A stretch of DNA of 64,000 nucleotides. Source: Cruoricaptor ignavus. Its GTDB lineage: Bacteria > Bacteroidota > Bacteroidia > Flavobacteriales > Weeksellaceae. The position numbers and the translations under genes are program-made. The notes under the pieces were generated by a model, which worked only from the letters and a program-made list of their open reading frames with translations, had not been told where the DNA came from and did no database searches. The DNA lies in assembly GCF_900141665.1 (NCBI RefSeq), contig NZ_FQYI01000003.1, positions 100,001 to 164,000 on the forward strand. The letters are read 5' to 3'. Positions 1 through 64,000 of the stretch are shown in pieces (positions within the stretch are counted from its first letter, which is position 1; the number at the start of each line of letters is the position of its first letter).

Positions 1-891
1 TTCGTGCATATCGTACTGCTCGGCACGGGAGATGGGCATTAAACCAAAAATGTCTGCAGGGTTTCGTTTCGGTTTTTCTGGTTGTGTTCTGTTGAATCCT
101 GCTTTTTTATTGTCCCCGAGGGAGGCTACTATTTTTTTAATATGATTAAGCGCATCCGCATCATCCTTAGCTCTGTAATCAGTAACCCCGGATATTTCGG
201 AGTGCGTTTTGGCTCCGCCAAGTGTTTCATTATCAATGACTTCCCCTATTGCCGCTCTCACTAGATAGCTGCCTGCAAGGAAGATAGTCCCGGTGTTTTC
301 CACAATGATTGCTTCATCGCTCATAGCCGGCAGATAAGCGCCCCCCGCCACGCAGCTCCCCATGATTGCTGAGATCTGCACGATGCCCATCGCACTCATT
401 TTTGCGTTGTTCCGAAAGATTCTCCCGAAATGTTCCTTATCCGGGAAAACTTCGTCTTGCATTGGTAGGAAGGCACCGGCAGAATCCACAAGATAAATTA
501 TCGGAATACGGTTTTCCATTGCAATTTCCTGTGCCCGGAGGTTCTTCTTTGCGGTGATGGGGAAGTAGGCACCGGCTTTTACTGAGGCATCATTGGCTAC
601 CACCACGCAAAGCTTCCCCGAGATGTAGCCCAATCCAGCAACCGTGCCGCCGGCAGGGCAGCCGCCATGCTCCTCGTACATCCCGTGTCCAGCAAATGCC
701 CCGATTTCCAGAAAATCTGTGCCTGCATCGAGGAGGAAATTTATGCGTTCCCTGGCGGTCATTTTACCCTCTTCCCGTATTTTCTGCAGCCGTTTTTTGC
801 CGCCGCCCATTTTTATTTCTTCTAGAAGCCGGTTGATTTCCGCCAATTTCAACTTATTGTGATCTTCTCTCTTGTTGAATTCCAAATCCAC
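1..891 (-). CDS. Acyl-CoA carboxylase carboxyltransferase (beta) subunit, C-terminus cut by window edge
   Basis: Biotin-dependent acyl-CoA carboxylase beta subunit of the propionyl/methylcrotonyl-CoA carboxylase type, which moves CO2 from carboxybiotin to an acyl-CoA in the cytoplasm. Only the first 297 codons are present and the frame is open to base 1. Visible family marks are the N-terminal GGGKKRLQKIREEGKMTARE stretch, then EHGGCPAGGTVAGLG, a DSAGAFLPMQDE region and a GSCVAGGAYLPAMSDE oxyanion-type loop. The start is taken at GTG 891-889 because an in-frame TAA lies two codons upstream; an internal ATG would remove about 27 residues. It is divergent from the DMT gene. The substrate cannot be told from this fragment; methylcrotonyl-type is my guess from the GGGKKR start. 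Confidence 0.9.
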   Translation of the reverse strand, partial: MDLEFNKREDHNKLKLAEINRLLEEIKMGGGKKRLQKIREEGKMTARERINFLLDAGTDFLEIGAFAGHGMYEEHGGCPAGGTVAGLGYISGKLCVVVANDASVKAGAYFPITAKKNLRAQEIAMENRIPIIYLVDSAGAFLPMQDEVFPDKEHFGRIFRNNAKMSAMGIVQISAIMGSCVAGGAYLPAMSDEAIIVENTGTIFLAGSYLVRAAIGEVIDNETLGGAKTHSEISGVTDYRAKDDADALNHIKKIVASLGDNKKAGFNRTQPEKPKRNPADIFGLMPISRAEQYDMHE

Positions 892-974
892 GATTTAAAT
901 TTTTAAGATAAATTTTATTGCGACCTATTATAATTCGCACTAAACAGGAAACGCAAAATTGCGAAAATTATGAA

Positions 975-982
975 TAAATTTG
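975..982 (+). promoter_or_regulatory. -7 promoter box TAAATTTG for the DMT transporter
   Basis: Perfect TAnnTTTG, the Bacteroidota sigma-A -7 consensus, ending 7 nt before the ATG at 990. The transcript would have almost no leader. No convincing -33 TTG at the usual spacing was found. Confidence 0.5.
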
Positions 983-989
983 CATCCTG

Positions 990-1874
990 ATGAAAAATTC
1001 TGCTGTATTTCGGCTGCATCTAATTGTTTTTATCTGGGGCTTTACTGCTGTGCTGGGCAAGCTTATCCAAGCAGGGGCATACCCGCTTACATTCTACAGG
1101 ATGCTATTCGCAGCATTTTTTCTTTTTATTTATTTAAGAATGATTCGCAAAGAATCCATCGCGGTACCTAGGAGGCTGCTGCTGCAGCTCGTTGGGATCG
1201 GTGGGCTGATGGCTGCGCACTGGCTGTGCTTTTTTTATTCTATCAAGGTCTCCAATGTCTCCATCGCGCTGTCGTGCATGTCTCTCTCCACGCTATTTGC
1301 GGCGTTTATTGAACCTATGGTATACCGCAGGCGGATAGACCTTACCGAGTTGCTTTTAGGCATCGTGATCGTTTTTTGCATCGGCTTGATTTTCAGGACG
1401 GAGTTTCACTACAAGGAGGGCATCGTTGTCGGCATTGTATGTGCGCTTCTGGGAACCATATTCTCAGTACTGAACGGGAAAATTTTTGGAAAAACTTCGG
1501 CGGGAAATATTATTTTTTACGAAATATTTGGCGGATGGCTTCTGATGGCGATTTATTTCACGATTTCTGGCGATATTTTTAGTTTTACTGAAATATCCAG
1601 TCGGGATTTAGCGTTAATACTTTTGCTTGCCAGTGTTTTTACCGCATATCCGATGTTTGAATCTGTGAGGCTAATGCAGTACATTTCTCCATTTACCTTA
1701 ATTTTAACTGTAAATTTGGAGCCCGTGTACGGAATTATCCTCGCTTACCTTATCTTTGGAGAACCGGAGCACATGAGTCCCGTGTTCTATCTGGCATCCC
1801 TCGGGATGATTCTGGCGATAGTAGTTAACGGAATCATAAAAGCAAAGCAAAAATCTGTTTCTCAGTATGATTAA
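990..1874 (+). CDS. DMT superfamily (EamA) transporter
   Basis: Inner-membrane drug/metabolite transporter of 294 aa with about ten hydrophobic segments arranged as two EamA repeats. The first begins HLIVFIWGFTAVLGKLI near residue 10 and the second near residue 150 (GIVCALLGTIFSVLNGKIF). The length is normal for the family. EamA proteins export amino acids, metabolites or drugs, and the substrate cannot be read from sequence. A -7 box lies just upstream. The last 8 nt overlap the start of the following barrel gene, so the two are likely co-translated. Confidence 0.88.
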   Translation: MKNSAVFRLHLIVFIWGFTAVLGKLIQAGAYPLTFYRMLFAAFFLFIYLRMIRKESIAVPRRLLLQLVGIGGLMAAHWLCFFYSIKVSNVSIALSCMSLSTLFAAFIEPMVYRRRIDLTELLLGIVIVFCIGLIFRTEFHYKEGIVVGIVCALLGTIFSVLNGKIFGKTSAGNIIFYEIFGGWLLMAIYFTISGDIFSFTEISSRDLALILLLASVFTAYPMFESVRLMQYISPFTLILTVNLEPVYGIILAYLIFGEPEHMSPVFYLASLGMILAIVVNGIIKAKQKSVSQYD

Positions 1875-2949
1875 GAGAATTCTTCCCGTAATATTTGCCT
1901 TCAGTTCAGGCTTTGCACACTCGCAGATTGTCCGGAAATATTCCAATGAATTCCTGAACATCGGCGCGGGAGCACGCGGCCTCGCCATGGGCGGAGCGGT
2001 GATTTCCAATCAGAATGATGCCTATGCCCCGATGTGGAACCCTGCGGGGCTTACCGGCGTGGAGAGCGACTGGCAGGGCGCTGCGATGCACGCGGAATAT
2101 TTTGAATCCATCGCGAAGTACGACTATATCTCCTATGCCAAAGCGCTGGACAACAACGGCGGTGCGCTGGCGCTTTCCTTGGTGCGGCTTGGGATAGATG
2201 ACCTCCTCGATACTACACAAATGATAGATCCGGAGGGGAATATCGATTATGACAAGATTTCAAAGTTCTCGCAGGCAGATTATGCGGGGCTCATTTCGTA
2301 TGCCTTCAGGCTGAACCAGAGGGTGGATGTGGGAGCCACCGCCAAAATCGTTTACCGGAATGTTGGGAAATTTGCCAATGGTTTTGGGTTTGGCTTTGAT
2401 GTCGGTGCCCTGTATCACGCAGATTCAGGCTGGAATTTTGGCGGGATGCTGCGCGACGCCACTACTACGGTAAATTTTTGGAAGATCAATGAGGAAAAGC
2501 TCTCCGCAACTGTAGAAGGCGAAGAATTTAACCCCGCACCAGAAGATAGGCTGGAACTCACAATGCCCAAGCTAAATCTCGGCGCGAGTAGGAATTTTAC
2601 GCTGTCCAGAGATCTATCGCTGCTACCTGAAGTGGGCATCAATGTGGACTTTGCTAAAACCGCGGCGGTAATTTCCACCGACTTTGCCAGCATCACGCCG
2701 TACTTCGGTGCCGAGCTGGTGTACGATAATTTAATTTTCCTACGCGCGGGGGTGAACCGTTTTCAGACCATCACCGATATCGAAAACGAAAAAAGGAAAG
2801 TTTCCTTTCAGCCCAGCGCGGGCATCGGCGTGCGCTACCGCGGCGTCACCGTGGATTATGCCATTTCCAACTCCGGGGTGGGCGGGTCTAATTATTACTC
2901 TAATTTCTTCTCACTGAAACTGGATATGGCGCCTATCCGTGGCAGATGA
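1867..2949 (+). CDS. PorV/PorQ-family outer-membrane beta-barrel protein
   Basis: A 360-aa outer-membrane protein with a short signal peptide (cleavage likely after FAHS, residues 1-19). The conserved entry of the PorV/PorQ family follows: FLNIGAGARGLAMGGA and then AYAPMWNPAGL, about residues 29-60. The rest alternates hydrophobic and polar strands ending in an outer-membrane-type KLDMAPIRGR tail. PorV is the T9SS shuttle that carries cargo to the attachment complex; PorQ is related. This copy shows the N-terminal family signature but not the typical PorV one, so I call only the family. It overlaps the DMT gene by 8 nt and is convergent with the M23 peptidase gene. Confidence 0.75.
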   Translation: MIKRILPVIFAFSSGFAHSQIVRKYSNEFLNIGAGARGLAMGGAVISNQNDAYAPMWNPAGLTGVESDWQGAAMHAEYFESIAKYDYISYAKALDNNGGALALSLVRLGIDDLLDTTQMIDPEGNIDYDKISKFSQADYAGLISYAFRLNQRVDVGATAKIVYRNVGKFANGFGFGFDVGALYHADSGWNFGGMLRDATTTVNFWKINEEKLSATVEGEEFNPAPEDRLELTMPKLNLGASRNFTLSRDLSLLPEVGINVDFAKTAAVISTDFASITPYFGAELVYDNLIFLRAGVNRFQTITDIENEKRKVSFQPSAGIGVRYRGVTVDYAISNSGVGGSNYYSNFFSLKLDMAPIRGR

Positions 2950-2985
2950 TTTAGCGGCAAGTGCCGAGAGCCAAAAAACGAAGAT

Positions 2986-3903
2986 TTAATTCAAAAATAG
3001 TTTCGGGTTTACGGGCGTGCCGTTGCGGTGCACCTCGTAGTGCAGGTGCGGCCCTGTGGATCGCCCATTGTTGCCCGTTTTTGCGATCACTTCGCCTACC
3101 TTTACCTCATCGTTTACCTTGGTAAGGATTTGCGAAAGATGCCCGTATAGCGTAGCGAGCCCGTTTTTGTGGGACACGATTACGCAATTCCCGTAGCCTC
3201 CTTTTACTCCGGCGAAAATTACCGTTCCCTCCGCGGTGCACCTCACATCGCTGCCATAGGGTACCGCGATGTCCATACCTTTGTGAAACTGCATTTGCTC
3301 CGGTTCGGATTCGTCGCTTTTTCCTTCCGCCTTACTTTTTCCTGTGGGCTTTTGCGCTGCTATTTTGCCCGGTATTATGTTCCCCAGGCTATCCCTTTCT
3401 TCAGGGTATATCTCTGTAGGTTTGGCAGGCTCAGGAGCTGGTTTTATATCTTTATCTTTTGGCGGAATTGGATTTTTTCTCAACCCGAAATTTGATGACA
3501 CATACCCATCGGCGGGCATACCCAGCGGGGTTTGCAGCAGTTTTTCCTGAAGCTCGGCAAGGTAGCGGCTGTAGCGCTGGCTGCTCCTGGCGAGGTATAC
3601 TGCGCTGGCGAGGCTGTCCGTGGAGAGTTTCTGTAGTTTTTCATTCGGGATTTTCTTTGCTGCAAAAAGATTGTTAAGACTCCGGAGATATTGATCTACA
3701 TCCGCCAGATCGCTGCGCATCTGCAGAAAATCTACGCTGTCCCGCTCGTTCTTTATGGGCATCAGATTTACTTCGTACAGCTTGCCGCCTGCCTTATCTT
3801 CTGTTTTGAGTTTTAAGATCCACAACGCCTGTGCTATGATAATTGCTAAAAGAATCACTACCGACAGCGGGCTTTTTGCCACTTTTTTAAATATGTCCTT
3901 CAT
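2986..3903 (-). CDS. M23 family metallopeptidase (membrane-anchored, LytM domain)
   Basis: Murein endopeptidase-like protein of 305 aa. Order: a short basic N-terminus, one membrane segment (SPLSVVILLAIIIAQALWIL, residues about 10-29), a periplasmic helical linker, then a C-terminal LytM/M23 domain. Zinc ligands are visible in FHKGMDIAVP (H and D) and in GPHLHYEVH; the fold motif GYGNCVIVSH is also present. The start is ATG 3903 rather than the longer reading from 3945, because the extra 14 residues fall in the promoter region and a -7 box lies 19 nt upstream. It could be an active peptidoglycan hydrolase or a divisome activator. It is divergent from gpsA. Confidence 0.9.
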   Translation of the reverse strand: MKDIFKKVAKSPLSVVILLAIIIAQALWILKLKTEDKAGGKLYEVNLMPIKNERDSVDFLQMRSDLADVDQYLRSLNNLFAAKKIPNEKLQKLSTDSLASAVYLARSSQRYSRYLAELQEKLLQTPLGMPADGYVSSNFGLRKNPIPPKDKDIKPAPEPAKPTEIYPEERDSLGNIIPGKIAAQKPTGKSKAEGKSDESEPEQMQFHKGMDIAVPYGSDVRCTAEGTVIFAGVKGGYGNCVIVSHKNGLATLYGHLSQILTKVNDEVKVGEVIAKTGNNGRSTGPHLHYEVHRNGTPVNPKLFLN

Positions 3904-3922
3904 CGGGATTTGAAAATAAAAG

Positions 3923-3930
3923 CAAAAATA
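3923..3930 (-). promoter_or_regulatory. -7 promoter box for the M23 peptidase
   Basis: The minus strand reads TATTTTTG, a perfect TAnnTTTG, 19 nt before the ATG at 3903. Confidence 0.5.
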
Positions 3931-3965
3931 CAAACTTAATAACAACTTAATCCCTAATGAATTAG

Positions 3966-3973
3966 TATCTTTG
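3966..3973 (+). promoter_or_regulatory. -7 promoter box TATCTTTG for gpsA
   Basis: Perfect TAnnTTTG, 23 nt before the proposed TTG start of gpsA. No clear -33 TTG. Confidence 0.55.
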
Positions 3974-3996
3974 CTCTCATTATTTTTTCAGTAAAA

Positions 3997-5028
3997 TTGG
4001 CTGCAAAAAAAGCGAAGAAATCGGAGAAAAATACCAGAACCCTGCCTGCAGTAGGCGTAGTGGGCAGCGGCAGTTTTGCCACGGCTATTGTGAAGATGTT
4101 GTTGGAGAACTGCGAATGCGTGCACTGGTGTGTACGAAGCGAGTTTGTAAAGGGCGCCATAGAGCTCCGCGGCCACAACCCGACATATCTTCCAGCGGTC
4201 AATTTTAACTTAAAATGCCTGAAGCTTACCACTGATATCAACGAGCTGGTGGCGCAGTGCGATGTGGTAGTGCTCGCCACGCCATCCATTTATCTCTCAG
4301 AAGCAGTAGAAAAACTCTATGTACCGTACGAAGGCAAGATTTTTGTTTCCGCAATAAAGGGTATTGTTCCGAAGGCAAATGATGTGGTAGCTCACTACCT
4401 GAGGGATGAATTCAACATCCCCTTTGAGCGCCAGGCGGTGCTTGCCGGCCCGTGCCACGCGGAGGAAGTGGCGATGGAGCGGCTCTCCTACCTTACCATA
4501 GCGGCTGGGTGCACCGAGGTTTGCGGGATGCTGGAGCAGGCATTTACTTCTGATTTCATCCGGGTGCACCCCAGTGCCGATATTTTAGGAAATGAATATA
4601 GCGCTATCCTGAAAAATATTTATGCCGTGGGGGCAGGCATCAGCAGCGGGCTAGGGTATGGGGACAACTATACGGCGGTCTTTGTAAGCAATGCTATCCG
4701 CGAGATGGAACATTTTCTGGAAGGCATACACGAGGTGCCCCGAGATGTGAACGAAAGCGCCTACCTTGGCGACCTAATCGTGACGGCGTACTCTCTATTT
4801 TCCAGAAACAGAAATCTTGGGAACTTAATAGGGAAGGGCTACACCGTAAAATCTGCCATCCAAAGCATGAATATGGTTGCGGAAGGCTATTACGCTGCCA
4901 AAAGCATCTACGAAACCTCCAGGGCAAAGGGCTTGCACACGCCGATCATTGATACTGTCTACAGAATCCTTTACGAGGAAAAAAATCCGGAAAAGCAGTT
5001 CCGGAAGCTAAGCACAATACTGAATTAA
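3997..5028 (+). CDS. gpsA: NAD(P)H-dependent glycerol-3-phosphate dehydrogenase
   Basis: Reduces dihydroxyacetone phosphate to sn-glycerol-3-phosphate for phospholipid synthesis in the cytoplasm. 343 aa, normal length. The Rossmann motif GVVGSGSFATAIVKML lies at about residues 20-36; a substrate/cofactor region VSAIKGIVP follows, then AGPCHAEEV in place of the usual GPSFAxEV, and a C-terminal domain with SSGLGYGDNYTA. The only start upstream of the Rossmann motif is TTG at 3997, giving a lysine-rich 18-residue extension that is usual for flavobacterial GpsA. It has its own promoter and lies 19 nt upstream of mqo, so the two are probably one transcript. Confidence 0.95.
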   Translation: MAAKKAKKSEKNTRTLPAVGVVGSGSFATAIVKMLLENCECVHWCVRSEFVKGAIELRGHNPTYLPAVNFNLKCLKLTTDINELVAQCDVVVLATPSIYLSEAVEKLYVPYEGKIFVSAIKGIVPKANDVVAHYLRDEFNIPFERQAVLAGPCHAEEVAMERLSYLTIAAGCTEVCGMLEQAFTSDFIRVHPSADILGNEYSAILKNIYAVGAGISSGLGYGDNYTAVFVSNAIREMEHFLEGIHEVPRDVNESAYLGDLIVTAYSLFSRNRNLGNLIGKGYTVKSAIQSMNMVAEGYYAAKSIYETSRAKGLHTPIIDTVYRILYEEKNPEKQFRKLSTILN

Positions 5029-5047
5029 AAAAATAAAAAATTAAAAT

Positions 5048-6544
5048 ATGCCACAAAATAAAACTCCAAAACCGCACTACGACGCCGTAATGATCGGCGG
5101 AGGAATAATGAGCGTAACCCTTGCGATGATGCTCCACGAGCTGAACCCGGAGATGAACATAGCCATCTTTGAGAGGCTTGGGAAATTTGCCAAAGAAAGC
5201 TCCGATGCTTGGAACAACGCAGGCACCGGGCACTCCGCTTTTTGTGAGCTGAACTACACCCCGGAGGCGAAGGACGGAAGTATATCAATCTCAAAGGCTG
5301 AGAAAATCGCCGAGCAGTTCGAGGTTTCCAAGCAGTTCTGGGCATACCTCGTGGACAAGGGCTATATCGAAAACCCGGCGGATTTCATCAATACCTGCCC
5401 GCATATGAGCTTGGTTTTTGGTGAGAAAGATTCAGCTTTTTTAAAGAAAAGATTTGAGGCTCTTCAGAAATCTCAGCTTTTCGAAGGAATGGAATTCAGT
5501 AACGAGGCTGAAAAAATCAGAGAATGGGTGCCGCTGATGATGAGCGGAAGAAGCGAGGCAGAAGCCATCGCGGCCACAAGGATGCACCTGGGTACCGATG
5601 TGAATTTTGGCGAACTTACCCGGAAAATGGCGCAGTACCTCTCGCAAACTGGTAAGGTAGAAACCTTTGTTTACCACGAGGCCAAGGATATTACCCCGGA
5701 TCAGAATGGTAAGTGGAGAATCACAATCAAAGACAGGATCAATAAGCACAAGCAGCGTGTTTCCGCAGATTTCCTCTTTATCGGCGCGGGCGGGTATGCC
5801 CTGCCGCTCCTGAATTCTTCGGGAATCAAAGAGTCCCAGGGCTACGGTGGGTTCCCCGTATCCGGGCAGTGGCTGGTATCGTTCAATCAGGATCTGGTAA
5901 AGCAGCACCGCGCAAAAGTCTATACCCAGGCAACGGTGGATGCGCCGCCAATGTCTGTACCGCACCTTGATTTAAGAATAATCGACGGGAGGGAGGCGCT
6001 TCTCTTCGGGCCGTTTGCCGGCTTTTCCACAAAATTCCTCAAGCAGGGCAGCTACCTGGATCTGCCGTTCAGCGTGAATTTTAAAAACCTCGTGCCGATG
6101 CTTGGTGCGGGCATTCACAACATCCCGCTTTCAAAATATCTTGTGGAGCAGGTGGCGATGACCAAATCGCAAAGAATGGCGCACCTTCGCCATTTCATAA
6201 AAGATGCCCGCGATTTTGACTGGGAGCTAAAGATAGCGGGGCAGCGCGTGCAAATCATTAAGGCCGACGAAAAAGATGGCGGAAAACTTGAATTTGGAAC
6301 GGAGGTAGTAGTGAACAAAGCCGGCAATCTGGCATCGCTCCTCGGGGCGTCCCCAGGCGCCTCTACCGCGGTTTTTGCGATGCTTACTGTCATCGAAAAG
6401 TGCTTTCCGGAGCAGGTGAAAGGCGATTGGAAAGAAAAACTTTCTGCGATGATCCCATCTTACGGTAAATCGCTTGCAGAAGATGCCGGCTTGGTAAAAG
6501 AAATAAGAGATTACTCCCACAGCAAGCTTGGTTTGAAGAGATAA
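5048..6544 (+). CDS. mqo: Malate:quinone oxidoreductase
   Basis: FAD-dependent peripheral membrane enzyme that oxidises malate to oxaloacetate and passes electrons to quinone, feeding the TCA cycle and respiratory chain. 498 aa, full length. Dinucleotide-binding motif VMIGGGIMSVTLAMML at about residues 15-30; the family stretch FAKESSDAWNNAGTGHSAFC follows near residue 50. The C-terminal FAD-contact region LLGASPGASTAVFAML is near residue 440. It follows gpsA by 19 nt and is closed by a strong terminator. Confidence 0.96.
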   Translation: MPQNKTPKPHYDAVMIGGGIMSVTLAMMLHELNPEMNIAIFERLGKFAKESSDAWNNAGTGHSAFCELNYTPEAKDGSISISKAEKIAEQFEVSKQFWAYLVDKGYIENPADFINTCPHMSLVFGEKDSAFLKKRFEALQKSQLFEGMEFSNEAEKIREWVPLMMSGRSEAEAIAATRMHLGTDVNFGELTRKMAQYLSQTGKVETFVYHEAKDITPDQNGKWRITIKDRINKHKQRVSADFLFIGAGGYALPLLNSSGIKESQGYGGFPVSGQWLVSFNQDLVKQHRAKVYTQATVDAPPMSVPHLDLRIIDGREALLFGPFAGFSTKFLKQGSYLDLPFSVNFKNLVPMLGAGIHNIPLSKYLVEQVAMTKSQRMAHLRHFIKDARDFDWELKIAGQRVQIIKADEKDGGKLEFGTEVVVNKAGNLASLLGASPGASTAVFAMLTVIEKCFPEQVKGDWKEKLSAMIPSYGKSLAEDAGLVKEIRDYSHSKLGLKR

Positions 6545-6569
6545 TAAAGTTATAAAAAAACTGAAAAAT

Positions 6570-6595
6570 CCGGCCAATAGTGGTCGGTTTTTTTT
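6570..6595. terminator. Rho-independent terminator between mqo and recO
   Basis: Stem CCGGCCA / TGGTCGG (one G-U pair) with an ATAG loop, followed by eight T on the plus strand. A-rich sequence on the left lets it serve recO from the other side as well. Confidence 0.85.
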
Positions 6596-6597
6596 AT

Positions 6598-7272
6598 TTA
6601 TTCTGTCATTTGCTTTATCACTTCAAGAGATTTCGGGATTCTGATGCCCTGGTGATAGCTTAGAAATACCAGCAGGCTCTCCAGCAGTGCTTCCTTTTTT
6701 TGGATAGGAATTTTTTCGGCGTAATGAATCCCTGCGTCTAAAACTCGCTTCCAAATTTCAGAAACCTCTGCGCTGAAAAGTGTACTGCTCTGCTCCGCAG
6801 AAAAAATCCCTCTTTCGGGATCGAGAAAATCCCCACTACCCGACAGCGGCAGGATGCCAAATATCTCAATCAGTTTGAAGATGAATAGATAATGCGCGCT
6901 GTAATTCCTGCCCTCCAGCTGCCGGAGGAATTCTTCAACGGCGGTGTATACTGCAATGTTTCGTTGCTCATCCCGCAGCAAATCATTCAGCAAATCGGCG
7001 GCGAAAAACAATATGAGATTAGCTTTTACGCTGAATTCCCGGGAATCCTTTGCCTCAAATCTTGAAAGATATGCTAAGCTGGAGTGCCTCGTACTGTAGG
7101 AAAATTCTACTTTCTGCAAGGGTTTCAGTAGGGCTTTCTTACCTCTTCTGGATTTAAAAACAGATTTTGAAAAAAAACTTTGGTAGCCGGAGTTTTGTGA
7201 AAAAATATGCACTACGGCATCATAATCTCCCACTTTTACAAATGAGAGTAGGTAGCCTTCATCGCTGTGCAT
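6598..7272 (-). CDS. recO: DNA repair protein RecO
   Basis: RecO loads RecA on gapped DNA together with RecR in RecFOR recombination repair. 224 aa. The N-terminal OB-fold part shows VKVGDYDAVVHIFSQNSGYQSFF (about residues 10-32) and KALLKPLQKVEFSY. The helical C-terminal part contains FKLIEIFGILP, the usual place for the RecO core helix. The reading frame is open further upstream, but ATG 7272 is chosen because it overlaps the porZ stop by one base (TGATG), the classic coupled start, and matches where the family begins. Sequence drift makes it a weak but recognisable RecO. Last gene of the four-gene operon. Confidence 0.85.
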   Translation of the reverse strand: MHSDEGYLLSFVKVGDYDAVVHIFSQNSGYQSFFSKSVFKSRRGKKALLKPLQKVEFSYSTRHSSLAYLSRFEAKDSREFSVKANLILFFAADLLNDLLRDEQRNIAVYTAVEEFLRQLEGRNYSAHYLFIFKLIEIFGILPLSGSGDFLDPERGIFSAEQSSTLFSAEVSEIWKRVLDAGIHYAEKIPIQKKEALLESLLVFLSYHQGIRIPKSLEVIKQMTE

Positions 7273-9521
7273 CAGTTTACTACTGCAATTTTTGCCGATG
7301 CCTTGTCGGTGCCGTCCGCATTGGTCATCAGCACGAAATAAATTCCGGACGCCACTCTTTTGCCCTTGCTGGTAAGATCCCACTCATAGGTGCCGCCGCG
7401 TGCCACCGCCTGGTGCACCAAGTTGCCGGCTGCATCCGTAATCCTGATATTTGTTTTCTCTGCAAGGCCTTTCAGGTGTACGCTGCCCTTGTACTGGGTG
7501 TAAATCACGGGGTTAGGGTAAACGAGGACATCGGAAAAGTTTTCAGTGACATTGGCAGTATACTCCTGAAAACTTACTATCCCAGAGTGTGACACGAAAT
7601 ATACCTTGCCGGAGGAGTCTATTTTAATGTCCGTTACGCTGTTGTCCGGCAGCGGCGAATTTTCCTTGGTGAAATGATAAATAGTCTGCTGCCCGGAAGC
7701 GCTGAGATAATACACCCCGCCGCCATCTACGGATACCCACTTGCGGTTCCCAGAATCCACCGCGATCTGAAGGATAGCCGAATCTCGGAAGAGTTCCTCG
7801 CCAAGGCCGTTTTGGCTAATGATTACGGGGTCGGTTTTCGGGTTATTTGTCACGGCATCATTGGCATTGCGGAGGATCCTCAATCCCGCATCCGTGCCCA
7901 GCCAGGCATCGCCATTATTATCGAAGGCCAGAGCGATGGCTCTGTTCGAATTTTCAGGCAGATTGTTGGTTTTACTTATATGATAAATTTTATCATCGTT
8001 CAGGTTCTGCGGCGTGCCGTTTAAGTTTATGGCAATTACTTCGCTTCGCCGAGGGTTGGTGTACCATAGAAAGCCGTTGTAATAGATAGGTTTCTGAGCC
8101 CCGGCAAAAGTTTGTGCGGATCGGCTCCCGGTGATGCTCAAATTCTGCGAGAGATGAATATAGCCGGAATAATCCGTCTTGTTAATCAGCGCTATCGTGG
8201 CGAAGATATTTTTATTCTCATCAAAAGCAAAGCCTACAGCTCTGTCATAAGCTGAGCCATATCCTATCATCAGTTGCTTTTTTAAACTGAATGTTTCGTC
8301 ATTTCGTTCCAAAAGCAGAAGCCCTGTACCAAAGAAGGGACTGTTGTAATTTGCAATCAATACTTCTTTTGGATTTGCCGGATTAGGCTCCACATCTAAG
8401 ATATTTAAAGTGAAGCCAAGAGATTTGGAAATCTGTGGATCAATCCATTTTTTACCGTTGAAATAGTAAAAGCCCAGGCTGCTGGCTTCTATCTGCTTAT
8501 TGTAATTATCCCTGCCACCGGAGGAAACATATAGCTCCTTGTTCCTGATGCTCATCTTATAGGAAATATTGCTGTGGGGCCCGTCCGGCTTTATATTAAG
8601 ATTATTTTCTGTAATAATTCCTTCCGTTAGGCTGGCGGCATAAATCCTGTTATCAAAATAAAAACCGGCGTTTATCTCGGCGTCATAAATTTTCTGGGCA
8701 TTTCCAGCTCCGGGAACCTGTATTCCGAAGCTGTTGACATTTTTAAAAGTCACCACCGGTGCAGACTCTGCAACGCTGAGGTTTTTTATCACCCCATTTA
8801 TTGCCAATGCCCCGCCACCGAGTTCATATAGCCAGCCATCCCCAGCCGAGTAATATATTTTTCCACCGGCATTTATCAGGTTATCAAAAGGCTGTTGGCG
8901 TATGGTGTTCCAGGATTTCGGATCAGGAAAAGTAACATTCAGCAAATGCGATTTCAGAGCACTGTCGGTAATTACAAAAACTTCCTCATCTCTTATTGCA
9001 GCTTTTCTTATGGCCTCCCCCATTATCACCGACTGCCCGAATTCCTTTTTTTCGAGGTCGAATATAGCCAGAGCATACTGGCTGGATTGTTTGCCATTCT
9101 CGTAGCCTATCGAAACCGCCGCCTGATTCCCTGTGATGGAGATATGGTTGATGCGCTTCGTGCCCCTATATCCTCCGGAGAGCGGCACATCTACTACAAG
9201 GCTAATACCCTCCGGTGTGATCACATCCAGACGCCCGTTTTCGTAGCCGATGAGTCCCGTCTTTGTTTCATTATTATAATCAAAGGCGGAAATTTTTACA
9301 TCGTGTAGCCCATTGGCTTTGGAAAGTTTGCTGATCTCCCCCGAAACGGGATGGTAATAAAAAATTCCGTTCTCCGCGGCAGCTATCAGCCGCTCCCCGT
9401 CTTTACGGATGGCGAGGACATTATTGTAAGAAAACAAATCCTGCCAGCGGCTGTCGCTTATCTTCTGAGCAGAAGACAAAAAAGGTAATGCCGAAAAGAT
9501 GGCAAATATAATTTTCCTCAT
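7272..9521 (-). CDS. porZ: PorZ-like type IX secretion protein (two beta-propellers plus CTD)
   Basis: 749 aa with a signal peptide (MRKIIFAIFSALPFLSSAQ). Two sets of short propeller repeats follow (for example ENGIFYYHPVSGEI, and AWLGTDAGLRILRN near residue 550). The end is a T9SS type A C-terminal domain of about 80 aa beginning at VLVYPNPV and ending with ASGIYFVLM. PorZ is a surface part of the T9SS attachment complex that helps deliver anionic LPS to cargo. The gene sits between the metallophosphatase (3 nt) and recO (1-nt overlap). The PorZ name rests on length, architecture and the recO neighbour; another secreted propeller protein is possible. Confidence 0.8.
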   Translation of the reverse strand: MRKIIFAIFSALPFLSSAQKISDSRWQDLFSYNNVLAIRKDGERLIAAAENGIFYYHPVSGEISKLSKANGLHDVKISAFDYNNETKTGLIGYENGRLDVITPEGISLVVDVPLSGGYRGTKRINHISITGNQAAVSIGYENGKQSSQYALAIFDLEKKEFGQSVIMGEAIRKAAIRDEEVFVITDSALKSHLLNVTFPDPKSWNTIRQQPFDNLINAGGKIYYSAGDGWLYELGGGALAINGVIKNLSVAESAPVVTFKNVNSFGIQVPGAGNAQKIYDAEINAGFYFDNRIYAASLTEGIITENNLNIKPDGPHSNISYKMSIRNKELYVSSGGRDNYNKQIEASSLGFYYFNGKKWIDPQISKSLGFTLNILDVEPNPANPKEVLIANYNSPFFGTGLLLLERNDETFSLKKQLMIGYGSAYDRAVGFAFDENKNIFATIALINKTDYSGYIHLSQNLSITGSRSAQTFAGAQKPIYYNGFLWYTNPRRSEVIAINLNGTPQNLNDDKIYHISKTNNLPENSNRAIALAFDNNGDAWLGTDAGLRILRNANDAVTNNPKTDPVIISQNGLGEELFRDSAILQIAVDSGNRKWVSVDGGGVYYLSASGQQTIYHFTKENSPLPDNSVTDIKIDSSGKVYFVSHSGIVSFQEYTANVTENFSDVLVYPNPVIYTQYKGSVHLKGLAEKTNIRITDAAGNLVHQAVARGGTYEWDLTSKGKRVASGIYFVLMTNADGTDKASAKIAVVN

Positions 9522-9524
9522 ATC

Positions 9525-10469
9525 TTACACAATTATGCTGCCGTCCACCGGCAGTGCGCCCCACGCGATGCGCTGCACATTTTTCTCCTTATCGAAATAA
9601 TAATCCAGCCGGCCGAGGAGCAGCCCTGCCCAGCCAACCTGGTTAATGAGCACCGGTTTGCCGGCTCGGTTCATCACCTGCTGGGGCTCCGGGAGGAAGG
9701 TATGCGTATGCCCGCCGAGAATCAGGTCGATGTTTTCCGTCCGCGGAGCAAGCGTAAGGTCTGAAATCTGGTCATTGCCGTACTTGTACCCAAGGTGGGA
9801 AAGGCAGATTACCAGGTTGCATTTTTTTTCTTTCTTTAAAAATTCAGAATAATGCTGCGCCATTTCTACAGGGTCTAGGTATTGAGTCTCCCCGTAGTGC
9901 CTTTTGCCCACCAGCCCTGCCAGCTTTATACCGAGCCCAAAAATTCCCACCCGGATTCCTCCTTTTTCAAAAACTTTATATGGGAGGGTCTTCCCGCTCA
10001 GGATAGTATTGTCAAAATTATAGTTTGAAATAATATAGGGGAAATTGGCATTCGGCATTACCTTTAGCAGGCCCTCCAGTCCGTTGTCAAACTCGTGGTT
10101 GCCTATAGTGGTAGCATCGTAGCCCATCATGCTCATCAGCTTCAGCTCCAGCTCGCCGCCGAAGAGGTTGAAATAAGGCGTCCCTTGGAACACATCCCCG
10201 GAATCCAGCAGCAGCACATTTCTTTCCTTGCCTCGGATGTCGTTTATCAATTTGGCGCGCCTGGCGAAGCCGCCCTGGTTGGGGTTGCGGGTGTAGCCGG
10301 CATCGAAGGGGTCTATACGGCTGTGCTGATCGTTCGTGTGGAGTATCGTGAGCTTGTGCTGCGCTTTTTCCGCAGAGAGGTTTCTGCCGCCGGCAAACAG
10401 CATGCCGGGCGCGAATGAGGCTGCAAGTATGCCGCCGCCCGCTAGTTTCAGGAAGTGTTTTCTGTCCAT
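9525..10469 (-). CDS. Secreted metallophosphatase, catalytic half of a split 5'-nucleotidase
   Basis: 314 aa calcineurin-like phosphoesterase. Metal-binding motifs are in order: ILHTNDQHSRID (about residue 42), LLLDSGDVFQGTP, TIGNHEFDNGL, CLSHLGYKYG and ILGGHTHTF. These are the UshA/5'-nucleotidase N-domain motifs, so it should hydrolyse nucleotides or related phosphomonoesters outside the cytoplasm. The N-terminus MDRKHFLKLAGGGILAASFA resembles a Tat signal, but with Arg-Lys rather than Arg-Arg. The substrate-binding C-domain is encoded by the gene just upstream, whose stop overlaps this ATG by one base. Confidence 0.9.
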   Translation of the reverse strand: MDRKHFLKLAGGGILAASFAPGMLFAGGRNLSAEKAQHKLTILHTNDQHSRIDPFDAGYTRNPNQGGFARRAKLINDIRGKERNVLLLDSGDVFQGTPYFNLFGGELELKLMSMMGYDATTIGNHEFDNGLEGLLKVMPNANFPYIISNYNFDNTILSGKTLPYKVFEKGGIRVGIFGLGIKLAGLVGKRHYGETQYLDPVEMAQHYSEFLKKEKKCNLVICLSHLGYKYGNDQISDLTLAPRTENIDLILGGHTHTFLPEPQQVMNRAGKPVLINQVGWAGLLLGRLDYYFDKEKNVQRIAWGALPVDGSIIV

Positions 10470-11230
10470 TATCTGCCGGTTTTTTTGTTTTTAAAATTAA
10501 GCCGAATGTCGCTCGGTGCGGTAATTTCTGGGTTTTCCCTGAACATTTCCACGAAAGCATCCCGCAGTTTCAGCCCGGTGCTTATCATCTCTCCTTTGCC
10601 GAAAAAATCCATATTGTCCCCGCCCAGGGCGAGGTAGTCTGAAGTAGCGATTATGTAAGTCTTCTCCGGGCTCGGCGCTGCCCCCCGGATAAGGTAGTTA
10701 GTAAGCCTGCCGCTGTCGGTTTCAATATAGAGCTGAGAAACCGGATTGTTTTTCTCCGTTGTTTCATAATAGTGGAAGAGTTCCCCTATGTCCTTACCCT
10801 TTATTTTTACCAGTACCAGTTCGTTTTCAAACGGCATTACTTCGTAAATATGCCGCAGCAGTATTTCGCCGCGCCCGATGGTGGAGCGGATGCCGCCGAT
10901 ATTGATGATGGCCGCGTCGGGCTCCGCGATGCCGTTTTGCTTTGCCCAGCGTTTGGCGCTTTCCAGCGTGTAATCTGCCAGCAGTGCGCCCAGGTTGCTG
11001 TTGTCCCCGGTTTTTGTAAGGTCCATCGCGGTATGCGAGATGCGCTCGTTCATCTGCTTTTCCATGGTGTTGCGGTAGGGCTCTATCGTGGCGCTCACGC
11101 GCGGCTCATCCTCCAGCTCCGCGGTGATGGCGATGTTTTTCTGAGTATGCACATCCGCTACTGCCAGCGGAGCCCTGCAGGCGGATAGCGCTACGGAGGC
11201 GGCAGCGAGCGCGAAAAATTTTCTTTTCAT
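10469..11230 (-). CDS. 5'-nucleotidase C-terminal-domain lipoprotein
   Basis: 253 aa. The start ATG 11230 gives a lipoprotein signal with lipobox LSAC (Cys at residue 17); the longer reading from 11296 has no such signal and crosses the promoter. The mature part is a 5_nucleotid_C domain: NSNLGALLADYTLESAKRWA, ADAAIINIGGIRSTIGRGEI-like text, MPFENELVLVKIKG and ATSDYLALGGDNMDFF. In UshA this domain binds the nucleotide and stands after the phosphoesterase domain; here it is a separate, first cistron. First gene of the operon running to recO. Confidence 0.9.
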   Translation of the reverse strand: MKRKFFALAAASVALSACRAPLAVADVHTQKNIAITAELEDEPRVSATIEPYRNTMEKQMNERISHTAMDLTKTGDNSNLGALLADYTLESAKRWAKQNGIAEPDAAIINIGGIRSTIGRGEILLRHIYEVMPFENELVLVKIKGKDIGELFHYYETTEKNNPVSQLYIETDSGRLTNYLIRGAAPSPEKTYIIATSDYLALGGDNMDFFGKGEMISTGLKLRDAFVEMFRENPEITAPSDIRLNFKNKKTGR

Positions 11231-11250
11231 CGGAGAGAAAGTCTTGCGGG

Positions 11251-11258
11251 CAAATATA
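11251..11258 (-). promoter_or_regulatory. -7 promoter box for the nucleotidase-porZ-recO operon
   Basis: The minus strand reads TATATTTG (perfect TAnnTTTG), 20 nt before the ATG at 11230. Confidence 0.55.
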
Positions 11259-11312
11259 ATGATATACTCTAAAAATCGGTTGCAAATCCGGCGCATACTC
11301 GGTTATTTTTTT

Positions 11313-11320
11313 TAAATTTG
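11313..11320 (+). promoter_or_regulatory. -7 promoter box TAAATTTG for dapA
   Basis: Perfect TAnnTTTG, 15 nt before the ATG at 11336. It overlaps the in-frame TTG at 11318, which argues against that TTG as the start. Confidence 0.55.
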
Positions 11321-11335
11321 GATAAAAGATTTGCT

Positions 11336-12214
11336 ATGGAAAAACTTAGAGGTGTTGGGGTGGCCCTGGTGACGCCTTTTCAGGATGATTTGTCAGTCGA
11401 TTTCGAAGCGCTCACCCGCCTGATAGAATTTAATATAGAAAACGGCACAAACTACCTCGTGGCGATGGGTACCACCGCAGAGGCAGCCACGCTGAGCACG
11501 GAGGAGAGGTCGCAGGTCATCAGCCATATTATTAAGGCGAATTCCGGCAGGCTGCCGCTCGTCCTCGGCATCGGTGGCAACAATACCGCCGAGGTAAGAC
11601 ATCAGATCGAGGCTGCGGATCTTTCGGAATTCGAGGCAGTGCTTTCGGTCTCTCCCTATTACAATAAGCCAAACCAGGAGGGGCTTTACCAGCATTACAA
11701 AACCCTCGCGGAAACGGGCAAACAAATCATCATCTACAATGTACCGGGCAGAACCGGGCAGAACATAGACGCTGATACCACGCTGCGGCTCGCCGGGGAG
11801 TTCCCGAATCTTTTTATGATAAAGGAGGCAGCGCCGAACATCAGCCAGTATTTCGATATTTTAAGGAAAAAGCCCGCGCACTTCAGCCTTTGCTCCGGTG
11901 ACGATGAGTATACGCTGCCCGTCACGCTAGCGGGTGGGAGCGGCGTGATTTCGGTAATCGCGCAGGCTTACCCGAAAGAATTTTCAGATATGGTACAGCT
12001 TGCTTTCAGCAGGAAGGTGGACGAGGCCTATGAAATTCACAACAGGCTTGTGGATATTACGCGGCTTATCTTCGCGGAGGGGAATCCGTGTGGCATCAAA
12101 ACCGTGCTGGCAGAAAAAGGCATCATCAAAAACAATCTGCGCCTGCCGCTGGTGAAAGCATCCGATATTCTCCAGGAAAAAATCCGGAACGAAATGCGAG
12201 AGATTTCTTTTTAA
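11336..12214 (+). CDS. dapA: 4-hydroxy-tetrahydrodipicolinate synthase
   Basis: First committed enzyme of the diaminopimelate/lysine pathway; condenses pyruvate with aspartate semialdehyde in the cytoplasm. 292 aa, normal for this TIM-barrel aldolase. Visible motifs: GVGVALVTPFQDD at the N-terminus, AMGTTAEAATLS (pyruvate-binding threonines), SVSPYYNKPNQEG (catalytic Tyr region), YNVPGRTGQN, and FMIKEAAPN, whose Lys (about residue 163) should form the Schiff base. ATG 11336 is preferred to TTG 11318, which lies in the -7 box. Confidence 0.96.
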   Translation: MEKLRGVGVALVTPFQDDLSVDFEALTRLIEFNIENGTNYLVAMGTTAEAATLSTEERSQVISHIIKANSGRLPLVLGIGGNNTAEVRHQIEAADLSEFEAVLSVSPYYNKPNQEGLYQHYKTLAETGKQIIIYNVPGRTGQNIDADTTLRLAGEFPNLFMIKEAAPNISQYFDILRKKPAHFSLCSGDDEYTLPVTLAGGSGVISVIAQAYPKEFSDMVQLAFSRKVDEAYEIHNRLVDITRLIFAEGNPCGIKTVLAEKGIIKNNLRLPLVKASDILQEKIRNEMREISF

Positions 12215-12289
12215 GGAAATTTTAACAATTTTCTACCGTCTTCGGCAGCATATTTGCGGTAAACTATTCAAATTTTAAATCTTATAATT

Positions 12290-12598
12290 ATGAGCGATTC
12301 AAACAAAAAAGAAGTCCTTCTAGGAACAGCAGCAGTAGTGGGCGTAGGTGCGCTAGCTTATTATCTGACTAAGGGAAATGACAAAAAATCCCTGAAAAAA
12401 ACTAAGAAAAAAGTAAACAAATTTGCGCACAATGCTTCTGATAAATTTGAAGACTGGAGAGACGAGGCAGAAGATAAAGTAGAGGATGCAAAGGAAACCA
12501 TTTCCGACTTCGTAAATGATGTTCTGGATTATATCGTGGATAACCGCAAACTTATCGAGAACACAGTATCTTACGCTACTAAGATTTTTGGAAAATAA
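12290..12598 (+). CDS. YtxH-like small membrane-anchored protein
   Basis: 102 aa with one glycine/alanine-rich hydrophobic segment (LLGTAAVVGVGALAYYLTKG, residues 9-28). A lysine-rich stretch and a strongly charged helical tail (EDWRDEAEDKVEDAKETI) follow. This layout matches the YtxH/general-stress-type proteins that occur as short inner-membrane proteins in many flavobacteria; the molecular role is unknown. It has its own terminator immediately after the stop. Confidence 0.65.
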   Translation: MSDSNKKEVLLGTAAVVGVGALAYYLTKGNDKKSLKKTKKKVNKFAHNASDKFEDWRDEAEDKVEDAKETISDFVNDVLDYIVDNRKLIENTVSYATKIFGK

Positions 12599-12620
12599 TC
12601 CTACACAAAAGTTGAGACAA

Positions 12621-12647
12621 AACCTGCAGATTGCTGCGGGTTTTTTT
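12621..12647 (+). terminator. Rho-independent terminator after the YtxH-like gene
   Basis: Stem AACCTGCAG / CTGCGGGTT (one G-U) with an ATTG loop and a seven-T tail. The tail overlaps the recG stop codon on the other strand. Confidence 0.85.
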
Positions 12648-14739
12648 ATGAAATCCTGCCCCAGCGATTTTTCTGACGAAGATTTTTTTGATAAAAGTTT
12701 TTTACCAACATATTTTTTGGAAACAACAATAGTGGGTCTTCTTCCAGCAGCCGTTCTGCGGATTTCTTTGCCGCGCGCATAATGTGTGCATCAGCCACGA
12801 GGTCTAGTTTTTTAAAGTCCAGCGTCCCGCTTTGCTGTGTCCCGAGAATGTTGCCGGGACCGCGAAGCCTCATATCCATCTCGGAAATCCTGAACCCATC
12901 GTTCGTTTCGCACATTGTCTTTATCCTCGTGCGGCTGTCCTGAGAAAGTTTATTGGAAGTCATCAGTATACAATAACTTTGCTCGGCTCCGCGTCCCACT
13001 CTGCCCCGAAGCTGGTGCAGCTGCGAAAGCCCGAAACGCTCGGCGCTCTCGATTATCATCACAGAAGCATTGGGCACATTTACCCCAACCTCTATCACGG
13101 TGGTAGCTACCAGGATCTGCGCATTTCCTGAGGCGAAATACTGCATCGCTTCTTCCTTTTCATCAGGCCGCATACGCCCGTGCAGCATTGCCACATTGTA
13201 CTCATTGAAAAATTCTTGGATGTGGGCGAAGCCTTCCGTAAGATTTTTATAATCAAGCGTTTCGCTCTCCTCTATCAAAGGATATACGAAATAAACTTGC
13301 CGGCCTTTCCGGATCTCGTCTGCCGCAAACCGGTAGACGGACAGCCGTTCCTGCTCTCGGCGGTGCACGGTGAGTACAGGTTTGCGCCCTGCCGGGAGTT
13401 CATCAATTACGGAGACATCCAGATCGGAATAGAAGCTCATCGCCAGCGTCCTGGGAATTGGGGTGGCGCTCATGATCAGGATGTTCGGAGGCGTACTATT
13501 TTTCGCCCATAGCCTTGCGCGCTGTGCCACGCCGAAGCGGTGCTGCTCATCGATGACGGCAAGCCCGAGGTTGTGAAATTCCACCGGATCCTCCAGCACA
13601 GCGTGTGTACCGATGAGGATGGGCAGGGCGCCATTTTTCAATTCCTCAATGATGCCGCGGCGGGCGGAATTTTTCGTAGAGCCCGTGAGGAGCGCGGTTT
13701 CGATGCCGGTGTTTTTCAGTAATTCCGAAATGCTGCTGTGGTGCTGTTGCGCAAGAATTTCCGTAGGTGCCATCAGCACGCTTTGGTATCCGTTGTCCAT
13801 CGCAATCAGCATAGATAGTAGCGCCACCATAGTTTTTCCGGAGCCTACATCACCCTGAAGCAGCCTGTTCATCTGGATAGGAGACTTCAGATCTGCGCGT
13901 ATCTCCTTTAAAACTCGTTTCTGTGCAGCGGTGAGCTGAAAGGGAAGATGATTTTCATAAAAATCATTAAAATAATCTCCTACTGCAGGCATTGCGATTC
14001 CCGCCGGCGTGCTTTTCCTCAGCTGTTTTTTCAGTGCGTAAGTCAGCTGGAAGTAGAAAGCCTCCTCGAATTTCAGCCGTTCCTCAGCCCTCTTAAAATG
14101 TTCCAGATCTTTTGGGAAATGGCTCTGTTCAAACGCCTGGCTGCGGGGCATCAGTTTATATTTGTTTAAAATATCTTCTGGCAGGTTTTCCGGAAGCAGC
14201 CTTTCAGCTTCGGCAAGGATCAATTTGTTTGTTTTAAGGAAAAATGCCTGGTTGAAGCCGCGTTTTTTAAGTTTTTCTGGCAATGAATAAACCGGCATTA
14301 ACGAGTGATCTTCCAAATTTCCTTTTGGAATTTCAATTTCCGGATGCGCTATTGAAATTGAGTGATTAAAAAAATTGGGTTTCCCGTACACCAAAACCTC
14401 ACGGTCCGTCGGGATTTGCGCAATCAACCAGTTTTTGTAGCGGAACCATACCAGCTCCAGCGATCCGCCCTCGTCCTGAAACCTCGCAGTTAGCCTCCTT
14501 TTATAGCCTTCGCCCACCTCGCGCAGTGCTGAGATTCTTCCTTTCAGCAGTACCTCCGAGGAGAGTTCCGGCTGGAGTTCGGAAATTTTATAAATTTTTG
14601 TTTTATCGGTAAATTTAAACGGGAAATAGAAAAGAAAATCCTCCACAGTCCGTATGCCCAAGGCGTCGTTCAGTAGCTTGGCGCGCTCCGGGCCGATGTT
14701 CTTCAGAAATTCTATGGAGGTGTCCAGTTCCAGCAACAC
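12646..14739 (-). CDS. recG: ATP-dependent DNA helicase RecG
   Basis: Branch-migration helicase that regresses stalled forks and processes Holliday junctions. 697 aa, normal length. N-terminal wedge/OB region (about residues 1-220), then the helicase core: Walker A LQGDVGSGKTMVAL, motif II as DEQH, MSATPIPRTLAMS, and the C-lobe with VATTVIEVGVNVPNA and QLRGRVGRGAEQSYC, which is diagnostic for RecG. The start is a GTG at 14739 (a TTG follows it). The start lies 6 nt after a terminator T-tract belonging to the upstream gene. Confidence 0.96.
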   Translation of the reverse strand: MLLELDTSIEFLKNIGPERAKLLNDALGIRTVEDFLFYFPFKFTDKTKIYKISELQPELSSEVLLKGRISALREVGEGYKRRLTARFQDEGGSLELVWFRYKNWLIAQIPTDREVLVYGKPNFFNHSISIAHPEIEIPKGNLEDHSLMPVYSLPEKLKKRGFNQAFFLKTNKLILAEAERLLPENLPEDILNKYKLMPRSQAFEQSHFPKDLEHFKRAEERLKFEEAFYFQLTYALKKQLRKSTPAGIAMPAVGDYFNDFYENHLPFQLTAAQKRVLKEIRADLKSPIQMNRLLQGDVGSGKTMVALLSMLIAMDNGYQSVLMAPTEILAQQHHSSISELLKNTGIETALLTGSTKNSARRGIIEELKNGALPILIGTHAVLEDPVEFHNLGLAVIDEQHRFGVAQRARLWAKNSTPPNILIMSATPIPRTLAMSFYSDLDVSVIDELPAGRKPVLTVHRREQERLSVYRFAADEIRKGRQVYFVYPLIEESETLDYKNLTEGFAHIQEFFNEYNVAMLHGRMRPDEKEEAMQYFASGNAQILVATTVIEVGVNVPNASVMIIESAERFGLSQLHQLRGRVGRGAEQSYCILMTSNKLSQDSRTRIKTMCETNDGFRISEMDMRLRGPGNILGTQQSGTLDFKKLDLVADAHIMRAAKKSAERLLEEDPLLLFPKNMLVKNFYQKNLRQKNRWGRIS

Positions 14740-14745
14740 AATATT

Positions 14746-14766
14746 AAAAAAAGAGGCCGAAGCCTC
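14746..14766 (-). terminator. Terminator with UUCG tetraloop after the glutamate-synthase-like gene
   Basis: On the minus strand GAGGC-TTCG-GCCTC is followed by seven T. The C(UUCG)G loop is exceptionally stable. The T-tract ends 6 nt before the recG start codon. Confidence 0.85.
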
Positions 14767-14781
14767 TCGTAGATTATCTGA

Positions 14782-16305
14782 TCAGGTGTTCGGCGCAGGT
14801 TTCTTCCGCACATTGGACAGAATATCCGGGAAGAACTGATCAGAAAGATGATCAAATTCATCCCCACGCATAAACATCGAAGCATCTACCTGATCGTAGG
14901 TTTCCCTTCCAGCCGCGGCTAGCAGCTCGTTGCAGGTGTGTAGCGTATTCTTGTGAAAGTGGTAAACGCGCTCTGCTTTATCGGTAATGTTCAGGCCTTT
15001 AATCAGGTTTTTATCCTGCGTAGCCACACCTGTAGGGCAGGCGTTGGAATCGCAGCGCAGCGCCTGGATGCAGCCCACCGCGAACATAAAGCCGCGCGCA
15101 TTGTTGCACAGATCGGCACCCATTGCCAAAGCGCGAAGGATATCCAGCGCCGTTAAAACTTTTCCACTCGCAATGACTTTGATTTTATCGCGTACGCCAT
15201 AATTGATCAGCGTTCTGTTCACGAAAATAAGGGCGGGTTCCAGCGGCATCCCCACGCCGTCGGAAAATTCCGGCGGAGCAGCACCGGTACCACCTTCAGC
15301 ACCATCCACCGTGATGAAGTCTGGGTAAATGCCCAGCACATTCATCTGCTCACAAATGTCTTCAAATTCCTTCGTATCTCCGATGCAAAGCTTAAAGCCG
15401 ATAGGCTTCCCATTTGAAAGTTCTCTCAGTTGCTGCACAAATTTGAGCAGCCCAGCCGCATCTGAAAATGCACTATGCCCCGGCGGCGATAAGATGGTAA
15501 CGCCCGGCGTCACATGGCGGATCTTCGCAATTTCCGGAGTGTTTTTCACGCCTGGCAAAACGCCGCCGTGCCCCGGTTTTGCTCCCTGGGATACTTTAAT
15601 CTCAATCATTTTCACATTCGGGATAGCGGATTTTTCCCGGAAAAGCTCGGGATAGAACATCCCTTCTTCATCGCGGCAGCCGAAATATCCTGTCCCGATT
15701 TGCCAGCAGAGATCGCCGCCCTCCAGGTGGTAAGGGGAGATGCCGCCCTCGCCGGTGTTGTGGTAAAAATTCCCTTTCTTCGCGCCGCGGTTCAGGGAAA
15801 TCTGTGCGCGGTCACTCAGCGAGCCGAAACTCATCGCAGAAATATTGAAAAGCGAGGCGCTGTAGGGCTGAGTGCACTGGTGGTTGCCCACGGTTACGCG
15901 GGGTAGTTCCTCTTTCGGGATTTTTGCATAGATGGAATGCTTTATTCCTTCGTATTTCCTGTGGTTGATGTCTAGCTGGGTACCGAAGGGTACGGTATCT
16001 CGCAGGTTTTTTGCCCTGCGGTACACTGCGCTTCTCTGATGCCTTGGAAACGGCCTGCCGTCGGTTTCCCTTTCGATGAAATACTGCTGAATTTCCGGCG
16101 AGATGCTCTCGAAGAAATAGCGGAAATAGCCTAGAAGCGGGAAATTCCGCATAATGGAGTGGCGTTTCTGCGTCATATTGTAGATGCCGATCCCAAACAG
16201 GATAGTGAGGATAATCGGTATCGAATAATGCACTTTGAAAATCAGCGTCAACGCCCAGCTTACGGCCAGGATGATGCCGCCATACATCAGAAATTCCTTT
16301 CTCAT
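14782..16305 (-). CDS. FMN-binding glutamate synthase family protein (membrane-anchored)
   Basis: 507 aa. Two hydrophobic N-terminal segments (YGGIILAVSWALTLIF and YSIPIILTILFGIGIY) are followed by the FMN/Glu_synthase TIM barrel, with SAMSFGSLSDRAQISLNRGA, GEGGISPYH, SQGAKPGHGGVLPG, VDGAEGGTGAAPPEF and CNNARGFMFAVGCIQALRC. The CxxxxCPTG cluster region (CDSNACPTGVATQD) is present. It lacks the amidotransferase domain of GltB, so glutamate synthesis is uncertain; such stand-alone proteins are widespread and poorly characterised. Ends in the UUCG terminator. Confidence 0.88.
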   Translation of the reverse strand: MRKEFLMYGGIILAVSWALTLIFKVHYSIPIILTILFGIGIYNMTQKRHSIMRNFPLLGYFRYFFESISPEIQQYFIERETDGRPFPRHQRSAVYRRAKNLRDTVPFGTQLDINHRKYEGIKHSIYAKIPKEELPRVTVGNHQCTQPYSASLFNISAMSFGSLSDRAQISLNRGAKKGNFYHNTGEGGISPYHLEGGDLCWQIGTGYFGCRDEEGMFYPELFREKSAIPNVKMIEIKVSQGAKPGHGGVLPGVKNTPEIAKIRHVTPGVTILSPPGHSAFSDAAGLLKFVQQLRELSNGKPIGFKLCIGDTKEFEDICEQMNVLGIYPDFITVDGAEGGTGAAPPEFSDGVGMPLEPALIFVNRTLINYGVRDKIKVIASGKVLTALDILRALAMGADLCNNARGFMFAVGCIQALRCDSNACPTGVATQDKNLIKGLNITDKAERVYHFHKNTLHTCNELLAAAGRETYDQVDASMFMRGDEFDHLSDQFFPDILSNVRKKPAPNT

Positions 16306-16383
16306 TATTTCAAGCTAAAAAATTGCTCAAAGGTAATAAAGTTTTTGATAAAATGTAAAAATTCTACAGGTCGCGAAGCCGCG

Positions 16384-17739
16384 TTAAATAACCCTGCTGA
16401 GGAAACTGCGGAAAGCATCTGCGGAGGAAGCTGGCTCTATGGCAACTGTGCCGTCATCCTCAGCGGAAATAAGTTTTACAAGCTCAATATTGTTTGCAGA
16501 ATCCGCATTATAAGGTTTTTTTACCCTTACATAATTTTCTGTGAATCCATACATCGTCCCGTGTTTGTTGTCGTGCTCCCAAAGCACAGGCAGCGTGTTC
16601 CCCATTTGTGTGCGGTAAAATTCCGCCCGCTTTTTCTCGGAGAGAATCCTTAGCATTTTGGTGCGCCGCTTTCTCTCGGCAATTGGCACGGCACCTTCCA
16701 TCAGCACGGCTTCTGTATTTTGCCTTTCGGAATAAGTGAAGCAGTGCAGGTAGGAAATCGGCAGGCTGCTCAGGAAGTGGTAGGTTTCCAGGAAGTGCGC
16801 TTCGGTTTCGCCGGGAAATCCAGTGATGACATCCACACCGATGCAGGCATCGGGCATTACTTCGCGGATTTTCGCAATGCGGTCTCTGTAAAGTTTCGTA
16901 AGATAGCGCCGCTTCATCTTCTTCAGGATTTCATCGCTGCCGCTTTGTAGCGGGATGTGGAAGTGCGGCACGAATCTTTCTGACCTGGCCACAAGCTCTA
17001 TGCACTCGTCTTTCAGCAGGTTGGGCTCTATGGATGAAATCCTGATGCGCTCGATGCCTTCCACTTTATCGAGTTCGGAAATCAGGTCGAGGAATGTGTG
17101 CTCGTGCTTTTTGTTGCCAAATTCACCCTTGCCGTAATCGCCGATGTTCACGCCGGTAAGGACAATTTCCTTAATGCCTTTTGCCGAAATTTCTCGGGCG
17201 TTTTTCAGCACATTTTCGATGGTGTCAGAGCGGGAAATTCCGCGCGCCAAAGGAATGGTGCAGTAGGTACATTTGTAATCGCAGCCGTCCTGAACCTTCA
17301 GGAAAGCCCGAGTCCTGTCGCCGATTGAGTAGCTACCCACGAAGAAATCTGCCTGCTCGATTTCGCAGGAATGCACGGTGCCAAGGTTTTCCGCTTTCTT
17401 TAAATCATCGATGAAATGGGCGATGTTGAATTTTTCCCTGGCTCCCAAAACCAAATCCACACCGGGAATCGCGGAAATTTCTTCGGGCTTCAGCTGTGCG
17501 TAGCAGCCTACCACCACCACCAAACCATCGGGATTGGCTTTCATAGCGCGCCTTACCACGAGCTTGCATTCGCTGTCTGCATTTTCCGTGACGGAGCAGG
17601 TATTGATGACATACACATCTGCCGCATCATCGAAATTCACCTTTTGGAAGCCTGCATCGCTGAGGTTTCGGGCAATGGTGGAGGTTTCCGCAAAGTTCAG
17701 CTTGCAGCCCAGGGTATGATATGCGGCGGTTTTCGGCAA
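16384..17739 (-). CDS. mtaB: tRNA (t6A37) methylthiotransferase MtaB
   Basis: Radical-SAM enzyme that converts t6A to ms2t6A at position 37 of ANN-decoding tRNAs. 451 aa, normal length. Three parts: an N-terminal UPF0004 domain with Cys residues in YHTLGCKLNFAE, INTCSVT and VVVGCYAQL (second 4Fe-4S cluster); the radical-SAM motif DGCDYKCTYCTIPLARG; and a C-terminal TRAM-like region (TMYGFTENYVRVKKPY). TGVNIGDYG matches MtaB rather than MiaB or RimO. The earliest possible start is TTG 17739, 20 nt downstream of a -7 box. Confidence 0.93.
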   Translation of the reverse strand: MPKTAAYHTLGCKLNFAETSTIARNLSDAGFQKVNFDDAADVYVINTCSVTENADSECKLVVRRAMKANPDGLVVVVGCYAQLKPEEISAIPGVDLVLGAREKFNIAHFIDDLKKAENLGTVHSCEIEQADFFVGSYSIGDRTRAFLKVQDGCDYKCTYCTIPLARGISRSDTIENVLKNAREISAKGIKEIVLTGVNIGDYGKGEFGNKKHEHTFLDLISELDKVEGIERIRISSIEPNLLKDECIELVARSERFVPHFHIPLQSGSDEILKKMKRRYLTKLYRDRIAKIREVMPDACIGVDVITGFPGETEAHFLETYHFLSSLPISYLHCFTYSERQNTEAVLMEGAVPIAERKRRTKMLRILSEKKRAEFYRTQMGNTLPVLWEHDNKHGTMYGFTENYVRVKKPYNADSANNIELVKLISAEDDGTVAIEPASSADAFRSFLSRVI

Positions 17740-17759
17740 AGAAAAGATTTTTAAGGGTG

Positions 17760-17767
17760 CAAAATTA
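17760..17767 (-). promoter_or_regulatory. -7 promoter box for mtaB
   Basis: The minus strand reads TAATTTTG (perfect TAnnTTTG), 20 nt before the TTG start. Confidence 0.5.
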
Positions 17768-17798
17768 GTGAAATAAAGCTAATTTTCTCTGGAGTGGC

Positions 17799-18599
17799 TC
17801 AAGCCTTAATGGCCGTGATGTTTCCGCAAAGGTTTTCCAGGTGAAAAATCTTATGGAACGGGCTCTGCACCTTGCTCAGCTTCTCCTTGTTAAGAATGAA
17901 AGAATAGCGCGAGGCGAGGGAATTCATATCGGAAACAATCACCAGCCAGCATTCATCCACGGTGCGGTCGTAGTAGGGATATTTCTTGTTTTTCTTCTCA
18001 ATCAGGCTGATGATTTTCTCCGAAGAAAGCCCGTCGAACAGGTTCAAATCATACTCATAGGTGATAAACACATTGCGGCGGTGCGGCGTTTTCCGTAGTT
18101 TTTTCACCGCGCCGCAGGGCCTGCCCAGCCGGATGGACTTCGTGATATCAGCAATGATCTCCGCCTCGCGGCAATAAACGCTCGCAGATTTCTGCTCGGC
18201 AAGTTCCACAAAATAAATGCCGCGAAATTCCGCGACATTCTCGTTCTCCAGCTCCAGCTCCGCCTTGCGGAAAATTTTATTCAGAACCGATTCTTTCTTC
18301 TTGATTTCCAGGTGGTTGATAACTTCAGTAAGCTCGATGCCTATCTTTTTATCATTCACCTTCGCTATAAAATCCGGGCTCTCGCAGGTCAGGTTCTCAA
18401 ACTGCACATCCGGGAAGTGGTGCAGGAAGGCATTCAGCAGCAGGATCTCAGATTTCTTTTTAAACTTCTCCCGCTCGTGCAGCGCGGAGCCGTCTATTTC
18501 CTCGTGGTACTTCCGGATCCGGGTTTTTTTCAGGTGCCGGTTGTGGTAGTACAGGGAGAGATTTTTTACCAGGTTATCATCAAAAGCAGCAGTTTTCAT
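17799..18599 (-). CDS. Unknown protein with a PD-(D/E)XK-like core
   Basis: 266 aa, not recognised as a named family. No signal peptide or membrane segment. A basic N-terminus is followed by CESPDFIAKVNDKKIGIELTEV (residues about 88-109, here cut by a beta-hairpin). PDF followed 12-16 residues later by IGIELTE looks like the PD...ExK strands of restriction-type nuclease folds, but the usual Lys is Thr. Later IFITYEYDLNLF-like and CWLVIVSDMNSL strands fit a mixed alpha/beta core. It stands alone between mtaB and the GT35 gene. The fold is an inference and no function is assigned. Confidence 0.6.
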   Translation of the reverse strand: MKTAAFDDNLVKNLSLYYHNRHLKKTRIRKYHEEIDGSALHEREKFKKKSEILLLNAFLHHFPDVQFENLTCESPDFIAKVNDKKIGIELTEVINHLEIKKKESVLNKIFRKAELELENENVAEFRGIYFVELAEQKSASVYCREAEIIADITKSIRLGRPCGAVKKLRKTPHRRNVFITYEYDLNLFDGLSSEKIISLIEKKNKKYPYYDRTVDECWLVIVSDMNSLASRYSFILNKEKLSKVQSPFHKIFHLENLCGNITAIKA

Positions 18600-18716
18600 T
18601 GCAGAAACTTTTTGATAATGAAAAAATTACGATGCTAAAGTTAGCCAATATTTTAAAATCAAAATCATTGTTAAGGAAATTTAAAATAGGGAATTAGGCT
18701 GCAAGATTTTAATGCC

Positions 18717-18724
18717 TAACTTTG
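18717..18724 (+). promoter_or_regulatory. -7 promoter box TAACTTTG for the GT35 gene
   Basis: Perfect TAnnTTTG, 25 nt before the ATG at 18750. Confidence 0.55.
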
Positions 18725-18749
18725 CACTTTAGCAAAATTTTTTCTTGTG

Positions 18750-20411
18750 ATGGATTTTAGAAATTTTGAAATGCCATTCGCCATCAGCGAAAAATATAAG
18801 AAAAAGGTGGCATATTTTTCAATGGAATTTGCGATAGATCAGTCGCTGAAAATCTACTCCGGGGGGCTGGGCTTCCTCGCAGGCTCCCATATGCGCAGTG
18901 CGTACAGCCTCCGGCAGGATTTCGTGGGCATCGGCATCCTCTGGAAGTACGGCTACTACGACCAGGCGCGTAACGCCGACCAGACGCTGGTCCCGGTATG
19001 GACGGAGAAATTCTACTCCTTTCTTGTGGATACAGGCATCAAGTTCCAGATAGAAATACACGGAGCGCCGGTTTGGGTAAAGGCGATGTACCTCGATCCG
19101 GAAACCTTCAACACGGCGCCGATGTTCTTCCTCACCACCGACCTGGAGGAAAATGATGAGATGTCAAAAACCATTTCCCATCGCCTTTACGATGCCAACC
19201 AGGCCACCAAGGTGGCGCAGTATATCCTACTGGGCAAAGGCGGGGCTAAGCTACTGGACGAGATGAATTTTGAGCGCGATATATACCACCTGAATGAGGC
19301 GCACGCGCTGCCAGCAGCATTTTATTTACTCGATAAATTTGGGGGGAATCTGGAGAAGGTAAAAGAGAAGCTGGTCTTCACCACGCATACGCCGGAAGAG
19401 GCGGGGAACGAGAAACACAGCCTCCAGCTGTGCGAGGAGATGAGCTACTTCAGCGGGCTTCCCGCCGAAAAGGCGAAAGAAATTGAAGGCTACCCCGCTC
19501 CGGATCAGTTTAACCATTCCCTTTGTGCACTGAAGATGGCGCGCATCTCCAACGGTGTATCCCAGTTGCACGGGATTGTTTCCAATGAAATGTGGGGCAA
19601 ATACGAAGGGATATCTGAAATTACCTCCATCACCAACGCTCAGGATTATAAATATTGGGCGGATAAGCAGCTCTACGACGCAAAGGACGACAGCGACGGG
19701 GCGCTTTTCGAATTCCGAAAAAAAAGGCTAAAAAAACAATTATTCCAAATAGTGGCGGATCAGTGCGGAAAGCTTTTCGATCCGGATGTTCTCACCATCG
19801 TCTGGGCTAGGAGATTTGCAGGATACAAGCGTGCAGACCTCCTTTTGAGAGACAGGGAAAGATTCGAAAAACTACTGAACAATCCGGAGCACCCCGTGCA
19901 GATCATCTGGGCAGGAAAGCCGTATCCGCTGGACTATGCAGCGATAGACACCTTCAATTATCTGGTGAGGGAGAGCCACAATTACAAAAATATGGCGGTG
20001 CTTACCGGCTACGAGCTGGAACTGAGCCGCGAGCTGAAACAAGGCTCCGATGTATGGCTGAACAACCCGCGGGTGCCGCGCGAAGCATCGGGTACTTCGG
20101 GGATGACGGCCGCAATGAATGGCTCCATAAACCTCTCTACCGACGACGGCTGGATTCCGGAATTTGCCCGCCACGGAGAGAATGCCTTCGTGGTGCCAAA
20201 GGCAGATTATGAAAATATGTCCATAGAAAAACAGGATCAGTACGATCTTGAAAAAATCTATGAAATAATTGAAAATGAAGTACTGCCGACCTATTACGAT
20301 AAGCCGGCAAAATGGAGGAAAATTCAGTTCGCGGCGATGGATGAGGTAAAGGAGTGCTTCAGCAGTGACCGTATGGCAGATGAGTATTATACCAAATTAT
20401 ATAATTTTTAA
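18750..20411 (+). CDS. GT35 alpha-glucan phosphorylase homologue lacking the PLP lysine
   Basis: 553 aa of the short alpha-glucan phosphorylase type (GT-B fold). Present: YFSMEFAIDQSLKIYSGGLG near residue 24, FTTHTPEEAGN, and RRFAGYKRADLLLRD, a phosphate/substrate region. Also present is the segment EASGTSGMTAAMNG near residue 450. In the family signature EASGxxxMKxxxN the Lys carries pyridoxal phosphate; here it is Thr453 (codon ACG at 20106-20108). PLP is essential in known phosphorylases, so this enzyme either works differently or is a binding or regulatory protein. The frame is intact and well conserved otherwise, so it is not a decaying gene. The start is ATG 18750 (GTG 18747 is one codon upstream). 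Confidence 0.88.
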   Translation: MDFRNFEMPFAISEKYKKKVAYFSMEFAIDQSLKIYSGGLGFLAGSHMRSAYSLRQDFVGIGILWKYGYYDQARNADQTLVPVWTEKFYSFLVDTGIKFQIEIHGAPVWVKAMYLDPETFNTAPMFFLTTDLEENDEMSKTISHRLYDANQATKVAQYILLGKGGAKLLDEMNFERDIYHLNEAHALPAAFYLLDKFGGNLEKVKEKLVFTTHTPEEAGNEKHSLQLCEEMSYFSGLPAEKAKEIEGYPAPDQFNHSLCALKMARISNGVSQLHGIVSNEMWGKYEGISEITSITNAQDYKYWADKQLYDAKDDSDGALFEFRKKRLKKQLFQIVADQCGKLFDPDVLTIVWARRFAGYKRADLLLRDRERFEKLLNNPEHPVQIIWAGKPYPLDYAAIDTFNYLVRESHNYKNMAVLTGYELELSRELKQGSDVWLNNPRVPREASGTSGMTAAMNGSINLSTDDGWIPEFARHGENAFVVPKADYENMSIEKQDQYDLEKIYEIIENEVLPTYYDKPAKWRKIQFAAMDEVKECFSSDRMADEYYTKLYNF

Positions 20412-20430
20412 AATTTCTAAAAGATATTGA

Positions 20431-20465
20431 AAATTCCGCAATTTGTAGGTTGCGGAATTTTTTTT
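20431..20465 (+). terminator. Rho-independent terminator after the GT35 gene
   Basis: 11-bp perfect stem AAATTCCGCAA / TTGCGGAATTT with an 8-nt loop and a run of T. Confidence 0.9.
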
Positions 20466-20503
20466 CTTTCCCTGCCTGCTTTTTAGTCTGGCTGAGAAAA
20501 TCT

Positions 20504-20511
20504 TATCTTTG
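20504..20511 (+). promoter_or_regulatory. -7 promoter box TATCTTTG for the DPP IV gene
   Basis: Perfect TAnnTTTG, 25 nt before the ATG at 20537. Confidence 0.55.
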
Positions 20512-20536
20512 AAGATTTTGTAAACTTAATTTTTTT

Positions 20537-22663
20537 ATGAAGAAATTCTTTTTTTCCGCGGCGGTTTTTATGGCGGTTTCGGTGTTTGGCCAGGAAATTA
20601 CCCTGGATAAAATTTACTCGGGATATTACCGTGGGAAGGGCATTGCGGGAATTTCTTCGATGAAAAACGGCGAAAATTATACCGTAATGGAAGCCGGCGG
20701 AATCGCAAAATATTCCTACAAAACTTCGCAAAAGGAGGGCAACATTGTGGAAGGCGGTTTTCAATCTTACGAGTTTTCCGATGATGAATCTAAAATCCTT
20801 TTGCTGAAGCAAAGGCAGCAGATTTACCGCCATTCTTTCCTGGGAAAATATGAGGTGCGCGATTTGAAAACCGGAAGAACGCTGGCTATTAACAATGGGG
20901 ATTTCGTGCAGGAGCCCGCATTTTCGCCGGATGGAAAAAAGGTGGCCTTCATCGCGGCGAACAATCTTTTCTATCAGGATTTGGATTCCGGGAAAATCGT
21001 GCAGATTACCACTGATGGCGAAAAAAATAAAATTCTCAACGGCCTTGCAGATTGGGTTTATGAGGAAGAATTTGGGCACGCCAAGCAATACGAATGGACG
21101 AAGAATTCTGATGCCATAGTCTTCGTGAAGTCCGATGAATCGGAAGTTCGCGAGGTTTTGATTCCGGTTTATGAGAAGCAGCTTTATCCATCGGAAATGC
21201 GTTTCAAATATCCAAAAGCCGGCGAGAAAAACTCGGTGGTTTCGGCGCATCTTTACAGGCTGGATGCCGGAAAAGTGCTGCCCATCAACCTTTCGCAGTT
21301 CAAAAACTACTACATCCCGAATGTTTTCCAAACTGCGAAAGCCGATGAAATGGTGCTGATAACTTCCGGCAGAACGCAGAATGCGAGCGATGTGCTGAAG
21401 GTGAACACGAGGAACGGCAGCGTGACAAAACTTTTCACGGAAACCGATGACAAGTGGATTGATACGGATAATGTGACGATGAAATTCCTGGAAGACAACT
21501 CGTTTCTCTGGGCTTCTGAGCGTGATGGTTTTCGCCATCTTTACTGGTATTCTGCGGACGGAAACTTGAAAAAACAGGTAACGAAAGGCAACTGGGAAGT
21601 TACGAATTATTACGGCTATAATCCTGATACTAAGGAAATTATGGTGCAAACCACGCAGAACGGCAGCACGAATAAAGTGGTTTCCAAAATCAATATTCTC
21701 ACTGGGAAATCTCAGCTGATTTCCAACGCTGAGGGCAATAATTCCGCGGCGTTCTCGAAGAATTTTAAATATTTCATCGAAACTTCTTCCACCGCTGCAA
21801 AACCGCATACTTTTACCCTGAAAAATTCGGACGGTAAGATTTTAAAAGAAATTCAAAATAATGACGAATTATTGCGAAAACTTCAAAAGGATAATTTCGT
21901 GGTAAAGGAGTTTTTCACCATGCCGAACGATGCTGGCGACCAAATGAATGCCTGGATTCTGAAGCCGAAAAATTTCGACAAAAACAAGAAGTACCCGCTC
22001 TTTATGTATCAGTATTCTGGACCCGGTTCTCAGCAGGTTTCCAATTCGTGGGATGGGGGTAATACGCTGTGGTTCAACCATCTTGTGCAGCAGGGCTACA
22101 TTGTAGCCTGTGTGGATGGCAGAGGTACAGGCTACAAAGGTTCGAGGTATAAAAAAGTGACTTTCAGGAACTTAGGCAAATATGAAATTGAAGATCAGAT
22201 TGCGGCAGCGAAATGGTTTGGCAAGCAATCTTACATCGATAAAGACCGCATCGGAATTTTCGGCTGGAGCTTCGGAGGCTATATGGCGAGCCTTGCACTT
22301 ACGAAAGGTGCCGATGTTTTCAAGCTGGGAATTGCCGTGGCACCGGTTACAAACTGGCGTTATTATGACACCGTTTACACCGAAAGATTCCTGCTGACAC
22401 CGCAGGAAAATCCATTAGGATATGATGAAAATTCACCCACAAATTTTGCGAATTTGCTAAAAGGAAAATTCCTGATGATTCACGGAACGGCTGATGACAA
22501 TGTGCATTTCCAGAACGCATTGGAATTTTCCGAAGCGCTGATACAGCAGAAGAAGCAGTTTGAATTTATGACCTATCCAGACAAAGATCACGGCATCTAT
22601 GGCGGCAACACAAGGCGCCAGCTTTATGAAAAAATGACACAGTTTGTGGTGGAGAATCTTTAA
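20537..22663 (+). CDS. S9 family prolyl peptidase, dipeptidyl peptidase IV type
   Basis: 708-aa exported serine peptidase that removes N-terminal X-Pro or X-Ala dipeptides. Signal peptide MKKFFFSAAVFMAVSVFGQ. An N-terminal eight-bladed beta-propeller (about residues 40-450) contains the Glu pair DWVYEEEFG, which in DPP IV binds the substrate amino group. The C-terminal alpha/beta hydrolase has nucleophile GWSFGGYMA (Ser578), GTADDNVHF (Asp653 or 654) and DKDHGIYGG (His685). It precedes two POT carriers, so peptides trimmed outside could be taken up as di- and tripeptides. Confidence 0.95.
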   Translation: MKKFFFSAAVFMAVSVFGQEITLDKIYSGYYRGKGIAGISSMKNGENYTVMEAGGIAKYSYKTSQKEGNIVEGGFQSYEFSDDESKILLLKQRQQIYRHSFLGKYEVRDLKTGRTLAINNGDFVQEPAFSPDGKKVAFIAANNLFYQDLDSGKIVQITTDGEKNKILNGLADWVYEEEFGHAKQYEWTKNSDAIVFVKSDESEVREVLIPVYEKQLYPSEMRFKYPKAGEKNSVVSAHLYRLDAGKVLPINLSQFKNYYIPNVFQTAKADEMVLITSGRTQNASDVLKVNTRNGSVTKLFTETDDKWIDTDNVTMKFLEDNSFLWASERDGFRHLYWYSADGNLKKQVTKGNWEVTNYYGYNPDTKEIMVQTTQNGSTNKVVSKINILTGKSQLISNAEGNNSAAFSKNFKYFIETSSTAAKPHTFTLKNSDGKILKEIQNNDELLRKLQKDNFVVKEFFTMPNDAGDQMNAWILKPKNFDKNKKYPLFMYQYSGPGSQQVSNSWDGGNTLWFNHLVQQGYIVACVDGRGTGYKGSRYKKVTFRNLGKYEIEDQIAAAKWFGKQSYIDKDRIGIFGWSFGGYMASLALTKGADVFKLGIAVAPVTNWRYYDTVYTERFLLTPQENPLGYDENSPTNFANLLKGKFLMIHGTADDNVHFQNALEFSEALIQQKKQFEFMTYPDKDHGIYGGNTRRQLYEKMTQFVVENL

Positions 22664-22765
22664 TCCAAATGAAATTGTGAAGCTATAAGTTTAACTTCCA
22701 TAAAAAACTTTTTGCATTTTTGTGAATTGTAAATTAATTTAGTGTTAAATTTTTATTCAAAGGAA

Positions 22766-24445
22766 ATGCAGAAAAATTCGCCAAAACATCCTAAAGGACT
22801 GCCATATTTATTCCTCACAGAAATGTGGGAACGCTTCGGTTATTACCTGATTCTTGGAATTTTCGTGCTGTATCTCATTGAACCTGAGGGATATAACGGT
22901 GGTCTTGGCCTGCCAGACAAAGCAGCGGACGATATCTTCGGCACCTTCATCGCGCTCACCTATCTTACGCCTTTCATCGGAGGTTTCTTGGCAGATAAGG
23001 TCATCGGTTATGTGAAATCCATTTACATCGGCGGTGTTCTAATGGCTGCCGGCTACATCGGTTTGGGGCTTTTCAAAGAAATGCCATTGTTCTACCTTTC
23101 GCTGGCGTTCATCATTATCGGAAACGGATTTTTCAAACCCACGATTTCCACGGTGCTTGGCAACCTTTACAGCGAGGAACCCTACAAGGCGAACAAAGAT
23201 TCCGGCTACAATATTTTTTATATGGGCATCAACATCGGTGCGTTCATCTGCAACATTATCGCGGCCTATATGCGCAATAAGTATGGCTGGGGGCCTGCGT
23301 TCATCACGGCAGGTGTTGGTATGCTGCTGGGCTTGGTGGTGTTCACGATGGGTAGGCCGCACTACAAACACGCCGTTCATATGAAGCCCGTGCAGGAAGG
23401 CGATACGAAGCTGTCCGAAATTTTGCTAAAGGTATTCGTGCCGGCAATTATCGCAGGAGTTATCGGCTGGTTTTTACCAAGTTTATTGCTCGGGCAGCCG
23501 CTTATCGGCAGCCAAAATACGGATGCGTTCATCTTTGCCTGCATCCCTGTCATCTACTTTTATGTATCGCTTTACTTCAAATCCAACCCTGTCGAAAAGC
23601 CTGCGCTTGGAGCCCTGCTTTCGATATTTTTGGTATCGATGTTCTTCTGGGCGGTATTCAAGCAGAACGGAACGGCCTTGACACGATGGGCTAATTACTA
23701 CACCGAGCGTTCCGTACCGAAAGCTGTGGAAAAACCGCTCGCCAATCTTTTCCTGGTGGAAGAGAAAACCTTTGCAGACAAGGAAGTCCCAATTTACGAT
23801 AATGAATTTCGGGCGAAAAAAGATGCTGACGGTAAAACGCTGAAAACTATCGGAAAAGATGTTTATTTCCAAAATGCTTCGCCGGAGCAAAAAGCCGAAC
23901 TGGCGAAAAATCCGGAGCAAACGGTTTACCTCTACAACACGGAGCTTTTCCAATCGGTAAATCCTTTCTGGGTGATCGTTCTCACACCTGTGCTGGTAGG
24001 CGTTTGGGCATTTTTGAGAAGGTTCGGAAAGGAGCCTTTGACGCCGTCCAAAATCGTACTCGGATTATTCATTTCTGCACTGAGTTGCTTGGTAATGTAT
24101 TTCGCCGTAAAGGCTGGAGGCAACGGCGCTGTGAAGGTTTCGCCGTGGTGGCTTATTGCGTCGTACGGCGTAATCACAGTGGGAGAGCTTTGCCTTTCAC
24201 CAATGGGCTTGTCCTTCGTTTCCAAGCTTTCGCCGCCAAGGCTTACAGCTTTAATGATGGGCGGTTTCTTCCTGGCAAATTCCGTGGGCAACAAGCTTTC
24301 CGGGATTTTGGCGAGCACCTGGTACAGCTACGAAGACAAGGGCCATTACTTTTTGGTGAATTTTGCGCTGCTGATTTTCGCCACACTTCTAGGCCTATCC
24401 ATGCTGAAAAGGCTGAACAGAATTATGAAGGAGCAAGGACATTAG
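22766..24445 (+). CDS. Peptide MFS transporter (POT/PTR family), copy 1
   Basis: 559-aa proton-coupled di/tripeptide carrier of the inner membrane. The POT signature ExxERFxYY is seen as EMWERFGYYLIL at the start of TM1. FFKPTISTVLGNLY and YNIFYMGINIGAF match the PTR2 signatures in TM4-5. A hydrophilic loop of about 85 residues (roughly residues 310-395) separates two late membrane segments. The frame is also open from GTG 22742, but ATG 22766 gives the family-typical short N-terminus (HPKGLPYLFLTEMWERF). A second copy follows. Confidence 0.93.
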   Translation: MQKNSPKHPKGLPYLFLTEMWERFGYYLILGIFVLYLIEPEGYNGGLGLPDKAADDIFGTFIALTYLTPFIGGFLADKVIGYVKSIYIGGVLMAAGYIGLGLFKEMPLFYLSLAFIIIGNGFFKPTISTVLGNLYSEEPYKANKDSGYNIFYMGINIGAFICNIIAAYMRNKYGWGPAFITAGVGMLLGLVVFTMGRPHYKHAVHMKPVQEGDTKLSEILLKVFVPAIIAGVIGWFLPSLLLGQPLIGSQNTDAFIFACIPVIYFYVSLYFKSNPVEKPALGALLSIFLVSMFFWAVFKQNGTALTRWANYYTERSVPKAVEKPLANLFLVEEKTFADKEVPIYDNEFRAKKDADGKTLKTIGKDVYFQNASPEQKAELAKNPEQTVYLYNTELFQSVNPFWVIVLTPVLVGVWAFLRRFGKEPLTPSKIVLGLFISALSCLVMYFAVKAGGNGAVKVSPWWLIASYGVITVGELCLSPMGLSFVSKLSPPRLTALMMGGFFLANSVGNKLSGILASTWYSYEDKGHYFLVNFALLIFATLLGLSMLKRLNRIMKEQGH

Positions 24446-24602
24446 TGTATTAAGGTTTAGTTTAAGGCTGAGACTGAGTTTAGGTTGGACAGAATAAAAA
24501 TAAACAGTGAAATTTTATACTTAAAAAAAACTTTTCTCAACCAACCTCCGCCTTAATCTCAAACTTAACCTTAATCTCAAACAATACTTTTTCAAAAAAA
24601 AC
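24446..24602. repeat. Imperfect inverted repeat and 18-bp-period direct repeat between the two POT genes
   Basis: The left arm (24451-24487) and the reverse complement of the right arm (24541-24588) share TAAGGTT, AGTTT, TAAGGC and GGTTGG blocks. Within the right arm CCTTAATCTCAAAC occurs twice (24551-24564 and 24569-24582, period 18). This looks like a decayed minisatellite or long hairpin; no coding sequence was seen. Confidence 0.5.
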
Positions 24603-24610
24603 TATATTTG
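24603..24610 (+). promoter_or_regulatory. -7 promoter box TATATTTG for POT copy 2
   Basis: Perfect TAnnTTTG, 23 nt before the ATG at 24634. Confidence 0.55.
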
Positions 24611-24633
24611 CATTTGTTAAAAAATCTTAACAT

Positions 24634-26544
24634 ATGTTAAACCCTGATTATAAATTAATGCTCATCGCCTGGATTGGCGTGGCACTGTGGGTTGGAATCG
24701 TGATTTTTTCCAACCGGAAAGTTCATCCTAAGGCACTCTTCACGCTTTTTATGGTAGAGCTGTGGGAGCGCTTCAGCTACTATGGTATGCGTGCGCTGCT
24801 CATACTTTATATGACGGCAAACCTGATGGACGGCGGCTTCGATTTCGATGATGCCAAAGCCTACGGTGTTTACGGTGCCTACGGTGCCTTGGTTTACCTT
24901 ACGCCTATTATCGGCGGTTATTTCGCGGATAAGCTCATCGGTTTCCGCAGGGCTATCGTTGTCGGATGTTTGCTGATGGCAGCCGGCCAGTTTACTTTAT
25001 TCCTAAACAATCAGACCACATTCTATATCGGCCTGGCGCTGCTTGTGGTAGGGAACGGCTTCTTTAAACCAAACATTTCATCGATGGTTGGCCGTTTTTA
25101 CGAAGACGGCGACAAAAGGAGGGACGGTGCTTTCACCCTGTTTTATATGGGTATCAATATGGGTGCGTTTCTTGCGCCGCTTACCTGCGGTGCCATCGGT
25201 GAAAACGAAGGCTGGCAGTACGGTTTCCTTACGGCTGGTATCGGTATGCTGCTCGGTTATGTCATTTTTGCCGTGGCTTCGCGCCGTGGTGTTTTCAAGG
25301 AAGTTGGGCTAAAACCTGACGAACTTCCGGCGAAGGATGTAGTGCCTGCAGTGCCAAACAACATCCTGCCGTACATTACTATTGTTGCCATGGTGGCAGT
25401 TTCCTGGTTGCTGATTCGCAATAATGATATTGTGGATGTGCTGCTCAGCGTGCTTGCTGTGGGAATTATCGGCTATCTGCTGTATCAGGCGAGCAAGATG
25501 GAAACCGTGGCAAAACAGAGAATTTGGGTGGTGGTAATCCTGTTGCTTTTCACCACGATTTTCTGGACATTCTTCGAGCTTGCAGGCTCTGCCCTGAACC
25601 TTTTCACCGCAAGGAATGTGAACCGCCAACTTTTCGGGTTGGAAGTTCCTACAACTTTCTTCCAATCCATCAATCCGCTCTTCATTATGCTTTTTGCGCC
25701 GATGTTCTCGCTGCTTTGGATAAAGCTTGCTAATGCGAACAAAGAACCTGCGGCACCATACAAATTCGGTATCGGGCTGTTGCTTCTTGGTGCAGGATTT
25801 TTGATGCTGATGTTCGGCGGAAATTTCGCAAAACTGGGTATGGTGCCTGCGCTTTTTATGGTGCTGCTTTACCTGCTTCACACACTGGGTGAGCTTACGC
25901 TTTCGCCGGTTGGCTTGTCGCTGGTTACCAAGCTTTCGCCAAAGCATATGGTGGCATTTATGATGGGAATCTGGTTCCTATCATCATCCATCGCTCACCA
26001 GGGCGGAAAGCACATTGCAAAACTGACAACCGTGAACGAGAAAACCATCGTGCAGAGCGATGCCTTCCGGAATTCTCAGGAAATTGATCAGGATATTAAA
26101 AACCTGCTGCTTAGTGAGGATTTCGTGGACAACCTGGATGAAACTTCCGTGGAAAGCCTTTTGGTTTCGGATGAATTCATCAGCAAAATTAATTCTGTAA
26201 ATCCTGAAAAGCAGTATGCGAAAACCACGGTAAAAATTAAGGATTTGGAAGAAAATGCGCAGAACTACAGCGGTACGAAGCGTGATAAGATGCTGCAATC
26301 GTCGCAGGCTTCCTTCCTTACAACTGCCGACAAAGCGCAGAATACCGAAGTTCAGTCGATTGAAGATTACGAGAAACTGCTGGAGCAATCACCGGTTTCA
26401 AAAATCGGCAGCGTAATTGCCAGCGAATCCCTGAACAAAGGCCTCAGCGTATTTTCCACGCTTGGTTTCATCGCGATTGGTTGCGGTATTTTACTGTTCG
26501 TCCTTGGTCCATTCATCAGCCGCTGGATGCACGGCATCAAATAA
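24634..26544 (+). CDS. Peptide MFS transporter (POT/PTR family), copy 2, with long C-terminal insert
   Basis: 636 aa. An extra N-terminal membrane segment (LMLIAWIGVALWVGIVIF) precedes the POT motif ELWERFSYYGMRALL. The FFKPNISSMVGRFY and FTLFYMGINMGAF signatures follow. A polar insert of about 130 residues (roughly 455-590) rich in Asp, Glu, Ser and Lys sits before the last membrane segment LGFIAIGCGILLFVLGPF. The insert is predicted outside the carrier core; its role is unknown. Own promoter and terminator, so independent of copy 1. Confidence 0.93.
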   Translation: MLNPDYKLMLIAWIGVALWVGIVIFSNRKVHPKALFTLFMVELWERFSYYGMRALLILYMTANLMDGGFDFDDAKAYGVYGAYGALVYLTPIIGGYFADKLIGFRRAIVVGCLLMAAGQFTLFLNNQTTFYIGLALLVVGNGFFKPNISSMVGRFYEDGDKRRDGAFTLFYMGINMGAFLAPLTCGAIGENEGWQYGFLTAGIGMLLGYVIFAVASRRGVFKEVGLKPDELPAKDVVPAVPNNILPYITIVAMVAVSWLLIRNNDIVDVLLSVLAVGIIGYLLYQASKMETVAKQRIWVVVILLLFTTIFWTFFELAGSALNLFTARNVNRQLFGLEVPTTFFQSINPLFIMLFAPMFSLLWIKLANANKEPAAPYKFGIGLLLLGAGFLMLMFGGNFAKLGMVPALFMVLLYLLHTLGELTLSPVGLSLVTKLSPKHMVAFMMGIWFLSSSIAHQGGKHIAKLTTVNEKTIVQSDAFRNSQEIDQDIKNLLLSEDFVDNLDETSVESLLVSDEFISKINSVNPEKQYAKTTVKIKDLEENAQNYSGTKRDKMLQSSQASFLTTADKAQNTEVQSIEDYEKLLEQSPVSKIGSVIASESLNKGLSVFSTLGFIAIGCGILLFVLGPFISRWMHGIK

Positions 26545-26564
26545 TTGTATTGATTTAAAACGAG

Positions 26565-26603
26565 AAAAACGCGGGACGAAATGTTCCGCGTTTTTATTTT
26601 TTT
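26565..26603 (+). terminator. Rho-independent terminator after POT copy 2
   Basis: 10-bp stem AAAAACGCGG / CCGCGTTTTT with an 11-nt loop and a T-rich tail. Confidence 0.85.
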
Positions 26604-26672
26604 GCAGAAGTTCAAACAAAAATCCGTGCCCTGTTTCAAACGGCACGGATTAATAATTCAAATCGAAAAAAA

Positions 26673-27392
26673 TTACTTTCTTTCCGAAGTTTTATAAACC
26701 TGAAAATTAAAAACAAAGTTGCGGTTGCGCCAGCTGGTGCTGCCGTAGGGATAGTGCGCGTCCCGAGCAAATGCCGCGCGCGAAGGCACGATAATCACGC
26801 CCTGGAGGTTGTAATTCTGGCTGTCCGGGATTTCGCAGCTTTTGAAGTGTTTTAATCCTTCGCGGAAACCTTCTATTTCATAAAAATCTCTTGCCTTGCC
26901 GGATTCTGATAGAGTTTTAGCGCTGGCAAAATAGAAAGACGGGTCGTTCTGCGGTGCGCCGGAGCCATCAATCGTATTTCCGAAAACAAGCTCGGAAATG
27001 TAGTTCGCCTTGCCATCTTCCAGGTTGGAAAGGAAGGTGCCGGTATGGTGCATAATCCTTATGATATCGGTATCGCCTATGCTTCGGCCATTCTCCGGTT
27101 GCGCGCCTTCTCGCAGTATTACGACTACCCCCGAGCTCAGCTTTAAAGGATTCATTGAAGAGAGCCTCGGGTGGTTTTCAGGAGTTTCTGTGGCGGTAAA
27201 TGCCATTATTTTCCCCTGGCTGTTCAGGTAATGCTCATCCAGATACTTGGCGATGGCAGCATCATCATTCGTGTTTTGCGTGGAAATATTTTCGGGTTCT
27301 ACATAGGCGGGCTGGCCGTCATTATCATCATCTTTCTTGCAAGCACCGAGGCTGATGCCAGCCACCATTGCGAAAATGAGCACTTTTTTCAT
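26673..27392 (-). CDS. Lipoprotein with a C-terminal FKBP/GldI-like region
   Basis: 239 aa. Lipoprotein signal MKKVLIFAMVAGISLGACKKDDD, Cys at residue 18, followed by an acidic linker. The C-terminal half has GFREGLKHFKSCEIPD, LQGVIIVPSRAAFARDAHYP and a final NFVFNFQVYK strand. Spacing and the VIVPS-type strand recall FKBP peptidyl-prolyl isomerases of the GldI kind, but the catalytic pocket residues are not clear, so enzymatic activity is doubtful. Divergent from the S4 gene with overlapping promoters. Confidence 0.65.
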   Translation of the reverse strand: MKKVLIFAMVAGISLGACKKDDDNDGQPAYVEPENISTQNTNDDAAIAKYLDEHYLNSQGKIMAFTATETPENHPRLSSMNPLKLSSGVVVILREGAQPENGRSIGDTDIIRIMHHTGTFLSNLEDGKANYISELVFGNTIDGSGAPQNDPSFYFASAKTLSESGKARDFYEIEGFREGLKHFKSCEIPDSQNYNLQGVIIVPSRAAFARDAHYPYGSTSWRNRNFVFNFQVYKTSERK

Positions 27393-27402
27393 CAGAATCT
27401 TT

Positions 27403-27410
27403 TAAATTTG
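27403..27410 (+). promoter_or_regulatory. -7 promoter box TAAATTTG for the S4 protein gene
   Basis: Perfect TAnnTTTG, 22 nt before the ATG at 27433. It lies inside the leader of the divergent lipoprotein transcript. Confidence 0.5.
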
Positions 27411-27415
27411 ATTGA

Positions 27416-27423
27416 CAAAAGTA
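27416..27423 (-). promoter_or_regulatory. -7 promoter box for the divergent lipoprotein gene
   Basis: The minus strand reads TACTTTTG (perfect TAnnTTTG), 23 nt before the ATG at 27392. It faces the plus-strand box only 5 nt away. Confidence 0.5.
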
Positions 27424-27432
27424 ACAAATTTT

Positions 27433-27870
27433 ATGAGAGTGGATAAGTTTCTGTGGTCGGTAAGGTTTTACAAAACCAGAAGCATCGCCGCGGAGGAAAT
27501 TAAGAAAAACCGTGTATCGGTGGGCGATTCTGCCGTCAAATCTTCCAGGGAAATAAAGCCCGGGGATGTCATCAAAATCAAAAAAAATCAGATTGAGTAT
27601 GCCATAGAGGTAATACAGCTGCCGCAAAGCAGGGTGGGGGCGAAGCTTGTGCCGCTGTATGTGCGCGACAGAACGGAGAAGGCACAGTACGAAATTCTGG
27701 AGCGGCGCAGGCTGGAGCAGAGCTACTACCGCTCGAAAGGTGAGGGCAGGCCCACGAAGAAGGACCGCCGGGAAATTGCGGAATTCATTGATAATGACGA
27801 AGATACATCAAAAACTTCCTCGGAAGATGATTGGGATGCGTTTTTCAGAATGCAGGAAGAAGACGAATGA
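27433..27870 (+). CDS. S4 RNA-binding protein, Hsp15 type
   Basis: 145 aa. N-terminal S4 domain: MRVDKFLWSVRFYKTRSIAAE, then KNRVSVGDSAVKSSREIKPGD, the Hsp15 pattern. A basic middle (KGEGRPTKKDRRE) and an acidic tail follow. Hsp15 rescues stalled 50S subunits carrying nascent chains. ATG 27433 is used because MRVDKFLW is the canonical family start; the longer TTG reading adds only promoter sequence. Its 3' end overlaps aroK by 26 nt, tail to tail. Confidence 0.88.
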   Translation: MRVDKFLWSVRFYKTRSIAAEEIKKNRVSVGDSAVKSSREIKPGDVIKIKKNQIEYAIEVIQLPQSRVGAKLVPLYVRDRTEKAQYEILERRRLEQSYYRSKGEGRPTKKDRREIAEFIDNDEDTSKTSSEDDWDAFFRMQEEDE

Positions 27871-28363
27871 TTTCATCGGAAACTTCCTGCGCAGTTTTTC
27901 CATCAACCGAGATAACTGCCTGACACTGAGTGTAATAAGGATTTCTTTCGAAGAGGTGTTTCGCGATGAATTCCGGTAAATCTTCATCCGAGATTTTTGC
28001 GATTAGCGGCCTTTCGGATTTCTCAGATTGAAGTCTTTCGGATAAAGTTTTCACGCTGGCCTGCAGGAACACGCTGAAGGATTTTTGGTTGAGTAGGTGT
28101 ATGTTGTCAAAATACGCCGGGGTACCGCCCCCAAGGCTCAGTACGCTGTTTTCGGGGGCGTTCAGGATGTTTTCCAAAATTTTCCGCTCAGCTTTTCGGA
28201 AGAAAATTTCACCTTGCTTTTCAAAAATTTCCGAAATCTCAAGTTGGTTTTCGGCTATAATTTGTTGGTCTAAATCTACAACCTTAAAATTTAGTTTTTT
28301 GGCTAAATCGTTAGCAATCAAAGATTTGCCGCTTCCCATATATCCTGCGAGAGAAATAATCAT
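27845..28363 (-). CDS. aroK: Shikimate kinase
   Basis: 172 aa; phosphorylates shikimate with ATP in the pathway to aromatic amino acids. P-loop LAGYMGSGKSLIA at residues 5-17, shikimate-binding VVDLDQQI, and LSLGGGTPAY in the middle. LID-region Arg residues are in SEKSERPLI. The open frame runs upstream through the tRNA genes to 28672, but MIISLAGYMGSGKS is the normal N-terminus and a tRNA promoter lies upstream. Convergent overlap with the S4 gene. Confidence 0.93.
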   Translation of the reverse strand: MIISLAGYMGSGKSLIANDLAKKLNFKVVDLDQQIIAENQLEISEIFEKQGEIFFRKAERKILENILNAPENSVLSLGGGTPAYFDNIHLLNQKSFSVFLQASVKTLSERLQSEKSERPLIAKISDEDLPEFIAKHLFERNPYYTQCQAVISVDGKTAQEVSDEIIRLLPAF

Positions 28364-28395
28364 CTTTGGATTTTGCACAAATTTCGAAAAAAATT

Positions 28396-28424
28396 TTGAG
28401 AGCTGTAAAAAAAGCGTATCTTTG
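28396..28424 (+). promoter_or_regulatory. Complete Bacteroidota promoter for the tRNA cluster
   Basis: TTG at 28396-28398, an 18-nt spacer and TATCTTTG at 28417-28424. This is the best full -33/-7 match in the window. The predicted start site lies about 17 nt upstream of tRNA-Lys. Confidence 0.75.
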
Positions 28425-28447
28425 CACCGCTTTTTTAGAAAAAGGGA

Positions 28448-28520
28448 GACTCGGTAGCTCAGCTGGTAGAGCAATACACTTTTAATGTATGGGTCCTGGG
28501 TTCGAATCCCAGCCGAGTCA
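28448..28520 (+). tRNA. tRNA-Lys (TTT)
   Basis: 73 nt. Acceptor arm GACTCGG pairs with CCGAGTC, discriminator A. Anticodon arm ATACA-CTTTTAA-TGTAT gives anticodon TTT. T-loop GTTCGAATC is intact and CCA is not encoded. Identical to the copy at 28709. Confidence 0.97.
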
Positions 28521-28547
28521 CGGGTCGCCGTGCGACGCGGCAGTGCA

Positions 28548-28631
28548 GCCTGTGTGGTGAAATTGGTAGACACGCCATCTTGAGGGGGTGGTATTCGTAA
28601 GGATGTGCTGGTTCGAGTCCAGTCGCAGGCA
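28548..28631 (+). tRNA. tRNA-Leu (GAG)
   Basis: 84 nt class II tRNA with a long variable arm. Acceptor GCCTGTG pairs with CGCAGGC, discriminator A. Anticodon loop TTGAGGG gives GAG. T-loop GTTCGAGTC. CCA is not encoded. 27 nt after tRNA-Lys, so same transcript. Confidence 0.95.
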
Positions 28632-28636
28632 CAATC

Positions 28637-28680
28637 CATAATTGATGGATGATTAATGATCCTTGATGACAATCAATTAT
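28637..28680. repeat. AT-rich inverted repeat between tRNA-Leu and the second tRNA-Lys
   Basis: ATAATTGAT (28637-28645) and ATCAATTAT (28672-28680) form 9-bp arms. It belongs to a loose family of TGATAATTGAT-type intergenic repeats also seen near 47290, 56690 and 57280. Confidence 0.5.
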
Positions 28681-28708
28681 CGCATATCATCTGTCAATTG
28701 TAAATTTA

Positions 28709-28781
28709 GACTCGGTAGCTCAGCTGGTAGAGCAATACACTTTTAATGTATGGGTCCTGGGTTCGAATCCCAGCCGAGTCA
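28709..28781 (+). tRNA. tRNA-Lys (TTT), second copy
   Basis: Identical over all 73 nt to the copy at 28448 with the same anticodon TTT, a direct duplication 261 bp apart with tRNA-Leu in between. Confidence 0.97.
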
Positions 28782-28837
28782 CGAATTTGCTGCAAAGTAG
28801 ATTTTTTTCATATTAATATTTTGTGATTTGGTGTTCG

Positions 28838-28864
28838 GAGGCCTTCCCTTATTGGGAGGGCTTC
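28838..28864. terminator. Hairpin between the tRNA cluster and panC, possible terminator
   Basis: 11-bp stem GAGGCCTTCCC / GGGAGGGCTTC with two G-U-type mismatches and a TTATT loop. The downstream T-tract is weak in both directions, so termination is only probable. Confidence 0.5.
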
Positions 28865-28869
28865 TGTTC

Positions 28870-29718
28870 TTATTCCAGGTGCATATTGTCTATCAGCCGC
28901 ACGCCTTCCGCCCATACTGCGATGAAGGCGCGGTAGCTTTTCCCCGCGTAGAAAAAATCTGTTTCCTTCAGGGTTTCTTCGTCGGCAATGATGAAATATT
29001 CGAGATCGAAAGCTTCTTCTTTCTCAAAAATTTCCTGAACTCTTTTCTTGATCTCCGGGATGGAAATGATGCGGAACCAGTCCTTTACTTTCACCAATGT
29101 TTCGTAGATCAGCGCAGCTTTTTCCTTCATTTCTGGGCTTAGGCGCATATTCCGGGAGCTCATCGCCAGCCCGCTTTCTTCTCGTTTTATTTCTACGCTG
29201 CGGATTTTTACGGGAATTTTTTCATCGGAAACCATTTTACTTATGATCGCGAGCTGCTGGAAATCTTTCTCGCCAAAATAAGCATTATCAGGCTGCACCT
29301 GTTGGAAAAGCTCCTTCACCACGGTGCCTACTCCATCGAAGTGTCCCGGTCTGGAGGCGCCCTCCATCTCGTTTTCCAGCCCGCCGAAATCAAATTTCTC
29401 GCTTATTGCGCCGTTCGGATAAATGTCTTCCACGGAAGGCAGATACACTGCGTCCACAAGGCCACTGTCTCTAAGTTTTTCGATATCCTGCTCCACCGTT
29501 CTGGGGTATTTTTCCAGGTCTTTGGGATCGTTGAACTGGGTAGGATTTACGAATATGGAGGAAATTACCACATCGTTTTCCGGCCTTGCAGCGGCGTAAA
29601 GCGAAAGGTGCCCGGCGTGTAGTGCGCCCATCGTAGGTGCAAAGCCGATAGTCTTGCCGTCAGTTTTTATCTCTGAAATATATTCCCCAAGGGCGGAGCG
29701 GCTTTCTAAGACTTTCAT
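28870..29718 (-). CDS. panC: Pantoate--beta-alanine ligase
   Basis: 282 aa; joins pantoate and beta-alanine with ATP to make pantothenate for coenzyme A. Nucleotidyltransferase motif FAPTMGALHAGHLSL (HAGH, about residues 27-41), SIFVNPTQFNDPKDLEKYPR, YFGEKDFQQLAI, and SGLAMSSRNMRLSP (KMSKS-like loop). The frame is open to 29760, but MKVLESRSALGEYI at 29718 fits the family and the promoter. Confidence 0.96.
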   Translation of the reverse strand: MKVLESRSALGEYISEIKTDGKTIGFAPTMGALHAGHLSLYAAARPENDVVISSIFVNPTQFNDPKDLEKYPRTVEQDIEKLRDSGLVDAVYLPSVEDIYPNGAISEKFDFGGLENEMEGASRPGHFDGVGTVVKELFQQVQPDNAYFGEKDFQQLAIISKMVSDEKIPVKIRSVEIKREESGLAMSSRNMRLSPEMKEKAALIYETLVKVKDWFRIISIPEIKKRVQEIFEKEEAFDLEYFIIADEETLKETDFFYAGKSYRAFIAVWAEGVRLIDNMHLE

Positions 29719-29736
29719 ATGAAAATATTTTTTTGA

Positions 29737-29744
29737 CAAAGATA
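29737..29744 (-). promoter_or_regulatory. -7 promoter box for panC
   Basis: The minus strand reads TATCTTTG (perfect TAnnTTTG), 18 nt before the ATG at 29718. Confidence 0.55.
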
Positions 29745-29794
29745 ATAAGCAGATGCCCAAGTGGGGAATAAATTTCCATTACTTCATTTTTTCG

Positions 29795-29802
29795 TAATTT
29801 TG
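29795..29802 (+). promoter_or_regulatory. -7 promoter box TAATTTTG for the GT5-like gene
   Basis: Perfect TAnnTTTG, 35 nt before the ATG at 29838. Confidence 0.5.
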
Positions 29803-29837
29803 CCGCCAGAGCTTTCAGAAAGACAGCCTGATTGATT

Positions 29838-30602
29838 ATGCCAGGACAGAAAATTTTATTTGTCACTACAGAAATGTCCCCCTACCAGGAGGATAGTACC
29901 ATAGCGGAAAGCGTGAACAGGATGGCGCTGAAGATGCACCGGGAGGGCAACGATGTGCGCGTACTGATGCCAAGATTCGGTCCCGTGAGTGAGCGTCGGT
30001 TTCAGCTGCACGAGGTGATCCGCCTTTCCGGGATGAACATCATTATTAACGACCTCGATCAGCCCCTGATCATAAAAGTGGCATCGCTGCCCGGAGAGCG
30101 GCTGCAGGTTTACTTTATTGATAATGAGGAGTATTTCAAGAGAAAGGCATACTATCTCGATGCAGAGGGGGCGCCTTTTGAAGACAACCTCGAGCGTGCG
30201 GTATTCTTCGCCCGGGGAGTGATAGAGACTGTGAAAAAGCTGAACTGGGTGCCAGATGTAATCCACCTGAACGGCTGGATGTCGGCAGTGGTTTTGGTTT
30301 ATCTTAAAACTTTTTACAAGAAAGATTTTTATTTCAACAATACAAAGCTCGTCCTTTCACTTTACAACGAGCCTGATTTCGACTTTGCCGGTAGTGCCTC
30401 GGATGTGTTGAAATTTGATAAGATCCCTGCGGAGCTCTCCCTTGCTTCCGTGCGGGGTACGCTGAAGGCTGCGGCCGGTTTTGCAGATGTGCTGCTGCAG
30501 GGCGATGAGTTCCTGGAAGGGGAAATTCAGGATGCGTATGAGGCTTCTTCCGCTCAGAAGGGCGGCCACCTGGATGCCGATGCTGTATCATCAGTTTATT
30601 AA
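29838..30602 (+). CDS. Truncated glycogen/starch-synthase-like protein (GT5 N-terminal domain only)
   Basis: 254 aa matching only the N-terminal half of glycogen synthase: KILFVTTEMSPYQEDSTIAE, EGNDVRVLMPRFG, AVFFARGVIE and PDVIHLNGWMSAVVLVYLK. The ADP-glucose motif KxGGLGD that should follow the first strand reads QEDSTIAE, and the whole C-terminal GT-B domain is missing. It is therefore unlikely to be a glycogen synthase by itself. The clean ORF, promoter and tight linkage (12 nt) to the DUF4270 gene and glmS suggest a kept function, perhaps sensing or binding. ATG 29838 is used rather than TTG 29832. Confidence 0.8.
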   Translation: MPGQKILFVTTEMSPYQEDSTIAESVNRMALKMHREGNDVRVLMPRFGPVSERRFQLHEVIRLSGMNIIINDLDQPLIIKVASLPGERLQVYFIDNEEYFKRKAYYLDAEGAPFEDNLERAVFFARGVIETVKKLNWVPDVIHLNGWMSAVVLVYLKTFYKKDFYFNNTKLVLSLYNEPDFDFAGSASDVLKFDKIPAELSLASVRGTLKAAAGFADVLLQGDEFLEGEIQDAYEASSAQKGGHLDADAVSSVY

Positions 30603-30614
30603 GCAACTCTGATT

Positions 30615-32111
30615 ATGACGAATTTTAAATTAATTTTAAAGACTTCCATTGCCATAATTGGGAGCTTTCTGTTGTTTAGCTGCGAGCCCGAGCTGGATTC
30701 TCTTGGGTCTCAGCTTGTAAAAGACAATGTAATCCCGGGGAATGTGGTGTCCTATGATGTAGTGGCTTACAATGTGAACAACGGTGACATTATCCGCACC
30801 GACGGGAGCAAACTTACCGCGGCCACTATTGGCGCGTTTCACGAGTCCCAATTCGGATTGCAGAAGTCATCTTTCATTACGCAGATCCGGCCCTCCGCTT
30901 ATGCCCCGGATTTTGGAAAAAACCCGGTGGTAGATTCCGTAGTGCTTGTGCTGAAACCTTATTTTGCATCCGACAGCCTCACCACATCCACCGACGAAAA
31001 CTTCCAGTGGAACGGCACCGCGGCGAAGAAAACGGTCAGCAGGTATCCTATCACTAAGTATGGGAAAGCCAAAAAGAATATGACGCTCCAGGTACACGAG
31101 GTAAAGGATTTCCTTGGCTCGGCGAGTGACACAATTTACAGTAACAGACAGGTAAACACAGGCGTAATGCTTGGCACAAAAAACCTTGACGGGAGTGTAT
31201 CTGCAGTAAAAATTGTAAAAAAGGATGATAATTCAGAGCTACTCAGCCGGGATGCGGGAATTAGAATACCTCTGGACAAAAACTTTTTCCAGGATAGAAT
31301 TATCAGCAAGGCAAAAAGCCCTGAGATGGCGGATGCCTCGAATTTTGTGAGATATTTCGGAGGCCTCAGGATTTCAGTCGCTGAGGACGATGGATACATT
31401 TTTACAATGGCTCCCGGCGGAATGGAGCTTATAATCTACTACCACCACGACGCTGATGCGAATGGCAGCAGCACTGCGCAGCAAGGTACTTTCTCCTTCA
31501 TTTTTGGAGGAGCGAATGCAAGGTTTAACCAGGTATGGTACGATAGGAAAGGAAGTGCACTTGCCAATTGGGCATCCGATGAAAATATGGGGGATAAAAA
31601 ACTTTACGCCCAGGGTATGGGAGGCCCAGGCTTCGGTATAAGGATTCCTCAATCCGTCGTTGCCCAGATAAAGCAGCTCGGCGCGTCCCAGGATCTGGCA
31701 GTGCTTTCAGCAAAACTCAGACTGTATTCCGATGTTTCCACCTGGAATAATACTTTTGCCAAGCCTGTAAGCTTCGTGATTTCTCCAAAGGGCAAAACTT
31801 CCTTTATCTCCGATATGACTGCCTTTGCGGCAAACCCTGTTTTTTCTTTAATAACTACCTCATCCCTGAAAGAAAATCCGGCATATTATGACATCTCCAT
31901 CACTCAGACTTTAAAGGACATTATTGAGAAGGATGCGGAAAATACGGACCTGATTCTGAATGTCGGATATTACGAGGTAAATGCCTCTAATATAAAACTC
32001 GGAGCGGAGCACACCTCCACTGCCTACACGCCGAACAGGATTGTGCTTGTGGGAAGCGACGCCGGGAATGACAAGCGCGCACGATTACAAATAATTTACA
32101 CTAAGCGATAA
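30615..32111 (+). CDS. DUF4270 family lipoprotein
   Basis: 498 aa. Lipoprotein signal with lipobox LFSC (Cys about residue 23). Long beta-rich extracellular or periplasmic body with DUF4270 features: SLGSQLVKDNVIPG, TIGAFHESQFGLQKSSF, DSVVLVLKPYF and a C-terminal TPNRIVLVGSDAGNDKRARL. Function unknown; the family is almost confined to Bacteroidota. Second gene of the GT5-DUF4270-glmS operon with 11 nt to glmS. Confidence 0.85.
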   Translation: MTNFKLILKTSIAIIGSFLLFSCEPELDSLGSQLVKDNVIPGNVVSYDVVAYNVNNGDIIRTDGSKLTAATIGAFHESQFGLQKSSFITQIRPSAYAPDFGKNPVVDSVVLVLKPYFASDSLTTSTDENFQWNGTAAKKTVSRYPITKYGKAKKNMTLQVHEVKDFLGSASDTIYSNRQVNTGVMLGTKNLDGSVSAVKIVKKDDNSELLSRDAGIRIPLDKNFFQDRIISKAKSPEMADASNFVRYFGGLRISVAEDDGYIFTMAPGGMELIIYYHHDADANGSSTAQQGTFSFIFGGANARFNQVWYDRKGSALANWASDENMGDKKLYAQGMGGPGFGIRIPQSVVAQIKQLGASQDLAVLSAKLRLYSDVSTWNNTFAKPVSFVISPKGKTSFISDMTAFAANPVFSLITTSSLKENPAYYDISITQTLKDIIEKDAENTDLILNVGYYEVNASNIKLGAEHTSTAYTPNRIVLVGSDAGNDKRARLQIIYTKR

Positions 32112-32122
32112 AATGATATAAT

Positions 32123-33976
32123 ATGTGTGGAATAGTAGGTTACACCGGACACAGGGATGCTTATAATATCGTAATAAACGGCCTGCGCCGCCTAGAATAC
32201 AGGGGATACGACAGCGCCGGGATTGTTCTGGATGCTGAGAATCAGGAATTTAAAGTTGCAAAAACCAAGGGCAAGGTTGATGATCTGGTTGCCATCTCAT
32301 CCAGCCTGGAAAATACAGCCAATCACGGGATGGGGCATACGCGCTGGGCTACTCACGGAGCGCCAAGTGACAGAAACTCTCACCCGCATCTGTCTAACAA
32401 TGGGAAGATAGCCCTGGTGCACAACGGCATCATTGAAAATTATGACGCGATAAAAACTCTCCTCTCCGGCAAAGGTTTTAGCTTTAAATCTGATACCGAT
32501 ACGGAAGTGCTGGTAAATCTCATCCAGTATTTTATGGATGTAAATGGGGATGTAGGCTTCCCAGAAGCGGTACGCATGGCTCTAAACGAAGTTTACGGCG
32601 CCTACGCAATCACCGTAATGCACGATGACTACCCCGGGCTGCTGGTAGTAGCGAGGCTGGGCTCCCCGCTGGCAATCGGGCTGGGGGATAGGGAATACTT
32701 CATAGCCTCCGATGCATCCCCGTTCGTAGAATTTACAAAAGAGGCCATCTACCTTGAGGAAGGGCATATGGCTACAATTTCTACGGAAAACGGTGTGGAG
32801 ATAAGAAGCATTGAGGCTAATGAAATTATTAATCCGCTGGTGCAGGAGCTAAAACTGAACCTTGAACAAATAGAAAAGGGTGGCTACGAACATTTTATGC
32901 TGAAAGAGATCTTCGAACAGCCGAAATCCGTGCTGGATACAATGCGCGGCCGCCTTCTAATGAGTGAAGGAGACATCCGGATGGCCGGCGTGTGGGACCA
33001 TATCGATAAATTTAGAAATGCCGACCGCATTATTATCATCGCCTGCGGCACCTCCTGGCACGCGGGACTCATTGGCGAGTACCTCATTGAAGAATTTGCC
33101 AGAATACCGGTGGAAGTAGAGTATGCCTCAGAATTCCGCTACAGAAACCCGATCATTCATGAGAACGATGTAGTGATAGCCATATCCCAGTCCGGCGAAA
33201 CAGCAGATACTATGGCAGCCCTGAAACTTGCGAAGGAGAAGGGCGCCTTCATCTACGGCATCTGTAATGTGGTAGATTCTTCAATTGCAAGAATCACCGA
33301 TGCCGGCTCCTACACGCACGCAGGACCGGAAATTGGTGTGGCGTCCACAAAAGCATTTACTGCCCAACTTACAATTCTTTCCCTGATAGCATTAAAACTT
33401 GGTAAAGAAAAAGGTAAAATAAGCCAGGCAGAATTCATATCACTCATTTCTGATCTCAACGCCCTGCCATCGAAGATTGAGGAAGTGCTGAACGGTACGA
33501 ATGAGCTGGTAAAAGAAATTTCCAAAAATTTCGTGGATGCGCAAAACTTCCTGTATCTCGGGAGGGGCTACAACTTCCCTACGGCGCTCGAGGGCGCGCT
33601 AAAGCTTAAGGAGATATCTTACATCCACGCGGAAGGCTACGCAGCAGCAGAGATGAAGCACGGGCCAATTGCGCTGATTGATGAAAATATGCCGGTAGTC
33701 ATCATCGCGCCAAAGCGAGGCCACTACGATAAGCTCGTGAGCAATGTTCAGGAGATAAAGGCAAGAAAAGGCAAAGTGATTGCAATAGTGAATCCCGGGG
33801 ACGAGCAAGTGGCCGGCATTGCAGATTATGTGATAGAAATACCGGATGTTCACGAGGCATTTTCGCCTATTATCGCTTCCGTTCCGCTGCAGCTGCTCTC
33901 CTACTATATCGCGGTTTTCCGTGGTGCAAATGTGGACCAGCCGAGGAATTTGGCAAAATCTGTAACGGTGGAATAA
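32123..33976 (+). CDS. glmS: Glutamine--fructose-6-phosphate aminotransferase (isomerising)
   Basis: 617 aa; makes glucosamine-6-phosphate from fructose-6-phosphate and glutamine, first step to UDP-GlcNAc for peptidoglycan and lipid A. N-terminal Ntn amidotransferase with catalytic Cys2 (MCGIVGYTG) and GHTRWATHGAPSDRNSHPH. Two C-terminal SIS domains carry ACGTSWHAGL, SQSGETADTMAAL, LGRGYNFPTALEGALKLKEI and the C-tail NLAKSVTVE. No glmS ribozyme was seen in the 11-nt gap upstream. UDP-GlcNAc links it to the lpx cluster. Confidence 0.98.
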   Translation: MCGIVGYTGHRDAYNIVINGLRRLEYRGYDSAGIVLDAENQEFKVAKTKGKVDDLVAISSSLENTANHGMGHTRWATHGAPSDRNSHPHLSNNGKIALVHNGIIENYDAIKTLLSGKGFSFKSDTDTEVLVNLIQYFMDVNGDVGFPEAVRMALNEVYGAYAITVMHDDYPGLLVVARLGSPLAIGLGDREYFIASDASPFVEFTKEAIYLEEGHMATISTENGVEIRSIEANEIINPLVQELKLNLEQIEKGGYEHFMLKEIFEQPKSVLDTMRGRLLMSEGDIRMAGVWDHIDKFRNADRIIIIACGTSWHAGLIGEYLIEEFARIPVEVEYASEFRYRNPIIHENDVVIAISQSGETADTMAALKLAKEKGAFIYGICNVVDSSIARITDAGSYTHAGPEIGVASTKAFTAQLTILSLIALKLGKEKGKISQAEFISLISDLNALPSKIEEVLNGTNELVKEISKNFVDAQNFLYLGRGYNFPTALEGALKLKEISYIHAEGYAAAEMKHGPIALIDENMPVVIIAPKRGHYDKLVSNVQEIKARKGKVIAIVNPGDEQVAGIADYVIEIPDVHEAFSPIIASVPLQLLSYYIAVFRGANVDQPRNLAKSVTVE

Positions 33977-34032
33977 AATATTTGCTCAATTAAAATAATT
34001 AATGCAGATTTGCGTTCGAAATAAATGGACGC

Positions 34033-34046
34033 TTTGCTTAAGCAAA
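34033..34046. promoter_or_regulatory. Perfect palindrome upstream of gldK
   Basis: TTTGCTTAAGCAAA is a 14-bp perfect palindrome ending 10 bp before the gldK ATG. It could be an operator for the T9SS core operon; no matching regulator is known from sequence. Confidence 0.4.
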
Positions 34047-34056
34047 AAGCAATCAA

Positions 34057-35472
34057 ATGAAACTCAATAAGGCAATAATTTATGCGCTGGCAGCAGTAGC
34101 TCTTTCCTCCTGCGGGGGCAAAGGGAGGTCTGCCGGTAAACCTGGAACGAAAGGGGAGCTTATTCCGAAAGAAAAATCAAAAAGCTTCGTGGCGGAAAGG
34201 CCATATGGAATGGTAGCCATTCCTGGAGGCTCGTTCGTAATGGGGCTTGCGGACCAGGATATGACGAACCAACCTGAAAAGGCGCCCCTGAAAACAGTAA
34301 CTGTTTCATCTTTTTTCATGGATGAAACGGAAACTACGAACGCAGAGTATAGAGTTTTTGTACAATATGTAAAAGATTCTATTGCAAGAGCTCTGCTCGC
34401 TGAAGCAGCGGGAGACGGCGGATCTTCCGGGAATGGCGGCAGCATTTCGGACTATGCCTACCTGGCAAAAAAGGACGGCTCCAAAAATGCGTATCAGGAA
34501 TTTCTTGAGTCTCAGGGCGGGCGTGATGGCTATGATGAATCAAAACGGCTGGATTGGTCGGTACCATTGCATTGGAGAACTTCCGATTATCCGGATGTTC
34601 AATATGCTGAAATTATGGAATCTCTGTATCTGCCGCAAAGCGAACGAATTAACAATGAAAGACTTATAGATACCCGCAAGCTGAAATATGCTTATAACTG
34701 GGAGGATGTGACCACTGCCGTGAAGGATGGCAGGAGAAGTTCTACCTATTTGAAGCATGAAAGTATCGCAGTTTATCCTGATACCACCGTGTGGGTGAAG
34801 GATTTCAATTATTCCTATAATGAGCCGCTTTTTGACCAGTACTTCTGGCACAACGCCTACAAGGATTACCCCGTTGTCGGCGTCACCTGGGATCAGGCGC
34901 GGGCGTATTGTAACTTCAGAACCAAACTTAAAACCGATTACAATAAAAGCCTGAAACGCTCAAAACAGAAATCTATGACCTTCCGCCTCCCTACAGAAGC
35001 TGAATGGGAATACGCAGCGAAGGGCGGTCTCGAAAATGCGACCTATCCTTGGGGTGGCCCGTATATGACGGACAGCAGAGGCTATTATCTCGCTAACTTT
35101 AAGCCGAAGCGTGGTAATTATATCGAGGATGAAAAGAAGGGCAACTATCTCTATACTGCTCCGGTAAAAAAGTTTAAGCGTAATGGCTACGGCCTATATG
35201 ACATGGCAGGAAATGTAGCCGAGTGGACGGAGTCCCCGTACAGCAACTCCACTTATATGTTCTCTTCTACCATGAACCCGCAGCTCTCAAACCAAGCTTA
35301 CAGAGAGACGAAGAAAACAGTAAGAGGCGGTTCCTGGAAAGATGTGGGCTACCTACTAATGACTGGCTACAGAGACTGGGAACATAAGGATTCTGCACGA
35401 AGCTACATCGGATTCCGCACCGTACAGGATATCGCTGAGGGATCCGCCAAGTTTAAAAGAAAAACAAATTAA
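34057..35472 (+). CDS. gldK: Gliding/T9SS lipoprotein GldK
   Basis: 471 aa. Lipoprotein signal with lipobox LSSC (Cys about residue 20). The body is a formylglycine-generating-enzyme-like (FGE/SUMF1) domain: MVAIPGGSFVMGLADQD, FFMDETETTNAEYRVFVQYV, RLPTEAEWEYAAKGG, YDMAGNVAEWTESPY, GGSWKDVGY and YIGFRTVQD. GldK (PorK) forms a ring with GldN on the periplasmic face of the outer membrane in the type IX secretion machine. First gene of gldKLMN, 80 nt after glmS, so possibly with its own promoter. Confidence 0.96.
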   Translation: MKLNKAIIYALAAVALSSCGGKGRSAGKPGTKGELIPKEKSKSFVAERPYGMVAIPGGSFVMGLADQDMTNQPEKAPLKTVTVSSFFMDETETTNAEYRVFVQYVKDSIARALLAEAAGDGGSSGNGGSISDYAYLAKKDGSKNAYQEFLESQGGRDGYDESKRLDWSVPLHWRTSDYPDVQYAEIMESLYLPQSERINNERLIDTRKLKYAYNWEDVTTAVKDGRRSSTYLKHESIAVYPDTTVWVKDFNYSYNEPLFDQYFWHNAYKDYPVVGVTWDQARAYCNFRTKLKTDYNKSLKRSKQKSMTFRLPTEAEWEYAAKGGLENATYPWGGPYMTDSRGYYLANFKPKRGNYIEDEKKGNYLYTAPVKKFKRNGYGLYDMAGNVAEWTESPYSNSTYMFSSTMNPQLSNQAYRETKKTVRGGSWKDVGYLLMTGYRDWEHKDSARSYIGFRTVQDIAEGSAKFKRKTN

Positions 35473-35495
35473 AAATAAAACACAAAAAAATTATT

Positions 35496-36173
35496 ATGAG
35501 AAAAGAAGCAATCTTTAACTTCATCTACTCCATCGGTGCGGCTATTGTAATCATCGGTGCACTTTTCAAATTGACACACTGGAGCCTTGGGCCTCTTAGC
35601 GGCAATGTAATGCTTGCAATCGGTTTGATTACTGAAGCCTTAATCTTCATTGTTTTTGCTTTCGACCCTCCAAAATCCGAGATCAATTATGCTTGGGAAA
35701 ATGTATATCCGGAACTTATGGATCCGAATGCACAGCCAAAAGCGCGCCCAGCAATCACCCAGCAGTTCGCTGAAACTAAAGAAATTGAGAGCTCACTTTC
35801 TGATAAACTTGATAAAATGCTCGCAGAAGCAAAAATTGATTCAGGCTTGTTTGACCGCTTAAGAGAAGGTATGGACAGATTCTCAACAACCGTAGAGCAG
35901 ATGAATAAGGCTACAGATGTTTCCGCAGCTACATCAAAATATAACGATCAGCTAAACCTCGCCGCTCAGCAGCTTGAAAATATGAATGCGCTATATGCCA
36001 CACAGCTAGAACACGGAAGAGCGCAGACGGAATATAGCAGGAAATATGTTGCCGATCTAGAACAGTCAGCCCAGCAATCTCAGAAATTCAACGAGGAACT
36101 TGGCGGACTTACACAAAATCTAAGCAATCTCAACCGAGTGTATGGCGGAATGCTGAATGCTATGAAGTTTTAA
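35496..36173 (+). CDS. gldL: T9SS motor protein GldL
   Basis: 225 aa inner-membrane protein. Two membrane helices (FIYSIGAAIVIIGALFKL and VMLAIGLITEALIFIVFAF) are joined by a short HWSLGPLSGN turn. A cytoplasmic helical tail predicted to coil (about residues 90-220) follows. GldL with GldM forms the proton-driven rotary motor of type IX secretion and gliding. The Glu in LITEALIF lies in TM2, as expected for the proton path. Confidence 0.96.
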   Translation: MRKEAIFNFIYSIGAAIVIIGALFKLTHWSLGPLSGNVMLAIGLITEALIFIVFAFDPPKSEINYAWENVYPELMDPNAQPKARPAITQQFAETKEIESSLSDKLDKMLAEAKIDSGLFDRLREGMDRFSTTVEQMNKATDVSAATSKYNDQLNLAAQQLENMNALYATQLEHGRAQTEYSRKYVADLEQSAQQSQKFNEELGGLTQNLSNLNRVYGGMLNAMKF

Positions 36174-36209
36174 TCCCGGGCGTTTAAACTTTTTTTTAAA
36201 TTTATTTAA

Positions 36210-37769
36210 ATGGCACAGGGAAAACAGACACCAAGGCAGAAGATGATAAACTTGATGTATCTGGTTTTCATCGCAATGCTTGCAATGCAGATTGATCAGG
36301 AAATTATAAGGTCTTACAGGGATACTAACCAGTCCCTTACCGATACCAGGGCTCTCACTCAGAAAAATAATACCATTTTTGAGCAGACACTTCGGGTAAA
36401 GGCACGGGATAATCAGGAATATACCGCTGCTGTTCAGCAGTATGATGGTCTGAAAGCTAAAGCTGACGCGCTAGTTGCGGAAATAGAAGGGATAAAAGCT
36501 CAGCTGAGTAAGGATGCGCAGTATAATCCTAGCCTTGATATTAGCGAGAGCTTTACCGCGCTGAACAATACAGATCCTTCCACTCAATTCTTCTTTGAAA
36601 GGGGAGATGAAGGTAAGCCTAGCAAGCAGGCAGCTTCTATGAAAGCTAAGATTGATGATTTCAGAAATTATGTGATAAGTAATTTCAGTAATAACGGCCA
36701 GATGCAGGGGGTAGTTGAGCGAGCAAAAAGTAGCGCGATGCAGACAGAATTTCAGCAACCTATTAATAACAAAAACTGGCTTCAGTACAAATTTTATAAT
36801 CAGCCGTTGATCGCCGCACTTTCCAACCTGGAAGTAATAGAATCAGCTGCAAGAGGCATCCAGACGGATGCATTGATGGTGATGCTACAGGAGAAGGTTG
36901 ATGCAAATATCCAATTCGATGCGTTTCGGGCAATTGTATCCGCGCCTACCACAGTTATCCAAGGTGAGAATGCAGTTGCTGAAGTAGCGATTGGTAATTA
37001 TTCCAGCAATGTGCCTGGACTATCTATGCCAGGGCTTACAGTGACCAATGGCGTCGGTAAAAGGCAGCTGAACACCTCATCCGTAGGGCAGCAGTCATTC
37101 AGTGGTACAATCAACTTTACGGATGCTAAAGGTAAAACATTAAGCTTGCCGTACAACCATACCTATAATGTAATTGCTGGCGCAAAAGAAGTGGCGCTGC
37201 AAAGCGGTGCATTGGTATCTGCGGATAAGATGAATGTGCTTTATCGCGGACTTCCGAATCCAGTTTCAGGATCCATCCTCGGCGCAGATAATTCTCAGAC
37301 TTCTCTTTCGGCGTCTGGCGCATCTGTGAGCGGAGGAAGAGGCAAGTGGACGGTAACGCCAACTGGCGGAAACCAGGTTACATTAACTATCTCCGGCAAG
37401 GATCCGAAAGGCAAAACAATCTCACAATCATTCCCGTTCCGCGTGAAAAATGTGCCGCCACCAGTCGGCGAGATCCGCGGACAGAGCGTGGTAAGTATGC
37501 CTGCAAGCTCAATCCCAAATCAGACTGTTTCCGTGAATATGCCTGATTTTGATTTCCCAGTTAGTTTTTCTGTAAACAGTTTTATGTTTAAGGTTCCTGG
37601 AAAGCCTGCGATGCAGGTAAGCGGCAACTCTCTCAGAAGTGTTGAGGGACTGGTGAGAAATCTTCGTTCCGGCGATATCGCTTATGTTTTTAAAATTAAT
37701 GCAACCGCTACTGGGCTTGGAAACCAGCAATTAAAAGAAATTCCGCCAGTAGTAATTAATGTCCAGTAA
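36210..37769 (+). CDS. gldM: T9SS motor protein GldM
   Basis: 519 aa. One N-terminal membrane helix (MINLMYLVFIAMLAM) starts near residue 12, followed by a long periplasmic part. It contains a helical first domain and beta-rich domains (for example QGENAVAEVAIGNYSSNVPG near residue 250 and the final PPVGEIRGQSVVSMPASSIP domain). It pairs with GldL as the rotor shaft that reaches the GldK/GldN ring. Length is normal for GldM (PorM). Confidence 0.96.
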   Translation: MAQGKQTPRQKMINLMYLVFIAMLAMQIDQEIIRSYRDTNQSLTDTRALTQKNNTIFEQTLRVKARDNQEYTAAVQQYDGLKAKADALVAEIEGIKAQLSKDAQYNPSLDISESFTALNNTDPSTQFFFERGDEGKPSKQAASMKAKIDDFRNYVISNFSNNGQMQGVVERAKSSAMQTEFQQPINNKNWLQYKFYNQPLIAALSNLEVIESAARGIQTDALMVMLQEKVDANIQFDAFRAIVSAPTTVIQGENAVAEVAIGNYSSNVPGLSMPGLTVTNGVGKRQLNTSSVGQQSFSGTINFTDAKGKTLSLPYNHTYNVIAGAKEVALQSGALVSADKMNVLYRGLPNPVSGSILGADNSQTSLSASGASVSGGRGKWTVTPTGGNQVTLTISGKDPKGKTISQSFPFRVKNVPPPVGEIRGQSVVSMPASSIPNQTVSVNMPDFDFPVSFSVNSFMFKVPGKPAMQVSGNSLRSVEGLVRNLRSGDIAYVFKINATATGLGNQQLKEIPPVVINVQ

Positions 37770-37784
37770 CATCTGGCAACAATT

Positions 37785-38717
37785 ATGAAGAAAGTATTTT
37801 TAACATTATCATTTCTGTCTTCTCTGTATTCGTTTGCACAAAATATTCTCAATGCAAAATCCCCGGCTGAATTCCGTGAAATGAGAGAACAGAATATGGC
37901 GATGAAGGGTGACTCTGCGGTATCGGTAAAGAATCAGCCGCTCAGCTATGGCTTTATAGAAGATAAAGATGTCCTGAAAAGTATGGTTGTTTGGGAAATT
38001 ATCGATATGAATGACCGTATAAATCAGCCGCTGTACCATAATTCTGACGGAATTGTAGGAGGTAGTAAGTCTCTTTATCAGCTCTTGCTTGATGGAATAA
38101 ACAATGGTGAGATTAAAGAAGTCTATGATGATGAAATGTTCACTACGAAGCTTACACCAGACCAGATCTCTGCACGCACACATAGTGAGCGTATTTCAGA
38201 CTGGCTCGTAGACAAAATAAATTCGGGAGAAAAAATTTCTGATGAAGACAGGCAGGCAGGTACCGATCGATATGAGACTAAGACAGAAAATGTAAAGCTC
38301 ATCAAAATTAAAGGGATGTGGTACATTGACCGCAGAGATTCTCAGATGAAATACAGGCTGCTCGGCATTGCAGCTATGGGTCAAGACCCTGCTACGATGG
38401 GACAATTTGGGCCGGACGGCCAGCCAATTGCCGACAGAGACGAACTCATTGATTTGTTCTGGGTGTGGTACCCTGATGCACGGGAAATCTTGGCCAATAA
38501 TGTAGTTTTCAATGGTGATAATATTTCTTCTGATATTACTTATGACGATATCCTGAACGCCCGCCGGTTTTCATCCATTATCTACAAATCCTCCAACGGG
38601 CCAGGTGACGGCGTCATTGCGAATTATATACCTCGTAATGCAGATGAACAACTTGAAGAACACGACCGGATAAAGAATAAAATTCTGGAAATGGAGAACG
38701 AAATGTGGAATTATTAA
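37785..38717 (+). CDS. gldN: T9SS ring protein GldN
   Basis: 310 aa with a signal peptide (MKKVFLTLSFLSSLYSFAQ). Family text includes SYGFIEDKDVLKSMVVWEIIDMNDRINQPLY, cut here by normal loops. The region ELIDLFWVWYPDAREILANN follows near residue 225. GldN (PorN) binds GldK in the outer-membrane-associated ring of the type IX machine. Last gene of gldKLMN; a terminator follows. Confidence 0.95.
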   Translation: MKKVFLTLSFLSSLYSFAQNILNAKSPAEFREMREQNMAMKGDSAVSVKNQPLSYGFIEDKDVLKSMVVWEIIDMNDRINQPLYHNSDGIVGGSKSLYQLLLDGINNGEIKEVYDDEMFTTKLTPDQISARTHSERISDWLVDKINSGEKISDEDRQAGTDRYETKTENVKLIKIKGMWYIDRRDSQMKYRLLGIAAMGQDPATMGQFGPDGQPIADRDELIDLFWVWYPDAREILANNVVFNGDNISSDITYDDILNARRFSSIIYKSSNGPGDGVIANYIPRNADEQLEEHDRIKNKILEMENEMWNY

Positions 38718-38738
38718 TCTTAAATTCTTGCAAAAATA

Positions 38739-38764
38739 AACCTGAGTAACCGCTCAGGTTTTTT
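38739..38764 (+). terminator. Terminator of the gldKLMN operon, abutting the next start codon
   Basis: Stem AACCTGAG / CTCAGGTT with a 6-nt loop, then T. The T-tract ends 3 nt before the ATG of the FAD oxidoreductase, so that gene has no room for its own promoter after the terminator. Confidence 0.85.
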
Positions 38765-38767
38765 CTT

Positions 38768-39799
38768 ATGACTACGGATTACATTATTGTTGGCGGCGGT
38801 TTTGCGGGGCTTTTCTTGGCTCATCAGCTCATTAAAAACGGGAAAAATTTCCAGCTGTTTTCTGACGGCAAAATTGGTGCTTCGCAAGTTTCCGCTGGCA
38901 TTGTAAATCCTGTGGTGCTGAAGAAATTCACGACCTTCTGGAAAGCGCAGGAACAGATTGTGCATTTGCAAAAAACGATGCTCGAAATTGCGGAATATAC
39001 CGGTGAAAATTTTTTGGTGAATGAGCAGGTTTACAGGATTTTTCACGATGAGAAGGAAAAAGAAATCTGGCAGAAGAAAAGAGAGCAGCCGGATTTGCAG
39101 AATTTTCTTTCATCCGAATTTGTTGATTTTCAAATTGTTAGCAATCCATTTGCCACGGGAAAAGTTTTACAATCTGCAAGATTGAATGTGAAAGGTTTTT
39201 TTCAAGGAATGCAGGATTTTCTCAGGAAAAATAATTTTCTCATCGAAGAAACTTTTGATTATGAAAAACTTAATCCCGAAAATTCTACTTACGGAAATCT
39301 AAAATTTAGCAAAATTATTTTTGCGGAAGGCATTGCAGCAAGGCAAAATCGATTCTTTAAAAATTTGCCCATCGTCCCGAACAAAGGCCATCACTTGCTG
39401 GTGAAATTTCCTGAGCCGCTGAATTTATCGGCAACTTTGAAGAAGAAACATTTTCTTTTTTCGGTGGATGAAAATATATTCTATTACGGTGGAACTTATG
39501 ACCGCGAAAATCTTGGTAATTCGATTGATGAAGCCGCAATTTCCCAATTGAAAAACGGGCTTTCGGAAATTTATGACGGTAGCTTTGAAATCATCGAAAA
39601 AAAATTTGGCTTCCGCCCAACTGTGAAAGACCGCAGGCCGATTTTGGGAAGGCATCCAGTTTACCGCAACCTATTCATTTTCAATGGGCTTGGTGCCAGA
39701 GGCATTCTGAACGCCAGCTATTTCTCGCAACATCTTTTTGATTTGGCGGAAAACGGAACTGCGCTTCCGCAAGAAATTGATTTGCGGCGGTTTACATAA
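38768..39799 (+). CDS. FAD-dependent oxidoreductase (DAO family)
   Basis: 343 aa. N-terminal FAD motif YIIVGGGFAGLFLAHQLIKNG at residues 5-25, here interrupted by normal variation. ASQVSAGIVNPVVLKKFT follows, and the C-terminal DAO signature is KFGFRPTVKDRRPILGRHP then NGLGARGILNASYFS. Family members oxidise amino acids or similar amines; the substrate is unknown. It starts 3 nt after the gldN terminator and is convergent with porX. Confidence 0.85.
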   Translation: MTTDYIIVGGGFAGLFLAHQLIKNGKNFQLFSDGKIGASQVSAGIVNPVVLKKFTTFWKAQEQIVHLQKTMLEIAEYTGENFLVNEQVYRIFHDEKEKEIWQKKREQPDLQNFLSSEFVDFQIVSNPFATGKVLQSARLNVKGFFQGMQDFLRKNNFLIEETFDYEKLNPENSTYGNLKFSKIIFAEGIAARQNRFFKNLPIVPNKGHHLLVKFPEPLNLSATLKKKHFLFSVDENIFYYGGTYDRENLGNSIDEAAISQLKNGLSEIYDGSFEIIEKKFGFRPTVKDRRPILGRHPVYRNLFIFNGLGARGILNASYFSQHLFDLAENGTALPQEIDLRRFT

Positions 39800-39831
39800 A
39801 AAACCGGAAAAGATCCTGAGACTTTTTCCGG
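39798..39831 (-). terminator. Terminator of porX
   Basis: On the minus strand stem CCGGAAAA / TTTTCCGG with a 12-nt loop is followed by a T-run. It also lies just past the FAD oxidoreductase stop. Confidence 0.8.
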
Positions 39832-39863
39832 CTTCTACAAAAACAAATAAACTATGAAAAAAA

Positions 39864-41408
39864 CTACTTAGGTTCCAGGATTGCAATCGGGATGATGCAC
39901 TCTTCCAGCGAAATTCCGCCGTGCTGATAGGTATTCCGGTAATAATTCACGAAGTGGTTGTAATTTTTCGGGTAGGCAAGGAAGGTGTTGTTCTTCGCGA
40001 AAATGTACTTCGAGCTCAGGTTGCCTTTCGGCAGAAACAGCTTCTCAGGCTGAGTAACCGCCCAAACTTCCTTCTCATCATATGTCAAACTGCGGCCGGT
40101 TTTGTAGCGGATGTTCGTGGAAGTCTCACGATCGCCCACAACCTGACTTGGTTTTTTCACATAAATCATACCATGATCTGTGGTGATTACCAGCCTGAAA
40201 CCGCCTTCAGCAGCCAGCCTCACAAGTTTTACTATGGATGAATTTTCAAACCAGTTGTAAGTGAGCGAGCGGAAAGTTTTATCGTCCCTAATCAATTGAT
40301 CCACAATTACATTGTCCGTTTTTGCGTGCGAAAGTATGTCGATAAAGTTGTAAACTATCGTGAGCAAATCGTACTTTTTGTGCTGGTTGAAATCCTCAAA
40401 AACCTTGCGCTCAAAATCAGCATTTAGGATTTTGATGTACTTTCTCGTCTTCGCCGAAAGCCCTAGCCGCTTCATCTGGTCGTCCAGAAATTCCTTCTCG
40501 TACTCGTTTTTATTGCCGTCCTCATTATCGTTGAACCACTTGTCCGGAAAGCGTTTTTCAATTTCCGACGGCAACAGCCCGGCGAAGAAAGAATTCCGTG
40601 CATATTGCGTAGCCGTAGGAAGAATTGAGTAATAATAATCTTCCGAAATCTTGTTGTAATACCGCGTGAAAAGCGGCTCTATCATCTTCCATTGGTCGTA
40701 GCGCAAGTTGTCAATCACCAGCAGAAGCACCTTGTCGCGCTCAATTTCCGGCTTCACTTTTTCTTTGAAAAGCGTGTGGCTCATCAGAGGCTTGTCATCG
40801 GTATGAAGCCAGTTTTCGTAATTTTTTTCGATAAATTTTGCGAATTGTATATTGGCCTCTTCCTTTTGCGATTGCAGTAAAGCCGCGAATTCACTATCGA
40901 AAACATTATCGAAGCGGATTTCCCAGTTTAGGATTTTTTTATAATAATCCGCCCATTCCTGATAATCTCGCAAATATCCCAGTTCCATCGAAAGGTTGCG
41001 GAATTCCTGCCTATATTCTTCAATGGTTTTTTGCTCCACCAGCGTATCTTCCTGCAAATTTTTCTTCAAAGAAAGAAGAATTTGATTAGGATTTACCGGT
41101 TTCAAAATATAATCCGCAATTTGCGAGCCGATGGCCTGCTCCATAATGTGCTCTTCCTCATTCTTCGTCACCATCACGATTTTCACGGCAGCATCCTTCG
41201 CCTTTATCATCGGTATTGCCTCTATGCCGCCAATTCCCGGCATATTTTCATCCAGCAGGGCCAGCGAGAAATGCTGCTCATCCAGCAAATCCAGCGCATC
41301 ATTCACATTGTTCACAGGCGTTACCTGGTAGCCCTTTCTTTCAAGGAACACAATGTGCGGCTTCAGCAGATCCACTTCATCATCTATCCATAAAATCTTT
41401 CCCGACAT
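39864..41408 (-). CDS. porX: T9SS response regulator PorX with PglZ domain
   Basis: 514 aa. N-terminal receiver domain: ILWIDDEVDLL, phospho-acceptor Asp53 in ALLDENMPGIGG, VMVTKNEEE and the Lys in YILKPVNPNQ. The C-terminal PglZ-type alkaline-phosphatase-like domain shows LLVIDNLRYDQWK near residue 210, TATQYARNSFFAG (catalytic Thr expected) and TTDHGMIYVKKP near residue 425. PorX controls T9SS genes and is itself a zinc-dependent oligonucleotide phosphodiesterase in studied relatives. No histidine kinase neighbour is visible here. Confidence 0.95.
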   Translation of the reverse strand: MSGKILWIDDEVDLLKPHIVFLERKGYQVTPVNNVNDALDLLDEQHFSLALLDENMPGIGGIEAIPMIKAKDAAVKIVMVTKNEEEHIMEQAIGSQIADYILKPVNPNQILLSLKKNLQEDTLVEQKTIEEYRQEFRNLSMELGYLRDYQEWADYYKKILNWEIRFDNVFDSEFAALLQSQKEEANIQFAKFIEKNYENWLHTDDKPLMSHTLFKEKVKPEIERDKVLLLVIDNLRYDQWKMIEPLFTRYYNKISEDYYYSILPTATQYARNSFFAGLLPSEIEKRFPDKWFNDNEDGNKNEYEKEFLDDQMKRLGLSAKTRKYIKILNADFERKVFEDFNQHKKYDLLTIVYNFIDILSHAKTDNVIVDQLIRDDKTFRSLTYNWFENSSIVKLVRLAAEGGFRLVITTDHGMIYVKKPSQVVGDRETSTNIRYKTGRSLTYDEKEVWAVTQPEKLFLPKGNLSSKYIFAKNNTFLAYPKNYNHFVNYYRNTYQHGGISLEECIIPIAILEPK

Positions 41409-41516
41409 CTGTTTTTCAAAAAATTAAGCTCAAAATTACGCAGAAATCTTCCTAAGATTTTTGTAAATTTTTTGATGGATTAGTTAAAAATAGTTAAGGT
41501 TGATTTTCAAAAGGAG

Positions 41517-41546
41517 GAGCCAGGGCAAAAGTAAAATGGCAAAAGT
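41517..41546 (+). repeat. Dispersed intergenic repeat, copy A
   Basis: GAGCCAG followed by an AAAGTAAAAnGGCAAAAGT block. A near-identical block lies at 46078-46106 (copy B), upstream of the PemK-type module. Both are intergenic. Confidence 0.5.
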
Positions 41547-41548
41547 GC

Positions 41549-41556
41549 TACCTTTG
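41549..41556 (+). promoter_or_regulatory. -7 promoter box TACCTTTG before the HD gene
   Basis: Perfect TAnnTTTG, 39 nt before the TTG start. It overlaps a GGAGG at 41556-41560, so only one of the two can be used as a promoter and a ribosome site on the same transcript. Confidence 0.4.
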
Positions 41557-41569
41557 GAGGATTACAAGA

Positions 41570-41599
41570 ATGAAAACTACTAAAATCTTTCCGCGTTGA
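41570..41599 (+). CDS. Possible 9-codon leader peptide overlapping the HD gene start
   Basis: ATG to TGA encodes MKTTKIFPR. Its stop overlaps the TTG start of the HD gene (TTGA). A GGAGG sits 9 nt upstream, rare in this genome. Translation is unproven; it could couple or gate HD translation. Confidence 0.3.
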   Translation: MKTTKIFPR

Positions 41600-42804
41600 A
41601 CAAACTCAAAATCATCAACGACCCGGTGCATGGCTTCATCAGGATTCCGCACGAAATCCTGTTCGATGTTATCGAGCATCCGTACTTCCAAAGGCTGCGG
41701 AGAATCGGGCAAACCGGCCTGCTCAGCCTGATTTTTCCGGGAGCTACGCACACAAGGTTTCATCACGCCATCGGAGCGATGCACCTGATGCATCAATCTT
41801 TGGAGACGCTGAAAATCAAAGGGATAGAGATTTCGCGGGAAGAAGAAATCGCGGCACTTTTAGCGATTTTGTTGCACGATATTGGGCACGGTCCATTCTC
41901 TCACGCCTTGGAGAATGTGCTGATGAACAGCTGGCATCACGAGAAACTTTCGCTGATTTTAATGCAGGAAATCAACCGTGAATTCAGCGGTGAGCTGAGC
42001 CTTGCCATCGAAATGTTTCAGGGAAAATACCACCGCAATTTCTTCAATCAATTAGTGTCTTCCCAATTGGATGTGGACCGGCTGGATTACTTGAAGCGCG
42101 ATAGTTTTTACACCGGCGTTGCGGAAGGAAATGTGAATACGCAGCGCATCATTTCGATGATGAATGTCTCTGAAAATGAATTAGTTGTGGATGCGAAAGG
42201 CATCTATTCCATCGAGAATTTTCTCACGGCAAGGATGTTTATGTACTGGCAGGTTTACTTCCACAAAACCGCGGCGCTTTCCGAAAGACTTTTGGTGAAA
42301 ATTTTAGGCAGAGCAAAATTTTTGGCGAAAAGCGGCCAAGACGTTCCTGCGCCGGAAAATCTGCAATATTTTCTGCAAAAAATCGATGAGAATTTAACGA
42401 AGGAAGACATCGAAAAATTCACTTTGCTGGATGATAATGATGTAACAATGGCGATGAAACTTTGGCAAAATCATCCGGATGCTGTGCTGTCTTATTTCTG
42501 TAAAGCGGTGATACAGAGGAGGTTACCGAAAACTAAAATACAATCGAAACCTTTTCCACAGGAATTGATCTCGGAAAAAATAAAGGAAGCTGATGTGTTT
42601 TTCGGCGAAGGTTTGGGCAGGCATTTCGTAGAAGAAATTTCGCGCAGCCTTTTGCCATACAATAAGGAAGAAAAACCGATATGGCTTCTGCTGAAAAACG
42701 GCAGGAAAATCCGCCTGGAAGATTCTGAAAATCAGATACTTTCATCATCCATCACTACGGAAACCACGAAGCATATCCTGTATTTTCCGCGGGAAATTTC
42801 CTGA
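41596..42804 (+). CDS. HD domain phosphohydrolase, SAMHD1-like
   Basis: 402 aa. Opens with LKIINDPVHGFIRIP, typical for this family, then HPYFQRLRRIGQTG. Metal-binding histidines are in HTRFHHAIGAMHLM and LLHDIGHGPFSHALE, and the Asp is in QLDVDRLDYLKRD. The family includes dNTP triphosphohydrolases and other nucleotide hydrolases. The start must be TTG 41596, since no ATG precedes the conserved N-terminus. The next gene is lpxD, 56 nt away with its own promoter. Confidence 0.9.
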   Translation: MNKLKIINDPVHGFIRIPHEILFDVIEHPYFQRLRRIGQTGLLSLIFPGATHTRFHHAIGAMHLMHQSLETLKIKGIEISREEEIAALLAILLHDIGHGPFSHALENVLMNSWHHEKLSLILMQEINREFSGELSLAIEMFQGKYHRNFFNQLVSSQLDVDRLDYLKRDSFYTGVAEGNVNTQRIISMMNVSENELVVDAKGIYSIENFLTARMFMYWQVYFHKTAALSERLLVKILGRAKFLAKSGQDVPAPENLQYFLQKIDENLTKEDIEKFTLLDDNDVTMAMKLWQNHPDAVLSYFCKAVIQRRLPKTKIQSKPFPQELISEKIKEADVFFGEGLGRHFVEEISRSLLPYNKEEKPIWLLLKNGRKIRLEDSENQILSSSITTETTKHILYFPREIS

Positions 42805-42846
42805 CCGAAAATTTTGCGAAAACCGCACGGAATTAATGCAAATTTC

Positions 42847-42854
42847 TATCTTTG
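42847..42854 (+). promoter_or_regulatory. -7 promoter box TATCTTTG for the lpx operon
   Basis: Perfect TAnnTTTG, only 6 nt before the lpxD ATG at 42861, implying a leaderless or nearly leaderless mRNA. Confidence 0.6.
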
Positions 42855-42860
42855 CAAGAT

Positions 42861-43889
42861 ATGGAATTTACGGCTGGGCAAATTGCGTCTTTTATCGGCG
42901 GCAAAGTTATTGGCGATGAGAACGCGCGGATTACCGGTGTTTACCCGATTGAGCAGGCAATGCCAAACGGCTTGTCATTCATTGCGCAGGAAAAATTTCT
43001 GCCACTTTTGAAGGACACGGAGTGTTCCGTAGTCATAGTTTCCGAGAAATTCATCGGCGAAGAAAAATTCCGTCCCACACTGATTTTGGTGGATGACGCT
43101 TACCTTGCCGTGCAGCAGCTGATGAAAATTTACGCGCAAAATAAGCCGCAGAAAACCGGCATAGAAGCCAATTCGTCCGTTGCTGAAACAGCACAGATTG
43201 GTGAAAATGTTTACATCGGAAGTTTTAGCTATGTTTCGGAAAAAGTTAAAATAGGAGATGATTCTCAAATTTATCCGCAGGTTTTTATTGGGAATAATGT
43301 GAAAATCGGAAGGAATTGCATTATTTACAGCGGGGTTTCCATTTGTGATTATTCTGTGATTGGTGATAATTGCATCATCCATTCCAACACGGTGATTGGT
43401 GCGGATGGTTTCGGTTTTCAGCCTACGGAAAAAGGCTTCGAGAAAATTCCGCAGCTTGGAAATGTGGTAATTGCCGATGATGTGGAAATCGGTGCCAACT
43501 GCACGATTGACCGCGGAACCATAGGCTCTACGATTATCGGCAAAGGTACGAAAATCGACAACCTGATACAGATTGCGCACAATGTACGCATCGGCGAAAA
43601 TAATGTTATAGCAGCGCAGGCAGGAATTGCAGGCTCTGCCACGATTGGTGATTGGAACCAGATTGGCGGGCAAAGCGGAATCGTAGGCCATATTAAAATT
43701 GGAAACCAGGTGAAAATTCAGGCGCAAAGCGGCGTGAATAATAATGTGAACGACGGCGAAATCATTTACGGTTCGCCTGCGTTTTCTGCTGGAGATTTCC
43801 GCAGAAATTATGTGCATTTCAGAAATTTCACGGAAATCGTAAAAAGAATTGAAAATCTTGAAAAAAACGCAAAACACAGCGATGAGTGA
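42861..43889 (+). CDS. lpxD: UDP-3-O-acylglucosamine N-acyltransferase, copy 1
   Basis: 342 aa; adds the N-linked hydroxyacyl chain in lipid A synthesis. N-terminal uridine-binding domain ([20 protein letters not shown]), then a left-handed beta-helix with many hexapeptide repeats (residues about 105-300) such as [18 protein letters not shown]. Catalytic His is in [14 protein letters not shown] 42861 is taken over the TTG reading at 42852, which lies in the promoter. The end overlaps lpxC by 8 nt. Confidence 0.95.
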
Positions 43890-45282
43890 CAAGCAGAAAA
43901 CCCTTGCCAAAGAAGCCGAGCTGAAAGGCGTAGGGCTGCATACGGGCAAAGAAGTGAGAATGACGCTGAAACCTGCAGCGGAAAATACGGGCTTAGTTTT
44001 CGTGCGCACCGATCTGGAAGGGCATCCAAGAGTGGAGGCCGATGTGAATTTCGTGACGACTACAGAGCGCGGAACCACGCTGGAAAAAAACGGCGTGCGC
44101 ATACAAACCTGCGAACATCTGCTCGCCGCCTTGGTAGGCTGCGATGTGGATAATGCCATCATCGAAATGGACAGCGCAGAGCCGCCGATTCTGGACGGTT
44201 CGTCAAAATTTTTCGTGGAAGCCATTGAAAATGCTGGAGTTATAGAGCAGGATGCAGAGCGCGAATATTTTGTGGTGAAGGAAGTAATGCAGTACATCAA
44301 TCCGGAATCTGGTTCTGAATTAACCATCATTCCTTCCGAAAAATACGAAGTAACAACGATGGTGGATTTCGGCACGAAAGTTCTGGGAACGCAGAATGCC
44401 ACGCTGAAAGATATTTCGGAATTTAAAACGGAAATCGCTTCGGCAAGGACTTTCAGCTTCCTGCACGAAATAGAAATGCTACTGGATGCAGGCCTGATAA
44501 AAGGCGGCGACCTGACGAATGCCATCGTTTATGTGGATAAAGAGCTGACCGACGAAACGGCGCAGAAGTTGAAAAAAGCGTTTAACAAAGAAGATGTTTC
44601 CATCCATCCAAACGGTGTTTTGGATAATTTAACCTTGAAATATCCGAACGAAGCGGCACGGCACAAATTGCTGGATGTAGTGGGAGATTTGGCCTTAGCC
44701 GGCGTAAAACTGAAGGGCAGGGTGATTGCCAATAAGCCTGGCCACTTCGTAAATACGCAATTTGCGAAGCTTCTGAACCGGCAATGGAAGCAGGAAAAGA
44801 AAAAAAGCGTGCCGCAGTTTGACCTGAGTGCAGAGCCGCTTTACGACATCAAGGGTGTGATGAGAATGCTGCCGCACCGTCCGCCGTTTTTGCTCATAGA
44901 TAAAATTCTGGAACTTACAGAAACAATGGCAGTGGGCGTAAAAAATGTAACGATGAATGAGCCATTCTTCGTAGGGCATTTTCCGGAAGAGCCTGTGATG
45001 CCGGGCGTTCTGCTCATCGAAGCAATGGCGCAAACTGGCGGTATCTTTGTGCTGGCCGGTGTTCCGGATCCGGAAAACTATTCCACCTACTTTATGAAGA
45101 TGGATAATGTGAAGTTCAAGAAAAAAGTAGTGCCGGGCGATACCGTAGTTTTCCGCATCGAGCTGCTGGAGCCTATTCGCCGAGGAATAGTGCAGATGCA
45201 CGGCGAAGGTTTCGTGGGCGAAAATCTGGTGGTGGAAGCAGACCTGATGGCACAGGTCATAAAAAATAAAAATATCGAGTGA
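43882..45282 (+). CDS. lpxC/fabZ: Fused UDP-3-O-acyl-GlcNAc deacetylase / 3-hydroxyacyl-ACP dehydratase
   Basis: 466 aa, two enzymes in one chain. LpxC (residues 1-310): [34 protein letters not shown] (zinc His), and [10 protein letters not shown] near the end. FabZ (about 325-466): [35 protein letters not shown] (catalytic His and Glu). LpxC commits to lipid A and FabZ feeds fatty-acid elongation, so the fusion fixes their ratio. The fusion is usual in Bacteroidota. Overlaps both neighbours. Confidence 0.97.
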
Positions 45283-46070
45283 TGGTGCATCAGCTGGCTG
45301 CCGTGGACAAGCGTGCGAAAATCGGGAAAAATGTGGTGGTAGAACCTTTTACCACGATTGCTGCAGATGTGGAAATAGGCAGCGGAACCTGGATAGGGCC
45401 AAATGTGACGATAATGGACGGCGCGAGAATCGGGGAGAACTGCCGGATTTTTCCGGGAACGGTGATTGCCGCAATTCCGCAGGATTTGAAATTTGACGGC
45501 GAGGAATCTCAGGTAATCATCGGTAATAACACCACGATTCGTGAATGCGTAACCGTGAACCGCGGAACGAAGGCGCTGGGCTACACGAAAGTTGGCAACA
45601 ACTGCCTGATTATGGCGACTTCGCACATTGCGCACGATTGTGTTTTGGGCGATAATGTAATCATCGTGAACGGCTGCGGAATTGCAGGCCATGTGGAAAT
45701 TGGCGATTTCACAATTCTGGGCGGGCTTTCGGCGGTGCACCAGTTTGGGAAAATCGGGAAGCATGTGATGGTTTCTGGCGGAACCTTGGTGCGGAAGGAC
45801 ATTCCGCCGTATGTAAAGGTGGCGAGAGAACCGATGAGCTATGCAGGCATTAATTCCGTAGGGCTTCGCCGGAGAGGTTTTACTAATGAGAAAATTTTTG
45901 AAATCCAGAAAATTTACCGCTACATTTTCCAGATGAAAATGAATGTAACGCAGGCTATGTCCTTCATTGAAAAGGAAATGCTGCCCACCGCAGAGCGCGA
46001 CGAAATTTTGGAATTCATCAAAAATTCACCAAGGGGAATTGTGAAGGGCTATGGCTCGGCGAAAGAGTGA
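45282..46070 (+). CDS. lpxA: Acyl-ACP--UDP-GlcNAc O-acyltransferase
   Basis: 262 aa; first acylation of lipid A synthesis. Left-handed beta-helix repeats run from residue 10 (AKIGKNVVVEPFTTI) to about 185. Catalytic His is in MATSHIAHDCVLGD. The C-terminal helical domain begins NSVGLRRRGFTNEKI, typical for LpxA. The ATG shares its A with the lpxC-fabZ stop (TGATG). Confidence 0.96.
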   Translation: MVHQLAAVDKRAKIGKNVVVEPFTTIAADVEIGSGTWIGPNVTIMDGARIGENCRIFPGTVIAAIPQDLKFDGEESQVIIGNNTTIRECVTVNRGTKALGYTKVGNNCLIMATSHIAHDCVLGDNVIIVNGCGIAGHVEIGDFTILGGLSAVHQFGKIGKHVMVSGGTLVRKDIPPYVKVAREPMSYAGINSVGLRRRGFTNEKIFEIQKIYRYIFQMKMNVTQAMSFIEKEMLPTAERDEILEFIKNSPRGIVKGYGSAKE

Positions 46071-46077
46071 GGCTAAA

Positions 46078-46106
46078 GAGCCAGTAAAAAGTAAAAAGGC
46101 AAAAGT
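46078..46106 (+). repeat. Dispersed intergenic repeat, copy B
   Basis: Matches 41517-41546 over about 29 nt with a few differences. It sits at the left junction of the PemK-type toxin-antitoxin module, 9 nt before its antitoxin ATG. Confidence 0.5.
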
Positions 46107-46114
46107 AAAAAGTA

Positions 46115-46321
46115 ATGACTGATATTTTTGTTTTGGAAGATTCTTCTGATGAGAAAGTTAAGCTTTTGCTTCGAAAAGCAAAAGAAGCGGGCCTTGCTTT
46201 GAAAATTCAGAAACGCATTCCTAAAGAAATCACGAGGGAACTTTCTGAAAAAGAAGAGAAAGAGGCATTTCTTTACACATCAAAAGTTAATCTTTCGAAA
46301 ATAATTGACCGGTACATTTGA
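46115..46321 (+). CDS. Small antitoxin-like protein
   Basis: 68 aa, highly charged and helical, with DEKVKLLLRKAKEAGLALKI and a C-terminal YTSKVNLSKIIDRYI. Not matched to a named antitoxin family. The role is inferred from position: its stop shares a base with the start of the PemK/MazF-like gene (TGATG). Base composition is more AT-rich than the lpx genes, suggesting transfer. Confidence 0.65.
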   Translation: MTDIFVLEDSSDEKVKLLLRKAKEAGLALKIQKRIPKEITRELSEKEEKEAFLYTSKVNLSKIIDRYI

Positions 46322-46653
46322 TGAGATTTCACAAAGGTGATATAGTTGAGGTAAACTTTCTTTTTGCAGATGGACGGCTAAAAGTTCATCCTGCTTTGGT
46401 AGTTTCAAATGATGAGCTTCAGGAAGTTGAGGGTATTATTTATTTGGCTTTAATTTCATCAAAAGCAACATTTCATCAGTATGCATTTTCAATTGAAGAT
46501 GGAATGGCAAATTTTAATTTTGCAAAACCAAGCTATGTTAAATGTCAAATAATTGTCGCAAATGTAGAGCGCGACATTTACCGCAAATTAGGGATTATGA
46601 AATTGGAGTTTGTAGAAAAGGTGATAGAAAAGATAAAACAATCAATATTTTAA
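46321..46653 (+). CDS. PemK/MazF-like toxin
   Basis: 110 aa. FHKGDIVEVNFLFADGRLKVHPALVVSN, here split by normal variation, is the opening of the PemK/MazF barrel (residues 3-30). A strand with YLALISSKA and the later PSYVKCQIIVANVERDI follow. Family members cut mRNA or tRNA. AT-rich and placed inside the lpxA-efp interval. Confidence 0.78.
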   Translation: MRFHKGDIVEVNFLFADGRLKVHPALVVSNDELQEVEGIIYLALISSKATFHQYAFSIEDGMANFNFAKPSYVKCQIIVANVERDIYRKLGIMKLEFVEKVIEKIKQSIF

Positions 46654-46708
46654 CCCGTTAAAAAGCAAACGGCAGCTGCCGAAAGCAATTAGCAAAAAAA
46701 AATTTTTT

Positions 46709-47275
46709 ATGGCGACAAGTAACGATATTAAGAAGGGAATGTGCATCGAGTTCAACAATGATATTTATAAGGTCATTGAGTTTCTGCATGTGAAACCGGG
46801 TAAGGGGCCGGCTTTTGTGCGCACGAAACTGAAATCAGTAACGAACGGTAAAGTGCTGGACAATACCTTTTCCGCAGGGCATAAAATCGATGAGGTGAAG
46901 GTAATCACCCGGAAATTTCAGTACCTGTACGATGATGATAATGGTTTTCACTTTATGAACAACGACGATTTTTCGCAAATCTACCTGAACAAGGATATGA
47001 TTGAAAATGCGCAGTTTATGAAGGCTGGGGAAGAGGTGACCATCATCCTGAAGGAAGCCGATGAAACGCCGCTTTCTGCGGAAATTCCACCGACGGTTTA
47101 TCTGGAAGTGGTGGAAGCAGATCCCGGCGTAAAAGGCAACACGGCAACGAACGCGCTGAAAAACGCCATCGTTGAAACGGGTGCAAGAGTGATGGTGCCG
47201 CTGTTCATTGAGCCTGGCGATAAAATTAAAATCAACACGGAAGACGGCGCCTATCTGGAAAGGGTGAAGGAATAA
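46709..47275 (+). CDS. efp: Elongation factor P
   Basis: 188 aa; binds the ribosome between P and E sites and relieves polyproline stalling. Three OB/KOW-type domains. The modified Lys loop is seen as HVKPGKGPAFVRTK (Lys about residue 32), and the C-terminal signature GARVMVPLFIEPGDKIKINTE is complete. The surrounding lpx genes and efp form a common flavobacterial order. Confidence 0.97.
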   Translation: MATSNDIKKGMCIEFNNDIYKVIEFLHVKPGKGPAFVRTKLKSVTNGKVLDNTFSAGHKIDEVKVITRKFQYLYDDDNGFHFMNNDDFSQIYLNKDMIENAQFMKAGEEVTIILKEADETPLSAEIPPTVYLEVVEADPGVKGNTATNALKNAIVETGARVMVPLFIEPGDKIKINTEDGAYLERVKE

Positions 47276-47278
47276 TTC

Positions 47279-47304
47279 ATCATTTATCACTCATCAATTA
47301 TCAT
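47279..47304. repeat. AT-rich dispersed repeat between efp and lpxD2
   Basis: Contains TCATCAATTATCA and CATCATTTATCAC blocks, both of which recur in the repeats flanking the vapBC module at 56.7 and 57.3 kb. Confidence 0.45.
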
Positions 47305-47313
47305 TTATAAACG

Positions 47314-48213
47314 GTGCGTTTCACACATCCACAAACGCTGAAATCCATTGCGGAAATCATTGATTGTCAATTCGTTGGCGATGAAGATTTTCCAGTTTTG
47401 GGCACGAATGAAATCCATCTTGTTCAGCCGGGAGAAATCGTGTTTGTAAATCACCCGAAATATTACGACAAGGCGCTGAAATCTTTGGCCACGGTAATTC
47501 TCATCGACAAAGAAGTGGAGGTTCCGGAAGGAAAAGCGCTGCTGATTTCGGAAGATCCGTTCAGGGATTTTAACCGGATTAATACGCATTTTACCAAAAT
47601 ATCCAACTTTCGCGAAGAAAGGCACGCCTTGGAAATCGGGGAAAATAGCTTCATTCATCCGTCGGTTGTTTTGGGAAATGAGGTGAAAATCGGCAGCAAT
47701 TGCCATATTTTCCCGAATGTAGTAATTGGCGACAGAACGGTCATTGGCGATGATGTGATCATCCAAAGCAATACGGTTTTGGGCGGAGATGCTTTTTATT
47801 ACAGAAAAATCGACGGGAAGTTTGACCGGCTGATTTCCGTGGGAAATGTGGTGATTGAAAACAATGTAGAAATTGGCAACGGCTGCACGATAGACCGCGG
47901 CGTAACGGATTCTACGGTGATTGGCGAAGGCTCTGTGCTTGATAACCAGATACAGATTGGCCACGATACGAAAATCGGCAAACGGGCGCTGATAGCTTCT
48001 CAGACGGGAATCGCAGGCTGCTGCGTTGTGGAAGATGATGTTACGATTTGGGGTCAGGTAGGCATTGCATCGGGAAACCGTATTGCGAAGGGCTCTGTAT
48101 TGATGGGGAAAACCGGCGTGAACAGGGACTTAGAAACGGGAACATACATCGGGATGTTTGCCGAGGATTATCGGGAATATCTCAAAAAAGAGGTGAAGCT
48201 GAGAAATTTATAG
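47314..48213 (+). CDS. LpxD-like N-acyltransferase, copy 2
   Basis: 299 aa, shorter than copy 1. N-terminal recognition domain (QTLKSIAEIIDCQFVGDEDF), then hexapeptide repeats from about residue 115. The catalytic-His position is kept as IQIGHDTKIGK. A conserved GVNRDLETGTYIGMFAEDYREY tail is present, here cut by normal variation. The start is GTG 47314. It may acylate a different chain or another sugar nucleotide. Follows efp by 38 nt. Confidence 0.88.
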   Translation: MRFTHPQTLKSIAEIIDCQFVGDEDFPVLGTNEIHLVQPGEIVFVNHPKYYDKALKSLATVILIDKEVEVPEGKALLISEDPFRDFNRINTHFTKISNFREERHALEIGENSFIHPSVVLGNEVKIGSNCHIFPNVVIGDRTVIGDDVIIQSNTVLGGDAFYYRKIDGKFDRLISVGNVVIENNVEIGNGCTIDRGVTDSTVIGEGSVLDNQIQIGHDTKIGKRALIASQTGIAGCCVVEDDVTIWGQVGIASGNRIAKGSVLMGKTGVNRDLETGTYIGMFAEDYREYLKKEVKLRNL

Positions 48214-48269
48214 AGGAAAAAATTTTAGCAGAAAGATTAAATTGAGTAAATTTACCGAAAGTTTTAGGA

Positions 48270-48557
48270 ATGCTGACTTCTCTGCAAATTAATACGATAA
48301 TCAATACGCTGAAACCTTATGCACCGAAAAGCATCGGTGTGTTTGGTTCTGCAGCTCGTGGCGAGGATTTGGAGAGCAGTGATATTGACATCCTTTATAA
48401 CTTTGAAAACGGAATCACGCTGTTTCAGCTTGCGAAAATGCAGTACGAGCTGGAAGAACGGCTGAACCGAAAGGTGGATTTGATTTCTGCAAGCTACATC
48501 AGTCCGTATTTGGAAGAGGGTATCAACAGGGATTTGAAGGTGATTTATGAAGCCTGA
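48270..48557 (+). CDS. mntA: MNT-type nucleotidyltransferase antitoxin
   Basis: 95 aa. Nucleotidyltransferase motif GVFGSAARGEDLESSDIDIL (residues about 23-42) with the GS and DxD pattern of minimal nucleotidyltransferases. In HEPN/MNT (type VII) modules this protein AMPylates and silences the HEPN toxin. It overlaps the next gene by 11 nt. Confidence 0.85.
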   Translation: MLTSLQINTIINTLKPYAPKSIGVFGSAARGEDLESSDIDILYNFENGITLFQLAKMQYELEERLNRKVDLISASYISPYLEEGINRDLKVIYEA

Positions 48558-48894
48558 GGATGAAGCGAGGCTGCAGCATATTCTGGATTCAGCGGATAAG
48601 ATTTTAGAAATTTATTCGGAAGTGGATTTCCGAAAATTTTCGGAAGATTGGCGAAGTCAGGATTTGATGATAAGGCATTTTGAAATTATTGGCGAAGCGG
48701 CGAAGCATTTGAGTGAAGAATTGAGGAATGAGTACGATGATGTGGAATGGCGTGCTGTGATGGGAATGCGGAACCTCCTGATCCATCAGTATTTCGATGT
48801 GGATGTTGCCACAGTCTGGAATACGGTGAGCTGGGATTTGAAGCCTTTTAAACAGAAGATTGAAGGAATTTTAGCTAAAGATAACAAAGCTTAA
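48547..48894 (+). CDS. hepT: HEPN ribonuclease toxin HepT
   Basis: 115 aa, all-helical. The HEPN active-site motif Rx4-6H is clear: [12 protein letters not shown], with R-x4-H-x-Y matching the AMPylation target Tyr. [14 protein letters not shown] precedes it. Partner of the upstream MNT gene, with 11-nt overlap. HepT cuts tRNA or mRNA in studied systems. Confidence 0.87.
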
Positions 48895-48922
48895 ACGAAA
48901 AAAATTACAAAAACATAACACT

Positions 48923-49801
48923 ATGTCAGTATTAGTAAACAAAGATTCGAAAGTAATCGTTCAGGGATTTACAGGGAATGAAGGTACTTTCCACGCTGAG
49001 CAGATGATCGAGTACGGCACCAATGTGGTAGGCGGCGTAACGCCTGGGAAAGGTGGCAGCGAGCATCTTGGCAAGCCGGTCTTCAATTCCGTGGCGGAAG
49101 CTGTGGAAAAAACCGGCGCGGATGTTTCCATTATTTTCGTGCCGCCTGCATTTGCTGCGGATGCCATTATGGAAGCGGCAGAAGCCGGCGTGAAAGTCAT
49201 CGTGTGCATCACGGAAGGAATTCCTGTGGCTGATATGGTGAAGGTGAAGGACTACATCAGGGATAAAGGCAGTCGCCTTATCGGGCCGAACTGCCCTGGT
49301 GTGATTACTTCCGGCGAAGCGAAAATCGGCATTATGCCTGGCTTCGTTTTCAAAAAAGGAAAAGTGGGCATCGTTTCAAAATCTGGAACTTTGACCTACG
49401 AAGCTGCAGATCAGGTGGTGAGGGCAGGCTACGGCGTTTCCACAGCGATTGGAATCGGCGGTGACCCAATCATCGGCACAACGACGAAAGAAGCGCTGGA
49501 ACTTTTCATTAACGATGATGAAACCGAAGCGGTGGTGATGATCGGTGAAATTGGTGGCTCTCTGGAAGCGGAAGCTGCGAGATGGTATAAGGAAAGCGGT
49601 TCCAAAAAACCTGTGGTGGGCTTTATCGCTGGCCAAACCGCGCCGAAAGGCAGGACGATGGGGCACGCCGGCGCAATTGTAGGTGGTGCAGAAGACACAG
49701 CGCAAGCCAAGATGGCGATTATGAGAGAATGTGGCATCACCGTTGTAGATTCTCCAGCTGACATCGGCAAAACTGTTGGGCAGGTTCTAGGAAATAATTG
49801 A
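48923..49801 (+). CDS. sucD: Succinate--CoA ligase alpha subunit
   Basis: 292 aa; TCA-cycle enzyme making ATP or GTP and succinate from succinyl-CoA with SucC. CoA-binding [15 protein letters not shown] at residue 15, GPNCPGVI, and the phosphohistidine in [12 protein letters not shown] (about residue 250). The beta subunit is not in this window. The last codon overlaps the frame of the next gene's leader region. Confidence 0.97.
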
Positions 49802-49809
49802 TAAAGTTA

Positions 49810-50472
49810 ATGAAGAAGATTTTCATAACATCTGCGTTGATTGCTGCCTCTGCAGTGTCAGCGCAGATTGATTTTAGCAGCACCCGTTTCGGAATCACGG
49901 GTGGATACAATTATTCGCGCGTGCGGAATGCGCACAATCCTTCCGGGCCAAGGCATACTTTCCAAGCCGGAGTGCTGGCGCTGATTCCGGTTGATAATAA
50001 TGATCAATTCTATCTCCAGCCGGAGATTACCTACTACGGTGCAGGAGAAACCGGAAAAGACAAAGATGCCAAAAACCGCCCGGGATATGATGCACTTTAT
50101 GCTATTAATTATATCAGCGTGCCTGTTTTTGCAAAGGTTTATTTCTCAGAATCCGAAAGTGAATTTTTCGGAATGATAGGCCCGAGGTTCAATTTTGTGA
50201 TTAATGAGAAAACAGAAAAGTATCCTGAAAATAAGCCTTATTATTCAAAGGATACGGAGTTTGGTGATGCTGCAAAGTTCCACTTGGCTTTAGCTGCGGG
50301 GTTGGGGTTCAGCTATAAGCGGCAGCTGGAAGTCGCCCTTCATTATGATTTTGGGATTTCCAATACCTATCCCCACCTGAAGAATTCGCCGGATGCGAAT
50401 GTTGATAATGCTGCGAAACTTCACAAGGCACAGCACATCGCCGGCGTTACATTAAATTATATATTCCCGTAA
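49810..50472 (+). CDS. Outer-membrane beta-barrel protein (PorT-like family)
   Basis: 220 aa. Signal peptide MKKIFITSALIAASAVSAQ, then alternating strands: FGITGGYNYSRVRN, QAGVLALIP, FYLQPEITYYG, YISVPVFAKVYF and a terminal HIAGVTLNYIFP. The fold is the small OmpA-like or PorT-like outer-membrane barrel. ATG 49810 restores a clean signal peptide; the upstream TTG adds four residues. No function assigned. Confidence 0.8.
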   Translation: MKKIFITSALIAASAVSAQIDFSSTRFGITGGYNYSRVRNAHNPSGPRHTFQAGVLALIPVDNNDQFYLQPEITYYGAGETGKDKDAKNRPGYDALYAINYISVPVFAKVYFSESESEFFGMIGPRFNFVINEKTEKYPENKPYYSKDTEFGDAAKFHLALAAGLGFSYKRQLEVALHYDFGISNTYPHLKNSPDANVDNAAKLHKAQHIAGVTLNYIFP

Positions 50473-50480
50473 ATAAATTG

Positions 50481-50512
50481 ATTCCCGAAGCTGAAGTTTC
50501 GGGAATTTTTTT
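50481..50512 (+). terminator. Terminator between the barrel gene and the ABC permease
   Basis: 9-bp stem ATTCCCGAA / TTCGGGAAT with an 8-nt loop, followed by T. The T-run overlaps the stop codon region of the convergent permease. Confidence 0.88.
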
Positions 50513-51806
50513 ATCCCTTAATCCACTTCCAAAGTTCGCGGAAAGTGGCTTTGTTGCCGTACATCAGGATGCCGACACGGTAGATTTTCCCGGCAATCCA
50601 TACCATTAGCAAAGCCGAAATTATCAGCAGGGAAAGCGAAAGAAAGATCTGCCAAAGCGGCACACCGAAAGGAATTCTTGCCACCATTGCAACCGGCGAT
50701 GTGAACGGGATGATGGACAGCCACAATGCCATCGGGCTTTCAGGATTGTTGATAACCGAGAAGCTGCCGTACATCGCTATCATCAGCGGAACCACGGCGA
50801 AAAGTGTGAACTGCTGCGTTTCGGTTTCGTTGTCTACCGCAGAGCCGATGGCTGCATACATCGAGCTGTAAAAAATGTAGCCAAGTAGGAAAAACAGAAT
50901 GAAAACCACGATAATCTGCGGATAATTGAGGCTTAGCAGCGTGTGCGAAATTTCCGTGGCCGTTGCGGTGAAATCTAAATTGGCGGCTTCATCGGCATTC
51001 ATCATTTCGGTTTGCAGTGTGCCGAAACCCTTGTTCAGAAACAGCGCGCCAAGAACCGCCATCGTAATCCACACTAAAAATTGTGAGAGCGCAACGCCTG
51101 TAACGCCGAGGATTTTCCCCATCATCAGCTCGAATGGTTTTACCGATGAAATCAGAATTTCTACTACGCGGTTGTTTTTCTCTTCCAGAACGCTGCGCAT
51201 CACACGCACCCCATAGATGATGATGAACATCAGCGTGGAATACATCAGCAGGAAGCTGAGCCCGGTTTGCACACTCAATTCCAAATCGCTGTTTTCAGAA
51301 TTTTCCGCTACATTGTTGATTTTCAGCGGGAAAGGCTTTTCCAAATTTTCCATTTCGTTTTGGGAAAGCCCTAAATCCTGAATTTTCTTCGTGCGCAAAA
51401 CGCTGCCTAAATCCGCACTGATTTTCGCTCTCGTTTCAAGCCCGATTTTTTTATTCACCAAAAATTCCGTGCCCTGCTCAATTTGCGAAAAATCTTTTGT
51501 GGGAGGGATGATTAAAAGGCCATCCACTTCCGGCATTTCTTTCAGCAAAGATTTTAGCTGGTTTTCGCTCTCCGGATTTACGAAAATGTATTTTACATCG
51601 TCATCAGATTTCAGTTGGCCGCGGAAAATTTCACTCTTATCTATCACATTTACAGTGTGTTGCACTCTGCCGGAATTCATCAGGTAGGCCATAAAGGCAC
51701 CCAGTGCCAAAACCATCAGCGGTGCCAATATCGTGAGGATGATGAAGGATTTTTTCCGAACCTGCGTGAAATACTCCCGTTTTGTAATCAGCCAAATATT
51801 TTTCAT
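50511..51806 (-). CDS. ABC-2 type transporter permease
   Basis: 431 aa, NatB-like. One N-terminal membrane helix (SFIILTILAPLMVLALGAFM), a soluble extracytoplasmic domain of about 150 aa, then five membrane segments from residue 185 (FLLMYSTLMFIIIYGVRVMRS). The first cytoplasmic loop has EEKNNRVVEILISSVKPFELMMGK, typical for this export family. The ATG overlaps the ATPase stop by 4 nt. Substrate unknown; lipid, sodium or peptide export are all possible. Confidence 0.88.
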   Translation of the reverse strand: MKNIWLITKREYFTQVRKKSFIILTILAPLMVLALGAFMAYLMNSGRVQHTVNVIDKSEIFRGQLKSDDDVKYIFVNPESENQLKSLLKEMPEVDGLLIIPPTKDFSQIEQGTEFLVNKKIGLETRAKISADLGSVLRTKKIQDLGLSQNEMENLEKPFPLKINNVAENSENSDLELSVQTGLSFLLMYSTLMFIIIYGVRVMRSVLEEKNNRVVEILISSVKPFELMMGKILGVTGVALSQFLVWITMAVLGALFLNKGFGTLQTEMMNADEAANLDFTATATEISHTLLSLNYPQIIVVFILFFLLGYIFYSSMYAAIGSAVDNETETQQFTLFAVVPLMIAMYGSFSVINNPESPMALWLSIIPFTSPVAMVARIPFGVPLWQIFLSLSLLIISALLMVWIAGKIYRVGILMYGNKATFRELWKWIKG

Positions 51807-52717
51807 AAACTGTTGGTTTTCACTGCATTAATAAAAACTTCATTCATACTCGGAATTTTTTCTTCAAAAGTGCGGATGCTGCCAATCTGCATCAGCTCAT
51901 TTATCAAATTATTCTGTGTGCCGTGATTTTGTAACTCAAACGAAATCAATCCGTTATCGTTTTTCAAATCTTCGATTTTATATTTTTGCTGAAAATTTCT
52001 CAGCTGAAATTCATCTGCATCGCTAAGGACAACGCGGAAAATATTCTGCTTGAATTGCTCACGAACATCGAAAACCTTTCCGTCCAAAATCTTTTTGGAA
52101 TTGCTGATAAGCGCCACGAAATCACACATTTCCTCCACGCTTTCCATTCGGTGTGTCGAAAGGATTATCGTCGTTCCTTCCGCTTTCAGCCGCAGAATTT
52201 CATCCTTGATCAAATTGGCATTCACAGGATCAAAGCCGGAGAAAGGCTCGTCCAAAATCAAAAGTTTCGGCTGGTGCAGCACCGTAACCACGAACTGAAT
52301 TTTCTGCGCCATACCTTTGGAAAGCTCGGCCAGTTTTTTCTTCCACCAATGCTCGATATGCAAACGATCGAACCAGAATTTCGCCCGCTCCAAAGCTTCG
52401 TTTTGCGAAAGGCCTTTCAGCTGCCCGAAATACATCAGCTGCTCACCTACTGCCATATTTTTGTAAAGTCCGCGCTCTTCCGGCATATAGCCTATCTCAT
52501 TGATATGGTGGATATTAAGCGCTTCATCGTTGATAAAAATCCTGCCGGAATCTGGTTTTGTAATCTGGTTTAGAATTCGGATGAAGGAAGTTTTACCCGC
52601 ACCATTCGGACCGAGAAGTCCGTAGATTGAGCCTTGCGGAACGCTGATGCTAAAATCATCGAGCGCGATTTTTTTGCCGGCGTTGTAAGTTTTGGTGATG
52701 TGTTCTGCCCGTAGCAT
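51803..52717 (-). CDS. ABC transporter ATP-binding protein
   Basis: 304 aa. Walker A LLGPNGAGKTSFIR (about residue 37), Q-loop, signature LSKGMAQKIQ in place of LSGGQ, Walker B LLILDEPFSGFDP, and H-loop STHRMESVEE. The extended C-terminus is usual for NatA-type exporters. ATG 52717 gives MLRAEHITKTYNAGKK; a longer reading to 52783 crosses the promoter. It is divergent from the GDGDGTD peptide gene by 184 bp. Confidence 0.92.
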   Translation of the reverse strand: MLRAEHITKTYNAGKKIALDDFSISVPQGSIYGLLGPNGAGKTSFIRILNQITKPDSGRIFINDEALNIHHINEIGYMPEERGLYKNMAVGEQLMYFGQLKGLSQNEALERAKFWFDRLHIEHWWKKKLAELSKGMAQKIQFVVTVLHQPKLLILDEPFSGFDPVNANLIKDEILRLKAEGTTIILSTHRMESVEEMCDFVALISNSKKILDGKVFDVREQFKQNIFRVVLSDADEFQLRNFQQKYKIEDLKNDNGLISFELQNHGTQNNLINELMQIGSIRTFEEKIPSMNEVFINAVKTNSL

Positions 52718-52752
52718 TTCTGCGAAAAGTAAGTGAATTTTGCTAAATTTCA

Positions 52753-52760
52753 CAAAATTA
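52753..52760 (-). promoter_or_regulatory. -7 promoter box for the ABC operon
   Basis: The minus strand reads TAATTTTG (perfect TAnnTTTG), 35 nt before the ATG at 52717. Confidence 0.5.
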
Positions 52761-52799
52761 AAAACAAATTTTATACCCGCCAATTTGCCAGAATTTTAT

Positions 52800-52807
52800 T
52801 AAATTTG
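52800..52807 (+). promoter_or_regulatory. -7 promoter box TAAATTTG upstream of the repeat peptide
   Basis: Perfect TAnnTTTG. If used it gives a leader of about 90 nt before the ATG at 52902. No clean -33 element was found. Confidence 0.4.
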
Positions 52808-52901
52808 TAACTGATGAAATTTTTACCGCAGGAAAATCTCGGTATAAAATTTGCTGGATGAATTAACACCAAACTGAAGTTTAACCATAAAAATTACGAC
52901 A

Positions 52902-53141
52902 ATGATTTCACAAGACGAACAACTGAACCCTGAAGATGTAAAGGTAACGAGAGAAGACGAGATTACGACGCAGAACGCCCTGAACGGCGATGGCGACGGA
53001 ACCGATGGTGATGGTGACGGTACTGATGGGGATGGCGACGGAACGGATGGCACTGACGGTGACGGAACCGATGGCGATGGAGATGGAACGGATGGCGATG
53101 GAGATGGAACGGATGCGGATGGCGACGGAACGGATCTTTAA
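52902..53141 (+). CDS. Acidic GDGDGTD-repeat peptide, candidate modified-peptide precursor
   Basis: 79 aa with no signal peptide and no Cys. Residues 1-28 (MISQDEQLNPEDVKVTREDE then ITTQNALN) look like a leader. Residues 29-79 are eight blocks ending in GTD: five full GDGDGTD, one ADGDGTD, one GDGTD and one GTD, closed by Leu. Codons differ between most blocks, so the protein pattern is kept by selection; only the two blocks at 53073-53114 are identical DNA. A terminator follows, then a JmjC oxygenase and a Fe-S-like protein. Alternatives are a calcium-binding or structural peptide. Confidence 0.75.
   Translation: MISQDEQLNPEDVKVTREDEITTQNALNGDGDGTDGDGDGTDGDGDGTDGTDGDGTDGDGDGTDGDGDGTDADGDGTDL
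53073..53114 (+). repeat. Exact 21-bp tandem duplication inside the repeat peptide gene
   Basis: Two identical 21-nt units (53073-53093 and 53094-53114), each coding one GDGDGTD block; the other blocks use different synonymous codons. Confidence 0.85.
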
Positions 53142-53160
53142 TCTTTTACAATGAAAACTG

Positions 53161-53189
53161 AAGTCGCGGGAATTTTCCGCGGCTTTTTT
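53161..53189 (+). terminator. Terminator between the repeat peptide and the JmjC gene
   Basis: Stem AAGTCGCGG / CCGCGGCTT (one G-U) with a 7-nt loop and a T-tail. It should make the peptide mRNA more abundant than the enzyme mRNA. Confidence 0.88.
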
Positions 53190-53195
53190 ATTCCT

Positions 53196-53203
53196 TATAT
53201 TTG
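53196..53203 (+). promoter_or_regulatory. -7 promoter box TATATTTG for the JmjC gene
   Basis: Perfect TAnnTTTG right after the terminator, 16 nt before the ATG at 53220. Confidence 0.55.
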
Positions 53204-53219
53204 AATAAAATTTAGAAAA

Positions 53220-54407
53220 ATGGAAAATCCTTTTTTCAGCAAAATCGTGGCGCCGCTTTCTGTGGAAGAGTTTTTCGAGAAATACCACGAGAAAGATATG
53301 CTGCACATCCAGCGGAATGATGAGCAATATTATAACAACATCCTGACTTCGCAGGAAATCTCCGACTACCTGGAAAGGCAGGATATTTTCTATCCTTCGG
53401 TGCGAATCGTGAAGAACGGCAGCGAACTTCCGAATTCCCAATACACGAAATCGCAAATCCCAATCGGTTTCCATAAAAAGGACGGCTTGATCGATACGGA
53501 AAAAGCCTTTGCGCTTTTCAACGCTGGAAGTACGCTGGTAATTCAGGCTGGGCAGCGGTATTTCGACCATCTTTCGAAATGCTGCCTGGATTTATCAAAC
53601 AAGTTTGGTTCGCCGGTTCAAGCCAATCTCTACATCACGCCGAATAAATCGGTGGGTTTCAATCCACACTGGGATACGCACGATGTTTTCGTGCTGCAGA
53701 TTGCCGGCACCAAGACCTGGAAACTCTACGGCTTCGAAAACGAATTGCCTACCGTAAACCAAAAATCCAAACTGAAAAATTACCAAAAAGAGCCACTGAA
53801 AACGCTACAGGTAAAGCCAGGCGATTTCCTCTATGTTCCGCGCGGCTTCGTGCACGATGCAATGGCGGACGACGGAATTTCCGCACACATCACCATCGGA
53901 ATTCTCTCGTTCACCTGGATGAGATTCTTCAGCGAACTTCTACCGCAGCTTGAAAACTTCCGGGAATTTCGCGAGGCCGTGCCTTTCTGGAAAGAAGATT
54001 TGACGCCAATCATCGCTGAAAAACTGGATTTGTTCAAGCAAAAAGCAGCGGAGCTTGATACGCAGAAAGTAGTGCGCAAGCTCAATTCCGCACAGAAAAG
54101 AATTCAGCCGCAGCCTTTTAACAATTATTTCGAGAGCCTTTTGAATATCGAAAAAATTTCCGAAAGCACCGTGTTTGCGCTGAACGAAGGCATCATCATC
54201 AGCAGAAAAGAAAATGCGGACGGCATCAGCCTCAGCTTTATGGGTAAAAGCATCTCGCTGCCTCTGCCGATGAAGGATTTTATCGACGGTATTTTTGAAA
54301 AGAAAATTTTCACGGTGAAGGATTTTGAAAGTACACGGCCGGAAAATGCGCTGAGTGCGGCGAAAATTTTGCTGAAAGAAGGTGTGATAAGCATCAAAGA
54401 AATTTAG
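53220..54407 (+). CDS. JmjC/cupin-like 2-oxoglutarate-Fe(II) oxygenase
   Basis: 395 aa soluble protein. The iron facial triad is read as His150 and Asp152 in FNPHWDTHDVF and His212 in VPRGFVHDA, with GTKTWKLYG between them. This is the Cupin_8/JmjC fold used by ribosomal-protein and peptide hydroxylases. Residues about 235-395 form a helical dimer and a winged-helix-like tail, as in ribosomal oxygenases. It follows the GDGDGTD peptide and is 2 nt from the sucrase/ferredoxin-like gene, so hydroxylation of Asp or Thr in the repeat is an attractive inference. A ribosomal oxygenase remains the main alternative. Confidence 0.85.
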   Translation: MENPFFSKIVAPLSVEEFFEKYHEKDMLHIQRNDEQYYNNILTSQEISDYLERQDIFYPSVRIVKNGSELPNSQYTKSQIPIGFHKKDGLIDTEKAFALFNAGSTLVIQAGQRYFDHLSKCCLDLSNKFGSPVQANLYITPNKSVGFNPHWDTHDVFVLQIAGTKTWKLYGFENELPTVNQKSKLKNYQKEPLKTLQVKPGDFLYVPRGFVHDAMADDGISAHITIGILSFTWMRFFSELLPQLENFREFREAVPFWKEDLTPIIAEKLDLFKQKAAELDTQKVVRKLNSAQKRIQPQPFNNYFESLLNIEKISESTVFALNEGIIISRKENADGISLSFMGKSISLPLPMKDFIDGIFEKKIFTVKDFESTRPENALSAAKILLKEGVISIKEI

Positions 54408-54409
54408 GT

Positions 54410-55306
54410 TTGGAAGGGAAGTTATTTTGCGAAACCGTCTTTTTCTGCAGCCAGTTGTCGCGTGATTTTGGCGAAAATCTTCACGGCACGGCATCGCAAT
54501 ACCGCGGTTTTATTTTGGTGGAGTACAGCGAGCCTTTTCCCAAAAAGGCTTTGGATGCAAGGTTGGATGCCAACTGGCTTCAACAGACTAATGCGCTGGC
54601 GAAATCTCTCGGCGCAAAATTAATTTTGATCAGAAATGGACAATCAGACGGTAAGTCGCTGAAAATCATCTATGTAGATGCCTTGCGGAAACGCTGGTGC
54701 CAGTATATTTCGGATGCGCAGACTTACAAGTATTTCAACCTGGCGCTTTTCATTGATGATGATGAAACGCACTGGCACCACGAGCCGTTTTTCATCGTCT
54801 GCACGAACGGAAAGAAGGATAAATGCTGCGCGAAATTTGGGCTGCCAATTTATAGGGCGATGCAAAACAACGGCGATTTTACGGTGTATGAATGCACGCA
54901 TTTTGGGGGCGATAGATATGCAGGAAATGCCGTGCTGATGCCGTTTGGCGTTTATTATGGAAGGCTTCTGCCGGAACAGACTGCAGATTTGATTTCAGCG
55001 ACGAAAGCCCGAAAAATTTTGGCGGATAACTACCGCGGAACTTGCACGATGAATTTCGCAAAACAGTCCGCAGAATATGAACTTCGGAAGTTTCTCGAAG
55101 ATTACCACATCGATTTTCATTTTCAGGTGGTTGCCGAAAGAGTGGAAGGCGATATTTTCGTGTTCGAAGCGCTTACTGATTATGGAATTTTCGACATCAC
55201 GCTCCGGAAATTTTTCCTTCCGGAAAAGCGGCTTCTGACCTGCGCTGCCAAAACGCCCAATCCTGTGGCAAACTACGAACTCATCGGCGTTGTGCAGAAA
55301 TCATAG
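54410..55306 (+). CDS. Sucrase/ferredoxin-like (thioredoxin-fold Fe-S) protein
   Basis: 298 aa. Motifs of the Suc/Fer-like family: FFCSQLSRDFGENLHGTAS (Cys13), FIVCTNGKKDKCCAKFG (Cys131, Cys139, Cys140), and YECTHFGGDRYAGNAVLMP (Cys162, His164). These can hold a 2Fe-2S cluster. The start is TTG 54410, two bases after the JmjC stop; no ATG precedes the first motif. It may pass electrons to, or maturate, the neighbouring oxygenase; that role is inferred from linkage. Confidence 0.85.
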   Translation: MEGKLFCETVFFCSQLSRDFGENLHGTASQYRGFILVEYSEPFPKKALDARLDANWLQQTNALAKSLGAKLILIRNGQSDGKSLKIIYVDALRKRWCQYISDAQTYKYFNLALFIDDDETHWHHEPFFIVCTNGKKDKCCAKFGLPIYRAMQNNGDFTVYECTHFGGDRYAGNAVLMPFGVYYGRLLPEQTADLISATKARKILADNYRGTCTMNFAKQSAEYELRKFLEDYHIDFHFQVVAERVEGDIFVFEALTDYGIFDITLRKFFLPEKRLLTCAAKTPNPVANYELIGVVQKS

Positions 55307-55432
55307 TGCGAATTGGAGATTTTCTCTACCGAAGCGCGCACACCGCCCATACCTTTGGTAAGTCTGGGCAAAATAACACCGCCGTTAGTGTGAAATTAAT
55401 GCTATATTGTACTGCGTTGGTAGACATTTTGC

Positions 55433-55440
55433 TATATTTG
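55433..55440 (+). promoter_or_regulatory. -7 promoter box TATATTTG for the small membrane protein
   Basis: Perfect TAnnTTTG, 4 nt before the ATG at 55445. Confidence 0.55.
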
Positions 55441-55444
55441 TTGT

Positions 55445-55603
55445 ATGAAAAAGCGTTATTTTCTTCTGATAATTTTAGCAGTCGTTCTGCTGTTTATTGC
55501 ACCCCAAGTATTGGCAGGTATCTTTTGTATTGCCTTTACCGTGGTAATGTTATTAGGAATAGCAGGGCTTTTCAAGATTGTTTTTTTTGAAAAAAACTGC
55601 TAA
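55445..55603 (+). CDS. Small two-helix membrane protein
   Basis: 52 aa: MKKRYFLLIILAVVLLFIAP then a second hydrophobic stretch (FTVVMLLGIAGLFKIVFF). Basic start and two likely membrane helices. It has a perfect -7 box directly upstream and ends 12 nt before dusB on the other strand. Function unknown. The 138 bp before it hold no recognised gene. Confidence 0.6.
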   Translation: MKKRYFLLIILAVVLLFIAPQVLAGIFCIAFTVVMLLGIAGLFKIVFFEKNC

Positions 55604-55615
55604 GCGACGAAAATT

Positions 55616-56662
55616 TTAATAAACAGTTCGGCTTGGTTTTCCATTCTCCACATTTCCAGCCATTGTGCCTGTGATAAAAGTTTCTTTGGCATAGAAATCC
55701 TTCACTTCGCCGATTAAATCGTCCATTTCCTGCAGCGTGAAAATTTCGAGAAATCTTTTGCGCCATTCCTTAAAATGCGGTACACCGCGGAAATAATTGC
55801 TGTAGTGCTGCCGCATTTCAATCAGCCCGAGCCTTTCGCCCTTCCATTCTGCAGACCATTCTGCGTGCTGACGAACGGCGGTCAATCGGTCGTTCAAGTT
55901 TGGTTCCGGCATTTTTTCCCCGGTTTTCAAGAAATGCTTGATTTCGTTAAAAATCCACGGATAGCCGATGGCCGCTCTACCAATCATCATTCCATCGCAC
56001 GCATATTTCCTGCGGAATTCTACCACCTTTTCCGGTGAATCGATGTCGCCGTTTCCAAATATCGGGATATCAATGTTCGGGTTCTGTTTGATGCGCGAAA
56101 TATGTTCCCAATCGGCGAAGCCTTTGTACATCTGTGCCCGCGTTCTCGCGTGAATTGTGAGCGCCTTAATGCCGCATTCTTGCAGCCTTTCCGCCACTTC
56201 ATCGATGTTGATGGAATTCGTATCCCAACCAAGCCGCGTTTTCACTGTCACCGGAAGATGTGTGGATTGCACCACGGCCTTCGTAAGGCGCACCATCAGG
56301 TCCACATCCTTCAGAACGCCAGCACCAGCACCTTTGCACACCACCTTTTTCACCGGGCAGCCAAAGTTGATATCCACAATATCCGGCTGCACGGTTTCCA
56401 CGATTTTTGCGGACATTGCCATCGCCTCTTCATCGCCGCCGAAAATCTGAATGCCGATAGGCCTTTCGTAATCGAAGATGTCGAGTTTTTTTCGGGATTT
56501 AATGGCATCACGAATTAAGCCTTCGGACGAGATGAATTCCGAATACATGAGGTCTGCGCCGTGCATTTTGCAGAGCTTTCGGAAAGGCGGATCGCTCACA
56601 TCCTCCATTGGTGCAAGCAGGAAAGGGAAGTCCGGCAATTCTACCGTGCCGATTTTTAGCAT
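55616..56662 (-). CDS. dusB: tRNA-dihydrouridine synthase DusB
   Basis: 348 aa FMN enzyme that reduces U to D in tRNA. Opens with PFLLAPMEDVSDPPFRKLCK. IVDINFGCPVKKVV holds the PVKKV loop, and KGAGAGVLKD is followed by TRLGWDTNS and ALTIHARTR. GNGDIDSPEKV and MIGRAAIGYPWIF, typical of DusB, follow. The first ATG is only 4 nt from a -7 box, implying a leaderless mRNA. Confidence 0.95.
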   Translation of the reverse strand: MLKIGTVELPDFPFLLAPMEDVSDPPFRKLCKMHGADLMYSEFISSEGLIRDAIKSRKKLDIFDYERPIGIQIFGGDEEAMAMSAKIVETVQPDIVDINFGCPVKKVVCKGAGAGVLKDVDLMVRLTKAVVQSTHLPVTVKTRLGWDTNSINIDEVAERLQECGIKALTIHARTRAQMYKGFADWEHISRIKQNPNIDIPIFGNGDIDSPEKVVEFRRKYACDGMMIGRAAIGYPWIFNEIKHFLKTGEKMPEPNLNDRLTAVRQHAEWSAEWKGERLGLIEMRQHYSNYFRGVPHFKEWRKRFLEIFTLQEMDDLIGEVKDFYAKETFITGTMAGNVENGKPSRTVY

Positions 56663-56666
56663 CCGG

Positions 56667-56674
56667 CAAAGTTA
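56667..56674 (-). promoter_or_regulatory. -7 promoter box for dusB
   Basis: The minus strand reads TAACTTTG (perfect TAnnTTTG), 4 nt before the ATG at 56662. Confidence 0.55.
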
Positions 56675-56686
56675 CATATTTGAGGA

Positions 56687-56709
56687 TTGATAATTGATTA
56701 CTCATCATT
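56687..56709. repeat. Left inverted repeat flanking vapBC
   Basis: 23 nt beginning TTGATAATTGATTA; pairs with the reverse complement of 57267-57289 with one mismatch. Overlaps the vapC stop region. Confidence 0.65.
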
Positions 56710-57079
56710 CACCAATACTCCACCAAATAAAAATCCAGCTCCTTAATTTTTTCAAAACCTTTATCAGCGGAGATTAAAGGAATTTTGTACGCTAAGGCTG
56801 TGGCGGCAATTATTGCATCGGGCAATTTGATGTTGTAATTTTTTCGAAGGAAAATAGTATGATTTTTTATTTTGGAATTCCAGCTTAGCAAATGACAATC
56901 GCTGATTAAATTTTTAATTAATACTTCGTCCGTTTCGGTTAGATTTTTAAAACCAAGCAACTCAACTTCTGTGACGAAGGATATTCCAAAATTAAAATCC
57001 AGGAAAGCTTCGATGGCATCGTTTCCGTTTAGGATAAGCAGAAGGATATTGTGGTATCCGCAATGAAATCAATCCTCAT
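56709..57079 (-). pseudogene. vapC: Frameshifted VapC-type PIN toxin
   Basis: The PIN fold is readable in two frames. MRIDFIADT (from ATG 57079) supplies the first catalytic Asp. After a net 2-nt insertion (or 1-nt loss) near 57048-57055 the frame continues as NILLLILNGNDAIEAFLDFN, then VTEVELLGF (Glu), KLPDAIIAATALAYKIP (Asp) and LISADKGFEKI (Asp). All four metal residues exist, but not in one frame. The short downstream ORF alone (83 aa) lacks the first Asp. It could be a sequencing error or a recently broken toxin. AT-rich and paired with an intact antitoxin. Confidence 0.75.
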
Positions 57080-57239
57080 TTTTACGCATCTCAAGCTGAT
57101 ATTCCAGCGGATCTATGTCTCTTTTCAGTTTTCCGAAATGCTTTTTCAGATTGCCTTTTTCCGTTTTTTTTCGAATGTTTCGTTTCAGTTTTTCTGAAGT
57201 TTCTTTCGCATTTTTCTGGTTTATCACTACGGTCATCAT
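57069..57239 (-). CDS. vapB: VapB-like antitoxin
   Basis: 56 aa, very basic in the middle (KLKRNIRKKTEKGNLKKHFG) with a C-terminal KRDIDPLEYQLEMRKNED tail that resembles VapB-type antitoxins of Bacteroidota. Overlaps the vapC start by 11 nt. A -7 box 12 nt upstream gives it its own promoter. Family assignment is by pattern and neighbour. Confidence 0.7.
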   Translation of the reverse strand: MMTVVINQKNAKETSEKLKRNIRKKTEKGNLKKHFGKLKRDIDPLEYQLEMRKNED

Positions 57240-57251
57240 AATGCTTTTCTG

Positions 57252-57259
57252 CAAAGATA
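57252..57259 (-). promoter_or_regulatory. -7 promoter box for vapBC
   Basis: The minus strand reads TATCTTTG (perfect TAnnTTTG), 12 nt before the ATG at 57239. Confidence 0.55.
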
Positions 57260-57266
57260 AGTGATA

Positions 57267-57289
57267 AATGATGATTAATCAATTATCAA
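57267..57289. repeat. Right inverted repeat flanking vapBC
   Basis: The reverse complement starts TTGATAATTGATTA and matches 56687-56709 in 22 of 23 positions. The pair brackets the whole vapBC module. Confidence 0.65.
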
Positions 57290-57294
57290 ACATC

Positions 57295-60200
57295 TCAAAA
57301 ACTGGCCCGAATTTGTACGCTTCCGGTGTGTATCGTTCGCTCGCCGGAATTTCTGCCGTCATAGCTTAGGTTCAGGTTGATGAAGGAGTTTATCGCCTGC
57401 TGAAGATACACATTCCAAACCGCATTTTTCCCAGGCTGAAGTCCGTCCAGCATCTGGTTGCCTACAATCGAAAAACTTGTGCCATGGAAAGCATTGCTGA
57501 TGAACGAAAAACTTCCGCGCACAGAACTGCGGTTCTTCTGCCATTGCACAGTTCCCGTGGCTTCCCACGCCTTCAGCTTTTCCGCGCCAAGCTGGTTGCC
57601 GCGGTTTCGGTAGGCCGCCAAAGCTTCCGCCTGAAAGGCATTCGTGAAGCGGTAGGTAATCTTCGGGCGGCTTTCCCAGTTTTCCAGTCTGTAATTTCTC
57701 GATGAGAAAAGTTCAGAATCCGCCTTCACATTCTCGAAGGAATTTTCAAAATCCAAACGGAAATCCTTGCTGAAAGCATAGCCCAAGTTCAGGAAATGCA
57801 GCGCCCGCCGATTTTCTTCCTGGCTGAAATTCGCATTTATCAGATTATCGTTCGCCGTAAATCGGTAGCTGCCGTTCCAGCCTTTCAAATCGCTCGGGTT
57901 GAAATTTAGCGATGCCAGAAAGCTCTGGTTTTTAAGGATTTGCGATGCTTCCCGCTCAAAAGGGTTCCACGCCAAAACCCGGTTTTTCTTCAGAAATGAG
58001 TTTTGCGAAGTGAGCGATAAATTCAGCTGCCAGCGTTTTAAGAATGCATTTTCCGAACTGAAAACCACGGCAGGATTTACGAAAAGCGAAAGCTGCAGCT
58101 TGTTTTTGTTCGAAGGCAGGTAGCGTACAGAATTCGTGTAAATCCTGATGTACTGCGCCAGATCCGAAAACTCCGCCACCTCAAATTCATCCAGCTGCTG
58201 CACGCCGTCCGCATTGTAATCCGTCCATTTGTACACGCCCTTCCCATCGGTCACCTTCACATACTGAAATTCCCGCTGCGCTTCCTGCCCGTTTCCAAGC
58301 TCGTAAAACGCCTGCAAACGCATACCGTTGCGGAAAAGCTGCTGATGGTAATTCACATTTCCAACCACGAAATCCTGATTTTCACCATTGCTAAATTCCG
58401 CTTTTTTGTAGATGATTTTTCGGTAATGAGCCAGAGCGCTCAGCGTGGTTTTTTCAGTCTTAATTAATTGACTTTCAGCCATTACGCCAAAAATATTGTT
58501 GATGTGCTGCAGTCTATTTTCCCGCACAGAATCATTGCTGCGGAGGTAAATTCGCGAGAGCAGTTTCGTCCTCGCAGAATCGCCGATTTTCCTTTGAGCA
58601 AAAATTTCGCGCCAGCTGAAACTCGTAGCATCAGTAATTTTTAACTGGTTGATTTCCTTTACATTATGTTCCAAGCTGCCGCCAATTGCCCAGCTCCCTT
58701 TCTGCCCGAAATATTCCGCAGATAAATTTCCTCGGGTAAATTTCGTGTCCACATCCGGCGATTTTGTGCTAAGGTGAGAAAGCTTGCCGTGCGCAGCAAT
58801 GCGGTTTTTCCGCCAGCCAAAATCCAAATCGTTTTTGAAGCCTTGGTAAAAATCCTTCTCGTCGAGAAAATTCAGGCGGTAATTCAGAAAATGCTGATTT
58901 TGCCAAAGGTTTAAAAAATTGAAAATCAATCGGTTCTGCGTTCTTCCGTTAAATTCATTTGCCAGATTAAAATCCCGTGCGAATTCCACGCTGTTAATCC
59001 TGTCCAAAATGTGAAACCTTTGGCTGATGTGCTGGTATTCCAGCGATGAAGTGCCCTGCCAATCCTTCTTCCGAAAAATTTTATCACCGAAGATTCTTGC
59101 GGCATAGCCCAAATTTTCATCATTGTTCTTAGCTGAAAACAGGTTTAAATCCCGGTTGCTCAGCGAAACATCTGCACCTATTTTCCCGCCTTCAAAGGTG
59201 AAAACGCCGTCCGCAGAAAACACCTGGCTTTTTTCCGGCGCAGGAAGTTTCCGCACCGCAGAATAATCGCCCAAGCCTTTACCCACAAATTCGAAAATCC
59301 TGCCGTTGTTCAGGCTCTGCTTTATTCGGTAATCGCCACGGTTTTGACCGAAATATGTGAAGGCTACGCTGTACAGCGGCTCAGCTGCATCGGTGGAATA
59401 TTCGTAGAAATCGCCCGCAGCACCGCTTCTCTTCGCATACAAAATCTTATCCGCAGAAAATTCCGCAAGTTCAGCACTTGGCGCAAACATCAGGTTTTCG
59501 TCGCTGCCTGCATTCGCCAAAATCTGCTCGTCTTGCTTGCTCAGGTTCAGCGAGAGCGGCGCATTTTTGTTATCATTTTCTAAGAACCAATGTAGCCCAA
59601 GTTTCAGCCGCTGCCTTTCGTGGCGCAGGTTTCCGGTTATCAGGTAGCGGTTGTAGTTGCGGTTCGTGTAGTTGTAGGCTATGGTGATGAAGTTCTGCCG
59701 GTATATCGGGCGGAAGCTCGTGAAGGTGATTTCTCCCGTGTTGTAATTGATGGTGTAGTCCGCATCTTCGCCGCGCCGCATCGGTACGCCATCGATGAAC
59801 ACTTCTTCCGAGCCGGAAAGTATCGTGATGAAATTTTCGCCGTTCTTCCCTGTAAGCCTGTAAGGGCCCTGGTTGCCTTCTATGCCCTGGAAGCGTATGC
59901 GGTGGAATTCGCTCCGTGCAACGCCGGCGGAAATTTCCGCGAAAGTCCTGTTTTCCTTGCCGAAATTCGTCTGAAATTCCAGCCCCATACTTCGCCTTTG
60001 GAAGCGCGCAAAGTGTGGCCTGGTTTCCATTAAATCCAGGTGGCCGCCACGAAGCATCGTGTTTTTCTTGATGTTGAGCTGGATGTAGATTTTATCGAAT
60101 TCCGCCAGGCTCTGCGTATAGCCGTCTGCCTGAATGGGCAGGTTGTGGTCCGAAATGCTGGCAAGGATGGAAACCTCCGGCGAAAGCCTGCCGGAAAGCT

Positions 60201-60537
60201 GCAGGTCCATACTGCTTTGCACGCTGCTTCCCTGGTTGTTGCCGAAGCTTACACCACGGATTATCGCGCCGCTGGCGTTCAGGTCGCCCAGGAATCTGTC
60301 GCGGTCGTTCTTCGCCTTTGCGGCCTCCTCCACAATCATCGTGGAGCCGCCAGTGCGTATGATGCTTGCCGTATCGCGCACGAAGTACTCTCTGTTCATC
60401 CTTGCCGCGAGGATGCTATCCTGCCGCAGGCTATCCTTTTCTAAATTGGGATTGTTCCAGGAGAAGATTTGCGCCTGAAGGAAATTTAGGCCGAAGAACA
60501 ACGCCACGAAAAAAACTGCAAACCTGCGCAAAGCCAC
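57295..60537 (-). CDS. Very large outer-membrane beta-barrel protein
   Basis: About 1,080 aa. The open frame begins at 60705, but the first 56 residues have no signal and run through a -7 box, so I place the start at GTG 60537 (TTG 60531 is also possible), giving a signal peptide RRFAVFFVALFFGLNFLQAQ. The N-terminal soluble part contains GNNQGSSVQSSMDLQLSGRL and EFDKIYIQLNIKKNTMLRGG, then VFIDGVPMRRGEDADYTINY. A long barrel of amphipathic strands ends in GSVQIRASF, a C-terminal outer-membrane signal. It belongs to a conserved, unnamed Bacteroidota family. No plug or TonB box was seen. Confidence 0.75.
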   Translation of the reverse strand: MALRRFAVFFVALFFGLNFLQAQIFSWNNPNLEKDSLRQDSILAARMNREYFVRDTASIIRTGGSTMIVEEAAKAKNDRDRFLGDLNASGAIIRGVSFGNNQGSSVQSSMDLQLSGRLSPEVSILASISDHNLPIQADGYTQSLAEFDKIYIQLNIKKNTMLRGGHLDLMETRPHFARFQRRSMGLEFQTNFGKENRTFAEISAGVARSEFHRIRFQGIEGNQGPYRLTGKNGENFITILSGSEEVFIDGVPMRRGEDADYTINYNTGEITFTSFRPIYRQNFITIAYNYTNRNYNRYLITGNLRHERQRLKLGLHWFLENDNKNAPLSLNLSKQDEQILANAGSDENLMFAPSAELAEFSADKILYAKRSGAAGDFYEYSTDAAEPLYSVAFTYFGQNRGDYRIKQSLNNGRIFEFVGKGLGDYSAVRKLPAPEKSQVFSADGVFTFEGGKIGADVSLSNRDLNLFSAKNNDENLGYAARIFGDKIFRKKDWQGTSSLEYQHISQRFHILDRINSVEFARDFNLANEFNGRTQNRLIFNFLNLWQNQHFLNYRLNFLDEKDFYQGFKNDLDFGWRKNRIAAHGKLSHLSTKSPDVDTKFTRGNLSAEYFGQKGSWAIGGSLEHNVKEINQLKITDATSFSWREIFAQRKIGDSARTKLLSRIYLRSNDSVRENRLQHINNIFGVMAESQLIKTEKTTLSALAHYRKIIYKKAEFSNGENQDFVVGNVNYHQQLFRNGMRLQAFYELGNGQEAQREFQYVKVTDGKGVYKWTDYNADGVQQLDEFEVAEFSDLAQYIRIYTNSVRYLPSNKNKLQLSLFVNPAVVFSSENAFLKRWQLNLSLTSQNSFLKKNRVLAWNPFEREASQILKNQSFLASLNFNPSDLKGWNGSYRFTANDNLINANFSQEENRRALHFLNLGYAFSKDFRLDFENSFENVKADSELFSSRNYRLENWESRPKITYRFTNAFQAEALAAYRNRGNQLGAEKLKAWEATGTVQWQKNRSSVRGSFSFISNAFHGTSFSIVGNQMLDGLQPGKNAVWNVYLQQAINSFINLNLSYDGRNSGERTIHTGSVQIRASF

Positions 60538-60540
60538 AGG

Positions 60541-60548
60541 CAAAGATA
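60541..60548 (-). promoter_or_regulatory. -7 promoter box for the large barrel gene
   Basis: The minus strand reads TATCTTTG (perfect TAnnTTTG), 3 nt before GTG 60537 or 9 nt before TTG 60531. It decides against the longer start. Confidence 0.55.
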
Positions 60549-60879
60549 AGCGATAAATGGAGATTGAAATCCAAAGAAAAACTGCCGCGATTTTAAGTGC
60601 GATAAAGCCGTTCTGATTAAAAGATTTAATACATTTTATAAAAATACTTAAGAGCTTTTGCCCAAAAGCACGCGTGGTTTCATCAAAAGACACGCCTAGT
60701 TTCATCTAAAAGCACGCGTGGTTTGTGAGCCCTTTATTCATAGGCGTTTCCAGAGGAAAAAAATAAGCGGAAAAAAGCATTATTGTATGGTACTTAGCAG
60801 GTGCCTGCGGACTATTGAATGGCTCTAAAAGTTCACAAATAATTAACATTGGCATATTACTCAGGAAGGAAAAAGCTCT
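60549..60879. other. Intergenic region with phased repeats, no gene
   Basis: 331 bp upstream of both the barrel gene and the T9SS cargo gene. Contains the three ACGCGT-type repeats at 60664-60727 and nothing else that codes convincingly. Confidence 0.6.
60664..60727 (+). repeat. Three iteron-like direct repeats with 22-bp core spacing
   Basis: Units read AAAAGCACGCGTGGTTTCAT, AAAAGACACGCCTAGTTTCA (plus T) and AAAAGCACGCGTGGTTTGTG. The ACGCGT/ACGCCT cores begin at 60670, 60692 and 60714, exactly 22 bp apart (two helical turns), so a protein could bind all three on one face. Confidence 0.75.
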
Positions 60880-60887
60880 TATTTTTG
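60880..60887 (+). promoter_or_regulatory. -7 promoter box TATTTTTG for T9SS cargo gene 1
   Basis: Perfect TAnnTTTG, 35 nt before the ATG at 60923. Confidence 0.5.
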
Positions 60888-60922
60888 TGGCTGAAATTTT
60901 TAACCATTTTAAATCTTTTACG

Positions 60923-61699
60923 ATGAAAAAATTCTATTCTCTAATTGCTGTGGTAGGTATCGCAGCTTCTGCTTTCGCACAGCAGGTGGTGTTCAACGCT
61001 ACATTTGATGATGTAGATGGTGTGGGCGGTAACGACGGCTACTTCAAAAACGACAAGGATGCTGGCGTAAACAATGTGGCTGGATCTGAGCTGAAAGAAT
61101 ATACTACCGGTGGCGAATGGGGCCTGGAAAAAGCTTACAAGGCAAAAGAGTGTGTGAAGCTAGGAACAAGCAAAGTTGCTGGAAGCATCACTACCCCGGC
61201 AATCAATCTTTCAGGTGACGGTGTTCTTACTTTCAGAGCCGGCGCTTGGGACGGGAAAGGTGAGAAGCTGAATCTTGCCGTTTCTGCAGAAGGCGCAAAT
61301 GCTGCACCTGCTCAGGTAACAATCGAGATTGGTAAGTTCAATACTTATACAGTGAATCTTTCCGGCGGTAATGGTAATGTGAAGATTACTGTAGCATCTG
61401 CAGAGGCAGCTAACAACAGATTCTTCATTGATGATATCAAGGTTGTGGCGGGTACTCTTGCAGTTGCAGATGCTTCCAAATCTTCTGTAAAGCTTGCTAA
61501 GACAACCTTCGTAACCGAGGAAATCGTTTTCGGTGCTAATGCTGCCGTGTCTCTAGTTAATATGAACGGCCAGGTGGTAAAAACTGCTTCCGTGAAGGAG
61601 AACGACAGAATGAATGTGGCGAACCTTGCTAAAGGTACCTACATCCTTACCGGCGTAGTAAACGGCGAGAAGGTATCCCAAAAAATCGTGAAGAAGTAA
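60923..61699 (+). CDS. Secreted T9SS cargo protein, jelly-roll domain plus type A CTD
   Basis: 258 aa. Signal peptide MKKFYSLIAVVGIAASAFAQ. Middle domain: QQVVFNATFDDVDGVGGNDG, GSITTPAINLSGDGVLTFRAG and NNRFFIDDIKVVAG, the lectin-like or choice-of-anchor layout. The last 75 aa are a T9SS sorting domain ending LAKGTYILTGVVNGEKVSQK (then IVKK). It is exported by Sec and then by the GldKLMN machine encoded 25 kb away. ATG 60923 is chosen for the signal peptide. Confidence 0.88.
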   Translation: MKKFYSLIAVVGIAASAFAQQVVFNATFDDVDGVGGNDGYFKNDKDAGVNNVAGSELKEYTTGGEWGLEKAYKAKECVKLGTSKVAGSITTPAINLSGDGVLTFRAGAWDGKGEKLNLAVSAEGANAAPAQVTIEIGKFNTYTVNLSGGNGNVKITVASAEAANNRFFIDDIKVVAGTLAVADASKSSVKLAKTTFVTEEIVFGANAAVSLVNMNGQVVKTASVKENDRMNVANLAKGTYILTGVVNGEKVSQKIVKK

Positions 61700-61719
61700 A
61701 TTTAACGAAACCTTAACAA

Positions 61720-61747
61720 AGACCATCTATCGCAGGTGGTCTTTTTT
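61720..61747 (+). terminator. Terminator between the two T9SS cargo genes
   Basis: Stem AGACCATC / GGTGGTCT (one G-U) with a 7-nt loop and six T. Confidence 0.88.
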
Positions 61748-61749
61748 GT

Positions 61750-61757
61750 TATCTTTA
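61750..61757 (+). promoter_or_regulatory. -7-like box TATCTTTA for cargo gene 2
   Basis: One mismatch from TAnnTTTG (final G to A), right after the terminator and 23 nt before the ATG. Confidence 0.35.
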
Positions 61758-61780
61758 CACACAACAAAAAATTTTCAGTT

Positions 61781-62563
61781 ATGAAAAAAATCTTTACAAT
61801 CTTAGGCGTTGCAGCGCTGGCATTTACTGCAAACGCACAGCAGGCAAACCTGGTACAGAACCCAGGATTTGAACAGGGAATTGCTCCGTGGAAAGGCGGT
61901 ACAGGTAAGGGGTACTCGGATCCTCAGCTCATTACTTCTGATAAGCACAGCGGCAACAGCAGTGCTGGTTATGAAAACCCTAGCGAGACGACTGGTTTTT
62001 ATCAGAATGTGGCAGTGCAGGCTGGTAAAACCTATACCATTTCTTTCTGGTATAAAACCGAAGGCAGCACGGCTTCCCTTGCCAGACTTTGGAGCGTATA
62101 TAAAGACGGCAGCAATAAAACGGTGTATACTACCTCGGACGCTAAAGAGGATGCTTTCAGAACCTATAACAAGTATCTGGAAAATACCAACGGTACCTGG
62201 GTTCAGCATACGGCTACTATGCCGGCTGGTGCAGGAGCTGTTTCTCTAGATGTAGCAGTCCGTGCCTACGGAGCAGCGTCCAAAGCCTATTTTGACGATT
62301 TCTTAGTGGTGGAGGGTGCCCTTGCAACATCTGAAGTTGGAGTTTCCAGGCACGCGCTGATAAAAAATACTGTAGCCGCTGATGAGCTTACTTTTGCAGC
62401 AAAATCCAGCATCGAAATACTTGATATGTCCGGTAAGGTGGTGAAAACAGCAGAGGTAACCGATGGTTTCAATCTGAATGTAAGTAGCCTGCCAAAAGGC
62501 ACTTACATCGTGAAAGGTCTTGCCAACGGAGAAACGAGCGTACAGAAATTCGTGAAGAAGTAA
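61781..62563 (+). CDS. Secreted T9SS cargo protein, carbohydrate-binding-like domain plus type A CTD
   Basis: 260 aa. Signal peptide MKKIFTILGVAALAFTANAQ, then LVQNPGFEQGIAPWKGG and YTISFWYKTEG plus a later AYFDDFLVVEG, the pattern of CBM4/9 or jelly-roll carbohydrate-binding modules. C-terminal T9SS domain with IEILDMSGKVVKTAEV and LPKGTYIVKGLANGE. Likely surface attached or secreted. Its CTD resembles that of the previous gene, so the pair arose by duplication of the sorting end or of the whole gene. Confidence 0.88.
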   Translation: MKKIFTILGVAALAFTANAQQANLVQNPGFEQGIAPWKGGTGKGYSDPQLITSDKHSGNSSAGYENPSETTGFYQNVAVQAGKTYTISFWYKTEGSTASLARLWSVYKDGSNKTVYTTSDAKEDAFRTYNKYLENTNGTWVQHTATMPAGAGAVSLDVAVRAYGAASKAYFDDFLVVEGALATSEVGVSRHALIKNTVAADELTFAAKSSIEILDMSGKVVKTAEVTDGFNLNVSSLPKGTYIVKGLANGETSVQKFVKK

Positions 62564-62584
62564 TCCTACAATCCTCACCCTAAA

Positions 62585-62612
62585 CCCCTCTCCAAAGGAG
62601 AGGGGCTTTTTT
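62585..62612 (+). terminator. Strong terminator after cargo gene 2
   Basis: Perfect 9-bp stem CCCCTCTCC / GGAGAGGGG with an AAA loop, then C and six T. Confidence 0.92.
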
Positions 62613-62654
62613 GTTTAAAATCTAAAGCCTTGAATCCCGGTTCTTGCGTCTGTA

Positions 62655-64000
62655 TTACTTCGCGCTTTCTTCATACGCCTTCCATCCAGCGATTTTATAT
62701 TCAAGCGCAGCCTGCTCAGGATTAGGGTTTTTGTAAATTCCGCGGCCTACGATGATGAAATCCGTGCCCAGGTTTTGGAAAGCAAAATGCGGCGTGTTGT
62801 ACTGCTGGCCTTTGCCATCGCCCGAAGTTTCCAGGTTGATGCCCGGCGTAAAGTGCAGCAGGTCTTCCGGCAAAGATTTCTGCGACACGCCGCCCAAAAT
62901 GTTGTGGTGCTTCTGCGCAATTTCCACCGCCTTACCGAAATAATGGTCGTCCGTCAGCGCACCTACGCTGGACATGCTAAGGATCGCCACTACACCTGTA
63001 TCCATAAACAAATCCGCGGACTTTTCGCCGGCTATCAAGTGCGCTGTAATCAGGTCTGCCCAGGCGGAAATCTGGTAAGCACCGTAGGCATACTGCATTT
63101 CCTGCGTGCTTCCGATGTCGGCAAACTTGCGGTCTTCCATCAGCAGGAAGTTGTGCTTTTGCGCTAAATTTCTCAGCGGATAAATGGTTTCATCGAAACT
63201 GAAATCGCTCAGGATGTCGATGTGTGTTTTCAGCGCGGCAATGTGCGGGCCTACCTTTTCCGCGAATGCGAGCAGCTCCTTAGTCGTCAGCAAATCTGCT
63301 GAGGCTATCAGGTTGGTCTGCTTTTCTATGGCTATTTCCAAAAGTTTTTTAGCGGCAGGGTGTGCTGCCGTTTCCAATTTTTGCTGATAAGTCAGCCGCC
63401 GTTTTTTCTCAAACTTAATCGGGTTTCCGGCGATGAAATCTTTAATCCGCAGCACTTCATCGGCATTGATTTTTCCTTCCTGATGAAGAATTTCCACCGC
63501 TTCGGAAATTGTGAAAAGCGCCGAAACCTTATAGCCTTGGTTTTCAAGAAGTTGCTTGCCGCCCTGTTCACGATCCAGCACCACCACGATTTCGGAAACC
63601 TTCACGCCTTCGCTTTCAATTTTCGGAATGGTTTCCAACAGAGATTTCCCGGAAGTTATCACATCTTCTACCACGAGGCATTTCTGCCCAGCTTTGTAGA
63701 TGCCTTCTATCAGTTTCTTCGTGCCGTAGGCTTTCGCTTCTTTCCGCTTGATAATCAGCGGGATATCGGCCTGCAGAGACATTGCCGTTGCCATTGGAAG
63801 CGCAGCGTATGGCACGCCGCAAATCAGTTCGGAATTTTGGATTTCCGTAAGGCTCAGCAGATGTTCGGCGAGCGATTTCAGAATTTTCGGGTCCGAAGCC
63901 AAAGGCCTGAGGTCCACATAAAACGGGCTTTGGATGCCGCTTTTCAGCGTGAACTGCCCGAACTTTATTATTCCTAAATCATAGCACTCGAGGAAGAAAT
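62655..64000 (-). CDS. pyrE-pyrF: Fused orotate phosphoribosyltransferase / OMP decarboxylase (UMP synthase type), N-terminus cut by window edge
   Basis: At least 447 aa. OPRT half: FGQFTLKSGIQSPFYVDLRP, GVPYAALPMATAM, KRKEAKAYGTKKLIEG and CLVVEDVITSGKSLLETI (PRPP loop). OMPDC half: ASADLLTTKELLAFAEKVGP, LKTHIDILSDF, LMEDRKFADIGSTQEMQYAY (catalytic DxKxxD) and FTPGINLETSGDGKGQQYNT, followed by FIIVGRGIYKNPNPEQAA. The OPRT-then-OMPDC order and the EDRKFADIG, GQQYNT and VGRGIY wording match eukaryotic UMP synthase rather than the short bacterial PyrF. It makes UMP from orotate in two steps. It has no overlap with neighbours, and upstream is outside the window. Confidence 0.94.
   Translation of the reverse strand, partial: FFLECYDLGIIKFGQFTLKSGIQSPFYVDLRPLASDPKILKSLAEHLLSLTEIQNSELICGVPYAALPMATAMSLQADIPLIIKRKEAKAYGTKKLIEGIYKAGQKCLVVEDVITSGKSLLETIPKIESEGVKVSEIVVVLDREQGGKQLLENQGYKVSALFTISEAVEILHQEGKINADEVLRIKDFIAGNPIKFEKKRRLTYQQKLETAAHPAAKKLLEIAIEKQTNLIASADLLTTKELLAFAEKVGPHIAALKTHIDILSDFSFDETIYPLRNLAQKHNFLLMEDRKFADIGSTQEMQYAYGAYQISAWADLITAHLIAGEKSADLFMDTGVVAILSMSSVGALTDDHYFGKAVEIAQKHHNILGGVSQKSLPEDLLHFTPGINLETSGDGKGQQYNTPHFAFQNLGTDFIIVGRGIYKNPNPEQAALEYKIAGWKAYEESAK

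Follow-up and report, generated by a model that had tools for sequence, protein, structure and literature searches.

A candidate modified-peptide cassette of an Asp-repeat peptide, a JmjC oxygenase and a Suc/Fer-like protein in Cruoricaptor ignavus and Niabella

Introduction

The JmjC/ROX fold is chiefly familiar from work on ribosomes and histones. Its characterised ribosomal oxygenases (ROX) NO66, MINA53 and YcfD unite a PF08007 catalytic fold, an HxD...H triad and a C-terminal winged helix, and they act on ribosomal proteins. JmjC action on RiPP precursors is also already known, since the JmjC enzymes BipG, BpmG and PbsQ hydroxylate Orn of the precursor in the biphenomycin pathway (PMC12707348, PMC12257519). 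Fish and algae have been described to possess PF08007 JmjC domains joined to an RRE-like domain, and bacterial homologues of these fusions occur in RiPP-like settings (PMC12710340).

Here we analyse a locus of Cruoricaptor ignavus that resembles each of these systems and differs from each. With NO66, MINA53 and YcfD it shares catalytic fold, triad and a predicted winged helix, but its partner, the candidate substrate, is a repeat peptide from the same locus. The likeness to BipG, BpmG and PbsQ lies in a JmjC-type or cupin-type Fe(II)/2OG enzyme and, putatively, side-chain hydroxylation in a ribosomal precursor. Those enzymes, however, act on Orn in a short aromatic core, and the accessible parts of the two papers describe clusters with an MNIO, an arginase, a B12-rSAM enzyme and a protease, and neither Asp repeats nor a Suc/Fer protein (PMC12707348, PMC12257519). 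The fish and algal fusions likewise combine PF08007 with an RRE-like domain, and bacterial homologues of about 30% identity lie next to RiPP genes; in the accessible part of that paper we saw no mention of an Asp-repeat precursor, a leader motif, a Tat/lipoprotein type or a Suc/Fer partner (PMC12710340). In the literature, mostly outside subscription journals, we found no description of Asp-repeat precursors with a JmjC enzyme, of their common leader, of a Tat/lipoprotein branch or of a Suc/Fer partner. The recurrence of the Asp-repeat pairing in at least five bacterial phyla suggests a kind of modified peptide that has not been described before.

Results

The three-gene cassette

The window, that is the whole stretch of 64,000 nucleotides analysed, encodes the peptide, the JmjC_2 oxygenase and the Suc/Fer-like protein as one cassette at 52902-55306 (Table 1). 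An earlier note made from the letters of this DNA had described these genes, and its reading was borne out in several respects. The peptide consists of 28 non-repetitive, leader-like residues followed by eight units ending in GTD, the 395-aa JmjC protein matches PF08007 (E 5e-27) with an intact triad (H150-x-D152...H212), and the third gene, 2 nt after the JmjC stop, matches PF06999 above the family cut-off (E 8e-21).

Table 1. Features of the cassette, with positions in the window
Feature	Position	Strand	Remarks
Candidate Asp-repeat precursor peptide	52902-53141	+	79 aa; leader MISQDEQLNPEDVKVTREDEITTQNALN, core of (GDGDGTD)-type repeats
Hairpin plus T run (terminator or attenuator)	53160-53195	+	between precursor and enzyme genes
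JmjC_2 (PF08007) Fe(II)/2OG oxygenase, ROX-like	53220-54407	+	predicted C-terminal winged-helix/RRE-like domain, ~residues 310-395
Suc/Fer-like (PF06999) thioredoxin-like [2Fe-2S]-type protein	54410-55306	+	TTG start

Tandem Repeats Finder describes the repeat in the peptide gene with a period of 21, 7.0 copies and 80% matches. Full GDGDGTD copies differ in their DNA at synonymous positions only (for example GGCGATGGCGACGGAACCGAT versus GGTGATGGTGACGGTACTGAT), which suggests that it is the protein repeat that is maintained. Used as a search query, the repeat peptide matched nothing but itself, and the DNA pattern of the repeat was found in 0 of 319 other genomes of the family. None of the peptides tested here belongs to a specific Pfam or NCBIfam family, their only matches being to Tat signals or low complexity; short and of low complexity as they are, such peptides are easily overlooked. 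A short precursor with a conserved leader and a variable repetitive core beside an enzyme gene is a RiPP feature, present here by adjacency and conservation. Among the Pfam-scanned genes of 50511-56662 we found neither an ATP-grasp ligase nor a Lan synthetase, the marks of graspetides and lanthipeptides, by the precursor gene.

The hairpin with its T run after the peptide gene, located at 53160-53186 within the feature of Table 1, is terminator-like, as the earlier note had proposed. A similar hairpin occupies the same spot in all eight Niabella loci described below, and hairpins also occur in two Chloroflexota loci; a strict scripted test caught only some of these, and the others were recognised by eye from the sequences. 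The promoter that had been placed before the JmjC gene fared less clearly: a scan for sigma-70-type promoters found none in the gap between peptide and JmjC genes, while a possible Bacteroidota-type promoter, TATATTTG, lies there near 53197.

A divergent ABC-2 exporter next to the cassette had also been noted. We rejected it as a cassette part: it is a family-wide gene, since genomes of the same family that lack the JmjC gene encode orthologues of its ATPase at 68-76% identity, and no relative of the exporter was found near other JmjC loci. Neither a protease nor a dedicated exporter was seen in the cassette; machinery for leader removal and export could be encoded elsewhere. Downstream, between the Suc/Fer gene and dusB, lies a 52-aa hydrophobic ORF without a Pfam match (55445-55600, plus strand).

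Related cassettes in Niabella

All 8 of the 8 Niabella genomes found among the matches listed carry these three genes in an identical order (the JmjC frame is broken in two assemblies, and the Suc/Fer frame in one), so that the cassette is more than a chance arrangement. The Niabella peptides, encoded upstream of the JmjC gene, measure 65-94 aa and carry a leader with ..LQVTR.. and GDGDG[SAG]D repeats.

We found a relative of the JmjC protein in none of 98 other genomes from the family and order, and none of 58 genomes of the window's relatives had a PF06999 member. In the window the cassette is bordered by an ABC ATPase gene and by dusB, and four relatives have these two genes directly next to each other; one of these matches spans only 40 residues. 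In a maximum-likelihood tree the window JmjC protein groups inside Niabella, with support of 97/85 for its grouping with two Niabella sequences and of 100/100 for that with all seven. Base composition was uninformative as a sign of recent transfer, the GC content of the cassette (0.464) being nearly that of the window (0.462). On these sequence comparisons, the simplest reading is that the cassette was gained horizontally, as a unit, from a Niabella-like donor.

The JmjC oxygenase

The predicted structure of the JmjC protein (pLDDT 94) has the ribosomal oxygenases NO66 and MINA53 as its closest folds, and comparisons with the PDB, by structure and by sequence, gave NO66, MINA53 and YcfD as best matches. 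H150, D152, H212 and K165 are invariant in 17 distant homologues and again in a set of 40. From its spacing relative to MINA53 we take K165 to be the 2OG-binding Lys; with this assignment, the protein has the JmjC_2/ROX feature of a JmjC fold with HxD...H and a 2OG-binding Lys.

The last 86 residues (310-395), folded alone, gave a model of pLDDT 90. This model resembles the winged helices of MINA53 and NO66 at Z 9-12 and the RREs of PbtF, TbiB1, PqqD and lasso B1 at Z 7.5-8.2, values that are middling by the tool's own note. Foldseek returned RREs in number, at weak E values of 0.04 and up. Sequence comparison of the domain with PqqD and other RREs gave no match, the likeness being visible in the fold comparison alone. 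ROX winged helices look like RREs, yet we know of none reported as a leader binder. The domain has a predicted ROX winged-helix or RRE-like fold, with leader binding as a putative function.

Recurrence across phyla

A scan at one genome per species yielded at least 570 relatives of the JmjC protein, and we analysed the best 80 of these. Distant JmjC genes (about 30% identity) accompanied by ORFs with a leader and an Asp-rich tail were found in Chloroflexota, Actinomycetota, Acidobacteriota, Pseudomonadota and Bacteroidota, that is in at least five bacterial phyla. A leader motif, L-x-D-[DE]-[DEQ]-I-x-[TV] or more narrowly L-x-D-[DE]-[DE]-I-x-T, is common to the small ORFs, and the Asp-rich tails behind it include DADGTDGTDG, TDSDQATDSDQ, SDVDPTDPVGGG, DPDKKPADPDKK and ADGGADGG; in several groups a Tat motif, often together with a lipobox, stands between leader and tail. 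At least 67 of these best 80 loci have an Asp-rich leader-type peptide nearby, a count that includes Niabella and weaker cases read by hand, and the loci are not independent, Acidobacteriota being over-represented. The earlier note had proposed peptide, JmjC and Suc/Fer as a system, to be doubted if the two enzyme genes occurred mostly without a repeat peptide; with all eight Niabella cassettes complete and a peptide at no fewer than 67 of the best 80 loci, they are mostly accompanied by one.

A 13-column leader HMM, trained without window or Niabella sequences, scored 48 of 8577 ORFs above 9.4 bits, and all 48 lie within 2.6 kb of a JmjC gene (44 loci). Because the training rows were mostly among its own hits, we cross-validated the result. 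With training restricted to the Tat clade, the top six ORFs from the other loci were without exception neighbours of a JmjC gene, against a background of 957 of 3564 ORFs near JmjC, and five of the six were Asp-rich. The window leader, with the motif L-x-P-E-D-V-K-V-T, scores weakly in the general HMM (3.5 bits), so its tie to the wider leader family runs through Niabella.

The remaining loci belong mostly to a cyanobacterial/Flavobacterium clade or stand at contig ends. One of them, a Flavobacterium locus (L062 in our numbering), is an NHLP/proteusin-type cluster in which a tandem array of precursor peptides of the nitrile-hydratase-leader type lies upstream of the JmjC gene. It shares with the present system a JmjC relative beside leader-type peptides, but differs in its nitrile-hydratase-like leader and its separate JmjC clade, and an Asp-repeat peptide was looked for there and not found. 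L081, L043, L056 and L080, cyanobacterial members included, fall in the same clade.

Other arrangements were seen around further relatives. In Streptomyces, short peptides (MDDKKTSLEPDEIEVIPPVSTPDFVIADNDPSDPPIAIADPDPFDPVI and MAKSLDENDITVVRQSG...DNDDFFYSDDDNDNYDGY) are encoded upstream of a cupin/JmjC gene in L025 (S. clavuligerus plasmid, 5793-5939) and L086 (S. hygroscopicus). L007 carries a tandem pair of JmjC-type genes, both on one strand (1183-3334), next to a convergent gene for a 57-aa GG-leader-like peptide (..REQLRKVWGGNDGGTPTNPNDANGG..). In L014 and L021, divergent JmjC relatives have two neighbours, a sulfotransferase-like ORF and an ORF of about 310 aa; this may be a different peptide-modification cluster.

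The candidate target residue

Asp is the sole residue found in all 27 hand-picked tails, with a mean of 26% against 1% for Glu; as candidates were chosen partly by Asp content, the Asp level is biased, whereas the scarcity of Glu was not imposed. Asp also outnumbers Glu in 47 of the 48 HMM-found peptides. Thr, which the earlier note had offered beside Asp as the hydroxylated residue, was rejected: in the Niabella peptides its place is taken by Ser, Ala or Gly and, since only Asp occurs in every tail, Thr is an unlikely target.

The one exception to the excess of Asp over Glu is L037, whose peptide (531-172 nt before the start of the tblastn match, minus strand) has a normal leader, a Tat motif and TDADSSDSE, and then a clearly Glu-rich tail, ESEGAESEGAESEG, unique among the HMM-found peptides. 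This tail is a natural test of Asp specificity.

The Suc/Fer-like protein

The Suc/Fer-like protein has the conserved Cys-rich CCA and HxGGDR motifs, and its gene is the sole PF06999 gene in each of the eight Niabella genomes. A relative adjoins the JmjC gene in Niabella, in Chloroflexota (L034, L035) and in Actinomycetota (L053, L054, L063, L088, L097, L100, L101, L104). In the hand-picked set of 27, Suc/Fer accompanies 11 of 11 non-Tat peptides and 0 of 11 Tat or lipoprotein peptides (Fisher p = 0.0003, ignoring kinship among loci). The partnership claimed for it therefore stands for the Niabella, Chloroflexota and Actinomycetota cassettes and does not extend to the Tat/lipoprotein type. A PDB sequence search with the protein gave no relative. 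To our knowledge, 2OG oxygenases in principle require no ferredoxin; a role as electron donor or iron reductant is plausible.

Discussion

What stands of the earlier reading is a recurring system of peptide, JmjC and Suc/Fer; Thr as target has been given up, and the ABC-2 exporter next door is not a member. We consider it likely that the JmjC enzyme binds the leader of the peptide and hydroxylates the Asp residues of its repeats at C3, with Suc/Fer as a redox accessory and a product that probably binds metal. The cassette would yield a RiPP-like peptide whose N-terminal leader docks on the RRE-like winged helix at the C terminus of the enzyme, and the Fe(II)/2OG centre (H150, D152, H212, with K165 as the probable 2OG ligand) would hydroxylate Asp along the Gly-spaced repeats. 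The hairpin after the precursor gene may serve to keep the precursor in excess of the enzyme, and Suc/Fer may keep the iron ferrous or carry out a second redox step.

Among other residues, ROX enzymes hydroxylate C3 of Arg. C3 hydroxylation by ROX enzymes is likewise described for His (PMC9994133). As these enzymes act on side-chain C3, C3 of Asp is the natural inference, and the product would most likely be a peptide rich in beta-hydroxyaspartate.

A different chemistry on the same peptide is unlikely, if conceivable. Cross-linking, desaturation, decarboxylation or oxidation of the Gly alpha-carbon, perhaps with Suc/Fer electrons for a second step, would accord with the many outcomes that 2OG oxygenases catalyse and with the tie of Suc/Fer to one subtype only, and a 2025 title in the reference list of PMC12710340 concerns alpha-ketoglutarate-dependent dioxygenase-catalysed macrocyclisation in RiPPs. 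Across the tails, however, Asp is invariant while the residues next to it differ (G, S, T, P, A), and the closest characterised folds are hydroxylases.

That the JmjC protein is an ordinary ROX acting on a ribosomal protein, with the peptide as an unrelated neighbour, is very improbable despite its best PDB matches. A ribosomal modifier is not expected to be absent from all sampled relatives or to travel as a cassette with a peptide, and Asp-rich peptides recur beside distant JmjC homologues. We give scarcely any credence to an unmodified peptide, calcium-binding or acidic and disordered, with JmjC and Suc/Fer as a separate redox or iron-linked operon travelling along, for although DGDG motifs resemble calcium-binding loops and the hairpin parts the peptide gene from the enzyme genes, an acidic function alone leaves the preference for Asp over Glu unexplained, and the leader motif is common to exported (Tat) and non-exported peptides, as for an enzyme recognition site.

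For the Asp-hydroxylated product, iron or calcium would be the probable ligand. Beta-hydroxyaspartate chemistry is a metal-binding chemistry, and together with two circumstantial neighbourhoods it suggests such a role. In 13 acidobacterial loci with a JmjC gene and an Asp-repeat lipoprotein (L037, L038, L045, L049, L050, L061, L064, L090, L091, L092, L095, L099, L105), a gene for a PepSY_TM membrane protein lies about 2 kb away; this family is often tied to siderophore reduction. The surroundings of the Tat-type Asp-repeat peptide and the JmjC gene in L042 (Pontivivens insulae, Rhodobacterales) are iron-flavoured: some 2.6-5.8 kb upstream of the JmjC gene lie genes for imelysin (PF09375) and DUF1513, together with a Dps-like ORF. 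Much more tentatively, and with some doubt on our part, the loci may represent a widespread new class of peptides and Tat-lipoproteins in which leader-guided JmjC enzymes make beta-hydroxyaspartate arrays, that is encoded iron or calcium chelators on or outside the cell.

If C3 hydroxylation of the repeat Asp is correct, the JmjC/ROX fold would be connected with a large number of small peptides that lack annotation and have Asp as their invariant residue, and a leader-binding domain would be a possible origin of, or parallel for, the ROX winged helix. The concrete leader motif and the minimal three-gene cassette can be directly expressed and assayed. Metal binding of the poly-beta-hydroxyaspartate type is known mainly from non-ribosomal siderophores; the cassette would suggest a ribosomal route to poly-beta-hydroxyaspartate.
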